From Bradyrhizobium sp. Arg816 (GTDB taxonomy: Bacteria > Pseudomonadota > Alphaproteobacteria > Rhizobiales > Xanthobacteraceae): a DNA stretch of 64,000 bases. The notes beneath the pieces are model-generated. The model worked only from the letters and a program-made list of their open reading frames with translations. It was not told the origin of the DNA and made no database searches. The stretch lies in NCBI RefSeq assembly GCF_029989365.1, contig NZ_JAPRAQ010000022.1, positions 62,001 through 126,000 on the forward strand, in the 5' to 3' direction. A program made the position numbers and the translations under genes. Below are positions 1 through 64,000 of the stretch, piece by piece. Every line of letters begins with the position of its first letter. Position 1 is the first letter of the stretch.

Positions 1-7
1 GTCGTCG

Positions 8-77
8 CAAATGGTGGGCACGCTTCCGCCTTCGCTCTCCGAGCTACGGCGGACAAGTCGCTTTGCCCACCCTACGA
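8..77. repeat. Palindromic intergenic repeat (GGTGGGCA family)
   Basis: The arms GGTGGGCA near 14 and TGCCCACC near 65 form an inverted repeat around a GC-rich centre. The element lies directly downstream of the minus-strand acetyltransferase. Its layout fits the short palindromic elements seen repeatedly in this window, but I find no second copy of this exact family here. Confidence 0.5.
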
Positions 78-84
78 GACTGTC

Positions 85-615
85 CTACTTGGTTGGCACG
101 GTGCTCGCGCCCTCGCCGAGGTCGCGTTGCATCATCACCGTGTCGAGCCAGCGGCCGAATTTCAGGCCAACATTGGGATGCGTGCCGATCATCTTGAAAC
201 CGCCGCGCGTGTGCACGCCGATCGAACCGGCATTGGCGGAATCGCCGATCACCGCGATCATCTGGCGGAAGCCGCGCGCCTCGCATTCGGTGATCAGCCG
301 CTCCAGCAGCAACGAGCCGATGCCGCGGCGGTGGAACGAGGGATCGAGATAGATCGAGTTCTCGACCGTGAAGCGGTAGGCCGGCCGCGGCCGGTAGGCG
401 CCGGCATAGGCATAGCCGGCGACGCGGCCGTCGAGGATGGCGACGAAATAGGGATAGCCGCCGTCGATCAATGCGCGGTAGCGGCGCGTCATCTCGGCGA
501 GGTCGGGCGGTTCCAGCTCGAACGTCGCCGTGCCCTCGCGAACGGCCTGCTGGTAGATGGCGGTGATGGCGGGAAGGTCGGCCTCAATGGCGGGCCTGAT
601 CTCAGGTGCGGACAT
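85..615 (-). CDS. GNAT N-acetyltransferase, phosphinothricin acetyltransferase (PAT)-like
   Basis: A 176-residue single-domain GNAT protein that would transfer acetyl from acetyl-CoA to a small amine. The N-terminus IRPAIEADLPAITAIYQQAV, the mid-region YAYAGAYRPRPAYRFTVENS, the acetyl-CoA loop RRGIGSLLLERL and the C-terminal KFGRWLDTVMMQRDL match the PAT/bar-type subfamily (amino-acid-like antibiotics such as phosphinothricin, or methionine sulfoximine). The start ATG at 615 has no clear Shine-Dalgarno sequence. The gene stands alone, followed by repeats. The subfamily is confident from motif order; the true substrate is unknown, since many PAT homologues act on methionine derivatives rather than antibiotics. 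Confidence 0.85.
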   Translation of the reverse strand: MSAPEIRPAIEADLPAITAIYQQAVREGTATFELEPPDLAEMTRRYRALIDGGYPYFVAILDGRVAGYAYAGAYRPRPAYRFTVENSIYLDPSFHRRGIGSLLLERLITECEARGFRQMIAVIGDSANAGSIGVHTRGGFKMIGTHPNVGLKFGRWLDTVMMQRDLGEGASTVPTK

Positions 616-674
616 GGGAGGAAGATTAGAGCCTTCCCGAGACGGCTGGAAGGGGGCGAAGCCGCCTCGCCGCC

Positions 675-753
675 GTCATTGCGAGCGCAGCGAAGCAATC
701 CAGAAATGCGCCCGCGGAGGGTCCCTGGATTGCTTCGCTGCGCTCGCAAGGAC
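675..753. repeat. Palindromic repeat, GTCATTGCGAGCGCAGCGAAG family
   Basis: Arms GTCATTGCGAGCGCAGCG (675 onward) and CGCTGCGCTCGCAAGGAC (to about 752) form a long hairpin enclosing a variable loop. A second copy of the same family occurs at 23707-23792. The region 616-939 holds only this repeat, the next one and a terminator. Confidence 0.85.
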
Positions 754-770
754 GAGGAGAGAGGTGACGC

Positions 771-862
771 TCGTAGCCCGGATGAAGCGCAGCGAAATCC
801 GGGGCCGTCGTATCCGCAGATAGGCCTGTCCCGGATTGCGCTTCGCTTCATCCGGGCTACGG
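771..862. repeat. Palindromic repeat, CGTAGCCCGGATGAAGCG family
   Basis: The left arm CGTAGCCCGGATGAAGCGCA and the right arm TGCGCTTCGCTTCATCCGGG, followed by CTACG, are near-perfect inverted repeats around a ~40-nt centre. It is a different family from its neighbour at 675-753 and sits in tandem with it. Confidence 0.85.
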
Positions 863-883
863 GCGTGCGGCGCATCCCGGCCC

Positions 884-914
884 AAACAAAAACCCCGGCC
901 TCTCGGCCGGGGTT
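884..914 (-). terminator. Rho-independent terminator of the Bax-inhibitor gene
   Basis: A perfect 10-bp stem (AACCCCGGCC at 891-900 with GGCCGGGGTT at 905-914) and a TCTC loop. On the minus strand it is followed by a T-rich tract (TTTTTGTTTG). It lies 25 nt after the stop codon of the gene at 940. Confidence 0.9.
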
Positions 915-939
915 CGTATCCGTTCCCTCGTCGAAGCGC

Positions 940-1731
940 TTAGTCGCGCTGGCCGAGGAGCTGCAGGAGCAGCGTGAACAGGTTGATGAAGTTCAGGTAC
1001 AGCGACAGCGCGCCGGTAATGGCCGCACGCTCTGCGATGTCACCGCCGGCCGAGGCGTAGCCGTAGATGTAGTCGTTCTTCAGCCGCTGGGTGTCCCAGG
1101 CGGTGAGGCCAGCGAACACCAGCACGCCGACCACGGACACGATGAACTGCAGCATCGAGCTCACCAGGAACAGGTTGACCAGGCTCGCGATGATGATGCC
1201 GATCAGGCCCATGAACAGGAACGAGCCCATTCCGGTCAGGTCACGCTTGGTCGTGTAGCCGTAGAGGCTGAGCGCGCCGAACGTGGCCGCGGTGATGAAG
1301 AACACCCGCACGATCGAGGTGTGCGTGAACACCAGGAAGATCGAGGATAGCGAGATGCCCATCAGCGCCGCGAACACCCAGAACAGGATCTGCGCGGTCG
1401 AGGGGGCGAGGCGGTTGATGCCCGCCGAGATCACGAACACCATTGCGAGCGGCGCGAGCATGAACAGCCACTTCAGGGGGCTGACGAACATCGCGTAGCC
1501 GAACGGCGTCAGGAACAGCTTGCCGACGCGGACGGCTTCCGGAGTCGGAACGTCGGTCACGGCGGCCATATAGACGCCGAGCGCGGCCAGGCCGGTGATG
1601 GCGAGGCCGATGCTCATGTAATTGTAGATGCGCAGCATATAGGCGCGCAGGCCGGCATCGACCGTCGCGGCGTCAACACGCCCGGCGGCCCTGCCGAAAG
1701 GAGAAGCGTAGTTACGGTCTAGGTCCGACAT
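940..1731 (-). CDS. Bax inhibitor-1 / YccA family membrane protein
   Basis: A 263-residue polytopic membrane protein of the BI-1 (UPF0005, YccA/YbhL) family. About seven hydrophobic helices are visible from residue 30 onward, including YMSIGLAITGLAALGVYMA and FLFMGLIGIIIASLVNLFL, and the C-terminus NLFTLLLQLLG is typical. Bacterial members act in the inner membrane as ion-leak channels or as modulators of FtsH proteolysis; which applies here cannot be read from sequence. The reading frame stays open upstream to 1899, but ATG 1731 gives the family-typical N-terminus (MSDLDRNYASPFG). The gene ends at a strong terminator, so it is probably monocistronic. Confidence 0.9.
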   Translation of the reverse strand: MSDLDRNYASPFGRAAGRVDAATVDAGLRAYMLRIYNYMSIGLAITGLAALGVYMAAVTDVPTPEAVRVGKLFLTPFGYAMFVSPLKWLFMLAPLAMVFVISAGINRLAPSTAQILFWVFAALMGISLSSIFLVFTHTSIVRVFFITAATFGALSLYGYTTKRDLTGMGSFLFMGLIGIIIASLVNLFLVSSMLQFIVSVVGVLVFAGLTAWDTQRLKNDYIYGYASAGGDIAERAAITGALSLYLNFINLFTLLLQLLGQRD

Positions 1732-2001
1732 GGTCGAATTCCCGTTGGTTAGCCCGGTCCGGCATGAGGGTCGCCATGCCGCCGGTTCGTCAAATTCTAT
1801 CTCGGATACCGATCTGTGCCGACTAAATTCTGGCTCATAATCGGGGCTCCGAACCCATTGGATATGTGGGAAACTAACACATTCGCTGCAACCGTCCACG
1901 CGCGGCTGAATGTCGCCCTCGCCCGCAATCCTGGCGAGCAGACGTGGTTAATCGCTGGAATCGTGCGATTCCGACATCGCGGGGTCGCCCGCTACCATTT
2001 G

Positions 2002-4572
2002 TCACAAATTCCGCAACACCGTGGCGGGCTTTTTGTTCAATGCCAGCAGCGTCCCGGCGAGCCCAAGTCCGACCGTGACCACCAGGGCCGCCGCGACCAC
2101 GCCGGCCGCGCTGCCGGCCTGCCAGATGAAACTCAGTGTCATCAGCCGCGTCACGATCATCCAGGCCGCGATGCTGCCGGCGATCACGCCGAACACCGCG
2201 GTGGCAAGTCCGATCAGCAGGTATTCGAGGGCATAGGCGCCGAGCAGCCGCAGCCGGGTCGCGCCGAGGGTCTTGAGGATCACCGCATCGTAGACCCGGT
2301 GGCGGTGGCCGGCGGCGAGCGCGCCGCCCAGCACCAGGATCGCCGAGATCAGGGTCACCGCGCTGGCGCCGCGGATCGCGAGCGCCAGATTGGTCACGAC
2401 CGAGCCGACCGTCTCCATCACCTCGCGCACGCGAACGCTCGTCACCATCGGATAGGCGTCGGCGACCTGCTTGATGATCTTGCCGTCGCCGGCCGCAGTG
2501 CCGCCGGCCTCGGTGAGCGTCGCGATATGGGTGTGGGGCGCGCCCTTGAAGGCGTTGGGCGAGAACACCAGCACGAAATTGATGCCCATGCCCTGCCAGT
2601 CGATGGTGCGCAGATTGCCGATTTTGGCCGGGATGTCGCGGCCGAGCACGTTGACCACGATCTCGTCGCCGAGCTTGAGACCGAGCCCGTCGGCGATTTT
2701 CTTCTCCATCGAGACCAGCAGCGGGCCGGAATAGTCGGCGCTCCACCATTCGCCCTCGACCACCTTGGAGCCCTTCGGCAGCTCGGCGGTGTAGGTCAGG
2801 CCGCGGTCGCTTTGCAGCACCCATTCGGAATCGGTGGTGGGCTTGAGGTCCTCGGCACGGATCCCGCGCGCGGCGACGATGCGCCCGCGCAGCATCGGCA
2901 CGTCCTCGACCTTTGCGCCCGGCGCGATCCGGCGCAGATAGCCGTCGAACTGCTCGGCCTGCGTGCTCGGGATGTCGATGAAGAAGAACGACGGCGCGTG
3001 CTCGGGGAGGGCCGCAAGGAACTGCCGGCGCAGATTGCCGTCGATCTGGGTGATGGTGACGAGCACGGCGAGCCCGAGCCCGAGCGACAGCACGACGGAG
3101 GGCGTCAGCGCGCCCGGCCGGTGGATGTTGGCGATCGCCAGCCGCAGCATCGGCAGGCGCGTGCGCGGCAGCCGGCGCGCGATCGTCATCAGCAGGGCGG
3201 CGATGCCGCGGAGCAGGGCGAACACGACGACGGAGGAGGCCACGAACACCGCGGCGATGCGCTTGTCGAAGGACAATCCGATCACGACCGCGATCAGCAG
3301 CGCGATCACGCCGGCCATGAACACGAGATAGCTCCAGCGCGGCCGGTGCCATTCGGAGCTGATGGTGTCGCGGAACAGCGCGGCGACCGGCACGTCGTGC
3401 ACCCGCCCGAGCGGCCACAGGCCGAAGGCGAGCGCCGTGAGCAGGCCATAGACGAAGGACAGCGCGAGCTCGTCGGCATGCATGGCCGGCACCACCGGCA
3501 GCGGCAGCAGCTTTCCGAACAGGCCGACGATGGCGAACGGCATGGCGGCGCCGAGCGCAAGGCCGATCACCGAGCCAATTCCCGCCAGCAGCAGGACCTG
3601 CGCCAGATAGATGCCGAACACGTCGCGGCCGGTGGCGCCGACCGCCTTGAACGCCGCGATGACCTCGAGCCGGCGGTCGATATGGCTCTTGACGGCATTG
3701 GCGACGCCGACGCCGCCGACCAGGAGCGCGGCGAGGCCGACCAGCGTCAGGAATTGCGTGAAGCGGTTGATGTTGCGCTCGAGCTGCGGCGAGGCATTGG
3801 AGCGGCTGCGGATCTCCCAGCCGGCCTGCGGCGCGGCGTTGCGCGCGTCCGCGATGAAGGCGTCGGTGGCGCGCTCGCTGTTGCCGGTGTCAGGCAGCTT
3901 CACCCGGTACACCCAGCGCACCAGGCTGCCGGGCTGGATCAGGCCGGTGGCGCGCAGGCCCGCCTCGCTGATCAGGAAGCGCGGCCCGAAACCGATGCCG
4001 CCGGCGAGCTTGTCGGGCTCGGCTTCGACAGTGCTGCGGATCTGGAAGGTCGCGCTTCCGATGGTGACGCGGTCGCCGGTCTTCAGCGACAGCCGCGCCA
4101 GCAGCGTCGGATCGGCGGCGGCACCGAACGCGCCGTCGCGCTCCGCGAGCAGGTCGGACATCGGCAGCGGCGGCGCCAGCGTCAGCTGACCCAGCATCGG
4201 ATAGGTGTCGTCGACCGCCTTCATCTCGACCAGCGCGAGCTGGCCGTCGGCGGAGCGTGCCATGCCTCGCAAGGTCGCGGCTGTCGAGACGGTGCCGCGC
4301 GAGCGCAGGAAGGAGACTTCCTCGGGCTTCGCCTCGCGCTGGAACAGCACGAAGGAGACGTCGCCGCCGAGCAGCGTGCGGCCCTCGCGCGCGAGACCGT
4401 CGCTCAGGCTTGCCGACACCGAGCCGACGCCGGCGATGGCCATCACGCCGAGCGCGATGCAGGCGATGAAGACATAGAAGCCGCGCAGGCCTCCGCGCAA
4501 TTCGCGCAGCGCGTAGCGCAGCGACAGCGCGACGCCGTTGGGCTTCGCGAACGGTTCGGCCGCGATGCTCAT
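2002..4572 (-). CDS. ABC transporter permease, FtsX/MacB-like (YbbP type)
   Basis: An 856-residue inner-membrane permease with two FtsX-like halves. There is a first membrane helix at about residues 28-50, a large extracytoplasmic domain, helices around 265-460, a second soluble domain, and a final helical bundle ending KKPATVLRNL. This is the duplicated FtsX architecture of YbbP, the partner of the ATPase YbbA. The start ATG at 4572 overlaps the ATPase stop codon by four bases (ATGA), so the two are translationally coupled. With a TesA-like esterase divergently adjacent, the arrangement mirrors the E. coli ybbA-ybbP/tesA neighbourhood. A role in lipid or envelope export is inferred from family and context. 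Confidence 0.9.
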   Translation of the reverse strand: MSIAAEPFAKPNGVALSLRYALRELRGGLRGFYVFIACIALGVMAIAGVGSVSASLSDGLAREGRTLLGGDVSFVLFQREAKPEEVSFLRSRGTVSTAATLRGMARSADGQLALVEMKAVDDTYPMLGQLTLAPPLPMSDLLAERDGAFGAAADPTLLARLSLKTGDRVTIGSATFQIRSTVEAEPDKLAGGIGFGPRFLISEAGLRATGLIQPGSLVRWVYRVKLPDTGNSERATDAFIADARNAAPQAGWEIRSRSNASPQLERNINRFTQFLTLVGLAALLVGGVGVANAVKSHIDRRLEVIAAFKAVGATGRDVFGIYLAQVLLLAGIGSVIGLALGAAMPFAIVGLFGKLLPLPVVPAMHADELALSFVYGLLTALAFGLWPLGRVHDVPVAALFRDTISSEWHRPRWSYLVFMAGVIALLIAVVIGLSFDKRIAAVFVASSVVVFALLRGIAALLMTIARRLPRTRLPMLRLAIANIHRPGALTPSVVLSLGLGLAVLVTITQIDGNLRRQFLAALPEHAPSFFFIDIPSTQAEQFDGYLRRIAPGAKVEDVPMLRGRIVAARGIRAEDLKPTTDSEWVLQSDRGLTYTAELPKGSKVVEGEWWSADYSGPLLVSMEKKIADGLGLKLGDEIVVNVLGRDIPAKIGNLRTIDWQGMGINFVLVFSPNAFKGAPHTHIATLTEAGGTAAGDGKIIKQVADAYPMVTSVRVREVMETVGSVVTNLALAIRGASAVTLISAILVLGGALAAGHRHRVYDAVILKTLGATRLRLLGAYALEYLLIGLATAVFGVIAGSIAAWMIVTRLMTLSFIWQAGSAAGVVAAALVVTVGLGLAGTLLALNKKPATVLRNL

Positions 4573-5291
4573 GCCGGCGCAGACTGGGTGTCGATGCGGC
4601 CGGAGCGCAGGCGGATCACGCGATCGCAGCGCTGTGCGAGCGAGGAATCGTGCGTGACCAGCACCAGCGTCATGCCGCGCTCGGCGTGTTTGTTGAACAG
4701 AAGATCGACGATCTGTTTTCCGGTGGCCTCGTCGAGATTGCCGGTCGGCTCGTCCGCGACGAGGATGGCGGGATCGGGCGCCAGCGCGCGGGCGAGCGCG
4801 ACGCGCTGCTGCTCGCCGCCGGACAGTTGCGTCGGATAGTGATGCAGGCGATCGCCGAGCCCGACCGATTGCAGCTCCTGCGCCGCGCGTCTTGCAGCGT
4901 CAGGGTTGCCGGCGAGTTCGAGCGGCACGGCGACGTTCTCGAGCGCCGTCATGGTCGGGATCAGATGGAAGGACTGGAAGACGATGCCGACCTGGCGGCC
5001 GCGGAAGCGGGCCAGCGCGTCCTCGTCGAGGGCATTGAAAGGCGTGCCTGACACCACCACCTCTCCGCTATCAGGACGCTCCAGCCCCGCCATCACCATC
5101 AGCAGCGTGGATTTGCCCGAGCCTGACGGGCCGATCAGGCCGATCGTCTCGCCCGAGGCGACCCGCAGGCTGATATCCTTGAGGATGTGAACGCGTGCCG
5201 CGCCCGTACCCAATGAAAGATTGACGTTGGAGATGGCGATGGTGTCCGGCGCGGTGCCGGCGAGCGAAGAGGTTTCGATGCGACTGTCCAT
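4569..5291 (-). CDS. ABC transporter ATP-binding protein (YbbA/LolD type)
   Basis: A 240-residue ATPase of the MacB/LolD/YbbA group that would energise the adjacent FtsX-like permease. Walker [18 protein letters not shown]-loop [16 protein letters not shown], signature [15 protein letters not shown], Walker [14 protein letters not shown] and the switch His (LVLVTHD) are all intact. The best start is ATG 5291 (MDSRIETSS). A TTG six codons upstream at 5309 is possible. The start codon sits inside the palindrome CCATGG shared with a possible divergent esterase start. Confidence 0.93.
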
Positions 5292-5982
5292 GGTCCGGTC
5301 ATATGGCAACTCCGCATACGCGGTCGAGAGGCGTTACGGATTGTTCATGCACATAGCCGTGTTGATGTTCGCTTTGATGACGGCGGCGGATCCGGCATGG
5401 GCCGAAGCGGCAAAGCCGGTCAGGCTTGTCGTTCTCGGCGATTCCCTGAGCGCCGGCCTCGGCCTCCCGGCCCAGGACGCATTCCCCACAAAACTTCAAA
5501 AATCCTTTCAGGCCAAAGGCATAGCGGTCGACATGACCAATGCCGGCGTGTCCGGCGACACCTCGTCCGGCGGCCGAGACCGGCTCGACTGGTCGGTCCC
5601 GGACGGAACCGACGGCGTGATCATCGAGCTCGGCGCCAACGACGCGCTGCGCGGCATCGACCCCGATTTGACGCGGACCGCGCTGACCGACATCGTCCAG
5701 CGATTGAAGGCACGCAAGATCGCGGTGATGCTGTGCGGCATGCTGGCGCCGCCGAATTACGGCGCGGACTACGCCACGCGCTTCAATTCGATTTATCCGG
5801 ATCTTGCGAAAAAATTCGACGTGCCGCTCTATCCGTTTTTCCTCGACGGCGTCGCGGCCGACGCCAAGCTCAACCAGGCCGACGGCATTCATCCGACCGC
5901 GGCCGGCGTCGACATCATCGTTAACAACATCATGCCCACCGTGGAGGCATTTTTGCGCAACATAAGCGAGCAGCGCCGCTGA
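5290..5982 (+). CDS. tesA: Arylesterase / lysophospholipase, GDSL-SGNH hydrolase (TesA type)
   Basis: A periplasmic SGNH hydrolase cleaving acyl thioesters or esters, similar to E. coli TesA. Block I carries the nucleophile in VVLGDSLSAGLGL, block II the Gly in GVSGDTSSGG, block III the Asn in LGANDALRG, and block V the Asp-His pair in DGIHPTAAG. The N-terminus has basic residues (VERR), a hydrophobic core (LFMHIAVLMFALMTA) and an AWA cleavage site, so it is exported. ATG 5290 gives a signal peptide with a proper basic n-region (230 aa). ATG 5347 (211 aa) is the alternative. The gene is divergent from the ABC exporter genes and may share their envelope-lipid role. Confidence 0.9.
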   Translation: MVRSYGNSAYAVERRYGLFMHIAVLMFALMTAADPAWAEAAKPVRLVVLGDSLSAGLGLPAQDAFPTKLQKSFQAKGIAVDMTNAGVSGDTSSGGRDRLDWSVPDGTDGVIIELGANDALRGIDPDLTRTALTDIVQRLKARKIAVMLCGMLAPPNYGADYATRFNSIYPDLAKKFDVPLYPFFLDGVAADAKLNQADGIHPTAAGVDIIVNNIMPTVEAFLRNISEQRR

Positions 5983-6156
5983 AAAGCGGGCAGCGCTAAC
6001 CGTAATTCCCAGGGTTTTACCGGGGTGAGGCGCGCGATGCTTCGCAGAGTCACACAACTGCGATAGGAATCAGGGTACCGGTGATTCGTCGCCGGCTCTA
6101 CAATTTGGATATGATCCTTCCCAGGGATCGTGCCCAAGCATCGGGAGTGCGAAACG

Positions 6157-6693
6157 ATGCCGCGTCTGTTCACAGGTCTGGAAATTCCGGCCGAGATCGG
6201 CCAGACGCTTTCCAATTTGCGGGGTGGCCTTCCCGGCGCCCGCTGGGTCGATCCCGAAAATTATCATGTTACCCTGCGCTTCATCGGCGATATCGACGGC
6301 ATGTCCGCCAACGAGATCGCATCGATGCTGTTTCGCGTCGATCGCAAGCCCTTCGAGGTGAAGGTGCAGGGGCTCACGAGCTTCGGCGGCCGCAAGCCGC
6401 GCGCGGTGGTCGCAACCATCGCGCCGAGCAAGCCGCTGATGGAATTGCAGGCCGAGCTCGAACGCATGATGCAGCGGATGGGCCTCGATCCTGAAGGCCG
6501 CAAGTTCACCCCGCATGTCACGCTGGCCCGGCTGCACGACGCGTCCGACCGCGACGTCGCCGACTATCTCTCGCTGCGCGGTTACTTCCCGAGCAAGGCG
6601 TTCATGGCCGAACGTTTTGTCTTGTTCTCGTCACGCGCATCGACCGGCGGCGGCCCCTATGTAGTCGAGGACGCCTACGAGCTGTGTGAGTAG
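6157..6693 (+). CDS. thpR: RNA 2',3'-cyclic phosphodiesterase (2H family, ThpR/LigT)
   Basis: A 178-residue 2H phosphoesterase, cytoplasmic, hydrolysing 2',3'-cyclic phosphate RNA ends to 2'-phosphates. Both signature motifs are present: HVTLRFIG near residue 40 and HVTLARL near 128. The opening MPRLFTGLEIPAE is family-typical and fixes the start at ATG 6157; an in-frame start nine codons earlier lacks conserved sequence. It is a stand-alone gene followed by a palindromic repeat. Confidence 0.9.
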   Translation: MPRLFTGLEIPAEIGQTLSNLRGGLPGARWVDPENYHVTLRFIGDIDGMSANEIASMLFRVDRKPFEVKVQGLTSFGGRKPRAVVATIAPSKPLMELQAELERMMQRMGLDPEGRKFTPHVTLARLHDASDRDVADYLSLRGYFPSKAFMAERFVLFSSRASTGGGPYVVEDAYELCE

Positions 6694-6703
6694 CACCGCT
6701 CTC

Positions 6704-6833
6704 GTGCCCCGGACGCGGTGCAGCGCGTAGCGGTGCGCCGCAGAGCCGGGGCCCATCGCGACACGGCAATGAACGAAACAGTGGGTCCCGGCTCTGCGCA
6801 GCGTCACTGCGTGCCGCAGCGCGTCCGGGACAC
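6704..6833. repeat. Long palindromic intergenic repeat
   Basis: Outer arms GTGCCCCGGACGCG (6704) and CGCGTCCGGGACAC (to 6833), plus inner arms CGCAGAGCCGGGGCCCA and TGGGTCCCGGCTCTGCG, allow a hairpin of about 130 nt. It fills the gap between the ThpR and ZapE genes and could act as a 3'-end or mRNA-stability element. Confidence 0.8.
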
Positions 6834-6900
6834 GGAACGCATAGCGCCCCGCACCAATTGACGGCTTGCAATTTCCGCGCATCTCTGGCGGAAAAGAGCC

Positions 6901-8085
6901 ATGCTCTCCACCCCCAGTTCCTCATTCCACGAGGCGTACCAGGCCCAGATCGCGTCCGGCGCGATCGAGCCCGATGCTGCGCAGGCCGAAATCGCCGAAG
7001 CCTATGCGGCCCTCGACCACCGGCTCGCGAATTACAAGCCGCAGCGCAAGCAGGGTCTGCTCAGTCGTCTGTTCAGCGGCGACAAGGACGAGGCGCCGCG
7101 CGGGCTCTACGTCCATGGCGAAGTCGGCCGCGGCAAGACCATGCTGATGGATCTGTTCTTCCAGCACAGTACCGTCGAGCACAAGCGCCGCGCGCATTTC
7201 CACGAGTTCATGGCGGAAGCGCATGAGCGCATCTACGATTATCGCCAGGGCATCTCGCGCGGCGAGATCGCCGATGGCGACGTCATCGCGCTGACCGCGA
7301 ACGCGATCTTCGAGGAAAGCTGGCTGCTCTGCTTCGACGAATTCCACGTCACCGACATCGCGGACGCGATGATCCTCGGCCGCCTGTTCGCAAAACTGTT
7401 CGAGCTCGGCACCGTGGTCGTCGCGACCTCCAACGTTGCGCCCGACGATCTCTACAAAGGCGGCTTGAACCGTTCGCTGTTCCTGCCCTTCATCAAGCAG
7501 ATCACCGACCACATGGACGTGCTGCGGCTCGATGCGCGCACGGATTTCCGCCTGGAAAAGCTTCAGGGCGTGCCGATGTGGCTGACGCCGGCCGACGGCG
7601 ATGCGGACGCAGCCCTCGACCGCGCCTGGTCGAAGATGACCGGCGGCGCCAAATGCAAGTCGCGCAATATTTCGTTCAAGGGCCGCATCCTGCACGTGCC
7701 GTGCTCGGCCCATGGTGTGGCGCGGTTCGGATTTGCGGATCTCTGCGAAAAACCGCTCGGCGCGTCCGACTACCTCCGCCTCGCGCACGACTATCACACC
7801 ATCCTGGTCGACCATATTCCAGTGATGGATTTTTCCCAGCGCAACGCCGCCAAGCGTTTCATCACGCTGATCGATACGCTCTATGACAATGCCGTGAAGC
7901 TGATGGCCTCGGCTGATGCCAATCCGATCTCGCTCTACCTCGCCCACGAGGGCAACGAGGCCATGGAGTTCAAGCGGACGGCGTCGCGCCTGATCGAAAT
8001 GAGCTCGGAATCCTATCTGGCGCTGCCTCACGGCCGCAAGGATTCCACCGCCAGCGGCTCCACCAAGGGCCTGGTGGAGACTTAA
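6901..8085 (+). CDS. zapE: Cell division protein ZapE (AFG1-like AAA ATPase)
   Basis: A 394-residue AFG1/ZapE ATPase. Walker A is GEVGRGKTMLMDLFF (about residues 81-95) and Walker B LLCFDEFHVTDIADAM (about 141-156). Conserved AFG1 blocks follow, including VVATSNVAPDDLYKGGLNR and FIKQITDHMDVLRLD. ZapE contacts FtsZ and constricts Z-rings in E. coli; the mitochondrial homologue AFG1/LACE1 works in respiratory-chain quality control. Here the gene precedes malate dehydrogenase, the common alphaproteobacterial arrangement. The start ATG 6901 follows GGCGGAAAAGAGCC. Confidence 0.93.
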   Translation: MLSTPSSSFHEAYQAQIASGAIEPDAAQAEIAEAYAALDHRLANYKPQRKQGLLSRLFSGDKDEAPRGLYVHGEVGRGKTMLMDLFFQHSTVEHKRRAHFHEFMAEAHERIYDYRQGISRGEIADGDVIALTANAIFEESWLLCFDEFHVTDIADAMILGRLFAKLFELGTVVVATSNVAPDDLYKGGLNRSLFLPFIKQITDHMDVLRLDARTDFRLEKLQGVPMWLTPADGDADAALDRAWSKMTGGAKCKSRNISFKGRILHVPCSAHGVARFGFADLCEKPLGASDYLRLAHDYHTILVDHIPVMDFSQRNAAKRFITLIDTLYDNAVKLMASADANPISLYLAHEGNEAMEFKRTASRLIEMSSESYLALPHGRKDSTASGSTKGLVET

Positions 8086-8101
8086 GTCCTATTTGCCAGC
8101 G

Positions 8102-8226
8102 CTGTCATTCCGGGGCGTCGCGAAGCGACGAGCCCGGAATCCGTACTCCCGCTGGTGGTTATGAATTCTCAGATGCGCAATTGCGCATCGTAGCTCGCGA
8201 CTTTCGTCGCGCCCCGGAATGACAGG
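8102..8226. repeat. Palindromic repeat (CTGTCATTCCGGGGCG family)
   Basis: Arms CTGTCATTCCGGGGCG (8102) and CGCCCCGGAATGACAG (to 8226) are perfectly complementary, with an internal palindrome TGCGCAATTGCGCA between them. It lies between zapE and mdh. Confidence 0.85.
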
Positions 8227-8277
8227 GATGCGCTTCAATATTCGCCAAGCCCGACAATTGGGCATCCACCGACTTGA

Positions 8278-9318
<1,041 letters not shown>

Positions 9319-9330
9319 GCGCAAAAATCC

Positions 9331-9365
9331 CCGCCGAAGACCGAAATCCGGTCTTCGGCGGTTTC
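9331..9365 (+). terminator. Rho-independent terminator of mdh
   Basis: A 12-bp perfect stem CCGCCGAAGACC (9331-9342) with GGTCTTCGGCGG (9350-9361), a 7-nt loop and a short T-containing tail (TTTCACTTC). It separates mdh from the sucC transcription unit, at least partially. Confidence 0.8.
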
Positions 9366-9525
9366 ACTTCTGGGGCCTGCTTGACAGGGCAGGCGCCCGG
9401 TTCGGCAGTCCAGAGATCTCGATGTCAAAGAATCCGGGTTGCAGTTCCTGTGGTATATGGTATGCCAGCCACAAGACTGAGGTGGGCCCAAGAGGTCACC
9501 GCCCGCGGGTTCAGGGAGCGACCAT

Positions 9526-10722
<1,197 letters not shown>

Positions 10723-10726
10723 GGCC

Positions 10727-11206
10727 ATGACCCAGGACCATCTCGCCGCATCATCTCCGCTTGCAGAGCACACGCGCCTCGCCGCGTTCGCCGGCGAATG
10801 GAATGGCGAAGAGGTGGTCTTCCCGTCACGCTGGACGGAGGGTGGGCCGGCAACTTCGCATGTCGTCGCCCGCATGGACCTGAACGGATTCTACCTGATC
10901 CAGGATGCTGTCCAGATCCGCGACGGCAAGCAGGTCTTCGCCACCCACGGCCTCTTCACCTACGATCGTGAAGACCGGACCTACAAGTTGTTCTGGTACG
11001 ACTCGCTTGGCTACACGCCGCCCTCGCCCGCCTCCGGCGGCTGGGTCGGCAAGACCCTGACGCTGGTGCGCGGCTCGCTCCGCGGCAATGCGCGCCACGT
11101 CTACGAAATCATCGACGACGATTCCTACTCGTTGAAGATCCAGTTCTCGCCGGACGCGGAAGGCTGGGCCGACGTGCTCACCGGCATCTACCGCCGCATC
11201 CACTGA
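10727..11206 (+). CDS. DUF1579-like protein embedded between sucC and sucD
   Basis: A 159-residue protein with no signal peptide or membrane helix. The pattern [20 protein letters not shown] near the N-terminus, then alternating beta strands ([37 protein letters not shown]), resembles the DUF1579 / lipocalin-like beta-barrel proteins. It begins 4 nt after the sucC stop and ends 33 nt before sucD, so it is surely cotranscribed with them. Function is unknown; codon use matches its neighbours, so there is no sign of recent transfer. Confidence 0.75.
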
Positions 11207-11239
11207 CCTCTCACTCGTTAGTTCGCGAAAGCAGACCTC

Positions 11240-12124
11240 ATGTCCATCCTGATCGACAAGAACACCAAGGTCATCTGCCAGGGCTTCACCGGCAAGAACG
11301 GCACCTTCCACTCGGAGGCCGCGCTTGCCTACGGCACCAAGATGGTCGGCGGCACCTCGCCGGGCAAAGGCGGCGCCACGCATCTGGGCCTGCCGGTGTT
11401 CGACACGGTGCGCGAGGCGCGTGAGAAGACCGGTGCCGATGCGTCGGTGATCTACGTGCCGCCGCCGGGCGCGGCCGATGCGATCTGCGAAGCCATCGAC
11501 GCGGAGATCCCGTTGATCGTCTGCATCACCGAGGGCATTCCTGTCGTCGACATGGTACGCGTGAAGCGCTCGCTGGCCGGCTCCAAGTCGCGCCTGATCG
11601 GGCCGAACTGCCCGGGCGTCATGACCGCCGGCGAGTGCAAGATCGGCATCATGCCCGCCAACATCTTCAAGACCGGCAGCGTTGGCATCGTCTCCCGCTC
11701 CGGCACGCTGACCTATGAAGCCGTGTTCCAGACCTCGCAGGAAGGCCTCGGCCAGACCACCGCGGTCGGCATCGGCGGCGACCCGGTCAAGGGCACCGAG
11801 TTCATCGACGTGCTGGAAATGCTGCTCGCCGACCCCAAGACCGAATCGATCATCATGATCGGCGAGATCGGCGGTTCCGCCGAGGAGGACGCCGCCCAGT
11901 TCCTCAAGGACGAGGCCAAGCGCGGCCGCAAGAAGCCGATGGTCGGTTTCATTGCCGGTGTCACCGCGCCTCCCGGCCGCCGCATGGGCCATGCCGGCGC
12001 GATCATCTCCGGCGGCAAGGGCGACGCCGGTTCCAAGACCGATGCGATGAAATCGGCTGGGATTACAGTGTCGCCGTCTCCCGCCCGCCTCGGTCACACG
12101 CTTGCCGAAAAGTTGAAAGGCTAA
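11240..12124 (+). CDS. sucD: Succinyl-CoA ligase (ADP-forming) alpha subunit
   Basis: A 294-residue alpha subunit carrying the CoA site and the phosphorylated histidine. The CoA-binding opening is [19 protein letters not shown]. The strand-loop [20 protein letters not shown] and the active-site region [19 protein letters not shown] (phospho-His at about residue 251) are intact. It pairs with SucC. Start ATG 11240 follows GAAAGCAGACCTC. Confidence 0.97.
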
Positions 12125-12261
12125 TTCACTTCTTCGTACTTTTCCGGGCGAAGTTTCGTAGCAAATAGGATAAATGGTGCCTGTCGCGCTGGGCCTCTGC
12201 CGGGGAGCTCAGCGCCAGCGCCGTTTGTTATGCGCGAACCGAAATCGCCAGGAACTCAAGT

Positions 12262-15231
12262 ATGTCTCGCCAGGACGCGAACGCAGCCTTTGCCCTCTCC
12301 TCCTTTTTGCAGGGCACCAACGCCACCTACATCGACGAAATCTACGCCCGCTACGAGAAGGACCCGTCCTCGGTCGACGCCGAGTGGCAGGAGTTCTTCA
12401 AGAGCCTCAACGACCAGCCCGGCGATATCAGCAAGAACGCCGAAGGCCCGTCCTGGGAGCGCGCCAACTGGCCGCTGACCCCGCAGGACGACCTCACCTC
12501 CGCCCTCGACGGCAACTGGGCCCAGGTCGAGAAGGCGGTCGGTGCCAAGATCGCCGCCAAGGCGCAGGCCCAGGCCGGCAACAAGGGCGCTGATTTCTCG
12601 TCCGCCGACGTGCTCCAGGCCACGCGCGACTCCGTCCGCGCGCTGATGCTGATCCGCTCCTACCGCATGCGCGGCCACTTCCACGCCAAGCTCGATCCGC
12701 TCGGCATCGAAGCCCCGCGCAACCGCGAAGAGCTCGACCCGCGCACCTACGGCTTCAGCGAAGCCGATTTCGACCGCAAGATCTTCCTCGATCATGTGCT
12801 GGGTCTCGAATACGCCACGCTGCGCGAGATCACTGCGATTTGCGAGCGCACCTACTGCCAGACGCTCGGCGTCGAGTTCATGCACATCAGCAACGCCGCG
12901 CAGAAGGCGTGGATCCAGGAGCGCATCGAGGGACCGGACAAGGAAATCTCGTTCACCCGCGAAGGCCGGCGCGCGATCCTGACGAAGCTGGTCGAAGCCG
13001 AAGGCTTCGAGAAGTTCTGCGACACCAAGTTCACCGGCACCAAGCGCTTTGGCCTCGACGGCGGTGAATCGCTGATTCCCGCGCTCGAGCAGATCATCAA
13101 GCGCGGCGGCAATCTCGGCGTGAAGGAAGTCGTGCTCGGCATGCCGCATCGCGGCCGCCTCAACGTGCTGACCCAGGTGATGGGCAAGGCGCACCGCGCG
13201 CTGTTCCATGAATTCAAGGGCGGCTCGGCCAACCCCGATGCGGTCGAAGGCTCCGGCGACGTCAAATATCACCTCGGCGCGTCCTCGGACCGCGAGTTCG
13301 ACGGCAACCGCATCCATCTGTCGCTGACCGCCAACCCCTCGCATCTCGAGATCGTCGATCCCGTGGTGCTCGGCAAGGTCCGCGCCAAGCAGGACCAGCA
13401 CGGCGATCCGCCGGACCAGCGTATCTCGGTGATGCCGCTGCTGATGCATGGCGACGCGGCGTTCGCCGGCCAGGGCGTGGTCGCGGAATGCTTCGGCCTG
13501 TCGGACCTGAAGGGCTACCGCACCGGCGGCTCCGTGCACTTCATCGTCAACAACCAGATCGGCTTCACCACCTATCCGCGTTACTCGCGCTCCTCGCCCT
13601 ATCCGTCTGACGTGGCGAAGATGATCGACGCGCCGATCTTCCACGTGAACGGCGACGATCCGGAAGCCGTCGTGTTCGCGGCCAAGGTCGCGACCGAATT
13701 CCGGCAGAAATTCCACAAGCCCGTCGTCATCGACATGTTCTGCTACCGCAGGCATGGCCATAACGAAGGCGACGAGCCGGCTTTCACCCAGCCGGTGATG
13801 TACAAGAGGATCGCGGCGCATCCGTCGACGCTCGAGCTCTACGCCCGCCGCCTGATCAGCGAAGGCGTGATGACTGAGGGCGAGGTCGACAAGGCCAAGG
13901 CCGACTGGCGCGCGCGCCTCGATGCCGAGTTCGAGGCCGGCACCTCCTACAAGCCGAACAAGGCCGACTGGCTCGACGGCAAGTGGTCCGGCTTCAAGAT
14001 CGCCGACCAGGAAGAGGATGCGCGCCGCGGCGTCACCGGCGTCGACACCGCCGAGCTGAAGGAAATCGGCCGCAAGATCACCAAGGTGCCGGATGGCTTC
14101 CGCGTCCACCGCACCATCCAGCGCTTCCTCGACAACCGCGCCAAGGCAATCGACACCGGCGCCGGCATCGATTGGGCGACCGGCGAGGCACTGGCGTTCT
14201 GCACGCTGCTCAACGAGAACCACCATGTCCGCCTGTCGGGTCAGGATTCCGAGCGCGGCACCTTCTCGCAGCGCCATTCGGTGCTGATCGACCAGGAAGA
14301 CGAGAGCCGCTACACGCCGTTCAACCATCTCGGCCACGAGCAGGGCCATTACGAGGTCATCAACTCGCTGCTGTCGGAAGAAGCCGTGCTCGGCTTCGAA
14401 TACGGCTACTCGCTCGCCGAGCCGAACACGCTGACCCTGTGGGAAGCCCAGTTCGGCGACTTCGCCAACGGTGCGCAGGTCGTGTTCGACCAGTTCATCT
14501 CCTCGGGCGAGCGCAAATGGCTGCGCATGTCCGGCCTCGTCTGCCTCTTGCCGCATGGCTATGAGGGTCAGGGACCGGAGCACTCCTCCGCGCGTCTGGA
14601 GCGTTATCTGCAGATGTGTGCCGAAGACAACATGCAGGTGGTCTACCCGACCACGCCGGCGAACTACTTCCACGTGCTGCGCCGCCAGCTTCATCGCGAG
14701 ATCCGCAAGCCGCTGATCCTGATGACGCCGAAGTCGCTGCTGCGCCACAAGCGGGCGGTGTCGCGTCTCGAGGAGCTCGCGAAGGGAACGACCTTCCACC
14801 GCATCCTCTATGATGACGCCCAGATGCTGCCGAACGAGGCGATCAAGCTCGTCCCCGACGAGAAGGTCCGCCGCATCGTGCTCTGCTCCGGCAAGGTCTA
14901 TTACGACCTCTACGAGGAGCGCGAGAAGCGCGGCATCGACGACATCTACCTGATGCGCGTCGAGCAGCTTTATCCGGTGCCGCTGAAGGCGCTGGTAGCC
15001 GAGCTGTCGCGCTTCAAGAAGGCTGAAGTGGTGTGGTGCCAGGAAGAGCCCCGCAACATGGGTGCCTGGCACTTCATCGAGCCCTATCTGGAATGGGTGC
15101 TGAACCAGGTGAACGGTGTGAGCCGGCGTCCGCGTTATGTCGGCCGCGCCGCTTCCGCCGCGACCGCCACTGGTCTGATGTCCAAGCATCAGGCGCAGTT
15201 GAAGGCGTTCCTGGACGAAGCACTGAGCTGA
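12262..15231 (+). CDS. sucA: 2-oxoglutarate dehydrogenase E1 component
   Basis: A 989-residue thiamine-diphosphate E1 that decarboxylates 2-oxoglutarate and passes the succinyl group to SucB. The N-terminal E2-binding helix is FALSSFLQGTNATYIDEIYA. The ThDP region includes GMPHRGRLNVL, the diphosphate-binding GDAAFAGQGVVAE and NNQIGFTT. The transketolase-like half has GYSLAEPNTLTLWEAQFGDF and LLPHGYEGQGPEHSSARLER. Start ATG 12262 follows AGGAACTCAAGT. It heads the sucAB-lpd group. Confidence 0.97.
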   Translation: MSRQDANAAFALSSFLQGTNATYIDEIYARYEKDPSSVDAEWQEFFKSLNDQPGDISKNAEGPSWERANWPLTPQDDLTSALDGNWAQVEKAVGAKIAAKAQAQAGNKGADFSSADVLQATRDSVRALMLIRSYRMRGHFHAKLDPLGIEAPRNREELDPRTYGFSEADFDRKIFLDHVLGLEYATLREITAICERTYCQTLGVEFMHISNAAQKAWIQERIEGPDKEISFTREGRRAILTKLVEAEGFEKFCDTKFTGTKRFGLDGGESLIPALEQIIKRGGNLGVKEVVLGMPHRGRLNVLTQVMGKAHRALFHEFKGGSANPDAVEGSGDVKYHLGASSDREFDGNRIHLSLTANPSHLEIVDPVVLGKVRAKQDQHGDPPDQRISVMPLLMHGDAAFAGQGVVAECFGLSDLKGYRTGGSVHFIVNNQIGFTTYPRYSRSSPYPSDVAKMIDAPIFHVNGDDPEAVVFAAKVATEFRQKFHKPVVIDMFCYRRHGHNEGDEPAFTQPVMYKRIAAHPSTLELYARRLISEGVMTEGEVDKAKADWRARLDAEFEAGTSYKPNKADWLDGKWSGFKIADQEEDARRGVTGVDTAELKEIGRKITKVPDGFRVHRTIQRFLDNRAKAIDTGAGIDWATGEALAFCTLLNENHHVRLSGQDSERGTFSQRHSVLIDQEDESRYTPFNHLGHEQGHYEVINSLLSEEAVLGFEYGYSLAEPNTLTLWEAQFGDFANGAQVVFDQFISSGERKWLRMSGLVCLLPHGYEGQGPEHSSARLERYLQMCAEDNMQVVYPTTPANYFHVLRRQLHREIRKPLILMTPKSLLRHKRAVSRLEELAKGTTFHRILYDDAQMLPNEAIKLVPDEKVRRIVLCSGKVYYDLYEEREKRGIDDIYLMRVEQLYPVPLKALVAELSRFKKAEVVWCQEEPRNMGAWHFIEPYLEWVLNQVNGVSRRPRYVGRAASAATATGLMSKHQAQLKAFLDEALS

Positions 15232-15247
15232 TCTTTCTGAACCGCGT

Positions 15248-15289
15248 CATGCCCCGCCTCGTGCGCAATTGCGCACTGGAGCGGGGCAT
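15248..15289. repeat. Short palindromic repeat between sucA and sucB
   Basis: CATGCCCCGC...GCGGGGCAT arms enclose the 14-bp perfect palindrome TGCGCAATTGCGCA, a core also found inside the repeat at 8102-8226. Its position within an operon suggests an mRNA processing or stability element rather than a full terminator. Confidence 0.7.
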
Positions 15290-15408
15290 CCGGTACGCCG
15301 CGACGTCCGTGCAGAGTACGAACGTCCGGCTTGCTGGATGGCTTGCCTTTCGCAGGCCGATGACGACCGAATTTTTGACCGCACCGGCGATCCCTTAAGG
15401 AAAAGACC

Positions 15409-16647
15409 ATGACTGAAATTCGTGTGCCGACGCTCGGCGAATCCGTCACCGAGGCCACCATCGGCCGCTGGTTCAAGAAGGCCGGCGATCCCGTCGCCGT
15501 CGACGAGCCCTTGGTGGAGCTCGAGACCGACAAGGTCACCATCGAGGTCCCGGCGCCCTCCGCCGGCACGCTGAGCGAGATCGTTGCCGCCGATGGCGCG
15601 ACCGTTGCTGTGGGCGCGCTGCTCGGCCAGATCACGGATGGTGCCGGTGCTGCGAAGCCCGCTGCTGCTCCCGCGAAGCCCGCCGCCGCTCCGGCCGCAG
15701 CTGCTCCCGCGCCGGCTCCCGCTGCTGCGAAGGCGGCGCCGGCTGACGCCCCGCTGGCCCCGTCCGTGCGAAAGCTGTCGGCCGAGACCGGCATCGACGC
15801 TTCGACCGTTCCGGGCTCCGGCAAGGACGGTCGCGTCACCAAGGGCGACATGCTCGCCGCGATCGAGCGTGCGGCCTCGGCGCCGACCCCGGTCAACCAG
15901 CCCGCCGCCGCCGTCCAGGTCCGCGCGCCGTCGCCGGCCGATGACGCCGCCCGCGAAGAGCGCGTCAAGATGACCCGCCTGCGCCAGACCATCGCGCGCC
16001 GCCTCAAGGACGTGCAGAACACCGCGGCCATGCTGACGACCTTCAACGAGGTCGACATGACCAACGTCATGGCACTGCGCGCCCACTACAAGGATGCGTT
16101 CGAGAAGAAGCACGGCTCGAAGCTCGGCTTCATGGGCTTCTTCACCAAGGCCGTCGTGCAGGCGCTGAAGGATATCCCGGCGGTCAACGCCGAGATCGAC
16201 GGCACCGATCTGATCTACAAGAACTACTACCACATCGGCGTCGCCGTCGGCACCGACAAGGGCCTCGTCGTGCCCGTGGTGCGCGACTGCGACAACAAGT
16301 CGATCGCCGACATCGAGAAGGGCATCGCCGATTTCGGCCGCCGCGCCCGTGACGGCCAGCTCAAGATCGACGAGATGCAGGGCGGCACCTTCACCATCAC
16401 CAATGGCGGCATCTACGGCTCGCTGATGTCGACCCCGATCCTGAACGCGCCGCAGTCCGGCATCCTCGGCATGCACAAGATCCAGGAGCGGCCGATGGTC
16501 GTCGCCGGCAAGATCGAGGTGCGCCCGATGATGTATCTGGCGCTGTCCTACGATCACCGCGTCATCGACGGCAAGGAAGCCGTCACCTTCCTGGTCCGCG
16601 TCAAGGAGAGCCTGGAAGATCCGGCGCGCCTGGTGCTCGATCTCTGA
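15409..16647 (+). CDS. sucB: Dihydrolipoyllysine-residue succinyltransferase (E2)
   Basis: A 412-residue E2 core of the 2-oxoglutarate dehydrogenase complex. One lipoyl domain (residues ~1-76) carries the lipoylated Lys42 in [10 protein letters not shown] flexible Ala/Pro linker spans ~86-118. A peripheral-subunit-binding domain is seen in [20 protein letters not shown] followed by GRVTKGDML. The catalytic domain ends in [13 protein letters not shown] (His383, Asp387). The gene lies downstream of sucA and upstream of the SDR and lpd genes, so the whole complex is encoded together. Confidence 0.97.
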
Positions 16648-16664
16648 TCCCTAAAGCTCTGCGA

Positions 16665-16692
16665 GCGCCGTCGCCTTATCGTGCGACGGCGC
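16665..16692. other. Intercistronic hairpin between sucB and the SDR gene
   Basis: A perfect 10-bp stem GCGCCGTCGC (16665-16674) / GCGACGGCGC (16683-16692) with an 8-nt loop and no T tract. It may set differential expression of sucB relative to downstream genes; this is inference. Confidence 0.6.
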
Positions 16693-16714
16693 GTCTCGAA
16701 CCATGGAGGCGCGC

Positions 16715-17464
16715 GTGACCGATAAAGTCGTTGTCATCACCGGCGGCAGCCGCGGCATCGGGCGGGCGACCGCGATCGCGGCAGCCGCGCGCGGCTTTCG
16801 CGTCGTGGTCGGCTATGCCAGCAACAAGACCGCCGCCGACGAGGTCGTCGCGCAGATCGCCGCCAGCAACGGCAAGGCCATCGCGGTGAAATGCGATGTC
16901 GCCGAGGAAAGCGACATCATCGAGCTGTTCAAGGCTGCCGACAAGTTCGGCACGCTCGGTGCGCTCGTCAACAATGGCGGCATCGTCGGCCAGAGTGGCG
17001 TGCGCGTCGACGAGATGTCGGCGGAGCGCATCCGGCGCGTGATGGCGGTCAACGTCACCGGCTCGATCCTCTGCGCGCGCGAAGCGGTGAAGCGGATGTC
17101 GACCAAGCACGGCGGCCAGGGCGGCGTCATCGTCAATCTGTCATCAGTCGCTGCCAGACTTGGTGCGCCGAATACCTATGTCGACTACGCGGCGTCCAAG
17201 GGCGCGATCGATTCCTTCACCGTCGGCCTCGGCTATGAGGTCGCAGGCGAAGGCATTCGTGTCGCGGGCATCCGCCCAGGCCTGATCGACACCGAAATCC
17301 ACGCCGCCGGAGGCGAGCCCGACCGCGCCCATCGTCTGGCCCATATGGTGCCGATGAAGCGCGTCGGTACCGCCGACGAAATCGCCAATGCCATCGTCTG
17401 GCTGATGTCGGACGAAGCCTCCTATGTCACCTCGGCCATTCTCGATGTGTCCGGTGGACGCTGA
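16715..17464 (+). CDS. Short-chain dehydrogenase/reductase (YgfF-like)
   Basis: A 249-residue classical SDR oxidoreductase. The cofactor motif is TGGSRGIGRATAIAAA, the acidic loop CDVAEESDI, the structural motif NNGGIVGQ (NNAG in most SDRs), and the catalytic Ser and Tyr-x3-Lys are in SVAARLG and YVDYAASKGA. GTG 16715 is chosen because GGAGG sits five bases upstream (within ATGGAGGCGCGCGTG); ATG 16703 is the alternative. It lies between sucB and lpd and is probably cotranscribed. The substrate is unknown; E. coli YgfF is the closest named relative I recognise. Confidence 0.88.
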   Translation: MTDKVVVITGGSRGIGRATAIAAAARGFRVVVGYASNKTAADEVVAQIAASNGKAIAVKCDVAEESDIIELFKAADKFGTLGALVNNGGIVGQSGVRVDEMSAERIRRVMAVNVTGSILCAREAVKRMSTKHGGQGGVIVNLSSVAARLGAPNTYVDYAASKGAIDSFTVGLGYEVAGEGIRVAGIRPGLIDTEIHAAGGEPDRAHRLAHMVPMKRVGTADEIANAIVWLMSDEASYVTSAILDVSGGR

Positions 17465-17521
17465 CGCGCCGCGCGGACGCTGACACATCCCCATCACGCT
17501 AAACTCACGGGACTTTCTCTC

Positions 17522-18922
17522 ATGGCTACCTACGATCTCGTCGTCATCGGCACCGGACCGGGCGGTTATGTCTGCGCGGTGCGCGCAAGCCAGCTCGGCA
17601 TGAAGGTCGCCGTGGTCGAAAAGAACGCCACGCTCGGCGGCACCTGTCTCAATGTCGGCTGCATGCCGTCGAAGGCGCTGCTGCACGCGTCCGAAATGTT
17701 CGAGGAAGCCGGGCACTCCTTCGCCAAGATGGGTGTTTCCGTTTCCGCGCCGAAGCTCGAGCTTCCAGCGATGATGAACTTCAAGCAGCAGGGCATCGAC
17801 GGCAACGTCAAGGGCGTCGAGTTCCTGATGAAGAAGAACAAGATCGACGTGCTCAAGGGCACCGGCAAGATTTTGGGCACCGGCAAGGTCGAAGTGTCCG
17901 CCGATGGCAAATCGCAGGTGGTCGACACGAAGAGCATCGTGATTGCGACCGGCTCCGACATCGCGCGCCTCAAGGGCATCGAGATCGACGAGAAGCGCAT
18001 CGTGTCGTCGACCGGCGCGCTGTCGCTGGACAAGGTCCCCGGCAAGCTCTTGATCGTCGGCGCCGGCGTGATCGGCCTCGAGCTCGGCTCGGTGTGGAAG
18101 CGGCTCGGCGCTGAAGTCGTCGTCGTCGAATTCCTCGATCGCATCCTGCCCGGCATGGACGGCGAAATCGCCAAGCAATTCCAGCGCATCCTTGAAAAGC
18201 AGGGCTTTGCGTTCAAGCTTGGCGCCAAGGTCACGGCCGTCGACACTTCCGGTAAGTCGCTGAAGGCAACCATCGAGCCCGCGGCCGGCGGAGCCGCGGA
18301 GACACTGGAAGCCGACGTCGTTCTCGTCTGCATCGGCCGCGTGCCGTACACGGATGGGCTCGGCCTGAAGGAAGCTGGCGTGGCGCTGGACAATCGCGGC
18401 CGCGTGCAGATCGATCCGCATTTCGCCACCAGCGTGAAGGGCGTCTATGCCATCGGCGACGTCGTCGCGGGCCCGATGCTCGCGCACAAGGCCGAGGATG
18501 AAGGCGTAGCCGTTGCGGAGATCATCGCAGGGCAGGCCGGCCACGTGAACTACGACGTTATCCCAGGCGTCGTGTATACCACACCGGAAGTATCCTCCGT
18601 CGGCAAGACCGAGGAGGAGCTGAAGCAGGCCGGTCAGGCGTATACCGTCGGGAAGTTTCCCTTTACCGCCAACGGCCGCTCCAAGGTCAACCAGACCACC
18701 GACGGCTTCGTGAAGATTCTCGCAGATGCGAAGACCGATCGCGTGCTCGGCGTGCACATTATCGGCATCGAAGCCGGCGAAATGATCCATGAAGCCTGCG
18801 TTCTCATGGAGTTTGGCGGCAGCGCGGAAGATCTCGCGCGCACCTGCCACGCGCATCCGACCCGCTCGGAGGCCATCAAGGAAGCCGCGCTTGCGGTGGG
18901 CAAGCGGGCCATCCATATGTAG
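17522..18922 (+). CDS. lpdA: Dihydrolipoyl dehydrogenase (E3)
   Basis: A 466-residue flavoprotein disulfide reductase that reoxidises dihydrolipoamide on SucB. The FAD motif is [14 protein letters not shown], the redox-active disulfide Cys42/Cys47 is in [13 protein letters not shown], the NAD motif is [16 protein letters not shown], the second FAD motif is [20 protein letters not shown], and the C-terminal catalytic pair is in HAHPTRSEA (His445). It completes the sucAB-lpd set, so this copy most likely serves 2-oxoglutarate dehydrogenase; a separate E3 for pyruvate dehydrogenase would lie elsewhere. Confidence 0.96.
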
Positions 18923-18955
18923 GCGACGCGCCTAGCCGAATCGGGCGGGAAACAC

Positions 18956-19486
18956 ATGCTGCGCCGCCTACTTCAACCGGTCTGGGTCCTGCTGGCGATC
19001 ATCTTCCTGATCGAAGCTTGGCTGTGGGACCATCTCGAGCCGATCGTCGCGCGGGTTGTCGCAGCCATCCCGCTCGCACGTTTCAAGCAATGGTTGACGG
19101 AGCGCGTCGATGCGCTGCCGCCGGCCATGACGCTGATCGTGTTCGCGGTGCCGATCATCCCGCTGTTTCCGCTCAAGCTGATCGGCCTGTATCTGCTCAC
19201 GCATGAATACTGGCTGACCGGCGTATCCACGTTTCTGTTCGCAAAGCTGCTCGGCGTCGGCGTCACTGCGTTCGTGTTCGACGTGACGCGCGACAAGCTG
19301 ATGGAGATGCACTGGTTCGAGCGGCTCTACGATCTCGTGATGAAGCTGCGCGCCAGGGCCGCCGAGCTGGTCGACCCGATCAAGCACCGCATCCGCGAGC
19401 TGATCGCCGGCAACGGCGAGGGCTGGTCCGTCCGCACGCTCCGCCTGATCCAGCGCTTTCGCAAGAGCGTGCACCAGGCGCGCTGA
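18956..19486 (+). CDS. Small inner-membrane protein of unknown function
   Basis: A 176-residue protein with an N-terminal helix (WVLLAIIFLIEAWLW, residues ~9-23), two further membrane segments (LIVFAVPIIPLFPLKLIGLY and VSTFLFAKLLGVGVTAFVF), and a basic, amphipathic C-terminal third (LRARAAELVDPIKHRIREL, TLRLIQRFRKSVHQAR) likely in the cytoplasm. It starts 33 nt after lpd and probably shares its transcript. I do not recognise a named family; similar proteins occur next to lpd in related genomes as far as I recall, but I cannot verify this here. Confidence 0.7.
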   Translation: MLRRLLQPVWVLLAIIFLIEAWLWDHLEPIVARVVAAIPLARFKQWLTERVDALPPAMTLIVFAVPIIPLFPLKLIGLYLLTHEYWLTGVSTFLFAKLLGVGVTAFVFDVTRDKLMEMHWFERLYDLVMKLRARAAELVDPIKHRIRELIAGNGEGWSVRTLRLIQRFRKSVHQAR

Positions 19487-19513
19487 ACGCGGTGGTGACG
19501 GCGCCGCATACTT

Positions 19514-19620
19514 GGTGTCATCGCCCGGCTTGACCGGGCGATCCAGTATTCCAGAGACGTCAATCGAATACGGAGAAGCTGCGGCGTACTGGATGCCCCG
19601 CTTTCGCGGGGCATGACACC
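19514..19620. repeat. Double-hairpin palindromic repeat (GGTGTCAT...ATGACACC)
   Basis: Outer arms GGTGTCA and TGACACC enclose two local hairpins, CGCCCGG/CCGGGCG and GCCCCGC/GCGGGGC, separated by a direct/inverted core with GTATT and AATAC. It sits between convergent genes (membrane protein plus, DUF4337 minus) and could terminate both. Confidence 0.8.
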
Positions 19621-19658
19621 GTCGATGTTGTTGGCCTTATGCGCCCCGCATCAGCCCC

Positions 19659-20246
19659 TCAATGCAGATGCACCAGATGCGGCCACCACAGGCCGAGCGC
19701 GGTCATGAGGAGGCCGGCCAGCGTCAGGATGCCGCCGACATAAGCGAGCGCGATGATGCCGGTGATGATGGTGGCCGAGGCCAGCACGATGCCGATCTGG
19801 AAGGCGGCGGAGGCCAGCTCGAAATGATGATATTTCGCGGTCGCCTCGTCGCGCTCGTGCTCGGCGTGCTTGGCCTTCTCGGCAAGCTGCTCGGTGCCTT
19901 CGCCGGTCTCGGGCTCGGAGCGGTAGCGCTGCGCGGTCTTGGTCCAGTCGTCGACCTGCTTCTGCACCGCCGGCTTCTGAGCCTCGTCGGCGGCGGCGAG
20001 CGTGAGCTTGCCCTGCTCGGATGCGGTCAGCACCACGGTGCGGCGGATGGTCTTGGCCTGGAAGAACGCCCAGAGATTGGCGGACTCGACGTTCTTGCTG
20101 ATCGATTCGGTCTGGGCGCCCTTGCCGAGCGTCTCGGAGATCGCCAGGAACAGAGCCAGCACGGCGATCAGGAGGGCAATCTTCTTGTTCGAGCCGGACG
20201 CGTGCTCGGCGTGCTCGGCATGCTCCATGCTTTCATGTGCGCTCAT
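19659..20246 (-). CDS. DUF4337-like membrane protein with His/Glu/Ala repeats
   Basis: A 195-residue protein starting at ATG 20246 behind a strong AGGAGG. The N-terminus has the tandem triplet-like repeat EHAEHAEHAS, then one membrane helix (IALLIAVLALFLAISETLG). A coiled, charged segment follows (~60-130), and two C-terminal helices (IGIVLASATIITGIIALAYV and ILTLAGLLMTALGLWWPHL) end in HLVHLH. This layout fits the DUF4337 family. The His/Glu-rich ends could bind metal, which is speculative. Function unknown; it stands apart from xerC by 88 nt. Confidence 0.75.
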   Translation of the reverse strand: MSAHESMEHAEHAEHASGSNKKIALLIAVLALFLAISETLGKGAQTESISKNVESANLWAFFQAKTIRRTVVLTASEQGKLTLAAADEAQKPAVQKQVDDWTKTAQRYRSEPETGEGTEQLAEKAKHAEHERDEATAKYHHFELASAAFQIGIVLASATIITGIIALAYVGGILTLAGLLMTALGLWWPHLVHLH

Positions 20247-20334
20247 AAACCCCTCCTGCTGTGGTTCCCAACGATTGACCGAACCGCGGGCGCCGCGCAA
20301 GAGGCACGCGCGCTATGACAGCTTCATGTCAGCT

Positions 20335-21300
20335 TCACCGCCGCGGATGCGCGCTCGCATACACTTCGAGCAGCCGCTCCGAATCGATGCCGGTGTAGAT
20401 CTGGGTGGTCGAGAGCGAGGAATGGCCGAGCAATTCCTGGATCGCGCGCAGATCGCCGCCACGCGAGAGCAGATGCGTGGCGAAGGAGTGCCGCAGCGCA
20501 TGCGGCGTGGCGCTGTCGGGCAGGCCGAGCGCGCCGCGCAGCCGCTCCATCGCGAGCTGGATGATGCGCGGGCTCAAGGGACCGCCGCGCGCGCCGAGGA
20601 AGATCGGGCCGTCCGCCGGCAGCGCATAGGGGCACATCGCAACGTATTCCTGCACGAGCGCGAGCACGTTCTGGAGCACCGGCACCATGCGGGTCTTGTT
20701 GCCTTTGCCTGTCACGATCAGCACGTCGCCCTCGCCGGGACGCGGCACCTCGCGGCGCTTCAACCCCAGCGCTTCGGAGATGCGCAGGCCCGAGCCATAC
20801 AAGAGCGCCATCACCGCGGCGTCGCGGGCCAGAACCCAGGTCTCGCGTTCCTCGCCGGCGCGCTCGTCGGCGTCGGCAAGGCGTTTGGCCGACGCCATCG
20901 GCAGCGGCTTCGGCAGGCTTTTTGCGACTTTCGGCGCGCGGATCGCCGACAAGGCGCCGACCTTGCCCTTGCCTTCGCGTTCGAGGAAACGGCCGAACGA
21001 GCGCAGGCCCGCCAGCGCGCGCATCAGCGAGCGGCCGGCGATGTCGTCGGCGCGGCGCATCGCCATGAAGGCGCGGACGTCGGTGGCTTCCAGCGCGGCA
21101 AAGCGCGCCAGCGTCACGCGCTCGCCCCAATGATTGCAAAGGAAATCCAGGCATTGCCGCAAGTCGCGGCCATAGGCCTCCAGCGTCTTCGGCGACAGCC
21201 GCCGCTCGGCGCCGAGATGCGACAGCCAGCGCGTCATCTCCTGCGCGATGTCAGGATCGGCGCTGGCGAGCTCGATTTGGGGTACGGCCGCTTTGCTCAT
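20335..21300 (-). CDS. xerC: Tyrosine recombinase XerC
   Basis: A 321-residue site-specific recombinase acting with XerD at the dif site to resolve chromosome dimers. A SAM-like core-binding domain (residues ~15-105, WLSHLGAERRLSPKTLEAYG) is followed by the catalytic domain with Arg in YGSGLRISEALGL, the HxxR box PHALRHSFATHLLSRG, and LGHSSLSTTQIYT carrying the nucleophilic Tyr. ATG 21300 (MSKAAVPQI) is preferred over an upstream in-frame start at 21324. It is divergent from priA, a common pairing in alphaproteobacteria. Confidence 0.94.
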   Translation of the reverse strand: MSKAAVPQIELASADPDIAQEMTRWLSHLGAERRLSPKTLEAYGRDLRQCLDFLCNHWGERVTLARFAALEATDVRAFMAMRRADDIAGRSLMRALAGLRSFGRFLEREGKGKVGALSAIRAPKVAKSLPKPLPMASAKRLADADERAGEERETWVLARDAAVMALLYGSGLRISEALGLKRREVPRPGEGDVLIVTGKGNKTRMVPVLQNVLALVQEYVAMCPYALPADGPIFLGARGGPLSPRIIQLAMERLRGALGLPDSATPHALRHSFATHLLSRGGDLRAIQELLGHSSLSTTQIYTGIDSERLLEVYASAHPRR

Positions 21301-21356
21301 GCGCTCTGGACGTGGTGATTCCACTCAGTATATCGCATCACACTCGTTTACTCTTA

Positions 21357-21381
21357 GCTAAGGCCGCCCGGGGGCGTTAGC
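21357..21381. other. Inverted repeat between xerC and priA
   Basis: GCTAA (21357) and TTAGC (to 21381) arms flank GC-rich GGCCGCCCGGGGGC. It lies in the 123-nt divergent promoter region and may be an operator or a leader hairpin for priA. Confidence 0.35.
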
Positions 21382-21423
21382 TTCAAGGCCCCAAGGTTCC
21401 GATTCTCCCTCCAAAGACCTTTG

Positions 21424-23634
21424 ATGGATCATTCGTCGCGCAGCACGACCACCCCCGCCAACGCGACCCGCATGGTCGACGTGCTGGTGCCGGTCGCGCT
21501 CGACCAGACCTATTCCTACAAGGTGCCGCGCGGGATGGAGCTGAAGGCGGGCGATCTCGTCGGCGTGCCGCTCGGCCCGCGCGAGGTGCTGGCCGTGGTC
21601 TGGGCGGAGAACGCCAATCCCGACCCGCGCCTGCACAACCGGCTCAAGGAGGTCAGCGAAAAGCTCGATCTTCCTCCGCTGAAGCCTGAGCTGCGCTCGG
21701 TCGTCGACTGGGTCGCCAATTACACGTTGAGCCCGCGCGGCATGGTGCTGCGGATGTGCCTGCGCATGGGCGAGAATCTCGGCCCGGAGCGGGTGCGCGC
21801 CGGCGTGCGCCTGGTCGGCGATCCGCCGCGGCGGCTGACGCCGGCGCGGCAGCGCGTGATCGAGCTGCTGTCGGATCGGCTGCTGCACGGCAAGTCCGAG
21901 GCGGCGAAGGAAGCAGGGGTCTCGGCCGGCGTGATCGACGGCCTCGTCGACGAAGGCACGCTCACGGTTGAGCCGATGCCGCCGCCTCCGCCGCCGCCGG
22001 CACCGGATCCGGATTTTGGCCAGCCGGATTTTTCACCGCTCCAGCGCGCCGGGGTGGATGCAATGCGCGCGCTCGCCGCCAACGGCACCTTTCACGTTGC
22101 GCTGCTCGACGGCGTCACCGGCTCGGGCAAAACCGAGGTCTATTTCGAGGCGATTGCAGAGACCATCCGCCGCGGCAAGCAGACTCTGATCCTGATGCCG
22201 GAGATCGCGCTCACTGGCCAGTTCCTCGACCGCTTCGCGCAGCGCTTTGGCGTGCGGCCGCTGGAATGGCACTCCGAGCTGACGCCGCGCACCCGCGCAC
22301 GCAACTGGGCGGCGATCTCCGAAGGCAGTGCGCCGGTCGTGGTCGGCGCGCGCTCGGCGCTGTTTCTGCCCTACGCCAATCTCGGCCTCATCGTGGTCGA
22401 TGAAGAGCACGACCAGGCCTACAAGCAGGACGAGGGCGTGCATTATCATGCCCGCGACATGGCGGTGGTGCGCGCGCATATCGCAAAGATCCCGATCGTG
22501 CTGGCCTCCGCCACGCCGTCGGTCGAGTCCGAGGTCAATGCGCGCAAGAACCGCTATCAGCGCATCGCGCTGCCCTCGCGCTTCGGCGGCCAGCACATGC
22601 CGCATATCGAGGCGATCGACATGCGCCGCGAGCCGCCGGCGCGCGGCCGCTTCATCTCGCCGCGGCTGGCTTCCGAGATCAGAAAAGCGATTGAAAAGCG
22701 CGAGCAGGCGCTGCTGTTCCTCAATCGCCGCGGCTATGCGCCGCTGACGCTGTGCCGTGCTTGCGGCCATCGCTTCGCCTGCACCATCTGCGATGCCTGG
22801 CTGGTCGATCACCGCTTTCGCCAGCGCCTCGTCTGCCACCATTGCGGCTTCTCGATGCCGCGCCCGCAGACCTGCCCGCACTGCGCGGCGGAGGAATCGC
22901 TGGTCGCGGTCGGGCCGGGCGTCGAGCGCTTGCAGGAGGAGGCGGCCGCGCTGTTCCCCGAGGCGCGCACCATGGTGCTGTCGAGCGATCTCATCACCTC
23001 GATCGAGACGATGCGCTCCGAACTCGCCGAGATCGCGGAGGGCCGCGTCGACATCATCATCGGCACGCAGCTCGTCGCCAAGGGCCACAACTTTCCGCGG
23101 CTCAATCTCGTCGGCGTGGTCGATGCGGATCTGGGCCTGTCCAACGGCGATCCGCGCGCGTCGGAACGCACCTGGCAGCTGCTCAACCAGGTGATCGGCC
23201 GTGCCGGGCGCGAGCAGGGCCGCGGCGTCGGCTATCTCCAGACCCATCAGCCCGATCATCCCGTGATGAAGGCGCTGATCGCCTGCGACCGCGAGGCCTT
23301 CTACGACAGCGAGATCGATCTTCGCGAGCGCACGCTCTATCCGCCGTTCGGCCGGCTCGCGAGCCTGATCATTTCGGCGGGCGACCGTCCGAGTGCCGAA
23401 GGTTTGGGCCGCCGCCTCGTTGCGCTCGCACCGCGCGACGAGCGCGTCGTGGTGCTGGGACCGGCGGAGGCCCCGCTCGCCGTGATCAAGGGCCGCTACC
23501 GTTTCCGCATCCTGGTGAAATCGGCGCGCGGGTTTGATCTGTCGGACTATTTGCGGAACTGGCTGGCGGTGTGTCCGAAGCCGAAGGGCAATCAAAAGCT
23601 CGAAGTCGACGTCGATCCGCAGAGCTTCTTGTAA
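21424..23634 (+). CDS. priA: Primosomal replication restart helicase PriA
   Basis: A 736-residue 3'-5' helicase that reloads the replisome at stalled forks. The N-terminal DNA-binding domain (~1-110, DVLVPVALDQTYSYKVP) is followed by Walker A GVTGSGKTEVYFEAI, the DEEH box VVDEEHDQAYKQDEGV, and the zinc module with paired cysteines CRACGHRFACTIC and CHHCGF...CPHC. Helicase motifs V-VI (TQLVAKGHNFP, QVIGRAGREQG) and a C-terminal domain complete it. A proline run near residues 182-190 forms a linker. The frame could also start at the TTG one codon earlier. Confidence 0.96.
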   Translation: MDHSSRSTTTPANATRMVDVLVPVALDQTYSYKVPRGMELKAGDLVGVPLGPREVLAVVWAENANPDPRLHNRLKEVSEKLDLPPLKPELRSVVDWVANYTLSPRGMVLRMCLRMGENLGPERVRAGVRLVGDPPRRLTPARQRVIELLSDRLLHGKSEAAKEAGVSAGVIDGLVDEGTLTVEPMPPPPPPPAPDPDFGQPDFSPLQRAGVDAMRALAANGTFHVALLDGVTGSGKTEVYFEAIAETIRRGKQTLILMPEIALTGQFLDRFAQRFGVRPLEWHSELTPRTRARNWAAISEGSAPVVVGARSALFLPYANLGLIVVDEEHDQAYKQDEGVHYHARDMAVVRAHIAKIPIVLASATPSVESEVNARKNRYQRIALPSRFGGQHMPHIEAIDMRREPPARGRFISPRLASEIRKAIEKREQALLFLNRRGYAPLTLCRACGHRFACTICDAWLVDHRFRQRLVCHHCGFSMPRPQTCPHCAAEESLVAVGPGVERLQEEAAALFPEARTMVLSSDLITSIETMRSELAEIAEGRVDIIIGTQLVAKGHNFPRLNLVGVVDADLGLSNGDPRASERTWQLLNQVIGRAGREQGRGVGYLQTHQPDHPVMKALIACDREAFYDSEIDLRERTLYPPFGRLASLIISAGDRPSAEGLGRRLVALAPRDERVVVLGPAEAPLAVIKGRYRFRILVKSARGFDLSDYLRNWLAVCPKPKGNQKLEVDVDPQSFL

Positions 23635-23660
23635 GGCTGGTGCCACAAGGCACCCTGCGC

Positions 23661-23685
23661 TCCCTCCCCCGCAAGGGGGGAGGGA
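23661..23685. repeat. CCCTCCCCC/GGGGGGAGGG palindrome
   Basis: TCCCTCCCCC and GGGGGGAGGGA arms with a GCAA loop, directly after priA. The same motif recurs at 32021-32044 and 32203-32226, and a related form occurs at 47612-47635. Confidence 0.75.
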
Positions 23686-23706
23686 ACACAGCGTACCCTC
23701 CATCCA

Positions 23707-23792
23707 CGTCATTGCGAGGAGCAAAGCGACGAAGCAATCCAGAGTCTATCCGAGGAAAGATTCTGGATTGCTTCGCTGCGCTCGCAATGACG
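23707..23792. repeat. Palindromic repeat, GTCATTGCGAGCGCAGCGAAG family (second copy)
   Basis: CGTCATTGCGAGGAGCAAAG...AAGCAATCCAGA pairs with TCTGGATTGCTTCGCTGCGC...TCGCAATGACG. It belongs to the same family as 675-753, with the left arm slightly diverged. Confidence 0.85.
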
Positions 23793-23798
23793 GGGCAG

Positions 23799-23832
23799 CA
23801 AAAAGCCCGCTGTCCCCCAAGACAGCGGGCTT
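23799..23832 (-). terminator. Rho-independent terminator of the RlpA-like gene
   Basis: A 12-bp stem AAGCCCGCTGTC (23803-23814) / GACAGCGGGCTT (23821-23832) with a 6-nt loop. On the minus strand it is followed by TTTTTGCTG. It terminates the gene at 23919. Confidence 0.85.
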
Positions 23833-23918
23833 GCTTCACCTGCGCTGATCCCGCCGCTCACAGGTCCATGCGGACGCTGACGGGAACTGCGCTTGTGCGG
23901 TGAGGCGCTGGTCGCGCC

Positions 23919-24422
23919 TTACGAGACCACTTCCGCGGTGACGCGGCCGACACCGGCGCCGGTGAGGCCGATGGCACGGGCAGCGCCCGTGGAGAGGTCG
24001 AGAACACGGCCGCGAATGAACGGGCCACGGTCATTGATGGTGACGATGACGCTCGAGCCGCCATGGGTGACGCGCAGCTTGGTGCCGAACGGCAGCGAAC
24101 GGTGTGCTGCGGTCATGGCGTTCTGGTTGAAGCGCTGGCCCGACGCAGTCCGGCTGCCGGACTCGTTGCCATAATAGGAGGCCATGCCGGAGAAGCTGCG
24201 ACCCGTGCCCGACGACGGCGTCATCGACGCGTTGGCGTTGCGCCAATCGGAGGTCGTGTTGGCATCGTTCAGGGCGTGGTGGCGGTGATGATGGTGCCGT
24301 TGGTGATGCCGGGATTTGGCGGAAGCTTCGGTGGCGGTTCCCCCGACGAGGAGAGTGGCGGCAACGAAAGCGATCGCCGTGCGCGGCCGGGTCACGGAGC
24401 CCAGCGTTTTCAAAGACAGCAT
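23919..24422 (-). CDS. rlpA: Septal ring lytic transglycosylase RlpA-like protein
   Basis: A 167-residue secreted protein. The signal peptide spans ~1-35 (TAIAFVAATLLVGGTATEAS then AKS) without a lipobox Cys. A histidine cluster RHHQRHHHHRHH follows at ~38-49, then the RlpA double-psi beta-barrel from ~78 onward: GMASYYGNESGSRTASGQRF, MTAAHRSLPFGTKLRVTH, VTINDRGPFIRGRVLDLS. There is no C-terminal SPOR domain. RlpA enzymes cleave denuded glycan strands at the septum. An 18-bp palindrome and a CtrA-type motif lie upstream, suggesting cell-cycle or dedicated control. Confidence 0.87.
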   Translation of the reverse strand: MLSLKTLGSVTRPRTAIAFVAATLLVGGTATEASAKSRHHQRHHHHRHHALNDANTTSDWRNANASMTPSSGTGRSFSGMASYYGNESGSRTASGQRFNQNAMTAAHRSLPFGTKLRVTHGGSSVIVTINDRGPFIRGRVLDLSTGAARAIGLTGAGVGRVTAEVVS

Positions 24423-24443
24423 TTAGTGGTCCCTAATCTAGTA

Positions 24444-24461
24444 TTGCCACATATGTGGCAA
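24444..24461. promoter_or_regulatory. 18-bp perfect palindrome upstream of rlpA
   Basis: TTGCCACATATGTGGCAA is a perfect two-fold palindrome 22 nt upstream of the rlpA start codon, in a position suited to an operator for a dimeric repressor or to a cis element overlapping the core promoter. No binding protein can be named. Confidence 0.5.
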
Positions 24462-24604
24462 GTTCAGCCCCCGTAAGTTTGTGAGCGGGATCGCGTTTCG
24501 ATTCCTAATGAGGCGTGAATTAGGCAGTAAATCCGTTCTGTGTCGTCATGAAATATTCTGTGATTGGCATCAATGTTGCAGCCAATGTTCTGGAGTCTTT
24601 CGCT

Positions 24605-24620
24605 TTAACAATTCTTTAAC
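24605..24620. promoter_or_regulatory. CtrA-type binding motif TTAA-N7-TTAAC
   Basis: TTAACAATTCTTTAAC matches exactly the full-length CtrA consensus TTAA-N7-TTAA(C) known from Caulobacter and other alphaproteobacteria. It lies ~180 nt upstream of rlpA, a septal cell-wall gene, which makes cell-cycle control plausible. In GC-rich DNA this 8-base match is rarer than average, but the region is locally AT-rich. Confidence 0.55.
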
Positions 24621-25057
24621 TATCTTATTACTCATTAATACTGTAAAACGAGGTCATTATACTTCGTGTTTAGAATTAGGAAAGTATTCAGGGGAGGCCG
24701 CTCGTCACGTCGAACTCACGCCTCAGCGAGCCGTGTTCATGGCCGCTATGCGCTGAGGGCAGGAACGAAAGGTCGAGATGCCGCCGAGGCGGCGCGTCAT
24801 TCCGCGACGTGGCAGGCCGCTATCGCGGCGCCGTCGGCTGCGACGAACTGGCGACAGAAGGTCGTGCCTTTAATTTGGCGTCATGTTGCACGTGCGCGCC
24901 TGCTATGTTAGCAAAGCCGCGATTTTAACGGACCCGGCACCTCCCGTGTCGGCCGAAAATCGAAGTCCCGCTTGAATTCCAAGGGCTTGGATCGCTTGGC
25001 GCCGCTTTGTGGCGACGGTTTTTCCCTTGCGAGTTTGACAGCAAAAAGAGCGCGTCT

Positions 25058-27147
<2,090 letters not shown>

Positions 27148-27152
27148 GTGCC

Positions 27153-27237
27153 GTCATGGCCGGGCTCGTCCCGGCCATCCACGTCTATCGGCGTGTGAGG
27201 TACCACGTGGATGCCCGGGACGAGCCCGGGCATGACG
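27153..27237. repeat. Palindromic repeat between atpA and atpG
   Basis: GTCATGGCCGGGCTCGTCCC and GGGACGAGCCCGGGCATGAC arms, with an inner CCACGT/ACGTGG pair, form a stable hairpin inside the operon. Such intra-operon elements may protect or process the mRNA; translation of atpG restarts 50 nt later. Confidence 0.8.
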
Positions 27238-27288
27238 ACTGGATAGGTTTGCGATCAGGCCAAAGGGTCGGATCGTCGGGGACGAAGA

Positions 27289-28164
27289 ATGGCGTCACTT
27301 AAAGACATGCGCGTCCGCATCGCCTCCACCAAGGCGACGCAGAAGATCACCAAGGCGATGCAGATGGTCGCGGCGTCGAGATTGCGCCGTGCCCAGCAAG
27401 CGGCCGAGGCGGCGCGGCCCTACGCCGACAAGATGAGCGCGGTGATCTCCAACATCGCCAGCGCTGCCGCGGGTTCGCCCGGCGCGCCCGGGTTGCTGGC
27501 CGGCACCGGCAGGGACCAGGTCCACCTACTGCTGGTCTGCACCGGCGAGCGCGGCCTGTCCGGCGCTTTCAACTCCTCGATCGTGCGCCTCGCCCGCGAG
27601 CGCGCCCAGGCGCTGATCGCGCAGGGCAAGGAAGTCAAATTCTTCTGCGTCGGCCGCAAGGGCTACGAGCAGCTCCGCCGTCTGTTCGACAAGCAGATCG
27701 TCGAGCATCTCGACCTGCGCAGCGTTCGCCAGCTCGGCTTTGTCAACGCCGAGGACATCGCCAAGAAGGTGCTGGCCCGTTTCGACAACGGTGAGTTCGA
27801 CGTCTGCACGCTGTTCTACGCGCAGTTCAAGTCGGTGATCGCCCAGATCCCGACCGCGCAGCAGATCATCCCGCTGGTCGTCGAGGAAAAGGCGGCGAAC
27901 GCGCCGACGACGTCCTACGAATACGAGCCGGAGGAGGACGAGCTCCTTCCCCGCCTGTTGCCGCGCAATGTCGCGGTGCAGATCTTCCGCGCGCTGCTGG
28001 AAAACAACGCGTCGTTCTATGGCGCGCAGATGAGCTCGATGGACAACGCCACCCGCAACGCGGGTGAAATGATTCGCAAGCAAACCCAGATCTACAACCG
28101 AACCCGTCAAGCCCAGATCACCAAGGAGCTGATCGAGATCATCTCCGGCGCCGAGGCGGTCTGA
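27289..28164 (+). CDS. atpG: ATP synthase F1 gamma subunit
   Basis: A 291-residue central rotor shaft. The N-terminal helix [20 protein letters not shown] and the C-terminal helix with [14 protein letters not shown]...[14 protein letters not shown] form the coiled coil inserted into the alpha3beta3 ring. The Rossmann-like middle contains [20 protein letters not shown]. It lies in canonical order between atpA and atpD. Confidence 0.97.
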
Positions 28165-29661
<1,497 letters not shown>

Positions 29662-29667
29662 GCTAGC

Positions 29668-29740
29668 GATTAGCGAATAGGGAGTGGCGAATAGCTGCTC
29701 CCAGTCCTCGCTCCTCGCCATTCGCCACTCACCATTCGCA
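29668..29740. repeat. Inverted repeat between atpD and atpC
   Basis: GCGAATAGGGAGTGGCGAATAG is partly mirrored by CGCCATTCGCCACTCACCATTC. It is AT-richer than the flanking genes and unlike the other repeat families in the window. It may be a decayed mobile element or an mRNA element adjusting AtpC dosage. Confidence 0.6.
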
Positions 29741-29748
29741 GGTTCTCC

Positions 29749-30156
29749 ATGGCCACCTTCCACTTCGATCTCGTCTCTCCCGAAAAGCTCGCGTTCTCCG
29801 GCGAGGTCGATCAGGTCGACATTCCTGGCTGGGAAGGTGATTTCGGTGTGCTCGCCGGGCATGCGCCCGTCGTCGCCGCGGTGCGGCCGGGTATTCTCAC
29901 CATCATTGCGGGCGGCCAGAAGCAGAAGGTCATCGTGCTCGGTGGACTGGCGGAAGTCTCTGACAATCGCCTGACGGTTCTTGCAGACGTCGCCACCTCG
30001 ATCGAGGAGATCGATCGGACCCAGTTTGCTGATACCGTCGCTGAGATGGAGGAAAAGTTGTCCGAGAAGGAAGGTCACGAACTCGACCTCGCGATCACGC
30101 GGCTCGACAACTACAAGAGCATCCAGCACGAGCTCAATACGACGGCGATGCACTAA
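29749..30156 (+). CDS. atpC: ATP synthase F1 epsilon subunit
   Basis: A 135-residue epsilon subunit that couples the rotor to the c-ring and inhibits ATP hydrolysis. The beta-sandwich N-domain reads [20 protein letters not shown]...[16 protein letters not shown], followed by a short helical C-domain ([18 protein letters not shown]). It is the last gene of the F1 operon; a GC-rich dyad (AGCCCCGG/CCGGGGCT, 30156-30180) without a U tract follows. Confidence 0.96.
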
Positions 30157-30305
30157 GCCCCGGGGCACCGCTCCGGGGCTCAAGCTACAAATTCCTGAAC
30201 AGGTTCAGCGCTCGTCACGGAAGTGGCGGGCGCTGAAACTTTGTTGCACCGCGCCGCCGATAGCGGCATTCTGCGCCCGCGAATTTGTTTCGGGGCTGGC
30301 AGCAG

Positions 30306-31982
30306 ATGAAACGCAAGATCGCAGCGATTTTCGCAGCCGATATTGCCGGTTATTCAAGACTGGTCGCGGAAGACGAAGAGGAGACGCTGCGGCGTCTCGC
30401 CTCCTATCGCGAGGTCATCGACGACTTCATCGCGAAGGCCAACGGACGCATCTTCAATACGGCGGGCGACGCCGTGCTCGCGGAATTTCCGAGCGCGGTC
30501 GATGCGGTGCGCTGCGCGATCGACATCCAGGAATCCCTGCGAACCCGCAACATGGCCTATCCGCCGAGCCGGCAGATGTCGTTCCGTATCGGCATCACCA
30601 TCGGTGACGTAGTCGAGCGCAACGGCGATCTGCTCGGTGACGGCGTCAATATCGCCGCCCGGCTCGAAGGCCTCGCCGAGGTCGGCGGCATCTGCGTTTC
30701 CCGCGCCGTGCACGAGCAGGTCGCCAACAAGCTGTCGGTGCAGTTCGCCGACATCGGCGCGCAGGAGGTCAAGAACATCCCGACGCCGGTGCACGCCTAC
30801 ATGGTGGCGATGCGGCGCGAGGACGGCACTTACGCAACGCCGAAAGTGAAGAAGCCCGCCTCCAAGCTGGCCGCGGCACCGGTCTGGATGTGGCCGCTGG
30901 TGGTCGCCGTCGTCTCGGTCGTCGCCATCCTTGTCACCGGCTTCCTCTACAACACCAAGCTCAAGCAGACGGTCACCGCCGCAGTCGCGCCGGCTGCGAC
31001 GCCAAGTGCTGCAATACCAAGTGCTGCGCCAGCGGCAAATGCCGTGGCGCCGAGCCCGATGCCGACCCAGATGGCAAAAGCGCCGATGGCTCCGATGAGC
31101 CCAGCCGCCGCCGCGATGGCACCGATGCCCGCGCCCTCACCATCCGCCGCGCCGCTATCGGGCAAGCTTGCCGCCGATAGCGTGCCCTTCATCAACGAGC
31201 GCATCCGCAGCTATCTGGCCGGCGACTATTCCGCCTCCGGCGACTACAAGGCCTTCGCGCTCAATATCGGCGGCTTCACAGGCGCGGCGTTGAACCAGCC
31301 GACCGAGGAAGCCGCGCGCAACATGGCGCTCGAGCAGTGCCAGAAGCGCGCCGATGCCGCGCAATCGCCGCGGCGCTGCGAGCTCTATGCGGTCGGCAAC
31401 GACGTCGTCTACACGCACGGCAAGCCGCCGATGCCGCCGCAGCCCTGGGTGCGCCACGACGCCATGACCGAGCGGGCCTTCGCGCCGAAAGATTTTCCGA
31501 TGGTGCGCGATCCGGCAAAGGTCCGGCTCGAGAACATGTTCGTGCCGGCGGCGAAATCCCGCGCGATCGCGCTCGGCCCGGGCGGTCAATATTTCATGGT
31601 GCTGGGCGCGTCATCCGTCGACGATTCGGCGCGGCGCTCGCTGGAATCGTGCGGCGCCATCGCCGGCGTGGCCTGTCTGATCGTCGCAGTCGACGACAAT
31701 TTCGTCGTGCCGATCCCGACCCTGCTCAGGATCACCGGCTTCTTCCATGCGGCGTCCAACGCCTCGATCGTCGCCGACGCGCGCGCCGAGGTCGTGCGCA
31801 AGCTCGCCGATGGCATGGGCTGGAACGCAGTCGCGGTCGGGACCGCGGGCCGGCCGGGCCTCGGCCTGAAGGCCGCGGACGAGCAGACCGCCGTCAACTC
31901 CGCGCTCGCCGACTGCGCCAAGCGCGACCGCGATTGCCACGTCATCGCGGTCGGCCCGTTCACGGTGGGACCGACGAACTGA
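30306..31982 (+). CDS. Class III adenylate/guanylate cyclase with triple-repeat extracytoplasmic domain
   Basis: A 558-residue two-part protein. Residues ~1-170 form a class III cyclase catalytic domain with the metal Asp12 (FAADIAGYSRL) and Asp55 (GDAVLAEF), plus the transition-state pair Asn115/Arg119 (VNIAARL). One membrane helix spans ~193-215, and a Pro/Ala/Met-rich linker runs to ~285. The C-terminal region has three related segments (~316-370, 419-467, 507-554), each with a Gly-rich strand, a helix ending in Cys and a second Cys before a hydrophobic strand; they resemble DUF4189 repeats. Predicted topology: catalytic domain in the cytoplasm, repeats outside. Start ATG 30306 gives the standard MKRKIAAIFAADI. 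Confidence 0.85.
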   Translation: MKRKIAAIFAADIAGYSRLVAEDEEETLRRLASYREVIDDFIAKANGRIFNTAGDAVLAEFPSAVDAVRCAIDIQESLRTRNMAYPPSRQMSFRIGITIGDVVERNGDLLGDGVNIAARLEGLAEVGGICVSRAVHEQVANKLSVQFADIGAQEVKNIPTPVHAYMVAMRREDGTYATPKVKKPASKLAAAPVWMWPLVVAVVSVVAILVTGFLYNTKLKQTVTAAVAPAATPSAAIPSAAPAANAVAPSPMPTQMAKAPMAPMSPAAAAMAPMPAPSPSAAPLSGKLAADSVPFINERIRSYLAGDYSASGDYKAFALNIGGFTGAALNQPTEEAARNMALEQCQKRADAAQSPRRCELYAVGNDVVYTHGKPPMPPQPWVRHDAMTERAFAPKDFPMVRDPAKVRLENMFVPAAKSRAIALGPGGQYFMVLGASSVDDSARRSLESCGAIAGVACLIVAVDDNFVVPIPTLLRITGFFHAASNASIVADARAEVVRKLADGMGWNAVAVGTAGRPGLGLKAADEQTAVNSALADCAKRDRDCHVIAVGPFTVGPTN

Positions 31983-32020
31983 GGCAATGAGACTTCACTA
32001 GCGCCCCGACGGAGGTCGGT

Positions 32021-32230
32021 TCCCTCCCCTCTTGCGGGGGAGGACTAAAGCATGATCCGGAAAAGTGCGTAGCGGTTTTCCGAAAAGATCATGCTCAAAC
32101 AGCAACCTAAAGCGCGATGACGATTCATCTCAATCTCATCGCGCTTTAGGGAGAGGGGTAGCCACGAACTCAGACCTCGCCCGGAGCCACCCCTCTCCCC
32201 AACCCTCCCCCGCAAGGGGGGAGGGAGCGC
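32021..32230. repeat. Composite repeat cluster with a RIME-like mosaic element
   Basis: A CCCTCCCC palindrome (32021-32044) is followed by a two-palindrome module. AGCATGATC (32049-32057) pairs with GATCATGCT (32087-32095), and CTAAAGCGCGATGA (32107-32120) pairs perfectly with TCATCGCGCTTTAG (32136-32149). A CCCTCCCCC palindrome then closes the cluster. The double-palindrome part is like the Rhizobium intergenic mosaic elements (RIME) widespread in rhizobia. The 367-nt gap between the cyclase and rppH holds nothing else. Confidence 0.8.
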
Positions 32231-32349
32231 AGCGGAGCAAGCGGTGACGTTCCCGCTGACGAGAACGGCTCCTCACACGCAAAATTCCGACGAAAAATCT
32301 CTCATGAATTCAACCCCGTTCTACTGTGCATGGGGTTGTTTTCGCAGTT

Positions 32350-32871
32350 TTAGTCTCCGAACGCCGCAAACTGCTGCGCGACCGCGCGGTAGACGTCGCG
32401 GCGGAACGGCACCACGAGATCGGCGACGCGGTCGAGCCGCTCCCAACGCCAGGCGTCGAACTCCGCGGGCTGTTCGTTGCGCGGCGTCAGCGGATCGATC
32501 TCGTCGTCGCGGCCGGTGAAGCGCAGCGCGAACCATTTCTGGCGCTGCCCGCGGAATTTCGCCAGCCGGTGCGTCTGCGGCCCGTCATAGGGCGGGAACT
32601 CGTAAGTCAACCAGTCTGTCTCGCCGAGATAGTCCGCACTCTTGACGCTGGTCTCTTCCCAAAGCTCGCGCAGCGCCGCATCGCGCAGGTTCTCGCCCTC
32701 ATCGACACCGCCTTGCGGCATCTGCCAGTCGAGGCCCGGCAGGATGATCTCGGGGCCATCGCCCTTGAAGCGGTGGCCGATCAGCACGCGGCCATCGGCA
32801 TTGAAGAGGGCGATCCCCACGTTGGGACGGTAGGGCTTCTGGTTGGTCACGCGCGCGTCTTTCATCGTCAT
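32350..32871 (-). CDS. rppH: RNA pyrophosphohydrolase (Nudix, RppH-like), copy A
   Basis: A 173-residue Nudix hydrolase that removes pyrophosphate from mRNA 5' ends or cleaves dinucleoside polyphosphates. RppH opening: YRPNVGIALFNADGRVLIGH. The Nudix box GGVDEGENLRDAALRELWEE is followed by TSV (the usual Gly is Ser). [11 protein letters not shown] and FDAWRWERLDRVADLVVPFR are RppH/IalA hallmarks. It lies 43 nt downstream of a paralogue, so two RppH-type enzymes are made from one minus-strand run. Confidence 0.9.
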   Translation of the reverse strand: MTMKDARVTNQKPYRPNVGIALFNADGRVLIGHRFKGDGPEIILPGLDWQMPQGGVDEGENLRDAALRELWEETSVKSADYLGETDWLTYEFPPYDGPQTHRLAKFRGQRQKWFALRFTGRDDEIDPLTPRNEQPAEFDAWRWERLDRVADLVVPFRRDVYRAVAQQFAAFGD

Positions 32872-32914
32872 TTCCGGCGATGCATTAGCACCGAACCCGG
32901 GATGACGATTTGAT

Positions 32915-33418
32915 TTATTCCTCCGCCAGCGTGGAAAATTCCTTCACCACGCGCTCATAGACCGGGCGCTTGAACGGGATGATCAGCCCGGTCAGGTTCT
33001 TCATCGGCTCCCAGCGCCAGCTCACGAACTCGGCCTTGTGGCCGCCGCCGGGTTTCTCGACATTGATCTCGCTGTCCTTGCCGGTGAACCGGACCGCGAA
33101 CCATTTCTGGCGCTGGCCGCGATAGCGGCCCTTCCAGGCGCGCCCTGCAACCGTGCGCGGAATGTCGTAGACGAGCCAGTCCGGGACCTCGCCGAGCCGC
33201 TCGACCGAGCGCACGCTGGTCTCCTCATAGAGCTCGCGCTTGGCGGCCTCCCAGGTGTCCTCACCGGGATCGACGCCGCCCTGCGGCATCTGCCAGACAT
33301 GGGCGTCGTCGACATGCTCGATGCCGCCGGCGCGTCGGCCGATGAACACCAGACCCTTCGTGTTGATCAGCATTACACCGACGCAAGTACGGTAGGGCAG
33401 ATCCTCGTAACGCGCCAT
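32915..33418 (-). CDS. rppH: RNA pyrophosphohydrolase (Nudix, RppH-like), copy B
   Basis: A 167-residue paralogue of the next gene, starting at ATG 33418 ([20 protein letters not shown]). The Nudix box [20 protein letters not shown] plus TSV, then [19 protein letters not shown] and [20 protein letters not shown], show the same subfamily; it retains the short [16 protein letters not shown] insertion before the box. An upstream in-frame start at 33481 adds a basic, unconserved stretch. It follows the YibQ-like gene closely (73 nt). Which copy is the housekeeping decapping enzyme cannot be decided here. Confidence 0.9.
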
Positions 33419-33490
33419 TCCGCCAGACCTCTCGCGTGCTTTTGGTGGGTATGCCGGCCTCGAGGGCCAGTGCCGTACCAATCCGTTGAT

Positions 33491-34714
33491 TTAGCTGGAT
33501 CTTGATTTCAGCATCGCGGTTGTCAATGGCACCAAAAGGATACCACGGTCGCTCAATGTCTTGGTCCAGCTGCCGATGCGCTCGATCGAGACCGGCAGGG
33601 CGGACGCGGTGCCGATTGCGACGCCGCGCTCGCGCGCCGTCGATTCGAGCTTGTTCAGGGCGCGGTCGATCTCCGCCGGGGTCGGCACCACGTCGATCGC
33701 GATGTCGCCCTTGCCGAACGGCATCGCCTGGCTGGCCGCGGCCTGGGGCGCGATGCTGCGCGGCGAGGAGCCGTCGTCGAAGAAGCCGAGGCCGCGCTTG
33801 GCCGCCTCGCGGATGATCGGCTGCATCGCGGCGTCGGTCGCCACGAAGCGGGCGCCCATGAAATTGGTGAGGCCGGCATAGCCTTGCATCCGGCTCAGGT
33901 GCCAGTACAGGCGGTCCATGTTCTGGTCGGCGGTGAGCGAAGTCAGCAGCGTCTGCGGGCCCGGGTCGTTGTCCGGGAAATCGTAGGGCTCCATCGGGAT
34001 CTGGAGGAAGATCTCGTGGCGCTGGGCGCGGGCCCGCTCGGCGAGCTTGCCGGGGTCGGCGCCATAGGGCGTGAAGGCCAGCGTCACCGCCGGCGGCAGC
34101 CGCATGATCGCGTCGGTGGTCTTGGCCGCGCCGACGCCGAGGCCGCCGATCAGGATCGCGACCACGGGCATTTTTGCCGCCTTGGCGCGGTCGGCATCCG
34201 CCGCGTAGACGTTGAACGGCTTCGCGCCCTCGACCGTCACGGGGATCATGCCGTAGCGCGATTTTTCCAGCAGCTTTGGGTCGATCCCGGCCATCACGGG
34301 CGGTGGCGCGGAGGCGGCCGCCGCGTCGCCCTTGTCGGCGGCATCGCCGCCGCCGATCACCACGTCGTGGCGCGTGCCGGTGGAACCGTCGATCATGGTG
34401 ACGGTCTTCTGCTCGCCCGCCTGCTTCGGCGCTTCCTTGGCCTCGTGCTTGCTCTCTTGCTTGCTGTCCTGGCCATGGCCCGCGGCGGCCGGCTTCTCGT
34501 CGGTGGCCCTGGGTTCACGGATCGCAATCCGCGTCATCGGCTCACCGCCGAGCGGATCCTTGTTGAAGATGGCGAAGCCGGCGAAGGCGACCAAGAACAG
34601 GCCGAGCATGACAGCGACGGCCTGCATGGCTGTGAACGGCAGCCGCAGCCGCCGTTTCCGGCGCGGCTTGTCCTGTCCGAGCGGGGCGCTCAGATCATCG
34701 GCCGTTTCAGTCAT
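33491..34714 (-). CDS. Divergent polysaccharide deacetylase family protein (YibQ/DUF610)
   Basis: A 407-residue membrane-anchored protein with a basic cytoplasmic tail (DKPRRKRRLRLP), one helix (AVAVMLGLFLVAFAGFAIF, ~34-52) and a low-complexity Lys/Glu/Gln linker (~80-105). The periplasmic NodB-like domain runs from ~185: KMPVVAILIGGLGVG, PPAVTLAFTPYGADP, HEIFLQIPMEPYDFPDND. These are hallmarks of the YibQ group. It clusters with CtpA and EnvC-like genes, as in many proteobacteria, implying an envelope or cell-division role. Catalytic activity is doubtful in this divergent family. Confidence 0.87.
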   Translation of the reverse strand: MTETADDLSAPLGQDKPRRKRRLRLPFTAMQAVAVMLGLFLVAFAGFAIFNKDPLGGEPMTRIAIREPRATDEKPAAAGHGQDSKQESKHEAKEAPKQAGEQKTVTMIDGSTGTRHDVVIGGGDAADKGDAAAASAPPPVMAGIDPKLLEKSRYGMIPVTVEGAKPFNVYAADADRAKAAKMPVVAILIGGLGVGAAKTTDAIMRLPPAVTLAFTPYGADPGKLAERARAQRHEIFLQIPMEPYDFPDNDPGPQTLLTSLTADQNMDRLYWHLSRMQGYAGLTNFMGARFVATDAAMQPIIREAAKRGLGFFDDGSSPRSIAPQAAASQAMPFGKGDIAIDVVPTPAEIDRALNKLESTARERGVAIGTASALPVSIERIGSWTKTLSDRGILLVPLTTAMLKSRSS

Positions 34715-34804
34715 GCGAGATCCCGAATCACTCCCGCCGACGATACCACGCCGAGGTCAAGCGGCGGCAGGCCGGGATAGGCCGGGGTAGCAGGAGCCCC
34801 AAGC

Positions 34805-34834
34805 AAAAAGGGCGGCTCCCGGAGCCGCCCTTTT
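34805..34834 (-). terminator. Rho-independent terminator, ctpA side
   Basis: GGGCGGCT (34810-34817) / AGCCGCCC (34823-34830) stem with a 5-nt loop, flanked by AAAAA on the left and TTTT on the right, so it can work in both directions. It follows ctpA (minus strand) and precedes the YibQ-like gene. Confidence 0.8.
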
Positions 34835-34858
34835 CGAGAGATGAGGTGACGCGCCGAC

Positions 34859-36214
34859 TTAGTTCGCCGCTTTGGGCTTGTCGGTCGTGGCCTTGTTGTC
34901 GCCCGGCGTCGGCGCCGCGGAGGCGCTGTTCTTGATCCCGTGGAGCAGGTCGTCCGCGAGCTTGAGCGCCTTGTCGTCCTTGGCGTCCGGCGGGACGTAG
35001 GACTGCGAGCCGGTCTTCTCGTCGCCGTCGTTCTTGAGATGGCCGCGCAGCGAAGCCTCGCCCTTGGTGTCGGTGCGCGACTTCAGCTCGTCCGGCACGT
35101 CCTGGAGCACTTCGATGTCGGGCACGATGCCCTTGGCCTGGATCGACTTGCCCGACGGCGTGTAGTAGCGCGCCGTGGTCAGACGCAGTGCGCCGTTGCC
35201 CGAGCCGAGCGGAATGATGGTCTGCACCGAGCCCTTGCCGAACGAGCGCGTGCCGACGATGGTCGCGCGCTTGTGGTCCTGCAGCGCGCCGGCGACGATT
35301 TCCGACGCCGAGGCCGAACCGCCATTGACCAGCACGATGACAGGCTTGCCCTTGGTCAGGTCGCCCGCATGCGCGGTGCGGCGCTGGGTCTCCTCGGCAT
35401 TGCGGCCGCGGGTCGAGACGATCTCGCCCTTCTCCAGGAACGAGTCGGAGACCGTCACCGCTTCCTCGAGCAGGCCGCCCGGGTTGTTGCGGAGGTCGAT
35501 GATGTAGCCCTTCAACTTGTCGCCGATCTGATTCGAGAGGTTGGCAACCTCGCGCTTCAGGCCTTCGGTGGTCTGCTCGTTGAAGGTGGTGATGCGGATA
35601 TAGGCGATGTCGTCGGCCTCGATGCGCGCGCGCACCGAGCGGACGCGAATGTTGTCACGCACCAGGGTGACGTCGATCGGATTGTCCTGGCCCTTGCGGA
35701 TGATCTTGAGCTTGATCTTAGTGTTGACCGGACCGCGCATCTTCTCGACCGCCTGGTTCAGGGTCAGGCCCTGCACGGCTTCGTCGTCGAGATTGGTGAT
35801 GATGTCGTTGGCCATGACGCCGGCGCGCGAAGCGGGGGTGTCGTCGATCGGCGAGACCACCTTGATCAGGCCGTCCTCCATCGTGACCTCGATGCCGAGG
35901 CCGCCGAACTCACCGCGGGTCTGCACCTGCATGTCGCGGAAGCTCTTCGCGTCCATGTAGCTCGAATGCGGATCGAGGCCGGTGAGCATGCCGCTGATCG
36001 CGGATTCGATCAGCTTGGTGTCATCGGGCTTCTCGACATAGTCCGAGCGCACGCGCTCGAACACATCGCCGAACAGATTGAGCTGGCGATAGGTGTCTGC
36101 AGTTGCGGCTCGCGCGCTGGAGCCCATGAAGACCGCGCGCGGCTGGGTCACGAACAGCGTCAGCGCAGCACCGGTGGCCGCGCTGAGGAGGATAACTGAA
36201 GTCTTGCGCATCAT
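34859..36214 (-). CDS. ctpA: Carboxy-terminal processing protease CtpA (S41 family)
   Basis: A 451-residue periplasmic serine protease. Signal/anchor helix: SVILLSAATGAALTLFVTQ. The N-domain has VRSDYVEKPDDTKLIESAIS. A PDZ domain (~95-175) contains GGLGIEVTMEDGLIKVVSPI. The catalytic core shows VLVNGGSASASEIVAGALQD with the nucleophilic Ser, and GTRSFGKGSVQTI with the general-base Lys. The C-terminal tail is Lys/Asp-rich and disordered. Start ATG 36214 overlaps the envC stop (ATGATG). CtpA paired with EnvC-type factors controls cell-wall hydrolases in proteobacteria. Confidence 0.94.
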   Translation of the reverse strand: MMRKTSVILLSAATGAALTLFVTQPRAVFMGSSARAATADTYRQLNLFGDVFERVRSDYVEKPDDTKLIESAISGMLTGLDPHSSYMDAKSFRDMQVQTRGEFGGLGIEVTMEDGLIKVVSPIDDTPASRAGVMANDIITNLDDEAVQGLTLNQAVEKMRGPVNTKIKLKIIRKGQDNPIDVTLVRDNIRVRSVRARIEADDIAYIRITTFNEQTTEGLKREVANLSNQIGDKLKGYIIDLRNNPGGLLEEAVTVSDSFLEKGEIVSTRGRNAEETQRRTAHAGDLTKGKPVIVLVNGGSASASEIVAGALQDHKRATIVGTRSFGKGSVQTIIPLGSGNGALRLTTARYYTPSGKSIQAKGIVPDIEVLQDVPDELKSRTDTKGEASLRGHLKNDGDEKTGSQSYVPPDAKDDKALKLADDLLHGIKNSASAAPTPGDNKATTDKPKAAN

Positions 36215-37581
36215 CCGCGAACCTTCTCGCCTTCATTTGCGGCCCACCATGGGCCTGGATCGATTGGAGTGCCGTCCTTACGGAACTCGACATAGAGCAC
36301 AGGTTGACTCGCGTTCGTGGCGAGAATGGAGGCGACTTGAGAGGTCGACCCCATGGTCGCGACCGGCTCCCCCGTGAGCACAAACTGACCGATGTTAACC
36401 GAAATGTGCTCCATCCCGGCGATCAGGACATGATACCCGCCCCCGGCGTTGAGGATCAAGAGTTGTCCATAGCTGCGGAACGGGCCGGAATAGACAACCC
36501 AGCCATCACACGGCGTCGTGACCTGGGAGCCGGGCCGACTTGCCAGCGAAATGCCCTTCTGGACACCGCCGACCCCGTCGGAACCGCCAAAATCCCTGAT
36601 CTTGTTACCGTTAACCGGCAGCGGCAGGAGCCCCTTGGCCGACGCGAAGGCGATCGCCGGGGTGGTCCGGGACCGGTCCTTGAAAGTGCCCGGACCGGGC
36701 TTGGCGCTGGCGGCCGCCTTGGCCTCGGCCTGTTTGGCGGCCTCAGCCGCCTTCTCGGCGGCCTTGGCGGCGCTCTGCAGATCCTGCTCCATCTTGGTGA
36801 TCAGCCCCTGGAGATCGCCGACCTGCCTGGAGAGCGCGATGGCGCGCGAGTTCTCGGCGTCGAGGTCTTTCTCGCGCGACGCCTGCTGGCGCTGCCGCTC
36901 GTCGACCAGGGCGGTGAGCCGGGTCTGGTCGTTGCGGACCTTGTCGCGGTCGGTGGCAAGCTGGTCGCGTTCGGCGGCGATGTTCCTGCGCAAGGCCACG
37001 AGCTCGCCGAGGTCGCCCGCGAGCTTCTCGGCGCGGCCGCGCAATTCCGGCACCACGGCGCCGAGCAGCATGGCGGTGCGCAGTGATTGCAGCGCATCCT
37101 CGGGCCGCACCAAGAGCGCCGGCGGCGTGCGCCGGCCGGCGCGCTGCAAGGCTGCCAGCACCTCGACGATGTCGGCGCGGCGCGACTCCAGCGAGGTGCG
37201 CATCTGTTGCTCGCGACCGTTGAGCGAGCGCAGTCGCGCTTCGGCTTCGTCGATCTTGGTCTCGACGGTCCGCACATTGGCTGCGGTATCGATCAGCTGC
37301 TGATTGAGCTGGGTACGGTCCTGGCCGAGCGAGGTGATCTCGGCCTTGAGCTTGGCCTGCGCTTCCTCGGCGCTCTTCTGCCTCGCGCGGGCGGCCTCGA
37401 GCTCCTGCTCGCGCTGCTTGATCGCATCGGGCGAGACGGCCGCCGTCTGTGGCGCGGGCGCAATTGTCTGACCTTGCGTCTGACCTTGCGCGAGGCTTGC
37501 GCCCGTAACGCCGGCGATCAGCAGCAGGTTGAGGATCGGCGCTCGCATCGCTTTACGCAAAGGTGCTCGTTGTGCGCGCAT
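36211..37581 (-). CDS. envC: EnvC-like murein hydrolase activator with degenerate LytM domain
   Basis: A 456-residue exported protein: a signal peptide (~1-32), a long coiled coil (~50-290, with repeated Glu/Gln/Ala heptads such as REQELEAARARQKSAEEAQA), then a LytM (M23) fold from ~325 (LLPLPVNGNKIRDFGG, GGGYHVLIAGMEHISVNIGQ, EPVATMG). The zinc ligands of active M23 enzymes are not preserved: the usual H-x-G-x-D is GVQKGISL and HxH is LYVEF. This is the situation of EnvC, which activates amidases rather than cutting itself. ATG 37581 overlaps the rlmH stop (TGATG). Confidence 0.88.
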   Translation of the reverse strand: MRAQRAPLRKAMRAPILNLLLIAGVTGASLAQGQTQGQTIAPAPQTAAVSPDAIKQREQELEAARARQKSAEEAQAKLKAEITSLGQDRTQLNQQLIDTAANVRTVETKIDEAEARLRSLNGREQQMRTSLESRRADIVEVLAALQRAGRRTPPALLVRPEDALQSLRTAMLLGAVVPELRGRAEKLAGDLGELVALRRNIAAERDQLATDRDKVRNDQTRLTALVDERQRQQASREKDLDAENSRAIALSRQVGDLQGLITKMEQDLQSAAKAAEKAAEAAKQAEAKAAASAKPGPGTFKDRSRTTPAIAFASAKGLLPLPVNGNKIRDFGGSDGVGGVQKGISLASRPGSQVTTPCDGWVVYSGPFRSYGQLLILNAGGGYHVLIAGMEHISVNIGQFVLTGEPVATMGSTSQVASILATNASQPVLYVEFRKDGTPIDPGPWWAANEGEKVRG

Positions 37582-38063
37582 CACGCGCGGTGATAGGGGT
37601 GGCCGGCCAGAATGGTGGCGGCCCGATAAAGCTGTTCCAGAAGCATGACGCGGACCATTTGGTGCGGCCAGGTCGCAGAGCCGAACGCGATCGCGAGCTT
37701 GGCCTTACGGCGCAATTCGGGCGAAAGTCCGTCCGCCCCTCCGATCACGAAGATAGTATGTCCGGCACCCTCGTCGCGCCAGCGCCCGAGGTGCCGTGCG
37801 AATACGGTGGAGTCGAGATTCTGGCCGCGCTCGTCCAGCGCCACCAGGATCGATTTTTCCGGGATGTGCGCACCGATCGCCGCGGCCTCTTCGGCCATCC
37901 TGGTCGCGGTGTCGCGCGCGCGGCTTTCGGGGATTTCGTGGATGGTGAGCTCGCGGAATCCGAGCTTGCGGCCGGCTTCGTCGAACCGCTCGAAATAGCG
38001 GTCGGCAAGTTCCCGTTCGGGGCCCTGCTTCAGCCGGCCCACCGCAATGACAGCAACGCGCAT
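37581..38063 (-). CDS. rlmH: 23S rRNA (pseudouridine1915-N3)-methyltransferase RlmH
   Basis: A 160-residue SPOUT methyltransferase acting on helix 69 of 23S rRNA in assembled ribosomes. The start at ATG 38063 gives MRVAVIAVGRLKQGPERELA. The SAM knot is visible in TIFVIGGADGLSPELRRKA and LAIAFGSATWPHQMVRVML, and the C-terminus ATILAGHPYHR is the family signature. It is coupled to the EnvC-like gene and downstream of rsfS, the standard arrangement. Confidence 0.95.
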   Translation of the reverse strand: MRVAVIAVGRLKQGPERELADRYFERFDEAGRKLGFRELTIHEIPESRARDTATRMAEEAAAIGAHIPEKSILVALDERGQNLDSTVFARHLGRWRDEGAGHTIFVIGGADGLSPELRRKAKLAIAFGSATWPHQMVRVMLLEQLYRAATILAGHPYHRA

Positions 38064-38156
38064 GATATCTTCAGGTCGTGTTTCGAGACCGCGCGCAATA
38101 TGCGCGCGCACGACGCTAGCATGCGCGTCAGCCGATTCGAAATCGGCTCGATGAGC

Positions 38157-38579
38157 CTAGATCGCCTTCGCCGCCCCTGGGCCCTGCGTGTACAATCTCT
38201 CGAGATTGTAGAACTCGCGGACCTCGGGTCTGAACACGTGCACGATCACATCGCCGGAATCGATCAGCACCCAGTCGCAATTGGGCAAGCCCTCGACGTG
38301 GATGTTCTTGATGCCGTTTTCCTTGAGGCCCTTGGCGACGTTGTCCGCGATCGCGCCGACGTGCCGGTTCACCCGGCCGGTGGTGACGATCATGTAGTCG
38401 GAGTACGCCGATTTGCCGCGAAGGTCGATGGTGACCGTCTCTTCCGCCTTCATGTCGTCGAGGCGGGAGAGGATCAGGCTCAGCGTCTTGTCGGCGTCGG
38501 GTTGCGCCTTCAAGGCCGCAGCTTTGGTCGATGTTTTACGCGCCGGTTTCGCTACCTTGGGTAAAACAGACTTGGACAA
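38157..38579 (-). CDS. rsfS: Ribosomal silencing factor RsfS
   Basis: A 140-residue DUF143 protein that binds L14 and blocks subunit joining in starvation. The core reads VTIDLRGKSAYSDYMIVTTG...HVEGLPNCDWVLIDSGDVIVH...FRPEVREFYNLERLY. There is a basic N-terminal extension (SVLPKVAKPARKTSTKAAAL). No ATG fits: the frame can begin at TTG 38579, or at CTG 38594 where AAGGA lies seven bases upstream, so initiation is unusual and the start is uncertain. Confidence 0.9.
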   Translation of the reverse strand: MSKSVLPKVAKPARKTSTKAAALKAQPDADKTLSLILSRLDDMKAEETVTIDLRGKSAYSDYMIVTTGRVNRHVGAIADNVAKGLKENGIKNIHVEGLPNCDWVLIDSGDVIVHVFRPEVREFYNLERLYTQGPGAAKAI

Positions 38580-38721
38580 TACAGATGTGGTCAGGGACCA
38601 TTCCTTTCACTGTATCGCGAACGCCGAATCCGACGCTCACTGGTTACACTACATCATGTGGGGTTAAGGGTTTCAATATGCCAGACAGCCCGAAATCCCC
38701 ACAACGTTCACACACTCCGTC

Positions 38722-39366
38722 TCACTTCGGACCTTTCCAGCTCCCGTCCGGGTTCCGCAAGCCGGTCGAGGACAGGTTCAGTTTCAATCCCGTCAGAAAG
38801 ACCCAGGCCGGCGCCGGGCGATCCGGAAGCAATGCCGCGTCCGTCTCGGGCACGCGGTAACGTGCGAGGGCCTGGGCAGCGGGCGAGGCGAGGGCGCGAA
38901 AACTCTGCGGCGGGCGATCGATGACCGCAATCGGCACCTGGTCGGCGATGCGCCGCCAGTGCTGCCAACGATGGAATTGAGCGAGATTGTCGGCGCCCAT
39001 GATCCAGACAAAGCGCAAGCCACTGAGACGGCGGCGCAGGGTGTTGATCGTGTCTATAGTGTAGCGCGTACGAATGACGGATTCGAGACAGCTCACCTCG
39101 ATCCTGGGATCGTCGGCAACGTCGCGCGCGGCCTGCATGCGCGCGCCGAGCTCATGCAGCGTGCCGTTCTCCTTCAGCGGATTGCCCGGCGTCACAAGCC
39201 ACCACACGCGGTCGAGTTGGAGGCGTTTCAGTGCGAACTGGCTGATGGCGCGATGCGCCTCGTGCGGCGGATTGAACGAGCCGCCGAGCAGGCCGATGCG
39301 CATGCCTTCGGTGTAGGGCGGAATGGCCTGCGCGAAGAAACGTGGCGCGACGAAATTGTTACTCAA
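38722..39366 (-). CDS. nadD: Nicotinate-nucleotide adenylyltransferase NadD
   Basis: Up to 214 residues. It adenylates nicotinate mononucleotide in NAD synthesis. The nucleotidyltransferase signature [18 protein letters not shown] carries the HxxH-like pair, and the second motif lies near the C-terminus (NLSSTGLRN, matching the ISSTxIR consensus). [17 protein letters not shown] is NadD-typical. The start is either TTG 39366 ([11 protein letters not shown]) or ATG 39303 ([10 protein letters not shown]). It lies 23 nt after proA and ahead of rsfS. Confidence 0.93.
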
Positions 39367-39389
39367 TGCCCCACGCCTCGCGACATGAC

Positions 39390-40685
39390 TTACGGCCGCG
39401 TCTGACCTGTGCCGTGGACGCGATATTTGAAGCTCGTGAGCTGCTCGGCGCCAACAGGACCACGGGCGTGGAATCGGCCGGTGGCGATGCCGATCTCGGC
39501 GCCGAAACCGAACTCGCCGCCATCGGCGAACTGTGTCGAGGCATTGTGCAGCACGATCGCGGAATCGACCTCGCTCAGGAATTTCTTCGCGTTCGCCTCA
39601 TCCGCGCTCACGATCGCGTCGGTGTGATGCGAGCCGTGGTTCTGGATATGCGCGATCGCGCCGTCGATACCGTCCACCACCTTCGCCGCGATGATCGCGT
39701 CGAGATATTCGGTGTCCCAATCATCCTCGTTGGCAGGCTTGACGCGCGCATCGGTCTTCTGCACGGCGTCGTCGCCGCGCACTTCGCAGCCGGCCTCGAT
39801 CAGCATCTCGACCAGCGGCTTCAGGTTCTTGGCGGCGGCGGCGCGATCGACTAGCAGCGTCTCGGCCGCGCCGCAGACGCCGGTGCGGCGCATCTTGGCG
39901 TTGAGTACGATCGACTTCGCCATGGCGAGGTCGGCGCTGGCATCGATATAGACGTGGTTGACGCCTTCGAGATGTGCGAACACGGGCACGCGGGCTTCCT
40001 GCTCGACGCGCGCGACGAGGCTCTTGCCTCCGCGCGGCACGATCACGTCGATGGCGCCGTTCAACCCTGACAGCATCATGCCGACCGCCGCGCGGTCGCG
40101 CGTCGGCACCAGCGTGATCGCCGCTTCGGGGAGCCCGGCTTCACGCAGGCCCTGCACCAGACATTCATGGATCGCGCGGCACGAACGAAAACTGTCGGAG
40201 CCGCCGCGCAGGATCACGGCATTGCCGGATTTCAGGCACAGCACGCCGGCATCCGCCGCAACGTTCGGCCGGCTCTCGAAGATCACGCCGACGACACCGA
40301 GCGGCACGCGCACGCGCTCGATGGTCATGCCGTTCGGCCGCTGCCAGCTCTCGGTGACGATGCCAACCGGATCGGCGATGCCGCGCACGATGCCGATGCC
40401 CTCGGCCATGGCTTCGACGCGCGCCGGCGTCAGGGTCAGGCGGTCGATGAAGGAGGAGGTGGCATTGCCGGAGGCGCGGGCCTCCGCGACGTCCTCGGCA
40501 TTGGCGGCAAGGATCGCGGCAGAGTTCGCGCGGATCGCCCGCTCCATGGCTTCGAGCGCCCGGTTCTTCTGCTCCGGCGGCGCCTGCGCCAGCACGCGCG
40601 CGGCAGCGCGGGCACGGGCGGCGAGATCGGACATCAGCGCCTGGAGATCGGCGTTGCCGTCGACGGCTTTGAGGGGGGCGGCCAT
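39390..40685 (-). CDS. proA: Glutamate-5-semialdehyde dehydrogenase (gamma-glutamyl phosphate reductase)
   Basis: A 431-residue ALDH-fold enzyme, second step of proline synthesis, reducing glutamyl-5-phosphate with NADPH. Recognisable blocks: [59 protein letters not shown], and the catalytic Cys in [16 protein letters not shown]. The C-terminus ends [20 protein letters not shown]. It follows proB with a terminator-like hairpin in the 146-nt gap. Confidence 0.96.
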
Positions 40686-40812
40686 GGGGAGTTCAACCTT
40701 CTGCTAAGGCGATGTCCTAGCATGGAAATCCCGCGTCTGCGAAGGGTCGGGAGGGTATGGCTGGTCTCTCCGGCGAGGCGCCGGTTGGGTCATTGGCCCA
40801 GCAAATTCAGCG

Positions 40813-40833
40813 AAAAGGGCCGGCGCGGCCCTT
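40813..40833 (-). terminator. Hairpin terminator overlapping the proB stop codon
   Basis: AAGGGCC (40815-40821) / GGCCCTT (40827-40833) with a 5-nt loop, followed on the minus strand by TTTTCG. The right arm reaches into the proB stop codon. It may attenuate read-through from proB into proA. Confidence 0.55.
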
Positions 40834-41953
40834 ACCCGCCCACCACCAGATCGTCGCGGTGGATCATCTCGGACCTCCCGCTGATGCCCAAGATGGCCAT
40901 CACGTCCGGGGAGGAGCGGCCCTTGATCCGCTCGGCGACCTCGGCATCGTAGGCGATCAAGCCGCGGCCGACCTCGCTGGTATCAGGACCACGCACAACC
41001 ACGGCATCGCCGCGGGCGAACTGGCCTTCCACCTTGATCACGCCTGCCGGCAGCAGGCTGGCGCCGGCACGCAGCGCCGTCACGGCGCCGGCATCGATGG
41101 TCAGGGTGCCCTTCGGCTCCAGCGTGCCCGCAATCCAGCGCTTGCGCGAGGTGATGGGGTTGGCCGGCGTCAGGAACCAGGTGCAGCGGCCGCCGTCCGC
41201 GATCGCCTGCAGGGGATGCTCGATCTTGCCGGAGGCGATCAGCATATGGGTGCCGCCCGTCGTGGCGATCTTCGCGGCCTCGACCTTGGTGCGCATGCCG
41301 CCGCGCGACAGCTCGGACTCGGCGTCGCCTGCCACGGCCTCGATCTCCGAGGAAATGCTGTCGACCACGGGAATGAGTTTTGCGTTCGGATTGTTCTTCG
41401 GCGGGGCGTCGTAGAGCCCGTCGATGTCGGACAGCAGCACCAGCAAATCGGCGCTCGCCATGGTGGCGACGCGCGCGGCGAGGCGGTCATTGTCGCCGTA
41501 GCGGATCTCGTTGGTGGCGACCGTGTCGTTCTCGTTGATGACGGGGATCGCGCGCCATTCCAGCAGCTTGCCGATGGTGGAGCGCGCATTGAGATAGCGG
41601 CGGCGCTCCTCGGTGTCCTGGAGCGTCACCAGGATCTGCCCCGCACCGATGCCGTGGGCGCCGAGCACCTCCGACCAGATCCGCGCCAGTGCGATCTGGC
41701 CGACGGCGGCGGCGGCCTGGCTCTCCTCCAGCTTCAGCGGGCCGCGCGGCAGCTTGAGGCGGCTGCGGCCGAGTGCGATCGAGCCCGAGGACACCACGAG
41801 CACATCGCGTCCTTCGCGATGCAGCTTGGCCATGTCGTCGGCGAGCGCGGCGAGCCAGGAGGCGCGCACCTCGCCCTTGTCGGAATCGACCAGCAGGGCG
41901 GAGCCGACCTTGACGACGATGCGGCGGAATTGACTGAGTTCGGGGCTGGCCAT
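40832..41953 (-). CDS. proB: Glutamate 5-kinase
   Basis: A 373-residue enzyme, first step of proline synthesis. The amino-acid kinase domain (~1-265) includes [54 protein letters not shown] and [17 protein letters not shown]-terminal PUA domain (~285-365) has [19 protein letters not shown] sequence and [19 protein letters not shown]. The full kinase-plus-PUA form is the proline-feedback-regulated type. It is normally just downstream of obgE in this group; here two unrelated genes intervene. Confidence 0.96.
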
Positions 41954-42149
41954 GTGAGTATGTGTTGGCGCGTGTGACGAATTGCTCGGGCTCGGGAACG
42001 GCGGAGCAAATAAGCGGCGCCGGTTAAGGCCTGCTTTTGCAGCAGGACGATGGCCGGCGCAAGGCGGCGGGCATGGTAAACGGTGCTTGTCCGGGACGCT
42101 CGCCTGGCTCTAACTGTTGCCAACTATAACGGGCTCAAAGAGGAAACCG

Positions 42150-43115
42150 ATGGATCGTCGCAACTTCATCGCCGGGTGTCTGGGGTTGCCGCTGTCGGCG
42201 CAGGCGGGCGGATCGCAAGCGCAGGCCGGGCTGACAAAGATGATCTTCCCGTTCGCCGCGGGCGCGGGCGGCGACACGCTGTGCCGGCTGATCGCGCAGG
42301 AGATGGCGCCGGCGCTGCAGCGGACCATCGTGGTCGAGAACCGTACCGGCGGCGACGGCCTGATCGGTATCAAGGCCGTGAAGGGCGCGAGTGCCGACGG
42401 CAGCATGGTGCTGGTGACGACCGGGCCGACCATGTACCTACTGCCGATGGTGGAGACGATTCCGAGCTTCGACACGGCCAAGGATTTTATGCCGGTGTCG
42501 CTGTTGGCGCGGTTCGAATTCGCGCTGGTGATCGGTCCGGGGATCGATGCCGCGGATTTCAAGTCATTCGTGGCGTGGCTGAAGGCGCATCCGGACAAGA
42601 CGTCGTTCGGCGTGCCGAGCAACGGCACCATTCCGCATTTCGCCGGCTCCAAACTGGAGAAGGATCTCGGCATTCCCTTGACCCGCGTGCCCTATCGCGG
42701 GAGCGCGCCTATCCTCAACGATCTCATCGGCGGCCATCTGTCGTTCGGCATCGTGACATTGGCCGATGCGCTGCCGCAGCATCGCGCCAAGGGCGTGAAG
42801 ATCATCGCGGTCGCGAGCGCCGAGCGTTCGCCGTTCGCGCCCGAGGTCCCGACGCTGAGGGAGAGCGGCATCGATCTCGTTGCGGATGCCTGGTACGGCA
42901 TGTGGCTTCCCGCCGGCAGCCCGCCGGAGTTCGCGAGCAAGCTCGGCGCCGCCGCAAGCGCTGCGCTTGCGAAGCCGGAGGTGAAGGAGAAGCTCACCGC
43001 GATCGGGCTGATTCCGGTCGGCAGCACCGCGGATGGGCTGACCAAGGAGCTCGCCGCGAACACGGCGTTCTGGCAGCCGATCGTGAAGGCGACGGGGTAC
43101 AAGATCGAGAATTGA
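42150..43115 (+). CDS. Tripartite tricarboxylate transporter (Bug) substrate-binding protein
   Basis: A 321-residue periplasmic solute receptor of the Bug/TctC family. The start ATG 42150 follows AGAGGAAA. The N-terminus MDRRNFIAGCLGLPLSAQ is twin-arginine-like (RRNFI). Bug blocks: MIFPFAAGAGGDTLCRLIAQ, VENRTGGDGLIGIKAVKGA, VPYRGSAPILNDLIGGHLSF, VAADAWYGMWLPAG-like C-half. No TctA/TctB membrane genes are adjacent, so it is an orphan receptor. It lies on the plus strand inside an otherwise minus-strand obgE-proB block, suggesting insertion. Confidence 0.9.
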   Translation: MDRRNFIAGCLGLPLSAQAGGSQAQAGLTKMIFPFAAGAGGDTLCRLIAQEMAPALQRTIVVENRTGGDGLIGIKAVKGASADGSMVLVTTGPTMYLLPMVETIPSFDTAKDFMPVSLLARFEFALVIGPGIDAADFKSFVAWLKAHPDKTSFGVPSNGTIPHFAGSKLEKDLGIPLTRVPYRGSAPILNDLIGGHLSFGIVTLADALPQHRAKGVKIIAVASAERSPFAPEVPTLRESGIDLVADAWYGMWLPAGSPPEFASKLGAAASAALAKPEVKEKLTAIGLIPVGSTADGLTKELAANTAFWQPIVKATGYKIEN

Positions 43116-43136
43116 ACGCCGCGCGCTACTCTATCC

Positions 43137-43246
43137 CCTCATCCTGAGGAGCCGCGGAGCGGCATCTCGAAGGATGAAAGGCCCGGCTGTAGCAGCGGGG
43201 CCTTCATGGTTCGAGACGGCGCTTGCGCGCCTCCTCACCATGAGGG
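43137..43246. repeat. Palindromic repeat (CTCATCCTGAGGAG...CTCCTCACCATGAGG)
   Basis: The imperfect arms CTCATCCTGAGGAGCCGCGG and GCGCGCCTCCTCACCATGAG lie around a GC-rich inner hairpin (GGCCCGGCTG/CAGCGGGGCC). It separates convergent genes (TTT receptor and sulfatase family enzyme). Confidence 0.75.
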
Positions 43247-43248
43247 TT

Positions 43249-44883
43249 CTAGAGCTTCGCGCGCTGCGCGATGCCGTCCTTAATCGCCGCAAGCTCGGCT
43301 TCGTCCCAGACACCGATCAGGATCCCGCCCTTCACCTGGAGCTGGTTGTCGGCATAGCTCGCGATCTTCTCGCGCGGCGTCGTGATGTGGTCGTTGGGAT
43401 GCAGCGCCCAGTCGAACAGCTCCGCCTGCAACCGTGCGATGATGCCGGCACACTCCGGATCGTCGCCGCGATCCAAAAACTCTTCCGGATCGGTTTCGAG
43501 GTCGTACAGCATCGGGCGGAAGCCGGAGGCGTGGATGTATTTCCAGCGGCCGTCGAACGCCATGAACAAGCGGCAGCGCTCGATCGGCTGGTGCAGCTTC
43601 AGCCGGACGTCCTGCATGGCGTAGTCGTATTCGGAGAACGCCACCTTGCGCCAATCGCTCGGTGTCGGCCCGCGCAGCAGCGGCAGCAGCGAACGTCCTT
43701 CGAGAATGTGGCCCGGCACCTTGCCGCCGAAATAATCGACGAAGGTCGGCGCGAGATCGATGCCTTCCACCAGCGCGTCGTTGCGCGTGCCGCGCGTGGT
43801 GTCAGCTTCCTTCGACGGATCGATGACGATCAGCGGAATTTTCGCCGACTGCTCGTGGAACAGATCCTTCTCGCCCATCCAGTGATCGCCGAGATAGTCG
43901 CCGTGATCGGAGGTGAACACGATCATGGTGGTGTCCAGCAGGCCGCGCTCCTCCAAAAACTTCATCAGCACGCCCATCTGGTCGTCGATCTGGGTGATCA
44001 GGCCCATATAGGTCGGGATCACCTTCTCGCGGGCCTCGTCGCGCGCCATGTTGCGGGAGTAGCGCATGTCCATGTAGGCGCCGAACACCGGATGCGGATT
44101 CTGGCGTTCGCGCGCGGAGCGGATCGCCGGGATCATGTCATCGGTCGAATACATGCTGGCATAGGGCTCGGGCGCGATATAGGGCCAGTGCGGCTTGATG
44201 TAGGACAGATGCAGGCACCACGGCCTGCCGTCGGTCTCGGCCTCGCTGATGAAGTCCATCGCGCGCCGCGTCATGTAGGGCGTCTCGGAATGCTCGTCCG
44301 GCACGCGCGCGGCCTTGTCGGCATGCACCAGGAGCCAGCCGTTCTGCAGCGAGCCGTCGTCCGCTGCGCCCGAATTGGCCCAATGCTCCCAGGGATTGGT
44401 CGCTTCAAAACCTTGCTGGCGCAGATATTCATCGTATTTCGGGCGCGGCCGTCCCGTCGGGTGCAGGCCGTCGTCACGCTCATAAGGCTCGAACCCGCAT
44501 TCGGCGACGTGCACGCCGATCATCGATTCCGGCGGGATGCCGAGCGCCTTCATGCCCTCGAGGTCGGGCGCCATGTGGGTCTTGCCGACCAGCACGTTGC
44601 GCACGCCGATCTTCTTGAGGTGGTCGCCGAGCGTGGGCTCGCCGACGCGCAGCGGCCAGCCGTTCCAGTGCGAGCCGTGCGAGCGCATGTAGCGTCCGGT
44701 GTAGAACGACATCCGCGACGGGCCGCAGATCGGCGATTGCACATACGCCTTGCTGAACAGCACGCCACGCTTGGCCATGGCGTCGATGTTGGGCGTTCTC
44801 AGCGTGGGATGGCCGGTGCAGCCGAGATAGTCGTAGCGAAGCTGGTCGCACATGATCCAGAGAACGTTCTTCGCGCGCGCCAT
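43249..44883 (-). CDS. Sulfatase / phosphonate monoester hydrolase family enzyme
   Basis: A 544-residue alkaline-phosphatase-superfamily hydrolase without signal peptide. The metal site begins NVLWIMCDQLRYDYLG (Asp13-Gln14, as in phosphonate monoester hydrolases rather than Asp-Asp). The CxPSR motif at Cys53 (PICGPSRMSFYTGR) would be converted to formylglycine by a maturase not present here. Further metal ligands: VFTSDHGDYLGDHWMGEKD. Late motifs (GRWKYIHASGFRPMLYDLET) fit the family. The substrate could be a sulfate ester, phosphodiester or phosphonate ester. It lies 83 nt downstream of obgE. Confidence 0.88.
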   Translation of the reverse strand: MARAKNVLWIMCDQLRYDYLGCTGHPTLRTPNIDAMAKRGVLFSKAYVQSPICGPSRMSFYTGRYMRSHGSHWNGWPLRVGEPTLGDHLKKIGVRNVLVGKTHMAPDLEGMKALGIPPESMIGVHVAECGFEPYERDDGLHPTGRPRPKYDEYLRQQGFEATNPWEHWANSGAADDGSLQNGWLLVHADKAARVPDEHSETPYMTRRAMDFISEAETDGRPWCLHLSYIKPHWPYIAPEPYASMYSTDDMIPAIRSARERQNPHPVFGAYMDMRYSRNMARDEAREKVIPTYMGLITQIDDQMGVLMKFLEERGLLDTTMIVFTSDHGDYLGDHWMGEKDLFHEQSAKIPLIVIDPSKEADTTRGTRNDALVEGIDLAPTFVDYFGGKVPGHILEGRSLLPLLRGPTPSDWRKVAFSEYDYAMQDVRLKLHQPIERCRLFMAFDGRWKYIHASGFRPMLYDLETDPEEFLDRGDDPECAGIIARLQAELFDWALHPNDHITTPREKIASYADNQLQVKGGILIGVWDEAELAAIKDGIAQRAKL

Positions 44884-44965
44884 GCTTCGCCCCTGCCGTT
44901 TCTTGATCTTTTGATGCTGCGCTATCGCGCCAGCGAAGACAAGCGGGCCGCGTGAGCGGGTCGGA

Positions 44966-46048
<1,083 letters not shown>

Positions 46049-46091
46049 TTATCCCTGAATCGGCCGAAATCCTGCGAATTTGGCCCCGTGC

Positions 46092-46574
46092 TTAACCTGC
46101 AGGCCGTCTCCGGATCAGGAATTTCTGCATCCCCTCCAGCACCAGCTCCTTGCGCTGGTTGAATACGGTGCTTTTGAGCGTCACCACGCCGGTCGTGCGA
46201 CCCGGCACGAGCTCGGTGACCTCGAGCGCGGGATAGATGGTGTCGTCGGCGAACACCGGTTTGAGGAACCGGCTCGATTGCTCGAGGAAGCCGACCAGGG
46301 AGTCCTCGACCATGAACGGAAACAGGCCTGCGCCGGGTGCCGTGTGGATCAAGGTCTGGAAGCCATGGGCGAGCAGATGCGGCATGCCGCGGCTGCGGCA
46401 ATATTCCACGTCGTAATGCACGGGATGGGTGTCGCCGCTCGCGGTCTGGAACGCGGCGAACACCGCCGAGGTCTGGGTGCGGCTCGGCAGCACGAAGCGC
46501 TCGCCGACCACGAAATCCTCAAACCAGCGTTGCGCGGGGATCATGCGATGCCGGGTCGGGTCGAAGTCGGTCAT
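46092..46574 (-). CDS. MaoC-like dehydratase (hotdog fold)
   Basis: A 160-residue single-hotdog hydratase/dehydratase. The hydratase motif is SGDTHPVHYDVEYCRSRGMP then LLAHG, with the conserved Asp and His. The opening PAQRWFEDFVVGERFVLPSR and the tail VTLKSTVFNQRKELVLEGMQ are typical of MesC/MaoC-type proteins that hydrate enoyl-CoAs or related thioesters. It is 86 nt upstream of obgE on the same strand. The substrate is not inferable. Confidence 0.87.
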   Translation of the reverse strand: MTDFDPTRHRMIPAQRWFEDFVVGERFVLPSRTQTSAVFAAFQTASGDTHPVHYDVEYCRSRGMPHLLAHGFQTLIHTAPGAGLFPFMVEDSLVGFLEQSSRFLKPVFADDTIYPALEVTELVPGRTTGVVTLKSTVFNQRKELVLEGMQKFLIRRRPAG

Positions 46575-46692
46575 GTCCGTGCTCTTTCGTTGGGGAGGCG
46601 CCTATCGCTATCGCGCCGCGAAGAGTGCGACAATCCGTTCAATCTGCAGATGCGGGCTTGTCCGGCGCGCCCACGTGATTAAAACGACGCCG

Positions 46693-47607
46693 ATGCCCTT
46701 CTTCAAGAATCTCTCCGCCTATGACGATCGCTCCGCGCGCCTTGCCGGCATCGCGCTGATGGTGCTGTCGATCTTCATGTTCTCGTTCGGCGACGCCATG
46801 GGCAAGTTCCTGGTCGGGACGTATTCCGTGGGGCAGCTCTTGTTCCTGCGCGCCTGCGCGGCGCTGCTGCTGCTGTCGCCGCTGGTCTGGCGGCAGCGTC
46901 ACCAGTTCCTGCATCTGGAGCGGCCGGGCCTGCAGCTGTTTCGCGTCGTGCTGTCGACGCTGGAAGTGGCCGCCTTCTTCCTCGCGGCAGTCTATCTGCC
47001 GCTCGCCGACGTCATCACCTATTATCTCGCGGGCCCCATTTTCGTCACCGCGATGTCGGCGATCTTTCTGGGCGAGAAGGTCGGCTGGCGGCGCTGGACG
47101 GCGATCCTGATCGGCTTCTGCGGCGTGCTGATCGCGCTGCGGCCGTCGGCGCAGACGGTCAGCCTGCCGGCGCTGATTGCGCTCGGCGGCAGTCTGTCGT
47201 TTGCGACGCTGATGCTGATCACGCGCAGCCTGCGCAAGACGCCCGACATCGTGATGGCGTCGTCGCAATTCATCGGCACGTTCTCGCTGGGTGCTGTGCT
47301 GTCGGCATTCCACTGGGTGCCGCCGACACCGGGCAGCCTCGTGATCTTCGCAATGGCGGGTTGCGTCTCGGTGACGGCGCTGTTCTGCGTCAACCGCTCG
47401 CTCAAGCTGGCACCGGCCAGCGTCGTGGTGCCCTACCAATATTCGATGATCGTCTGGGCCGTGATCTTCGGCTTCGTCGTGTTCGGCGACGTGCCGTCGA
47501 TTGCCACCATCATCGGCGCCGCCATCATCATCGGCGCCGGGTTCTACATTTACCTGCGCGAACGCGATCTCGGCCGCCCGAGCGCTGAGGTCAATCCGCC
47601 GGCGTAG
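46693..47607 (+). CDS. DMT-superfamily transporter (EamA, ten-helix)
   Basis: A 304-residue inner-membrane exporter with two EamA repeats of about five helices each. The first reads GIALMVLSIFMFSFGDAMGK and LFLRACAALLLLSPLVW; the second begins PALIALGGSLSFATLMLITR and ends AIIIGAGFYIYLRERDLG. YYLAGPIFVTAMSAIFLGEK is a classic EamA stretch. ATG 46693 (MPFFKNLSAYDDRS) is used although the ribosome-binding site is weak. Divergent from the MaoC gene; substrate unknown. Confidence 0.9.
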   Translation: MPFFKNLSAYDDRSARLAGIALMVLSIFMFSFGDAMGKFLVGTYSVGQLLFLRACAALLLLSPLVWRQRHQFLHLERPGLQLFRVVLSTLEVAAFFLAAVYLPLADVITYYLAGPIFVTAMSAIFLGEKVGWRRWTAILIGFCGVLIALRPSAQTVSLPALIALGGSLSFATLMLITRSLRKTPDIVMASSQFIGTFSLGAVLSAFHWVPPTPGSLVIFAMAGCVSVTALFCVNRSLKLAPASVVVPYQYSMIVWAVIFGFVVFGDVPSIATIIGAAIIIGAGFYIYLRERDLGRPSAEVNPPA

Positions 47608-47611
47608 CCCT

Positions 47612-47820
47612 TACCCTCCCCTGGAGGGGGAGGGTCGCGCGCGCGAAGCGCGAGCGGGGTGGGGTGACGGTCTCTCCGCGAAGATGGTGTTTCGGTCGGC
47701 AGTGATAGGGTGAGACCATTGCTGTGGCTGCACCCCACCCCGCTGCGCATTCCGCTTCGCTGCATGCGCATCGACCCACGAGCGAGCTACGCTCGTCTCG
47801 GACCCCTCCAGGGGAGGGTG
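47612..47820. repeat. Long composite palindrome (CACCCTCCCC family)
   Basis: CCCTCCCCTGGAGGGGGAGGGT (first 20 nt pair locally) and GGGGTGGGGTG on the left are mirrored on the right by CACCCCACCCC and CCCCTCCAGGGGAGGGTG. Inner arms GCGCGAAGCGCGAGCG and CGAGCTACGCTCG add substructure. It occupies the whole 223-nt gap between convergent genes. Confidence 0.75.
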
Positions 47821-47830
47821 TCACCGCGCC

Positions 47831-48424
47831 CTACCTCATCCGTCGCGCACTGCTCCAGTTCTTCAGCGACGACCACACGCCGCGCGACAGGCGGAAGCAA
47901 TCGACCGGCGTGGACGAGCCCAGCGCGAGGAAGCGATGCAGCTGGACGCCGCTCCACTGGAAGCCGCACTTCTCCAGCACGTTGCGCGAGGCCGGATTGG
48001 TGACGCGCGCGCCCGCATAGAGATTATCCTCCTCGAACTCCTCGAAGAAGAAGTCGATCGCGCCGCGCGCGGCCTCGGTGGCAAAGCCCTGGCCCCAATG
48101 CTCGACGCCGAGCCAGTAGCCGAGCTCGGCATTGTCGGGCGTGGAGCGGTCGATGCCGACGATGCCGACCGGCCCGGTGTCGTGCTCGATCAGGAACACG
48201 GTCTCGCTGCCGAGCGCGGCGGTGGCGCGGACGAATTCGACGGCGTCGTCCTGCGAATAGGGGTGGGGAAGGCGGCGGGTGTTTTCCGCGACACGGCGGT
48301 CGTTGGCGAGGTGGGCGATGGTCCTGACGTCGGCGAGAGTCGGGCGCCGCAACGTCAGCCGCTCGGTGGCGACGACATCAGGTCTCGCCTCCCGCAAGGT
48401 CGCGCTCGAGAAATCCTGCAACAT
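47831..48424 (-). CDS. GNAT acetyltransferase, RimJ/RimL-like
   Basis: A 197-residue N-acetyltransferase of the ribosomal-protein-alanine type. The opening TERLTLRRPTLADVRTIAHL, the core ELGYWLGVEHWGQGFATEAA (acetyl-CoA loop) and VTNPASRNVLEKCGFQWSGV are hallmarks. ATG 48424 (MLQDFSSATLREARPD) is chosen; the frame is open upstream to 48553 but runs through the rpmA terminator. The target may be a protein N-terminus, an amino sugar or an antibiotic; it cannot be told. It is the last gene downstream of rpmA. Confidence 0.85.
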   Translation of the reverse strand: MLQDFSSATLREARPDVVATERLTLRRPTLADVRTIAHLANDRRVAENTRRLPHPYSQDDAVEFVRATAALGSETVFLIEHDTGPVGIVGIDRSTPDNAELGYWLGVEHWGQGFATEAARGAIDFFFEEFEEDNLYAGARVTNPASRNVLEKCGFQWSGVQLHRFLALGSSTPVDCFRLSRGVWSSLKNWSSARRMR

Positions 48425-48463
48425 GTCCGGCTCCGTCAAAGTCACTAAGTGAAAAGTGAGCAA

Positions 48464-48500
48464 GTCAAACGAAAGGGGAGGCCGGTTTCCCTGCCTCCCC
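48464..48500 (-). terminator. Rho-independent terminator of rplU-rpmA
   Basis: GGGGAGGC (48475-48482) / GCCTCCCC (48493-48500) stem with a 10-nt loop; on the minus strand a T-rich run (TTTCGTTTG) follows. A second dyad CCGCCGG/CCGGCGG lies between it and the rpmA stop. Confidence 0.75.
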
Positions 48501-48567
48501 TGGAGCCGTCTTGTGGACTCCGCCGGTTCGGTCAAGGACCCGGCGGACTCCAAATTTGGTCCACCGT

Positions 48568-48837
48568 CTATTCAGCCGCCTCGGCGAGCGGGAGCACCGA
48601 TACGAAGGTGCGGCCGTTGGCTTTGGCCTGGAACGTGACGCGACCCTCGATCTTGGCGAACAGAGTGTGGTCCGTGCCCATGCCGACATTGAGGCCGGGA
48701 TGCCAAGTGGTGCCGCGCTGACGCGCAATGATGTTGCCGGGAATCACAACTTCCCCGCCGAACGCCTTGATGCCGAGGCGCTTACCCTTGGAATCGCGAC
48801 CGTTGCGCGATGAACCGCCTGCTTTTTTGTGAGCCAT
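48568..48837 (-). CDS. rpmA: 50S ribosomal protein L27
   Basis: An 89-residue ribosomal protein whose N-terminal tail reaches the peptidyl transferase centre. [20 protein letters not shown] is the invariant L27 opening (no cleavable Firmicutes-type extension), followed by [20 protein letters not shown] and [20 protein letters not shown]. It lies 98 nt downstream of rplU in the standard order. Confidence 0.98.
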
Positions 48838-48935
48838 AGCTCGTCTCCGAAATCCTACGTAGTTCTAGGTCAATTCCTTGACGGAATCATTTCAAAATCT
48901 GTCACGCATCAATTCGTGAATTGGCGTGATCGATT

Positions 48936-49325
48936 TTATGCGGCGTCGGCTTCCTTGTCGGCTTCCTTCGCGACCTTCTCCCGCTTCGGACGCGGGCCCT
49001 TGGTGGGCTTGGCGCCGTCCGTCAGGATCTCGGAGATGCGGAGGACCGTAATCTCGTCGCGATAGCCGCGCTTGCGGCGCGAATTCTTGCGGCGGCGCTT
49101 CTTGAACGCGATGACCTTGGGTCCGCGCTTGTGGTCAAGCACCTCGACCGCAACGGACGCACCGGCGACCGTCGGAATGCCCAGGACCGGCGTGTCGCCG
49201 CCGACCACCAGAACTTCATTCAGCTGTATGATCGAGCCGACTTCGCCTTCGATCTTGCCTACTTCGAGAACATCATCCGGCACGACGCGGTATTGCTTGC
49301 CGCCGGTTTTGATGACTGCGAACAT
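48936..49325 (-). CDS. rplU: 50S ribosomal protein L21
   Basis: A 129-residue 23S-rRNA-binding protein. [20 protein letters not shown] is the L21 signature; the basic stretch [18 protein letters not shown] follows. A Lys/Glu/Ala-rich C-terminal extension ([16 protein letters not shown]) goes beyond the ~103-residue E. coli form, as is usual in alphaproteobacteria. It is transcribed from the promoter at 49492-49519 through a ~160-nt leader. Confidence 0.98.
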
Positions 49326-49485
49326 CGTTTTTTCTCCGTGTTCAAATCCCGGCCTCGCGACGAGAATCGTCCGGGCCGGCTTTTTGTCAGTCGCTATGGG
49401 TTTATGCGCGTTTTGTGCGGGCGGGAGTTATCCCTTTGAAAACCCACGCAAAAACAAACAGCGCGAGAAACGCCCCGCGCCGGTT
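49326..49485 (-). promoter_or_regulatory. Structured 5' leader of rplU-rpmA (candidate autoregulatory leader)
   Basis: From the predicted start site near 49485 the rplU mRNA would carry about 160 nt of leader. It can form at least two helices: TGGGTTT pairing with AAACCCA, and a GGCC-rich helix (GCCGGCCCGG against CGAGGCCGGG) just before the ribosome-binding region. Long structured leaders of ribosomal-protein operons often bind their own protein; that function is inferred. Confidence 0.45.
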
Positions 49486-49491
49486 GTGGGA

Positions 49492-49519
49492 CTTATAGCC
49501 GCCGGACGCTGCAAGTCAA
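49492..49519 (-). promoter_or_regulatory. Sigma-70-type promoter for rplU-rpmA
   Basis: On the minus strand the -35 TTGACT (49519-49514) and -10 TATAAG (49497-49492) are separated by 16 nt, close to the housekeeping consensus and the best promoter match I found in the window. It points at rplU, and the -35 lies 138 nt before the divergent ROK-like start. Confidence 0.7.
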
Positions 49520-49656
49520 GGAAAACCACCGGAAACGGCCCGGATTTGAAGGATTTGGCATCTTCCCGGCCCTCCGGCGAATCTGCAGCCGGTTTGCAAC
49601 TTACGGGTTCCCGCGCCGTTATCCCGCTCGAATTGGCACACGGGCAAGGGCTTTCC

Positions 49657-50799
49657 ATGGCAACGGACGAGTTGGTCAAGACGACGGGCATCGCGCTCCA
49701 CGGCGCCGAGCGGCTGCCCTCGGTGAACGTCGACAGTTTCAACATCGAGATGAAGGACGAGGACGGCTTCCTCGGCGACCGCGCCAGCAAGGGCGCGTTT
49801 CGCGAGATCCTCGAGCGCTGGCGCAAGCCCTTGCGCAAGACCGGGGAGGACCCGTTCGGCAAGGAGCCCTCGGAAAACATCAGCAAGAAGACGCTGGACG
49901 CCATCCTGGTCGGCGACGACACCGAGGCCTGGGCCGTGGTGCATAGCGCCATCGAGGACTTTGCCCAGGAGCTCGCTTACGTCACCCGTCGCTTCCTCAA
50001 GAGCAAGGCCTGGGCCAAGACCGAGCGCATCGTCGTCGGCGGCGGCTTCCGCGATTCCCGGCTCGGCGAGCTCGCGATCGCGCGCACCGAGATCATCCTC
50101 AAGGCCGAGGACTTCAAGATCGACATGGTGCCGATCCGCCATCACCCCGACGAAGCCGGCCTGCTCGGCACGCTGCATCTGGCGCCGTCATGGATCTTCG
50201 AGGCCCATGACAGCATCCTCGCCGTCGACATCGGCGGCACCAACATCCGCTGCGGCCTGGTGGAGACCGGCTGGAAGAAGGCCAAGGACCTCTCGAAGGC
50301 CAAGGTCGTGAAATCCGAGCTGTGGCGTCATGCCGATGACGAGCCGACCCGCGAGGGCGCGGTGAAGCGGCTCATCAAGATGCTGAAGGGGCTGATCACC
50401 GAGGCCGAGAAAGAGGGCTTCAAGCTCGCGCCGTTCATCGGCATCGCCTGTCCCGGCGTTATCAACGCGGACGGCTCGATCGAGAAGGGCGCACAGAACC
50501 TGCCGGGCAATTGGGAGAGCAGCAAGTTCAACCTGCCGGCGAGCCTGATCGAGGGCATCCCCGTGATCGGCGAGCACGACACCGCGATCCTGATGCACAA
50601 TGACGGCGTGGTTCAGGGCCTCTCCGAGGTGCCGTTCATGCAGGACGTCGATCGCTGGGGCGTGCTGACCATCGGCACCGGGCTCGGCAATGCCCGCTTC
50701 ACCAACCGCCGCAAGGACAACGGCAACGGAAAAGACCGGGATTTGACTGAGAACGGCAAGAAAAAGGGCAAGGAAAGCAGCAAGAACGACAAGGAGTAA
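49657..50799 (+). CDS. ROK-family kinase homologue with circularly permuted motif order
   Basis: A 380-residue actin-fold protein similar to ROK sugar kinases, but with the halves exchanged. In normal ROK proteins DxGGT comes first, then the catalytic ND, the GTGxG phosphate motif, and last the adenosine-site GGG and AGxxGA. Here the last part comes first: RIVVGGGFRDSRLGELAI (~127-144) and HHPDEAGLLGTLHLA (~164-178). Then follow AVDIGGTNIRCGLVE (~189-203), GIACPGVIN (~265), GEHDTAIL with the putative catalytic Asp (~307), and IGTGLGNARF (~342-351). The C-terminus is a Lys/Asn/Glu tail. No ROK zinc cysteines are seen. A longer in-frame stretch upstream lacks homology; ATG 49657 fits. Substrate unknown. 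Confidence 0.8.
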   Translation: MATDELVKTTGIALHGAERLPSVNVDSFNIEMKDEDGFLGDRASKGAFREILERWRKPLRKTGEDPFGKEPSENISKKTLDAILVGDDTEAWAVVHSAIEDFAQELAYVTRRFLKSKAWAKTERIVVGGGFRDSRLGELAIARTEIILKAEDFKIDMVPIRHHPDEAGLLGTLHLAPSWIFEAHDSILAVDIGGTNIRCGLVETGWKKAKDLSKAKVVKSELWRHADDEPTREGAVKRLIKMLKGLITEAEKEGFKLAPFIGIACPGVINADGSIEKGAQNLPGNWESSKFNLPASLIEGIPVIGEHDTAILMHNDGVVQGLSEVPFMQDVDRWGVLTIGTGLGNARFTNRRKDNGNGKDRDLTENGKKKGKESSKNDKE

Positions 50800-50975
50800 C
50801 CTTGACTGGTTAGGTTAAGGACCGGATTGCGTTGCAGCGCACAGGACACTCGCTACGGTCGAATCGTCGCCTCACCCTGGCCGGCGAAGCCGCCCTTCCC
50901 AGCCAGTATTTCAATGAGCGGCACGGGACCGCCAGTGTTTACCGCGTCTGGCGGTCCCACCCCTGATTTTAGGGC

Positions 50976-51839
50976 TTAGCTCCAGCCAATCCGCTGAAAG
51001 AACGCCGCGATCTCCGCGGCTGCGCGATCCGGATCTTCCCGATGCGGGAAGTGGCCGACGCCCGGAAACATCGCGAGATCGAGATCGCCAAACGTCTCGC
51101 CGAGACGATCGGTCCAGGCATAGGGAAACAGCGGGTCGTGCTCGGCCCAGCGCACGCAGGTCGGCACGTCGATCGGCGGCAGTTTCGGCGCCTCGCCCTT
51201 CATCATCGCGACCCGCCCGGCATGCGAGGCGCGATAATGCGCAAATCCGCCGGCGAGATTGCCTTCTCTGAAGAAATTGTCGGCGAAGGCGTCGAGAACA
51301 TCGTCGAAGGCGCTCTTCTGATGCGCCCAGCCCTTGAGGAAGTGACCGATATAGAGCCGGCAGCTGTCGCGGCTCGCGCCGACGAGCGCCGGAGCCAGCT
51401 CCATCTGGTGGAAGGACTGATACCAGATGTGGTTGAGCCTATCCGGCGCCGCCATGCGCGGCCCGATGCCGGGATAGACGAAGTCGAAGAAAAACAGCCC
51501 CGCGAGCCGCTCGGGCTGCTGCCGGGCCAAAGGCTGCATCACGGCGCCGCCGACATCGTGGCCGACCACGGCGAATCGGTCGATGCCGAGCCCCTCCATC
51601 AGCGCCAGCATGTCGTCCGCATGGCCGTCCGGCCCAAAAGGCCCGTCCGGCTTGTCGCTGTCGCCGAAGCCGCGCAGATCGGGCGCGATCAGCATGAATC
51701 GGTCCGAAAGCCTGGACATCACCGGCTCCCAGGTCAGCCAGAATTCCGGCCAGCCATGCAGCAAAAGCAGCGGTTTGCCGCTGCCAGCGCGGACCAGGTG
51801 CAAATCGGCACCATTGGCCTTGATCGTGAGATGCTCCAC
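50976..51839 (-). CDS. Alpha/beta hydrolase, epoxide hydrolase / haloalkane dehalogenase type
   Basis: A 287-residue cytoplasmic hydrolase. The oxyanion motif LLLLHGWPEFW (~24-34), nucleophile Asp95 in VVGHDVGGAVMQ, acidic residue in RWAEHDPLFPYAW and His263 in FPGVGHFPHRED make a complete Asp-His-Asp triad of the epoxide hydrolase group. The Arg pair that follows the nucleophile in fluoroacetate dehalogenases is absent (DVGG). The start is GTG 51839, set by GGGAGGA seven bases upstream; the frame extends further but without homology. Confidence 0.88.
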   Translation of the reverse strand: MEHLTIKANGADLHLVRAGSGKPLLLLHGWPEFWLTWEPVMSRLSDRFMLIAPDLRGFGDSDKPDGPFGPDGHADDMLALMEGLGIDRFAVVGHDVGGAVMQPLARQQPERLAGLFFFDFVYPGIGPRMAAPDRLNHIWYQSFHQMELAPALVGASRDSCRLYIGHFLKGWAHQKSAFDDVLDAFADNFFREGNLAGGFAHYRASHAGRVAMMKGEAPKLPPIDVPTCVRWAEHDPLFPYAWTDRLGETFGDLDLAMFPGVGHFPHREDPDRAAAEIAAFFQRIGWS

Positions 51840-51858
51840 GGCAGTTCCTCCCGGCGGT

Positions 51859-51957
51859 GAGAGCGTTTTCGAGCGAAGTGGACACCGGTTCGCGTCAGGA
51901 AAACGCGTCAAAACAAGAATCCGGAGCTCCGTTCCGATTCACCGGAGCGGAAACGGC
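51859..51957. repeat. Dispersed repeat (GAGCGTTTTCGAGCGAAGTGG module)
   Basis: AGCGTTTTCGAGCGAAGTGG, ACACCGGTTCGCGTCAGGAA and AACGCGTCAAAACAAGAATC follow each other, then a CCGTTCCGATTC...CGGAGCGGAAACGG dyad. I recognise this string as a common interspersed element in Bradyrhizobium-type genomes. It fills the region between the hydrolase and the tRNA. Confidence 0.65.
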
Positions 51958-52076
51958 TCCAGGGCAGGGGCTGAAAGAGGCAGCGGATTTTCCCCTTTCG
52001 CGCCTTGTCTGGCCCGCCATCCTCGCCTATTAACGCCCCCAACCACAGGGGCCCTGCTCCTACCATGGCGCCTTCA

Positions 52077-52166
52077 GGAGAGGTGGCAGAGTGGTTGAAT
52101 GCACCGCACTCGAAATGCGGCATAGGTGCAAGCCTATCGGGGGTTCGAATCCCTCCCTCTCCGCCA
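52077..52166 (+). tRNA. tRNA-Ser (anticodon CGA)
   Basis: A 90-nt class II tRNA with encoded CCA. The acceptor stem GGAGAGG/CCTCTCC has a G discriminator. The anticodon stem CCGCA/TGCGG carries loop CTCGAAA (anticodon 52111-52113, reading UCG). A long variable arm (ATAGG/CCTAT) and T-arm GGGGG-TTCGAAT-CCCTC region are present. Serine tRNAs are frequent integration targets, but I see no integrase or duplicated 3' end in the following 11.8 kb. Confidence 0.97.
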
Positions 52167-52329
52167 TATCAAAACGGCTTTGAGAAAGCCCCGCCAAAAG
52201 AAGACAGCCTCTTTGCATCGCAGCCTCTGGTGTCGTCCTAGGGGATCGCAATCTGACACCGCACTTGCGACCGGCCGCCAAGCTTCTCCACAATGCCCCC
52301 TCGTGACGACCCGCCCGAGGACCCTCCGG

Positions 52330-53283
52330 ATGACCACCAAAATCGACCTCCTCACGCTGCAACTCTTCGTGGCGATCGTCGAGGAGCAGAGCATTGCGAA
52401 GGCGGCGGAGAAGAAGAACATTGCCGCGTCCGCGGTCAGCCGCCGCGTCTCGGATATCGAGGACCTGTTTCAGGTCGAGCTGCTGCATCGTCATTCGAAA
52501 GGGATCGAGCCCACACCTGCCGGCTTCGCCCTGCTCGAGCACGCCCGCATCATCCTCGGCAACCTCAGCAAGCTCGAGAGCGAGCTGACGGGATACCGGC
52601 AGGGCAAGCGCGGGCTGATCCGGATCTGTGCCAACAAGTCCGCGATCCTCGAAGCTCTCGCCGACGAGCTCAGCCTGTTCCTGGAGCGGCATCCGCTGGT
52701 CCACATCGACATCGAGGAGGATCTCAGCCCCGCGATCGTGCGCGCGGTGGTGGAGAACCGGGCCGACATCGGCATTTTCGGCGGCAACATCGACGGACAG
52801 GATCTGGAGCTGCTGTCCTATCGCAGCGACAGCCTGGTCGCGCTGGTCACGCGCGACCACCCGCTGGCGGGCCAAAGCAGCGTTCGCTTCCGCGAGCTGG
52901 TCGATTTCGACTTCGTCAGCCTGGAGAAGGGCAGCTCGATCGAGACGCTGTGCGTCAGGGCCGCCGCGGCGCTCGGGCAGCACCTCAAGGTGCGCATCCG
53001 CGTCAGCAGTTTCGATGCGCTGTTCCGCGTCGTCGATGCCAGGATGGGGGTCGGTGTCGTGCCGCTGGAGATCGTTCGCGACCGCTACGGCGTCGACAGT
53101 CTCGTCACCGTCCCGCTCGACGAGTCCTGGGCGCGCCGCGACCTGGTCATCGGCGTGCGCGATTACAAGTCTCTGCCTTCGGTGACGAAGCTGCTGGTGG
53201 AGCATTTGCGGACCCATGACGATGCCCGTCTCGCCACGAGCGGCGTCTCCGACCGGCTGACGGTCGTGCGCGGCCGAAGCTGA
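52330..53283 (+). CDS. LysR-family transcriptional regulator
   Basis: A 317-residue LysR protein. The winged-helix N-terminus (LTLQLFVAIVEEQSIAKAAE, then ASAVSRRVSDIEDLFQVELL) is followed by a substrate-binding domain with GLIRICANKSAILEALADEL, VENRADIGIFGG and DAMMGVGVVPLEI-like sequence. ATG 52330 is used; the frame is open back into the tRNA but cannot code there. It lies 166 nt upstream of, and in line with, the leuC-like gene, so it is the likely regulator of the dehydratase/ABC cassette. Confidence 0.9.
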   Translation: MTTKIDLLTLQLFVAIVEEQSIAKAAEKKNIAASAVSRRVSDIEDLFQVELLHRHSKGIEPTPAGFALLEHARIILGNLSKLESELTGYRQGKRGLIRICANKSAILEALADELSLFLERHPLVHIDIEEDLSPAIVRAVVENRADIGIFGGNIDGQDLELLSYRSDSLVALVTRDHPLAGQSSVRFRELVDFDFVSLEKGSSIETLCVRAAAALGQHLKVRIRVSSFDALFRVVDARMGVGVVPLEIVRDRYGVDSLVTVPLDESWARRDLVIGVRDYKSLPSVTKLLVEHLRTHDDARLATSGVSDRLTVVRGRS

Positions 53284-53449
53284 CATCGCTTCTGCCGACG
53301 GCCTGCCATCGCCGGCCGCGATGGCTCCCTGCCCAACCGTCACTGCACATTTCCGCGACGGACTTCTATCCTGCTTCCCAACATCGCTGTCGGTCGGCAT
53401 GATCGACGGCAACACGGCACATCAGATGCCGAACAGGGGAGGACGGATC

Positions 53450-54859
53450 GTGGACACGCGTGGTCGCACGCTGCTGGCCAAAATCTGGGACCAGCATGTC
53501 ATCGCCCACATCAGCGATGATACCGATCTGCTTCATGTGGATCGCCATTTTCTGCATGACCTCGGCGGCTCCGCCGGCCTGATCAACCTCAAAAGCCGCA
53601 ACATTCCGGTCCACAATCCCGAACTGACCTTCGCCACGCCGGATCATGCGATTTCGACGGCGTCCGGGCGTGCCGGCACGATCAAGACCGGGTGGGAGCT
53701 GCTGGCGGCGTTGCGGACCGAGACATCGGCAAGCAACATCCGGTTGTTCGACCTCGACCAGCCCGGGCAGGGCATCGTCCATGTCATCGGCCCGGAGCTC
53801 GGTCTCAGCCTGCCCGGCTGCCTGATCGTCTGCGGCGACAGCCACACCTGCACCCATGGCGGGCTCGGCGCGCTCGCCTTCGGCATCGGCTCCAGCGAGC
53901 TCACGCATGTGCTGGCGACCCAGACCATCATCCAGCGCCGGCCCAAAACCATGCGCGTGACATTCGACGGCCGGCTGCCGTTCGGCGTGACGGCGAAGGA
54001 TCTCATCCTCGCCTTGATCGGCCATGTCGGCGCCGCCGGCGGCACCGGCTATGCCGTCGAATATGCCGGCAGTGCGATCAGGGACATGCCGATCGAAGGG
54101 CGGCTCACCATCTGCAATCTGTCGGTCGAGCTCGGCGCCAAGATGGGGCTGATCGCGCCGGATGAGGCGACGTTCGCCTATATCCGCGGCCGTCCCTACG
54201 CGCCGCAAGGCGAGATGTGGGACCGGGCCGTCGCGGCGTGGCGGACGCTTCGGAGCGACAGCGACGCAATGTTCGATCGCGAAGTGTCGATCGACGTCGG
54301 CACCATCATCCCCCAGATCACCTGGGGCACCAGTCCCGAACATGTCCTCGGTGTCGATGGCCGCATCCCGGATCCCGCCGACATCGCCGATCCGGCGCGC
54401 CGCGGCGCGATCGAGATCGCGCTCGACTATATGGGCCTGAAGCCCGGTGCGCCGATCGCCGGCACGCCGGTGGATTGGGTCTTCATCGGCTCCTGCACCA
54501 ACAGCCGCCTCAGCGATCTGCGCGCCGCGGCCGAAGTCGCGCGCGGCCGCAAGGTTGCGCCGGGTGTGCGGGCCTGGGTCGTGCCGGGGTCGGAGACCGT
54601 CAGGCGCGATGCAATGGCCGAAGGGCTCGACAAGATCTTCATCGACGCGGGCTTTGAATGGCGCGAGCCCGGATGCTCGATGTGCCTTGCCGCCAACGGT
54701 GAAACCGTGCCGCCCGGCCAGCGCTCGGTATCGACGTCGAACCGGAATTTCGTCGGCCGCCAAGGGCCGCGTGCCCGCACCCATCTGGCAAGTCCGGCCA
54801 TGGCCGTGGCGGCGGCGGTGTCCGGCGCCATCGCCGACGTCCGAACGATGGAGCGCTAG
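53450..54859 (+). CDS. 3-isopropylmalate dehydratase-like large subunit (aconitase family)
   Basis: A 469-residue LeuC-type large subunit with a [4Fe-4S] site: Cys in IVCGDSHTCTHGGLGALAFG, VFIGSCTNSRLSDLR and EPGCSMCLAANGE. Overall similarity to LeuC is high (AKDLILALIGHVGAAGGTGY, STSNRNFVGRQG). The near-invariant LeuC segment HEVTSPQAF reads HDLGGSAGL here, close to the substrate site, hinting at another 2-substituted malate. GTG 53450 is chosen: GGGGAGG lies seven bases upstream and MDTRGRTLLAKIWDQHVI fits the family. Stop and the next start abut (TAGATG). Confidence 0.9.
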   Translation: MDTRGRTLLAKIWDQHVIAHISDDTDLLHVDRHFLHDLGGSAGLINLKSRNIPVHNPELTFATPDHAISTASGRAGTIKTGWELLAALRTETSASNIRLFDLDQPGQGIVHVIGPELGLSLPGCLIVCGDSHTCTHGGLGALAFGIGSSELTHVLATQTIIQRRPKTMRVTFDGRLPFGVTAKDLILALIGHVGAAGGTGYAVEYAGSAIRDMPIEGRLTICNLSVELGAKMGLIAPDEATFAYIRGRPYAPQGEMWDRAVAAWRTLRSDSDAMFDREVSIDVGTIIPQITWGTSPEHVLGVDGRIPDPADIADPARRGAIEIALDYMGLKPGAPIAGTPVDWVFIGSCTNSRLSDLRAAAEVARGRKVAPGVRAWVVPGSETVRRDAMAEGLDKIFIDAGFEWREPGCSMCLAANGETVPPGQRSVSTSNRNFVGRQGPRARTHLASPAMAVAAAVSGAIADVRTMER

Positions 54860-55498
54860 ATGCCGCAAGCCTTCACCAAACTGACCGCGACGGCGGCGCC
54901 GATCATGCGCACCAATGTCGATACGGACGTCATCATCAGCATCAACCGCATGATCGGAAATTCCGTCCGCGGCAATCTCGGCAAATGGGCGTTCGGTTCG
55001 CTCCGCTATTTGCCCGATGGCTCGGACAATCCGGAGTTCATCCTCAATCGCGAGCCTTATCGCGCGGCGGAAATCCTGGTCACGGGGCCGAATTTCGGCT
55101 GCGGCTCGTCGCGGGAGGCGGCGGTGTGGTCGCTGCAGGAAATGGGCATCCGCGCCATCATCGGATCCGGTTTCGGCGACATCTTCTTCGCCAACTGCTT
55201 CCAGAACGGCATCCTGCCTGTGGTGCTGGACAAAGCCGTCATCGACGGTCTCGCCGCGGAGATCGAAGCGAGCCAGGGCGCGGGACGTGTCAGTGTCGAC
55301 CTGCAGGAGCAGACCGTCACCTCGCCATCGGGTGTGCGGCACGTCTTCGAGATCGATCCGCGCCGGCGCGCGGGTCTGCTCGAAGGCCTCGACGAGATTT
55401 CGCTGACGTTGCGGCGGGACCACGAGATCCGCGCATTCCAGGCATCCGACCGCGACGCGCGGCCGTGGATTCACTTTGCAGGACATCAGGCAGGATAA
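54860..55498 (+). CDS. 3-isopropylmalate dehydratase-like small subunit
   Basis: A 212-residue LeuD-type swivel domain forming the heterodimer with the preceding LeuC-like protein. NVDTDVIISINRMIG, NPEFILNREPYRAAEILVTG and the active-site loop FGCGSSREAAVWSLQEMG are visible. The family consensus for the loop is GSSREHA; here His is replaced by Ala. SGFGDIFFANCFQNGILPV completes the core. It starts directly after the large-subunit stop codon, so translation is coupled. Confidence 0.9.
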   Translation: MPQAFTKLTATAAPIMRTNVDTDVIISINRMIGNSVRGNLGKWAFGSLRYLPDGSDNPEFILNREPYRAAEILVTGPNFGCGSSREAAVWSLQEMGIRAIIGSGFGDIFFANCFQNGILPVVLDKAVIDGLAAEIEASQGAGRVSVDLQEQTVTSPSGVRHVFEIDPRRRAGLLEGLDEISLTLRRDHEIRAFQASDRDARPWIHFAGHQAG

Positions 55499-55515
55499 TC
55501 GGCAGGGCAATTGGC

Positions 55516-56655
55516 ATGAACACGCTCTCGAACATGATCAAGGTCGCCGTGGTCGGCGGTGAAGGCATCGGTCCTGAAGTGACCGACCAGTCCCATCGCA
55601 TTCTCAAATGGTTTTCGGCGAGGCGCAGCATTCCCGTGGCTCTGCGCGAAGCGCAATACGGTCTCATCCCCTATCTCGCGACGGGCAAGGTGTTGCCCGA
55701 TGACACCGTCGAAGCGATGGAGGAGGCCGACGCTATACTCTGGGGTGCGACGGGTGGTCCTGAGACCACTGAGGTCCCTCCGGCGGCGCGCAAGGCGGGA
55801 AGCCTGCTGTCGCTGCGCAGCAAGTACGACCTCTATGCCAATCTCCGGCCCATCGTCGCCAATCCGGCGCTGGCGGATTCCGCGCCGCTCAAGGCCGCGG
55901 TGCTGAAGGATGTCGACTTCATCATCATCCGCGAGCTCACCAGCGGCATTTATTTCGGCGAGCCGCGCGGCATCGAAACGCTGCCCGATGGTCAGCGCCG
56001 CGGTTTCAACACGCAGCAATACACCACCAGCCAGATTCGCCGGGTGGCGCGAACCGCGTTCGAACTGGCGCGGACGCGCAAGGGCCGGGTCTGCTCCGTC
56101 GACAAGGCCAATGTGCTGGAAACCAGCGTGCTGTGGCGCGAGGAGGTCACCGCGCTGCACGAGGCGGAATTCTCCGATGTGGAGTTGACGCACCTCTATG
56201 TCGACAACGCCGCGATGCAGATCGTGCGGGCGCCGTCGCAGTTCGACGTCATGGTGACCTGCAACATCTTCGGCGACATTCTCTCCGATTGCGCCGCGAT
56301 GGCGTCGGGCTCGCTCGGCATGCTGCCGTCGGTCTCGCTCGGGCCGCCGGACCGGCTCGGCCGCCGCAAGGCGCTCTATGAACCGGTCCATGGCAGCGCG
56401 CCCGACATTGCGGGCAAGGGCATCGCCAATCCGCTCGGCTCGATCCTCAGCGTCGCGATGATGTTGCGCATCACCCTCAATCGGCCCGATGATGCCGTGC
56501 TGCTGGAGAAGGCCGTGGATACGGCGCTGGCTGCCGGCGCAAGAACGGCCGATATCGCCGAAGCCGGCGCAAAAAGACTTTCGACCCAGGAGATGGGCGA
56601 TGCGGTTCTGAACGCGCTCGACAAGGTCGTCGGCAAGGAGAGGGAGCACGCGTGA
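55516..56655 (+). CDS. Isopropylmalate/isocitrate dehydrogenase family enzyme (LeuB-like)
   Basis: A 379-residue NAD-dependent beta-decarboxylating dehydrogenase acting on a 3-substituted malate. Metal and substrate residues are intact: LYANLRPIVANP, IIRELTSGIYFGEPRG, DKANVLETSVLW, VDNAAMQIV, TCNIFGDILSD. The NAD determinant lies in HGSAPDIAGKGIANP. In the substrate-specificity helix the IPMDH pattern PExGLL reads KAGSLL, so the Glu that contacts the isopropylmalate gamma-group region is missing. ATG 55516 lies 17 nt after the leuD-like gene. It could be a tartrate or alkylmalate dehydrogenase. Confidence 0.88.
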   Translation: MNTLSNMIKVAVVGGEGIGPEVTDQSHRILKWFSARRSIPVALREAQYGLIPYLATGKVLPDDTVEAMEEADAILWGATGGPETTEVPPAARKAGSLLSLRSKYDLYANLRPIVANPALADSAPLKAAVLKDVDFIIIRELTSGIYFGEPRGIETLPDGQRRGFNTQQYTTSQIRRVARTAFELARTRKGRVCSVDKANVLETSVLWREEVTALHEAEFSDVELTHLYVDNAAMQIVRAPSQFDVMVTCNIFGDILSDCAAMASGSLGMLPSVSLGPPDRLGRRKALYEPVHGSAPDIAGKGIANPLGSILSVAMMLRITLNRPDDAVLLEKAVDTALAAGARTADIAEAGAKRLSTQEMGDAVLNALDKVVGKEREHA

Positions 56656-57704
56656 TGAGGAATCGGGTCACCAGACGGGCCGCGTTGACGATCGTCGCCG
56701 GCGCCGGTGCGTCCATGGCGGCAGGTCGGGCGTGGGCGGATACGCCGTCGGGCCGCGTGATCTATCCGGTGGCCATTCCGGTCTATCAGTCTCAATTCGT
56801 CGCCGACCGGGCCGGGTTCTTCAAGGAGGCCGGCCTCGACTGCAAGCTGATCCAGGGCGGCAGCGGCGTGAAGACGCGCGAGATCATCGCTTCGTCCCAG
56901 GGCGATATCGGTATCGGCGACATCACCCACCCGATGCAACTCAGCAATCACGGCCGCAGCGCGCGCGTCCTGATGCCGGTCGATACCCGCAGCAACGCCG
57001 CGATCTTCATCATCCGCAAGGATCTGTTCGATCAGGGCATCACCACCCTGGAGGCGCTGGCGAAGTGGAAACGGCCCGATGGACGAAAGCCGATCGTTTC
57101 GGTGTCGTCACTGGGCGGCACCAACCACGTCTGGGCCTCCTACTACATGGAAACCATGGGGCTGGACGACAAGGTGACCTGGATCGGCACCGGCAATGTC
57201 GACACCATGATGGGCACGTTGAAGACGAAGCAGGTCGATGTTCTCATCAACTCGCCATCGATCCTGAAGGATTCGGTGGAGCAGGGCTGGGGTGCGCTGT
57301 TGTTCGATGGAACGGACGAGGCGGTCTGGACCAAGTATATCGGCGGCAAGGTCCCGGTGACGTCTCATTTCACGTTGCAGGCGAACATCGACAAGGACCC
57401 GGCGAAGATGCAGGCGTTCGTCACGGCGCTGTGGCGCGCCACCCTTTGGATCAAGGGGCACTCTCCCGAAGAGATCTATGACATGATCGAGCCTTACGTC
57501 GGAAGCACGTCGCGCGATGCGAATATTTTCGACAGCGGCGTCATGAAGAAGGTCACCGATTACGAAGGCATCATCGATGCCGCCAGCTTCGCGCGCGGTC
57601 AGAAGGTCTGGTTTCGTGAAATGACCGGCATCAAGCCGCTCGCGATGGCCGACGTCGTCAACACCAGCTTCATCGAAGCGGCACGCAAGGCCTATCCGGC
57701 TTGA
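56655..57704 (+). CDS. ABC transporter substrate-binding protein (NitT/TauT, NMT1-like)
   Basis: A 349-residue exported receptor. The N-terminus NRVTRRAALTIVAGAGASMA with a cleavage site AWA suggests a twin-arginine signal. The mature domain opens YPVAIPVYQSQFVADRAGFF and has the family pattern KEAGLDCKLIQGGSGVKTRE, TLKTKQVDVLINSPSILKD. ATG 56655 overlaps the dehydrogenase stop (TGATG). It feeds the ATPase and permease encoded next. Ligand unknown; the context suggests an organic acid handled by the dehydratase and dehydrogenase. Confidence 0.9.
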   Translation: MRNRVTRRAALTIVAGAGASMAAGRAWADTPSGRVIYPVAIPVYQSQFVADRAGFFKEAGLDCKLIQGGSGVKTREIIASSQGDIGIGDITHPMQLSNHGRSARVLMPVDTRSNAAIFIIRKDLFDQGITTLEALAKWKRPDGRKPIVSVSSLGGTNHVWASYYMETMGLDDKVTWIGTGNVDTMMGTLKTKQVDVLINSPSILKDSVEQGWGALLFDGTDEAVWTKYIGGKVPVTSHFTLQANIDKDPAKMQAFVTALWRATLWIKGHSPEEIYDMIEPYVGSTSRDANIFDSGVMKKVTDYEGIIDAASFARGQKVWFREMTGIKPLAMADVVNTSFIEAARKAYPA

Positions 57705-58534
57705 CGATCCAGGCTTTACACACGCCGCACGTCGATGCGCCGCCTGACACGCGGCGCATCGACGTGCGCGGTTTGTGCAAGACCTTCCAGCTGGCGGGTG
57801 CCGCCATCGAGGCCGTACGCGACGTCTCCTTCAATGTCCGGCGCGGCGAATTCGTCGCCCTGCTGGGGCCATCCGGCTCGGGCAAGAGCACCGTCCTCAA
57901 CATGATCGCAACCCTGGTCAAGCCGACCAGCGGTCAGATCCTGATTGATGGTACGGCCGTCGTCCCCGGACAGGCGACGCCCAATGTCGGCTATGTGTTC
58001 CAGCGCGACACCCTGTTTCCCTGGCGCACCGTCGCTGACAACATCGGTTACGGCCTCGAACTGGCGGGTGTCCCGGCAGCGGAGCGAAAGGATCGGGTCC
58101 GTGCCTGCTTGACGCAAGCCGGGCTGCAGGATTTCGACAATGCCTATCCCTCGGCGCTGTCGGGCGGCATGCGCCAGCGCGCCGCCTTGATGCGAACGCT
58201 GGTCGTCGAGCCGCAGGTTCTGTTGATGGACGAGCCGTTCGGCGCGCTCGACACCCACACCAAGATCGACATGCACGATGTGCTGCTGCGCATCTGGGAA
58301 CGGGAAAAGCAGACCGTGCTGTTCGTGACCCATGATCTCGGCGAGGCCCTGACGCTCGCAGACCGCATCATTCTGTTTTCCGCGCGGCCCGGCCGGATCA
58401 AGGAGAGTTTCGAGGTGGATTTCGCCCGCCCGCGCAATGCGGTGAAGATCCGGGAAACGCCGCGCTATGCCGAGCTGTTCCAGCTGATCTGGCACTCGCT
58501 CGGCGAGGAATTCATCAAGGGCCGCAAGCCATGA
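57701..58534 (+). CDS. ABC transporter ATP-binding protein (NitT/TauT type)
   Basis: A 277-residue ATPase (SsuB/TauB-like). Walker [19 protein letters not shown]-loop VFQRDTLFPWRTVADNI, signature LSGGMRQRAALMRTL, Walker B VLLMDEPFGALD and switch VTHDLGEAL are present. The start appears to be TTG 57701 overlapping the previous stop (TTGA), preceded by AAGG; no ATG is available before the conserved core. An N-terminal Pro/His-rich leader (~1-18) is atypical. Confidence 0.9.
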   Translation: MTIQALHTPHVDAPPDTRRIDVRGLCKTFQLAGAAIEAVRDVSFNVRRGEFVALLGPSGSGKSTVLNMIATLVKPTSGQILIDGTAVVPGQATPNVGYVFQRDTLFPWRTVADNIGYGLELAGVPAAERKDRVRACLTQAGLQDFDNAYPSALSGGMRQRAALMRTLVVEPQVLLMDEPFGALDTHTKIDMHDVLLRIWEREKQTVLFVTHDLGEALTLADRIILFSARPGRIKESFEVDFARPRNAVKIRETPRYAELFQLIWHSLGEEFIKGRKP

Positions 58535-59406
58535 GGCGCGCGCGCCGCCCCGGCAGAACGCTGGCCTGGCAGATGTTGATCTGCGTCGGCTTCCTGTCGA
58601 TCTGGCAGTGGGGGTACGATCTGCACGGCCGCCTTCCCTGGCTGGTGCCCGATCTGCTCGACCCCTATTTCGTGTCCAAGCCGTCCGACATCTTCGAGCA
58701 TTTCCTGATCCTGAGCTGCCTCAAGTCGAAGCTCGGCGTGTTCAACGGCTGGTTCAATGGCGAATTCGCCCGCTGCATGGCGCGATCGGAGAACAATCTC
58801 TGGATCGCGACCGCCGTCACCCTGAAGAACACGTTCTTCGGGTTCGTCACCGGCGTCAGCAGCGGCTTCGCCGCGGGCCTCGTGCTGGGCCGTTCGGACC
58901 GGCTCAGCGCGATCTTCCAGCCGTTCATCACGGCGGTGAATTCGATCCCCCGCATCGCGCTGGCGCCGATCATCGTGCTGGCCTTCGGCATCGGCGATAC
59001 CTCGAAGATCGTCACGTCATGGATCGTGGTCGTCTTCCTCGTGTTCTTCAATACGTTCGAAGGGGCGCGCTCGATCGACGAGGGCTTTGTCAACGCGGCG
59101 CGGCTGCTCGGTGCCAGCGAGTGGCAGATCACCCGCACGGTGGTCATCCCTTCGACCATGGCCTGGGTCTTTGCCTCGCTGACGCCTGCGATCTCATTCG
59201 CCCTGATCGGCGTGATCGTCGGCGAGTTCATCGGTGCGGAACGAGGAATCGGGCGCCTGATCATCGAGTCCGAGGCGCGGGCGGAGGCGTCGGGAATGAT
59301 GGTCGCCGTCGTGGTGCTGATGCTGGTCGGCGTTGCGCTGTCCGCGTTGATCTGGCGATTGCAGGCCTATCTGTTGCGCTGGCAGCAGCATAATCTCGCG
59401 GAGTAG
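58531..59406 (+). CDS. ABC transporter permease (NitT/TauT type)
   Basis: A 291-residue inner-membrane permease with about six helices and the binding-protein-dependent EAA-like loop (EGARSIDEGFVNAARLLGAS then EWQITRTVVIPST). It begins ATG 58531, overlapping the ATPase stop by four bases. A longer-than-usual stretch between helices 1 and 2 (~45-85) includes two Cys (ILSCLKSKLGV, FARCMARSE). Last gene of the cassette. Confidence 0.9.
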   Translation: MRRARRPGRTLAWQMLICVGFLSIWQWGYDLHGRLPWLVPDLLDPYFVSKPSDIFEHFLILSCLKSKLGVFNGWFNGEFARCMARSENNLWIATAVTLKNTFFGFVTGVSSGFAAGLVLGRSDRLSAIFQPFITAVNSIPRIALAPIIVLAFGIGDTSKIVTSWIVVVFLVFFNTFEGARSIDEGFVNAARLLGASEWQITRTVVIPSTMAWVFASLTPAISFALIGVIVGEFIGAERGIGRLIIESEARAEASGMMVAVVVLMLVGVALSALIWRLQAYLLRWQQHNLAE

Positions 59407-59431
59407 CCCGGGCAGCGGCCTGCGGCGTTGA

Positions 59432-60317
59432 TTACGACCCCGCCAGCACCATCCGAGCCGTCGCCACAAACGCGTGCGCCGCCGGCGACAGCGTCCGTCC
59501 CTGACGCTGCAGCAGCGACACCGGGCGGGTGATCGCCGGGCGTATCAGCGGTCTTGCGATCAGCGTCGGGAATTGATCGGCCGGCAGCATCGTCGCGGGG
59601 AGGATAGCGAGGCCGAGGCCCTGGGCGGTCATGGCGAGCGCGGTGTTGATCAGCGTGACCTCATAGGTTGGAGAAAGGTGCTTGCCCTGCGCGCCGAGTG
59701 CTTGGTCGATCTGCATGCGGATTCGCGTCTCGCGCCGCATCGCGATGGTCGGGAGCTGCGCCAGCTCATCCCATGTCAGCGCGCGCCGCGCGGCGAAGTC
59801 TGCGGTACGACGGCCGATTGCGCTCAGCCTGCCGCGGGTCAGCGTCTCGATTGTCATCTCCGCGAATTCACCCTCGACGCTGCCGATCGCGAACTCGGCA
59901 TCGGTTGCGATCAGGCGCGGAACGAGGTCGTCGGCGGCGACGTCGCGCATGTCGATGTCGATCTCGGGATGGCCTGCGCGGAATTTCGCGAGAACCTGCG
60001 GCAGCAGTGCCGAAGCGGCACCCGCCGACGCGACGAACGCGACGCGGCCGGCACGCGCCTGCGCGAGGTCATGCATGCGCCGCGACAGGCCCAGCGCATC
60101 GCTCAACATGCGCTCGGCGGCGTGAAAGGCCTCGTCGGCGGCCAGTGTCGGGTGCACCGAACGCGTGGAGCGGTCGAACAGTTTGACGCACTTCGAGCTG
60201 TTGAACCAGGAGGCTCGCCGCCGATTGCGTGATGCCCAGCTCGCGCGCGGCCCGCGTGATGCTGCGCGTGCGATACACGGCAGTGAAGGCCCGCAATTGC
60301 CGCAAGGTGACATTCAT
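59432..60317 (-). pseudogene. LysR-family regulator broken by a frameshift
   Basis: The DNA-binding helix starts at ATG 60317 (NVTLRQLRAFTAVYRTRSIT, then QSAASLLVQQLE) and then leaves frame. The remainder (KLFDRSTRSVHPTLAADEAF to the C-terminus) is intact in another frame down to 59432. The break lies between 60182 and 60194: between QLE and KLFDR only seven nucleotides remain where the family has about fifteen, consistent with an ~8-nt deletion. The effector domain shows no other damage, so the lesion is recent, or an assembly error. It is divergent from the flavin monooxygenase. Confidence 0.82.
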
Positions 60318-60330
60318 AGGTAAAGCTCAT

Positions 60331-60364
60331 GAATTGATGAATTCTTTCCGGCTTATCGCATAAG
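60331..60364. promoter_or_regulatory. Candidate LysR operator between lysR pseudogene and monooxygenase
   Basis: Two dyads lie in the divergent gap: GAATT-GATG-AATTC (60331-60344) and CTTAT-CGC-ATAAG (60352-60364), 21 nt apart centre to centre, i.e. two helical turns. This spacing suits a LysR tetramer binding recruitment and activation sites. No experimental support. Confidence 0.45.
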
Positions 60365-60433
60365 AGAGCCTGCAATAAAATGCATGCTGCGCGGGCAACG
60401 AATCCGCGACGATGCGAGGGGATGGAAACGAGC

Positions 60434-62074
60434 ATGAGGACACAGGTGCTGGTCGTGGGCGCCGGGCCCGTGGGACTGACCGCGGCCATGGATCTGGCCT
60501 CGCGCGGGATCGACGTCGTCGTCGCGGAGATCCGCCATGCCGGCGATCCGCCCAGCGTCAAATGCAATCACGTCTCGGCGCGCTCGATGGAGATCTTCCG
60601 CCGGCTCGGCGTCGCGGCAAAGCTGCGCGACGCGGGTCTGCCCGCGGACTTCCCGAACGATTGCTCCTACCGGACCACGGCGACCGGCATCGAGCTCTGC
60701 CGCATCGACATTCCCTCGCGCGCGCGCCGCTACAGCGCAACCGGCGGCCCCGACACCTGGTGGCCGACGCCGGAGCCGCCGCACCGGATCAACCAGGTCT
60801 ATCTCGAGCCGATCCTGTTCAGCCATGCGGCCGCTCAGCCGCGCATCACCATTTTGGCACGCACGGAGATCTCCGATATCGAGCAGGGCGACGATCATGT
60901 GGTCGCCCTCGCACGCAATCTCGACAGCGGAAGTTCGCTCCGCATCGAAGCCGACTTCGTGGTCGGCTGCGACGGCAGCCGCTCCCTCGTCCGCAAATCG
61001 ATCGGTGCCAGCCTGTCCGGGACGCCGGTGATCCAGCGCGTGCAATCGACCTTCATCGAGGCGCCGCAACTGAAGGAGTTGATGGGCGCGCACAAGCCGG
61101 CCTGGATGGTGCTCTCGCTCAACCCGCGCCGCTCCGGCACCACGGTTGCAATCGACGGCCATGACCGCTGGCTGATCCATAATCATCTCAGGCCCGACGA
61201 GCCCGAATTCGACTCGGTCGATCGCGACTGGTCGATCCGCGCGATCCTCGGCGTCGACGCGCGGTTCGAGTACAAAATCCTCAGCAAGGAGGACTGGGTC
61301 GGGCGCCGGCTGGTGGCCGATCGCTTCCGCGACCGCAGGGTCTTCATCTGCGGCGACGCCGCGCATCTGTGGATGCCCTATGCGGGCTACGGCATGAATG
61401 CGGGCATTGCTGATGCCGTCGATCTCTGCTGGCAATTGGCGGCGCATCTGAACGGCTGGGCACCTGATTCGATCCTCGATGCCTATGAGGCGGAGCGCCA
61501 GCCCATCACCGACCAGGTGTCGCGCTTTGCCATGGACCATGCGATGAAGATGATGGCGCAGCGCGGCGGCGTGTCCGCGGAGATCGAGGATGACACGCTG
61601 CGCGGCCACGCCGCGCGTGCTTCGCTTGCGAGAGCAGCCTACGATCTCAACGTGCAGCAATATTGCTGCGCAGGCCTCAACTTCGGCTACTATTACGACG
61701 CCTCGCCGATCATCGCCTATGACGGCGAAACCCCGCCGGCCTACGCGATGGGAAGCTTTACGCCCTCCACCGTGCCGGGCGCCCGGGCGCCGCATGTCTT
61801 CCTGCGCGACGGACGATCGCTCTACGACGCCTTCGGAGCCGGCTACACGTTGCTGCGGCTTGACCCGGCGATTGATGTGGCGCGGCTGCTCTCTGCCGCA
61901 GAACAGCGTGGCATGCCGCTTGCGCTGGTCGACATCGCGCCGGATGAGGCGAACGGGGCCTATGCCGAGAAGCTGGTGTTGGCGCGACCCGATCAGCACA
62001 TCGCCTGGCGCGGGCAGGCCGCGCCCGAAGATCCGCAAGGCTTGCTTGCGCGCATCACTGGTGCTGCGGCGTGA
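60434..62074 (+). CDS. FAD-dependent aromatic monooxygenase (class A, PHBH/MhpA-like)
   Basis: A 546-residue flavin hydroxylase inserting one oxygen into an aromatic or phenolic substrate with NAD(P)H. FAD motif VLVVGAGPVGLTAAMDLASR, DG motif FVVGCDGSRSLVRKSIG, and GD motif FICGDAAHLWMPYAGYGMNA followed by DAVDLCWQLAAHL are intact. A C-terminal thioredoxin-like region (~410-546, RAPHVFLRDGRSLYDAFGAG) is typical of the longer phenol-hydroxylase branch. The start is ambiguous among ATG 60380, 60422 and 60434; 60434 has GGAA at proper spacing. Substrate unknown. Confidence 0.88.
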   Translation: MRTQVLVVGAGPVGLTAAMDLASRGIDVVVAEIRHAGDPPSVKCNHVSARSMEIFRRLGVAAKLRDAGLPADFPNDCSYRTTATGIELCRIDIPSRARRYSATGGPDTWWPTPEPPHRINQVYLEPILFSHAAAQPRITILARTEISDIEQGDDHVVALARNLDSGSSLRIEADFVVGCDGSRSLVRKSIGASLSGTPVIQRVQSTFIEAPQLKELMGAHKPAWMVLSLNPRRSGTTVAIDGHDRWLIHNHLRPDEPEFDSVDRDWSIRAILGVDARFEYKILSKEDWVGRRLVADRFRDRRVFICGDAAHLWMPYAGYGMNAGIADAVDLCWQLAAHLNGWAPDSILDAYEAERQPITDQVSRFAMDHAMKMMAQRGGVSAEIEDDTLRGHAARASLARAAYDLNVQQYCCAGLNFGYYYDASPIIAYDGETPPAYAMGSFTPSTVPGARAPHVFLRDGRSLYDAFGAGYTLLRLDPAIDVARLLSAAEQRGMPLALVDIAPDEANGAYAEKLVLARPDQHIAWRGQAAPEDPQGLLARITGAAA

Positions 62075-62146
62075 TTGGTAACAGGCTGCCCCCGGGGCAG
62101 CCTGATCGTGCTCACAAACAAAAGAACGTATTTGGGGGAGGAGAAC

Positions 62147-63130
62147 GTGTTTCATGTTGCAAGGCGCCGCATTCTGGCCGTGCTGACGGCCGCGACTTTC
62201 GTTGTGCTGCCGCTGGAGGCAGGCCGCGCAGCCTATCCGGACCAATTGATCAAGATCATCGTGACCTTCCCTCCCGGCGGCAGCGCCGACACCGTCATCC
62301 GTGCGCTCGAGCCGCTGGTCACCGCCGAACTCAAGCAGAGCCTGGTGATCGAGAACCGCGCAGGCGCCGGGGGCAATATCGGCATGGCGGCGGTGGCCCA
62401 GGCCAGGCCCGACGGCTACACGCTCGGCGTTGCGCCGGCGGGCGCGCTGACGGTGAACCCGCACCTCAATTCGTCGATGCCGTTCGACCCAAAGGATCTC
62501 GCGCCGATCACGCTGCTGGCGGAAATTTTTTTTTTTTTGCTGGTCGCGTCCGCGAACGTGCCCGCGCACAATGCGGCAGAGACGATCGCGCTCGCCAAGG
62601 CAAAGCCGGGCGCGCTGTCGATCGGACATGGCGGCAATTCGACGGCCATGCATCTGACGGCCGCGCTGTTCACGCAGAAGGCCGGGATCAGCATGGAGCT
62701 CGTTCCATATCGCGGGACAGCGCCGGCGGCGGTTGATGTCCTTGCGGGACATGTCCCCTTCGCGGTGCTGGATATCCCCGCATCGAGGCAACTGATTCTC
62801 GAAGGCAAGCTCAACGCCGTCGGCGTTTCGTCGGCGCGCCGGCTTGCATCCTTGCCCGATGTGCCGACCCTTGCCGAGAGCGGCATCGCGGGCTTCGAAT
62901 CCGTGGGCTGGTTCGGGCTCGTTGCTCCCTCAGGCACGCCTGCGGACATCGTCGCCAGGCTGAACGATGCCTTCGTGAAAGCGCTGAAAGACCCGGTGGT
63001 GGCCGAGAAGATCCGGACCCTCGGCGCAGAGCCCGCCCCGACTTCGCCGGAGCAGTTCGGCCGCTTCATTCAGAGCGAGAGCACGAAATGGGGCAAGCTC
63101 ATCAGTGAGGCCGGCATCAAGGCGAACTAG
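62147..63130 (+). CDS. Tripartite tricarboxylate transporter (Bug) substrate-binding protein with 13-T tract
   Basis: A 327-residue periplasmic receptor of the Bug/TctC family. GTG 62147 has GGAGGAG just upstream and gives a signal peptide (FHVARRRILAVLTAATFVVL, cleavage after AGRA). Bug blocks: IKIIVTFPPGGSADTVIRAL, VIENRAGAGGNIGMAAVAQA, VPYRGTAPAAVDVLAGHVPF, VGWFGLVAPSGTPADIVARL. A run of 13 T (62526-62538) encodes Ile-Phe-Phe-Phe-Leu in place of the usual family sequence and may slip. It probably shares an operon with the monooxygenase and could scavenge its substrate. Confidence 0.88.
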   Translation: MFHVARRRILAVLTAATFVVLPLEAGRAAYPDQLIKIIVTFPPGGSADTVIRALEPLVTAELKQSLVIENRAGAGGNIGMAAVAQARPDGYTLGVAPAGALTVNPHLNSSMPFDPKDLAPITLLAEIFFFLLVASANVPAHNAAETIALAKAKPGALSIGHGGNSTAMHLTAALFTQKAGISMELVPYRGTAPAAVDVLAGHVPFAVLDIPASRQLILEGKLNAVGVSSARRLASLPDVPTLAESGIAGFESVGWFGLVAPSGTPADIVARLNDAFVKALKDPVVAEKIRTLGAEPAPTSPEQFGRFIQSESTKWGKLISEAGIKAN

Positions 63131-63222
63131 GCCGCGTACCTATAAACCCGGTTCGACATGTGACTGGTGGCTTCGTCCGCTTTGCTCCTGTAACCGAAAC
63201 CACCATGATCGCGGCGTGCTAA

Positions 63223-64000
<778 letters not shown>

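Follow-up and report, generated by a model that had tools for sequence, protein, structure and literature searches.

The analyzed window, a stretch of 64,000 nucleotides from Bradyrhizobium sp. Arg816, encodes a 380-residue protein that is best read as a predicted circularly permuted ROK-type sugar kinase, probably active, of a kind often tied to stress and trehalose metabolism. Permuted ROK proteins form a conserved and real family, apparently unstudied, and are not a sequencing accident. The features of the gene are shown in Table 1.

Table 1. Features of the predicted permuted ROK gene and its neighbors (window coordinates; residue numbers in parentheses)
Feature	Position	Strand	Basis or remark
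CDS, predicted circularly permuted ROK-type kinase, 380 aa	49657..50799	+	Open reading frame (ATG at 49657, stop codon 50797-50799), profile matches, fold predictions
His15-Gly16	49699..49704	+	First conserved residues past the new N-terminus; candidate ExGH histidine
Residues 19-184, counterpart of the canonical ROK C-terminal half	49711..50208	+	Fragment fold, VIA match; NanK 220-286 match
GGG (128-130), presumed adenosine motif	50038..50046	+	Invariant in 30 aligned members
PDEAGLLG (164-171), where the canonical C-terminal helix begins	50146..50169	+	NanK match, family alignment, hhalign
Residues 177-190, linker of canonical C-terminus to canonical N-terminus	50185..50226	+	Family alignment, hhalign
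DIGGTN (191-196), phosphate-1 and Mg motif	50227..50244	+	Pfam ROK match
HND (314-316), catalytic base Asp316	50596..50604	+	30/30 members; role from PsNagK D105 (part of PMC10031466)
GTGLGN (340-345), phosphate-2 motif	50674..50691	+	Invariant in 30 aligned members
NARFTN (345-350), second hairpin strand; about here the conserved chain stops	50689..50706	+	Predicted strand 345-350
Lys/Asn/Gly-rich tail, predicted disordered, varying among relatives	50707..50796	+	pLDDT <50 for 354-380
rplU (ribosomal protein L21), divergent neighbor	48936..49325	−	Identified by eye; upstream in 70 distinct genes (peptide pattern)
Alpha/beta-hydrolase-like gene, convergent with the permuted ROK gene	50976-51911	−	Named by eye

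The permutation was originally proposed because GGG and PDEAGLLG precede DIGGTN, CPGV, and GTGLGN, and this order can be read directly in the protein, where CPGV occupies residues 265-268 and HND lies between it and GTGLGN. We take GGG to be the adenosine motif from general knowledge of the family. Of the motifs listed earlier, GEHD (305-308) is not catalytic; the ND that serves in catalysis belongs to HND. The canonical architecture, with DxGGT, ND, GTGxG, ExGH/zinc, GGG, and DEAGL-G following one another in one chain, was absent in 30/30 aligned members of the family. Because all 30 have GGG before DxGGT and end no more than 50 residues from GTGLGN, the permuted order is not due to chance. 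The chain does stop soon past GTGxG, as had been claimed for this protein: in 127 genes, the stretch that begins with the initial G of GTGLGN and ends at the C-terminus was 12 to 51 residues long. The Lys/Asn tail (351-380) is real, but its length varies between relatives and it is incidental to the permutation. An extended protein with a second DxGGT, which had been raised as an alternative, was not found; the longer open frame, starting at 49072, crosses rplU in antisense. The only tRNA found in the window by ARAGORN was a tRNA-Ser (CGA) at 52077-52166, and no repeats of 20 bases or more were present within 47450-48100.

Profile searches matched both halves to canonical ROK proteins in swapped order. 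The Pfam ROK profile aligned residues 188-354 with its positions 2-145 of 294 (E 1.6e-7; 31.6 bits vs. a cut-off of 22.9), and it matched 29 of the 30 aligned members at E ≤0.1. The NCBIfam NanK profile aligned residues 108-176 with its positions 220-286 of 288 (E 0.007); 23 of the 30 members matched NanK at E up to 1, the matched stretch being known for the first member only. The DxGGT-containing part also matched the polyphosphate glucokinase profile (NF045942) at E 1.3e-4; that family differs in having the canonical order and a profile of 242 positions.

Profile-to-profile comparisons were done by hhalign against a canonical profile of 15 ROK proteins taken from other genomes, 14 belonging to one family and one to another. 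The native family profile gave two alignments in swapped order, one of 186-346 with 2-147 (E 8e-16) and one of 76-179 with 208-306 (E 0.0085). After rotation it aligned in a single piece, 2-342 to 2-306, over 297 columns. The continuous alignment across the junction that the original prediction called for was therefore obtained with the rotated profile, but single-sequence, Pfam, NCBIfam, and PDB searches stayed partial: the rotated single sequence had no full-length match in NCBIfam, Pfam, or PDB, with scores barely altered, and the rotated profile had none in PDB. The global hhalign score was 119.1 for the rotated and 110.9 for the native profile; the local score showed no gain (113.4 rotated vs. 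115.0 native). When the N block of the rotated profile was shuffled, 1 of 50 profiles reached template position 295 or beyond, and the real profile reached 305. The N block alone scored 27.4, a value that 1 of 200 column-shuffled controls matched or exceeded. Judged by sequence, the similarity to the C-terminal half is weak. Weak PDB sequence matches to Cake proteins, a free serine kinase, and calbindin were taken as chance; a match to 2yhw, which starts within its expression tag, was left unused. A ROK signature pattern was dropped as unreliable since it matched 0 of 18 canonical proteins. The mixed MAFFT alignment of the permuted family with canonical proteins kept only nine of the latter.

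The whole protein was modeled from an alignment of 81 sequences (the window protein and 80 others, nearly all from Bradyrhizobium), and residues 19-184 were also predicted alone; almost only Bradyrhizobium sequences entered either alignment. The whole model had a pLDDT of 75.5 and a pTM of 0.77. In the VIA comparison, ROK chains lying over model residues 181-352 aligned with about their first 150 residues: 2yhy with residues 405..554 (Z 10.4, rmsd 2.8, 147 aligned), 7p9l with 0..143 (Z 9.3), and 3vov with 1..143 (Z 8.2); another ROK row, 7p7i, extended to model residue 371 at an rmsd of 7.6. The fragment had a pLDDT of 73.1 and a pTM of 0.76, and its top 18 VIA rows were all ROK proteins or glucokinases, matched over their C-terminal halves. 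Among these were 2gup (134..277, Z 7.3, rmsd 3.5, 128 aligned), 5nck (144..277, Z 7.2), 3vgk (141..303, Z 7.1), and 6q26 (145..281), with Z values (about 7) in the middling range of the tool's own scale. Thus, the C-terminal part resembles ROK N-terminal halves and the N-terminal part resembles ROK C-terminal halves, as the proposed permutation requires, and the prediction did not give the two unrelated domains that had been named as contrary evidence. We relied on VIA for structure since Foldseek ranked Ssz1 and hexokinases first for the whole model at very large rmsd, and its best E for the fragment was 0.83 (2qm1 was second, E 1.0, prob 0.30). Strand 23-28 was present in the full model and not in the fragment, which is devoid of the C-terminal hairpin; this loss is as expected if the two pair in the predicted fold.

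In canonical proteins, the GTGxG hairpin continues into the ExGH/zinc segment. The chain of the window protein ends after GTGLGN-ARFTNR, and it starts with a short low-confidence segment before His15-Gly16. The cut is within the large lobe, past the GTGxG hairpin and ahead of the sugar-binding ExGH segment. The small lobe of PsNagK consists of residues 1-104 and 291-303 and its large lobe of residues 105-290, according to part of the text of PMC10031466. By these limits, both canonical termini are in one lobe, and the new termini are in the other, near the sugar site. The same portion of that article has the PsNagK sugar held by S78, N104, D105, E154, H157, and D187, and reports mutagenesis of D6, D105, and T132 and a KM for GlcNAc raised above 50 mM in E154Q.

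D191, D316, and T341 of the window protein align with D6, D105, and T132 of PsNagK, and together with GGG they are invariant in the 30-member alignment, which includes the window copy. The catalytic ND and the Mg-binding Asp of DxGG are thus retained, with HND in 30/30 members; position 195 is mostly Thr, with some Ser and one Arg. The zinc cysteines are missing, as had been pointed out: the protein has no cysteines other than C199 and C265, and the motif CxCGxxGC occurs in 0/30 permuted members and in 15/18 canonical comparison proteins. From the latter count, some canonical ROK members likewise lack it. His15 is invariant in the 30 aligned members and present in 128/128 distinct genes located by pattern. 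Three positions ahead of it, Glu occurs in 1/128 genes, and the sugar-binding Glu of ExGH is by this count not conserved in the permuted family, although the alignment there is uncertain. Because hhalign and MAFFT disagree on where His15 falls relative to ExGH, its equivalence to PsNagK H157 is a guess.

The Arg816 genome has one permuted gene and four other ROK-profile matches. A 262-residue ROK protein of the same genome (L005), which we presume to be of the polyphosphate glucokinase kind, is likewise without the zinc motif.

Whole-genome searches covered the strain's own genome and overlapping samples of its order, class, and phylum. Full-length copies were present in 38/297 genomes of the order (any match in 44), 16/385 of the class (any match in 17), and 22/398 of the phylum (any match in 45, the other 23 being weak partial matches); five of the phylum genomes with full-length copies lay outside Alphaproteobacteria. 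Fifteen of the 23 weak matches were examined (L191-L205), and all were ROK proteins with DxGGT ahead of GTGxG. An unpermuted close relative was not found with either the window protein or the 30-member alignment in these samples (1 + 297 + 385 + 398 genomes, overlapping). Among named genomes of all phyla, at least 577 stretches were confirmed, with the motif order checked in the 30 aligned members. The best 80 of these were nearly all from Bradyrhizobium, and the closest named relative among them was Bradyrhizobium liaoningense (97% identical). Plasmid records gave 207 matches in nine genera, mostly Rhizobium and Sinorhizobium with one Roseateles; 204 covered at least 80% of the query. Among the 40 plasmid matches listed, most annotated ones were called "ROK family protein" and one "glucokinase." Viral contigs contained 29 pattern stretches with no relative among them, and phages gave no match.

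In a midpoint-rooted tree of 82 of the 137 distinct proteins, from which 55 rplU-linked proteins had been thinned and in which bootstrap had not settled, the Bradyrhizobium rows made one supported group (100/100) that contained both rplU-linked and motif-bearing copies. Two genomes, G194 (L188/L190) and G171 (L189/L140), had two copies each, one by rplU without a sigma-EcfG motif and one elsewhere with it, which suggests duplication with split regulation. In G171, a 40-residue fragment (C151:167219-167338) matched the permuted protein at residues 3-42 and lay some 3.6 kb away from a complete copy; it is perhaps a decayed partial duplicate. Only fragments of the permuted gene were matched in G230 (C1:11001-11354 and C7:38761-39034) and G227 (C36:101477-101653), and these may be decaying copies. 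A contig titled "Frankia sp. RB7" (L057) encoded a copy with 89% identity to the window protein, among the best 80 of at least 577; the record is probably mislabeled or contaminated.

The survey of homologues beside rplU that had been recommended showed rplU upstream in 70 distinct genes, as detected by a peptide pattern. We compared 42 loci (the window and L150-L190) with flanks of mostly 6-9 kb. The trehalose gene otsB was near the permuted gene in six (L150, L158, L162, L165, L167, and L186) and was not seen in 36; four of the six also had otsA and a GH15/TREH_N gene. Pfam, run in the trehalose clusters on the L162 genes and the L165 otsB, confirmed among neighbors in all ten proteins: two GH15, two otsA, five otsB, and one PfkB kinase (between otsA and otsB in L162). 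In L165 (7301-13935), the GH15, otsA, PfkB-type, otsB, and permuted genes are consecutive on one strand. L162 (1576-8574) has the same order and direction, with an opposite-strand ORF (6937-7431) separating otsB from the permuted gene. Each has the appearance of a trehalose cluster that includes two sugar kinases. In the other four loci, otsB is divergent from the permuted gene. Since the Arg816 genome has a single otsB in 9.7 Mb, on a contig other than that of the permuted gene, chance alone would seldom give such neighbors. A ferritin-like family, named from the L151 annotation and by eye, was near the permuted gene in 5/42 loci. L151 itself, plasmid p195_2 of Bradyrhizobium sp. 195, was typed as conjugative and has ferritin-like, PRC-barrel, and Hsp20 genes near the permuted gene and an EcfG motif upstream of it.

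The sigma-EcfG consensus is GGAAC-N17-20-GTT (part of PMC6599016). We scanned the sense strand of the 150 bp upstream of each gene for GGAAC-N16/17-[CT]GTT. The motif was present in 24/68 distinct genes without a detected upstream rplU, at −55 to −103 in 22 of the 24, and was not found in 44/68; Bradyrhizobium genes are among these 68, and the pattern may have missed an rplU in some of them. It was present in 0/70 genes with upstream rplU, including the window gene, which had neither a strict nor a relaxed motif within 250 bp upstream. Random windows gave 25/8709 (0.3%), and the antisense control gave 7/68, itself above that background. A first scan with a wider window had found 18/42 loci, 4/80 Bradyrhizobium loci, and 41/2520 random windows. 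In Bradyrhizobium diazoefficiens, OtsA/OtsB trehalose synthesis is controlled by sigma-EcfG, and OtsA condenses UDP-glucose with glucose-6-phosphate (both from part of PMC8092242). Set beside that system as described there, the permuted gene adjoins otsB/otsA in other lineages and many of its copies have EcfG-type motifs; the window copy is without the motif.

A canonical chain would in effect have been closed by the linker at about residues 177-190, which would join the C-terminal helix to the DxGGT strand, and reopened within the large lobe, at the point where the GTGxG hairpin (strand 345-350) would lead on to the ExGH/zinc segment. The protein should take the usual two-lobe fold and bind Mg-ATP by DIGGTN, GTGLGN, and GGG, with Asp316 as the putative base in phosphorylation of a sugar hydroxyl. 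That the zinc cysteines and the ExGH Glu have been lost, and that His15 is invariant at the new N-terminus, imply remodeling of the sugar pocket. From the EcfG motif in many relatives and the otsB/otsA/GH15 neighbors of some, we infer a kinase that acts on glucose or a similar sugar as trehalose is turned over under stress and that might make glucose-6-phosphate for OtsA or feed or recycle glucose. Ordinary glucokinase activity is not assured, because the ExGH Glu is absent and E154Q of PsNagK had so high a KM in the section of PMC10031466 cited above.

That the protein is permuted is, in our judgment, close to certain. The contrary reading is an actin fold in ordinary order, whose first lobe has lost its motifs and whose second resembles the ROK first lobe through pseudo-symmetry. 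It can point to sequential alignments that lay model residues 20-332 over whole actin folds: 3djc (Z 9.4, 184 aligned), human glucokinase 1v4s (Z 8.2, 220 aligned), and the Parabacteroides glucokinase 3mcp (21..331, Z 8.5, 205 aligned). We read these native-order rows of the predicted model as the pseudo-symmetry of the two lobes. Since the N-terminal part matches ROK C-terminal halves both in sequence and in the best VIA rows, and GGG and PDEAGLLG are placed as in the canonical C-terminal half, an ordinary order is very improbable. Even less credit is due to an assembly, frameshift, or rearrangement artifact in this one genome, a reading that nothing in the analysis favored and that is refuted by the copies in independent genomes of the order, class, and phylum samples, by the at least 577 stretches in named genomes, and by 204 plasmid records.

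Function leaves more room for alternatives. Kinase activity, taken by itself, is quite probable, and a permuted ROK fold that is also an active kinase is likely. The non-conserved ExGH Glu and the absence of the zinc motif in all 30 members would also suit a permuted fold without efficient catalysis, serving as a sensor of sugar or sugar phosphate or as a partner protein, like ROK repressors minus the DNA-binding domain; such repressors do occur among the structural matches of the fragment. A sensor has no need of a catalytic base, and yet Asp316, the Mg-binding Asp191, Thr341, and GGG are invariant in the 30 members; moreover, the Pfam scan found no DNA-binding domain, so we consider this rival unlikely. 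An active permuted kinase might instead act on another sugar or a polyol, its link to trehalose being shared stress regulation only. This is in keeping with the remodeled ExGH region and with the generic stress neighbors, namely the ferritin-like family and the PRC-barrel and Hsp20 genes of L151, but otsB is the most recurrent sugar-related neighbor in the 42-locus comparison and is adjacent and co-directional in L165. We regard a substrate of this kind as possible though on the unlikely side; it overlaps with the kinase part of our preferred explanation, and the likelihoods given here do not add up to unity. For the permuted kinase, a role in glucose or trehalose metabolism is a serious possibility, short of an even chance. 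Only tentatively do we propose the full account, in which an undescribed and widespread family of permuted kinases, cut in the large lobe by the sugar site, would be a dedicated general-stress enzyme of Alphaproteobacteria, with a rebuilt pocket that feeds or recycles glucose for trehalose, and would have been freed from stress control beside rplU in Bradyrhizobium.

The permuted family shares DxGGT, CPG, ND, GTGxG, GGG, and DEAGL-G with the ROK kinases (PF00480; NagK, NanK, ROK glucokinase, and BglK), and both halves agree with these in predicted fold. It differs from them in its permuted order, in the absence of the zinc cysteines, in the non-conserved Glu of ExGH, and, in the MAFFT alignment, in an extra segment at about residues 58-82 and longer loops between DxGGT and ND. 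Kinases of one fold group may be related by circular permutation, as part of PMC1079889 states, and that part names no permuted ROK or hexokinase; the main text is without the word "ROK." "Permut" is absent from the main text of a 2025 review on the glucose kinase superfamily (PMC12696579), and "ROK" from that of PMC8092242. A search of titles and the starts of abstracts in the open-access literature, to which subscription papers mostly do not belong, found no permuted ROK protein. Nor was there anything on this protein in the covered portions of the literature on ROK proteins or glucokinase with trehalose, PhyR, RpoE2, or the stress response, including PMC9611204 and PMC6180224.

Beyond the permutation originally predicted, the analysis adds that the arrangement is a conserved family, that other lineages show links to sigma-EcfG and trehalose, and that the sugar-binding Glu is lost. 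A natural permutation through one lobe indicates that an actin-fold kinase tolerates new termini beside its active site, and the family offers diverse material for studying their effect. The annotation "ROK family protein" gives no hint of the topology or of the altered sugar site. In rhizobia, the link of the permuted gene to sigma-EcfG and trehalose would be testable in a stress pathway relevant to symbiosis.
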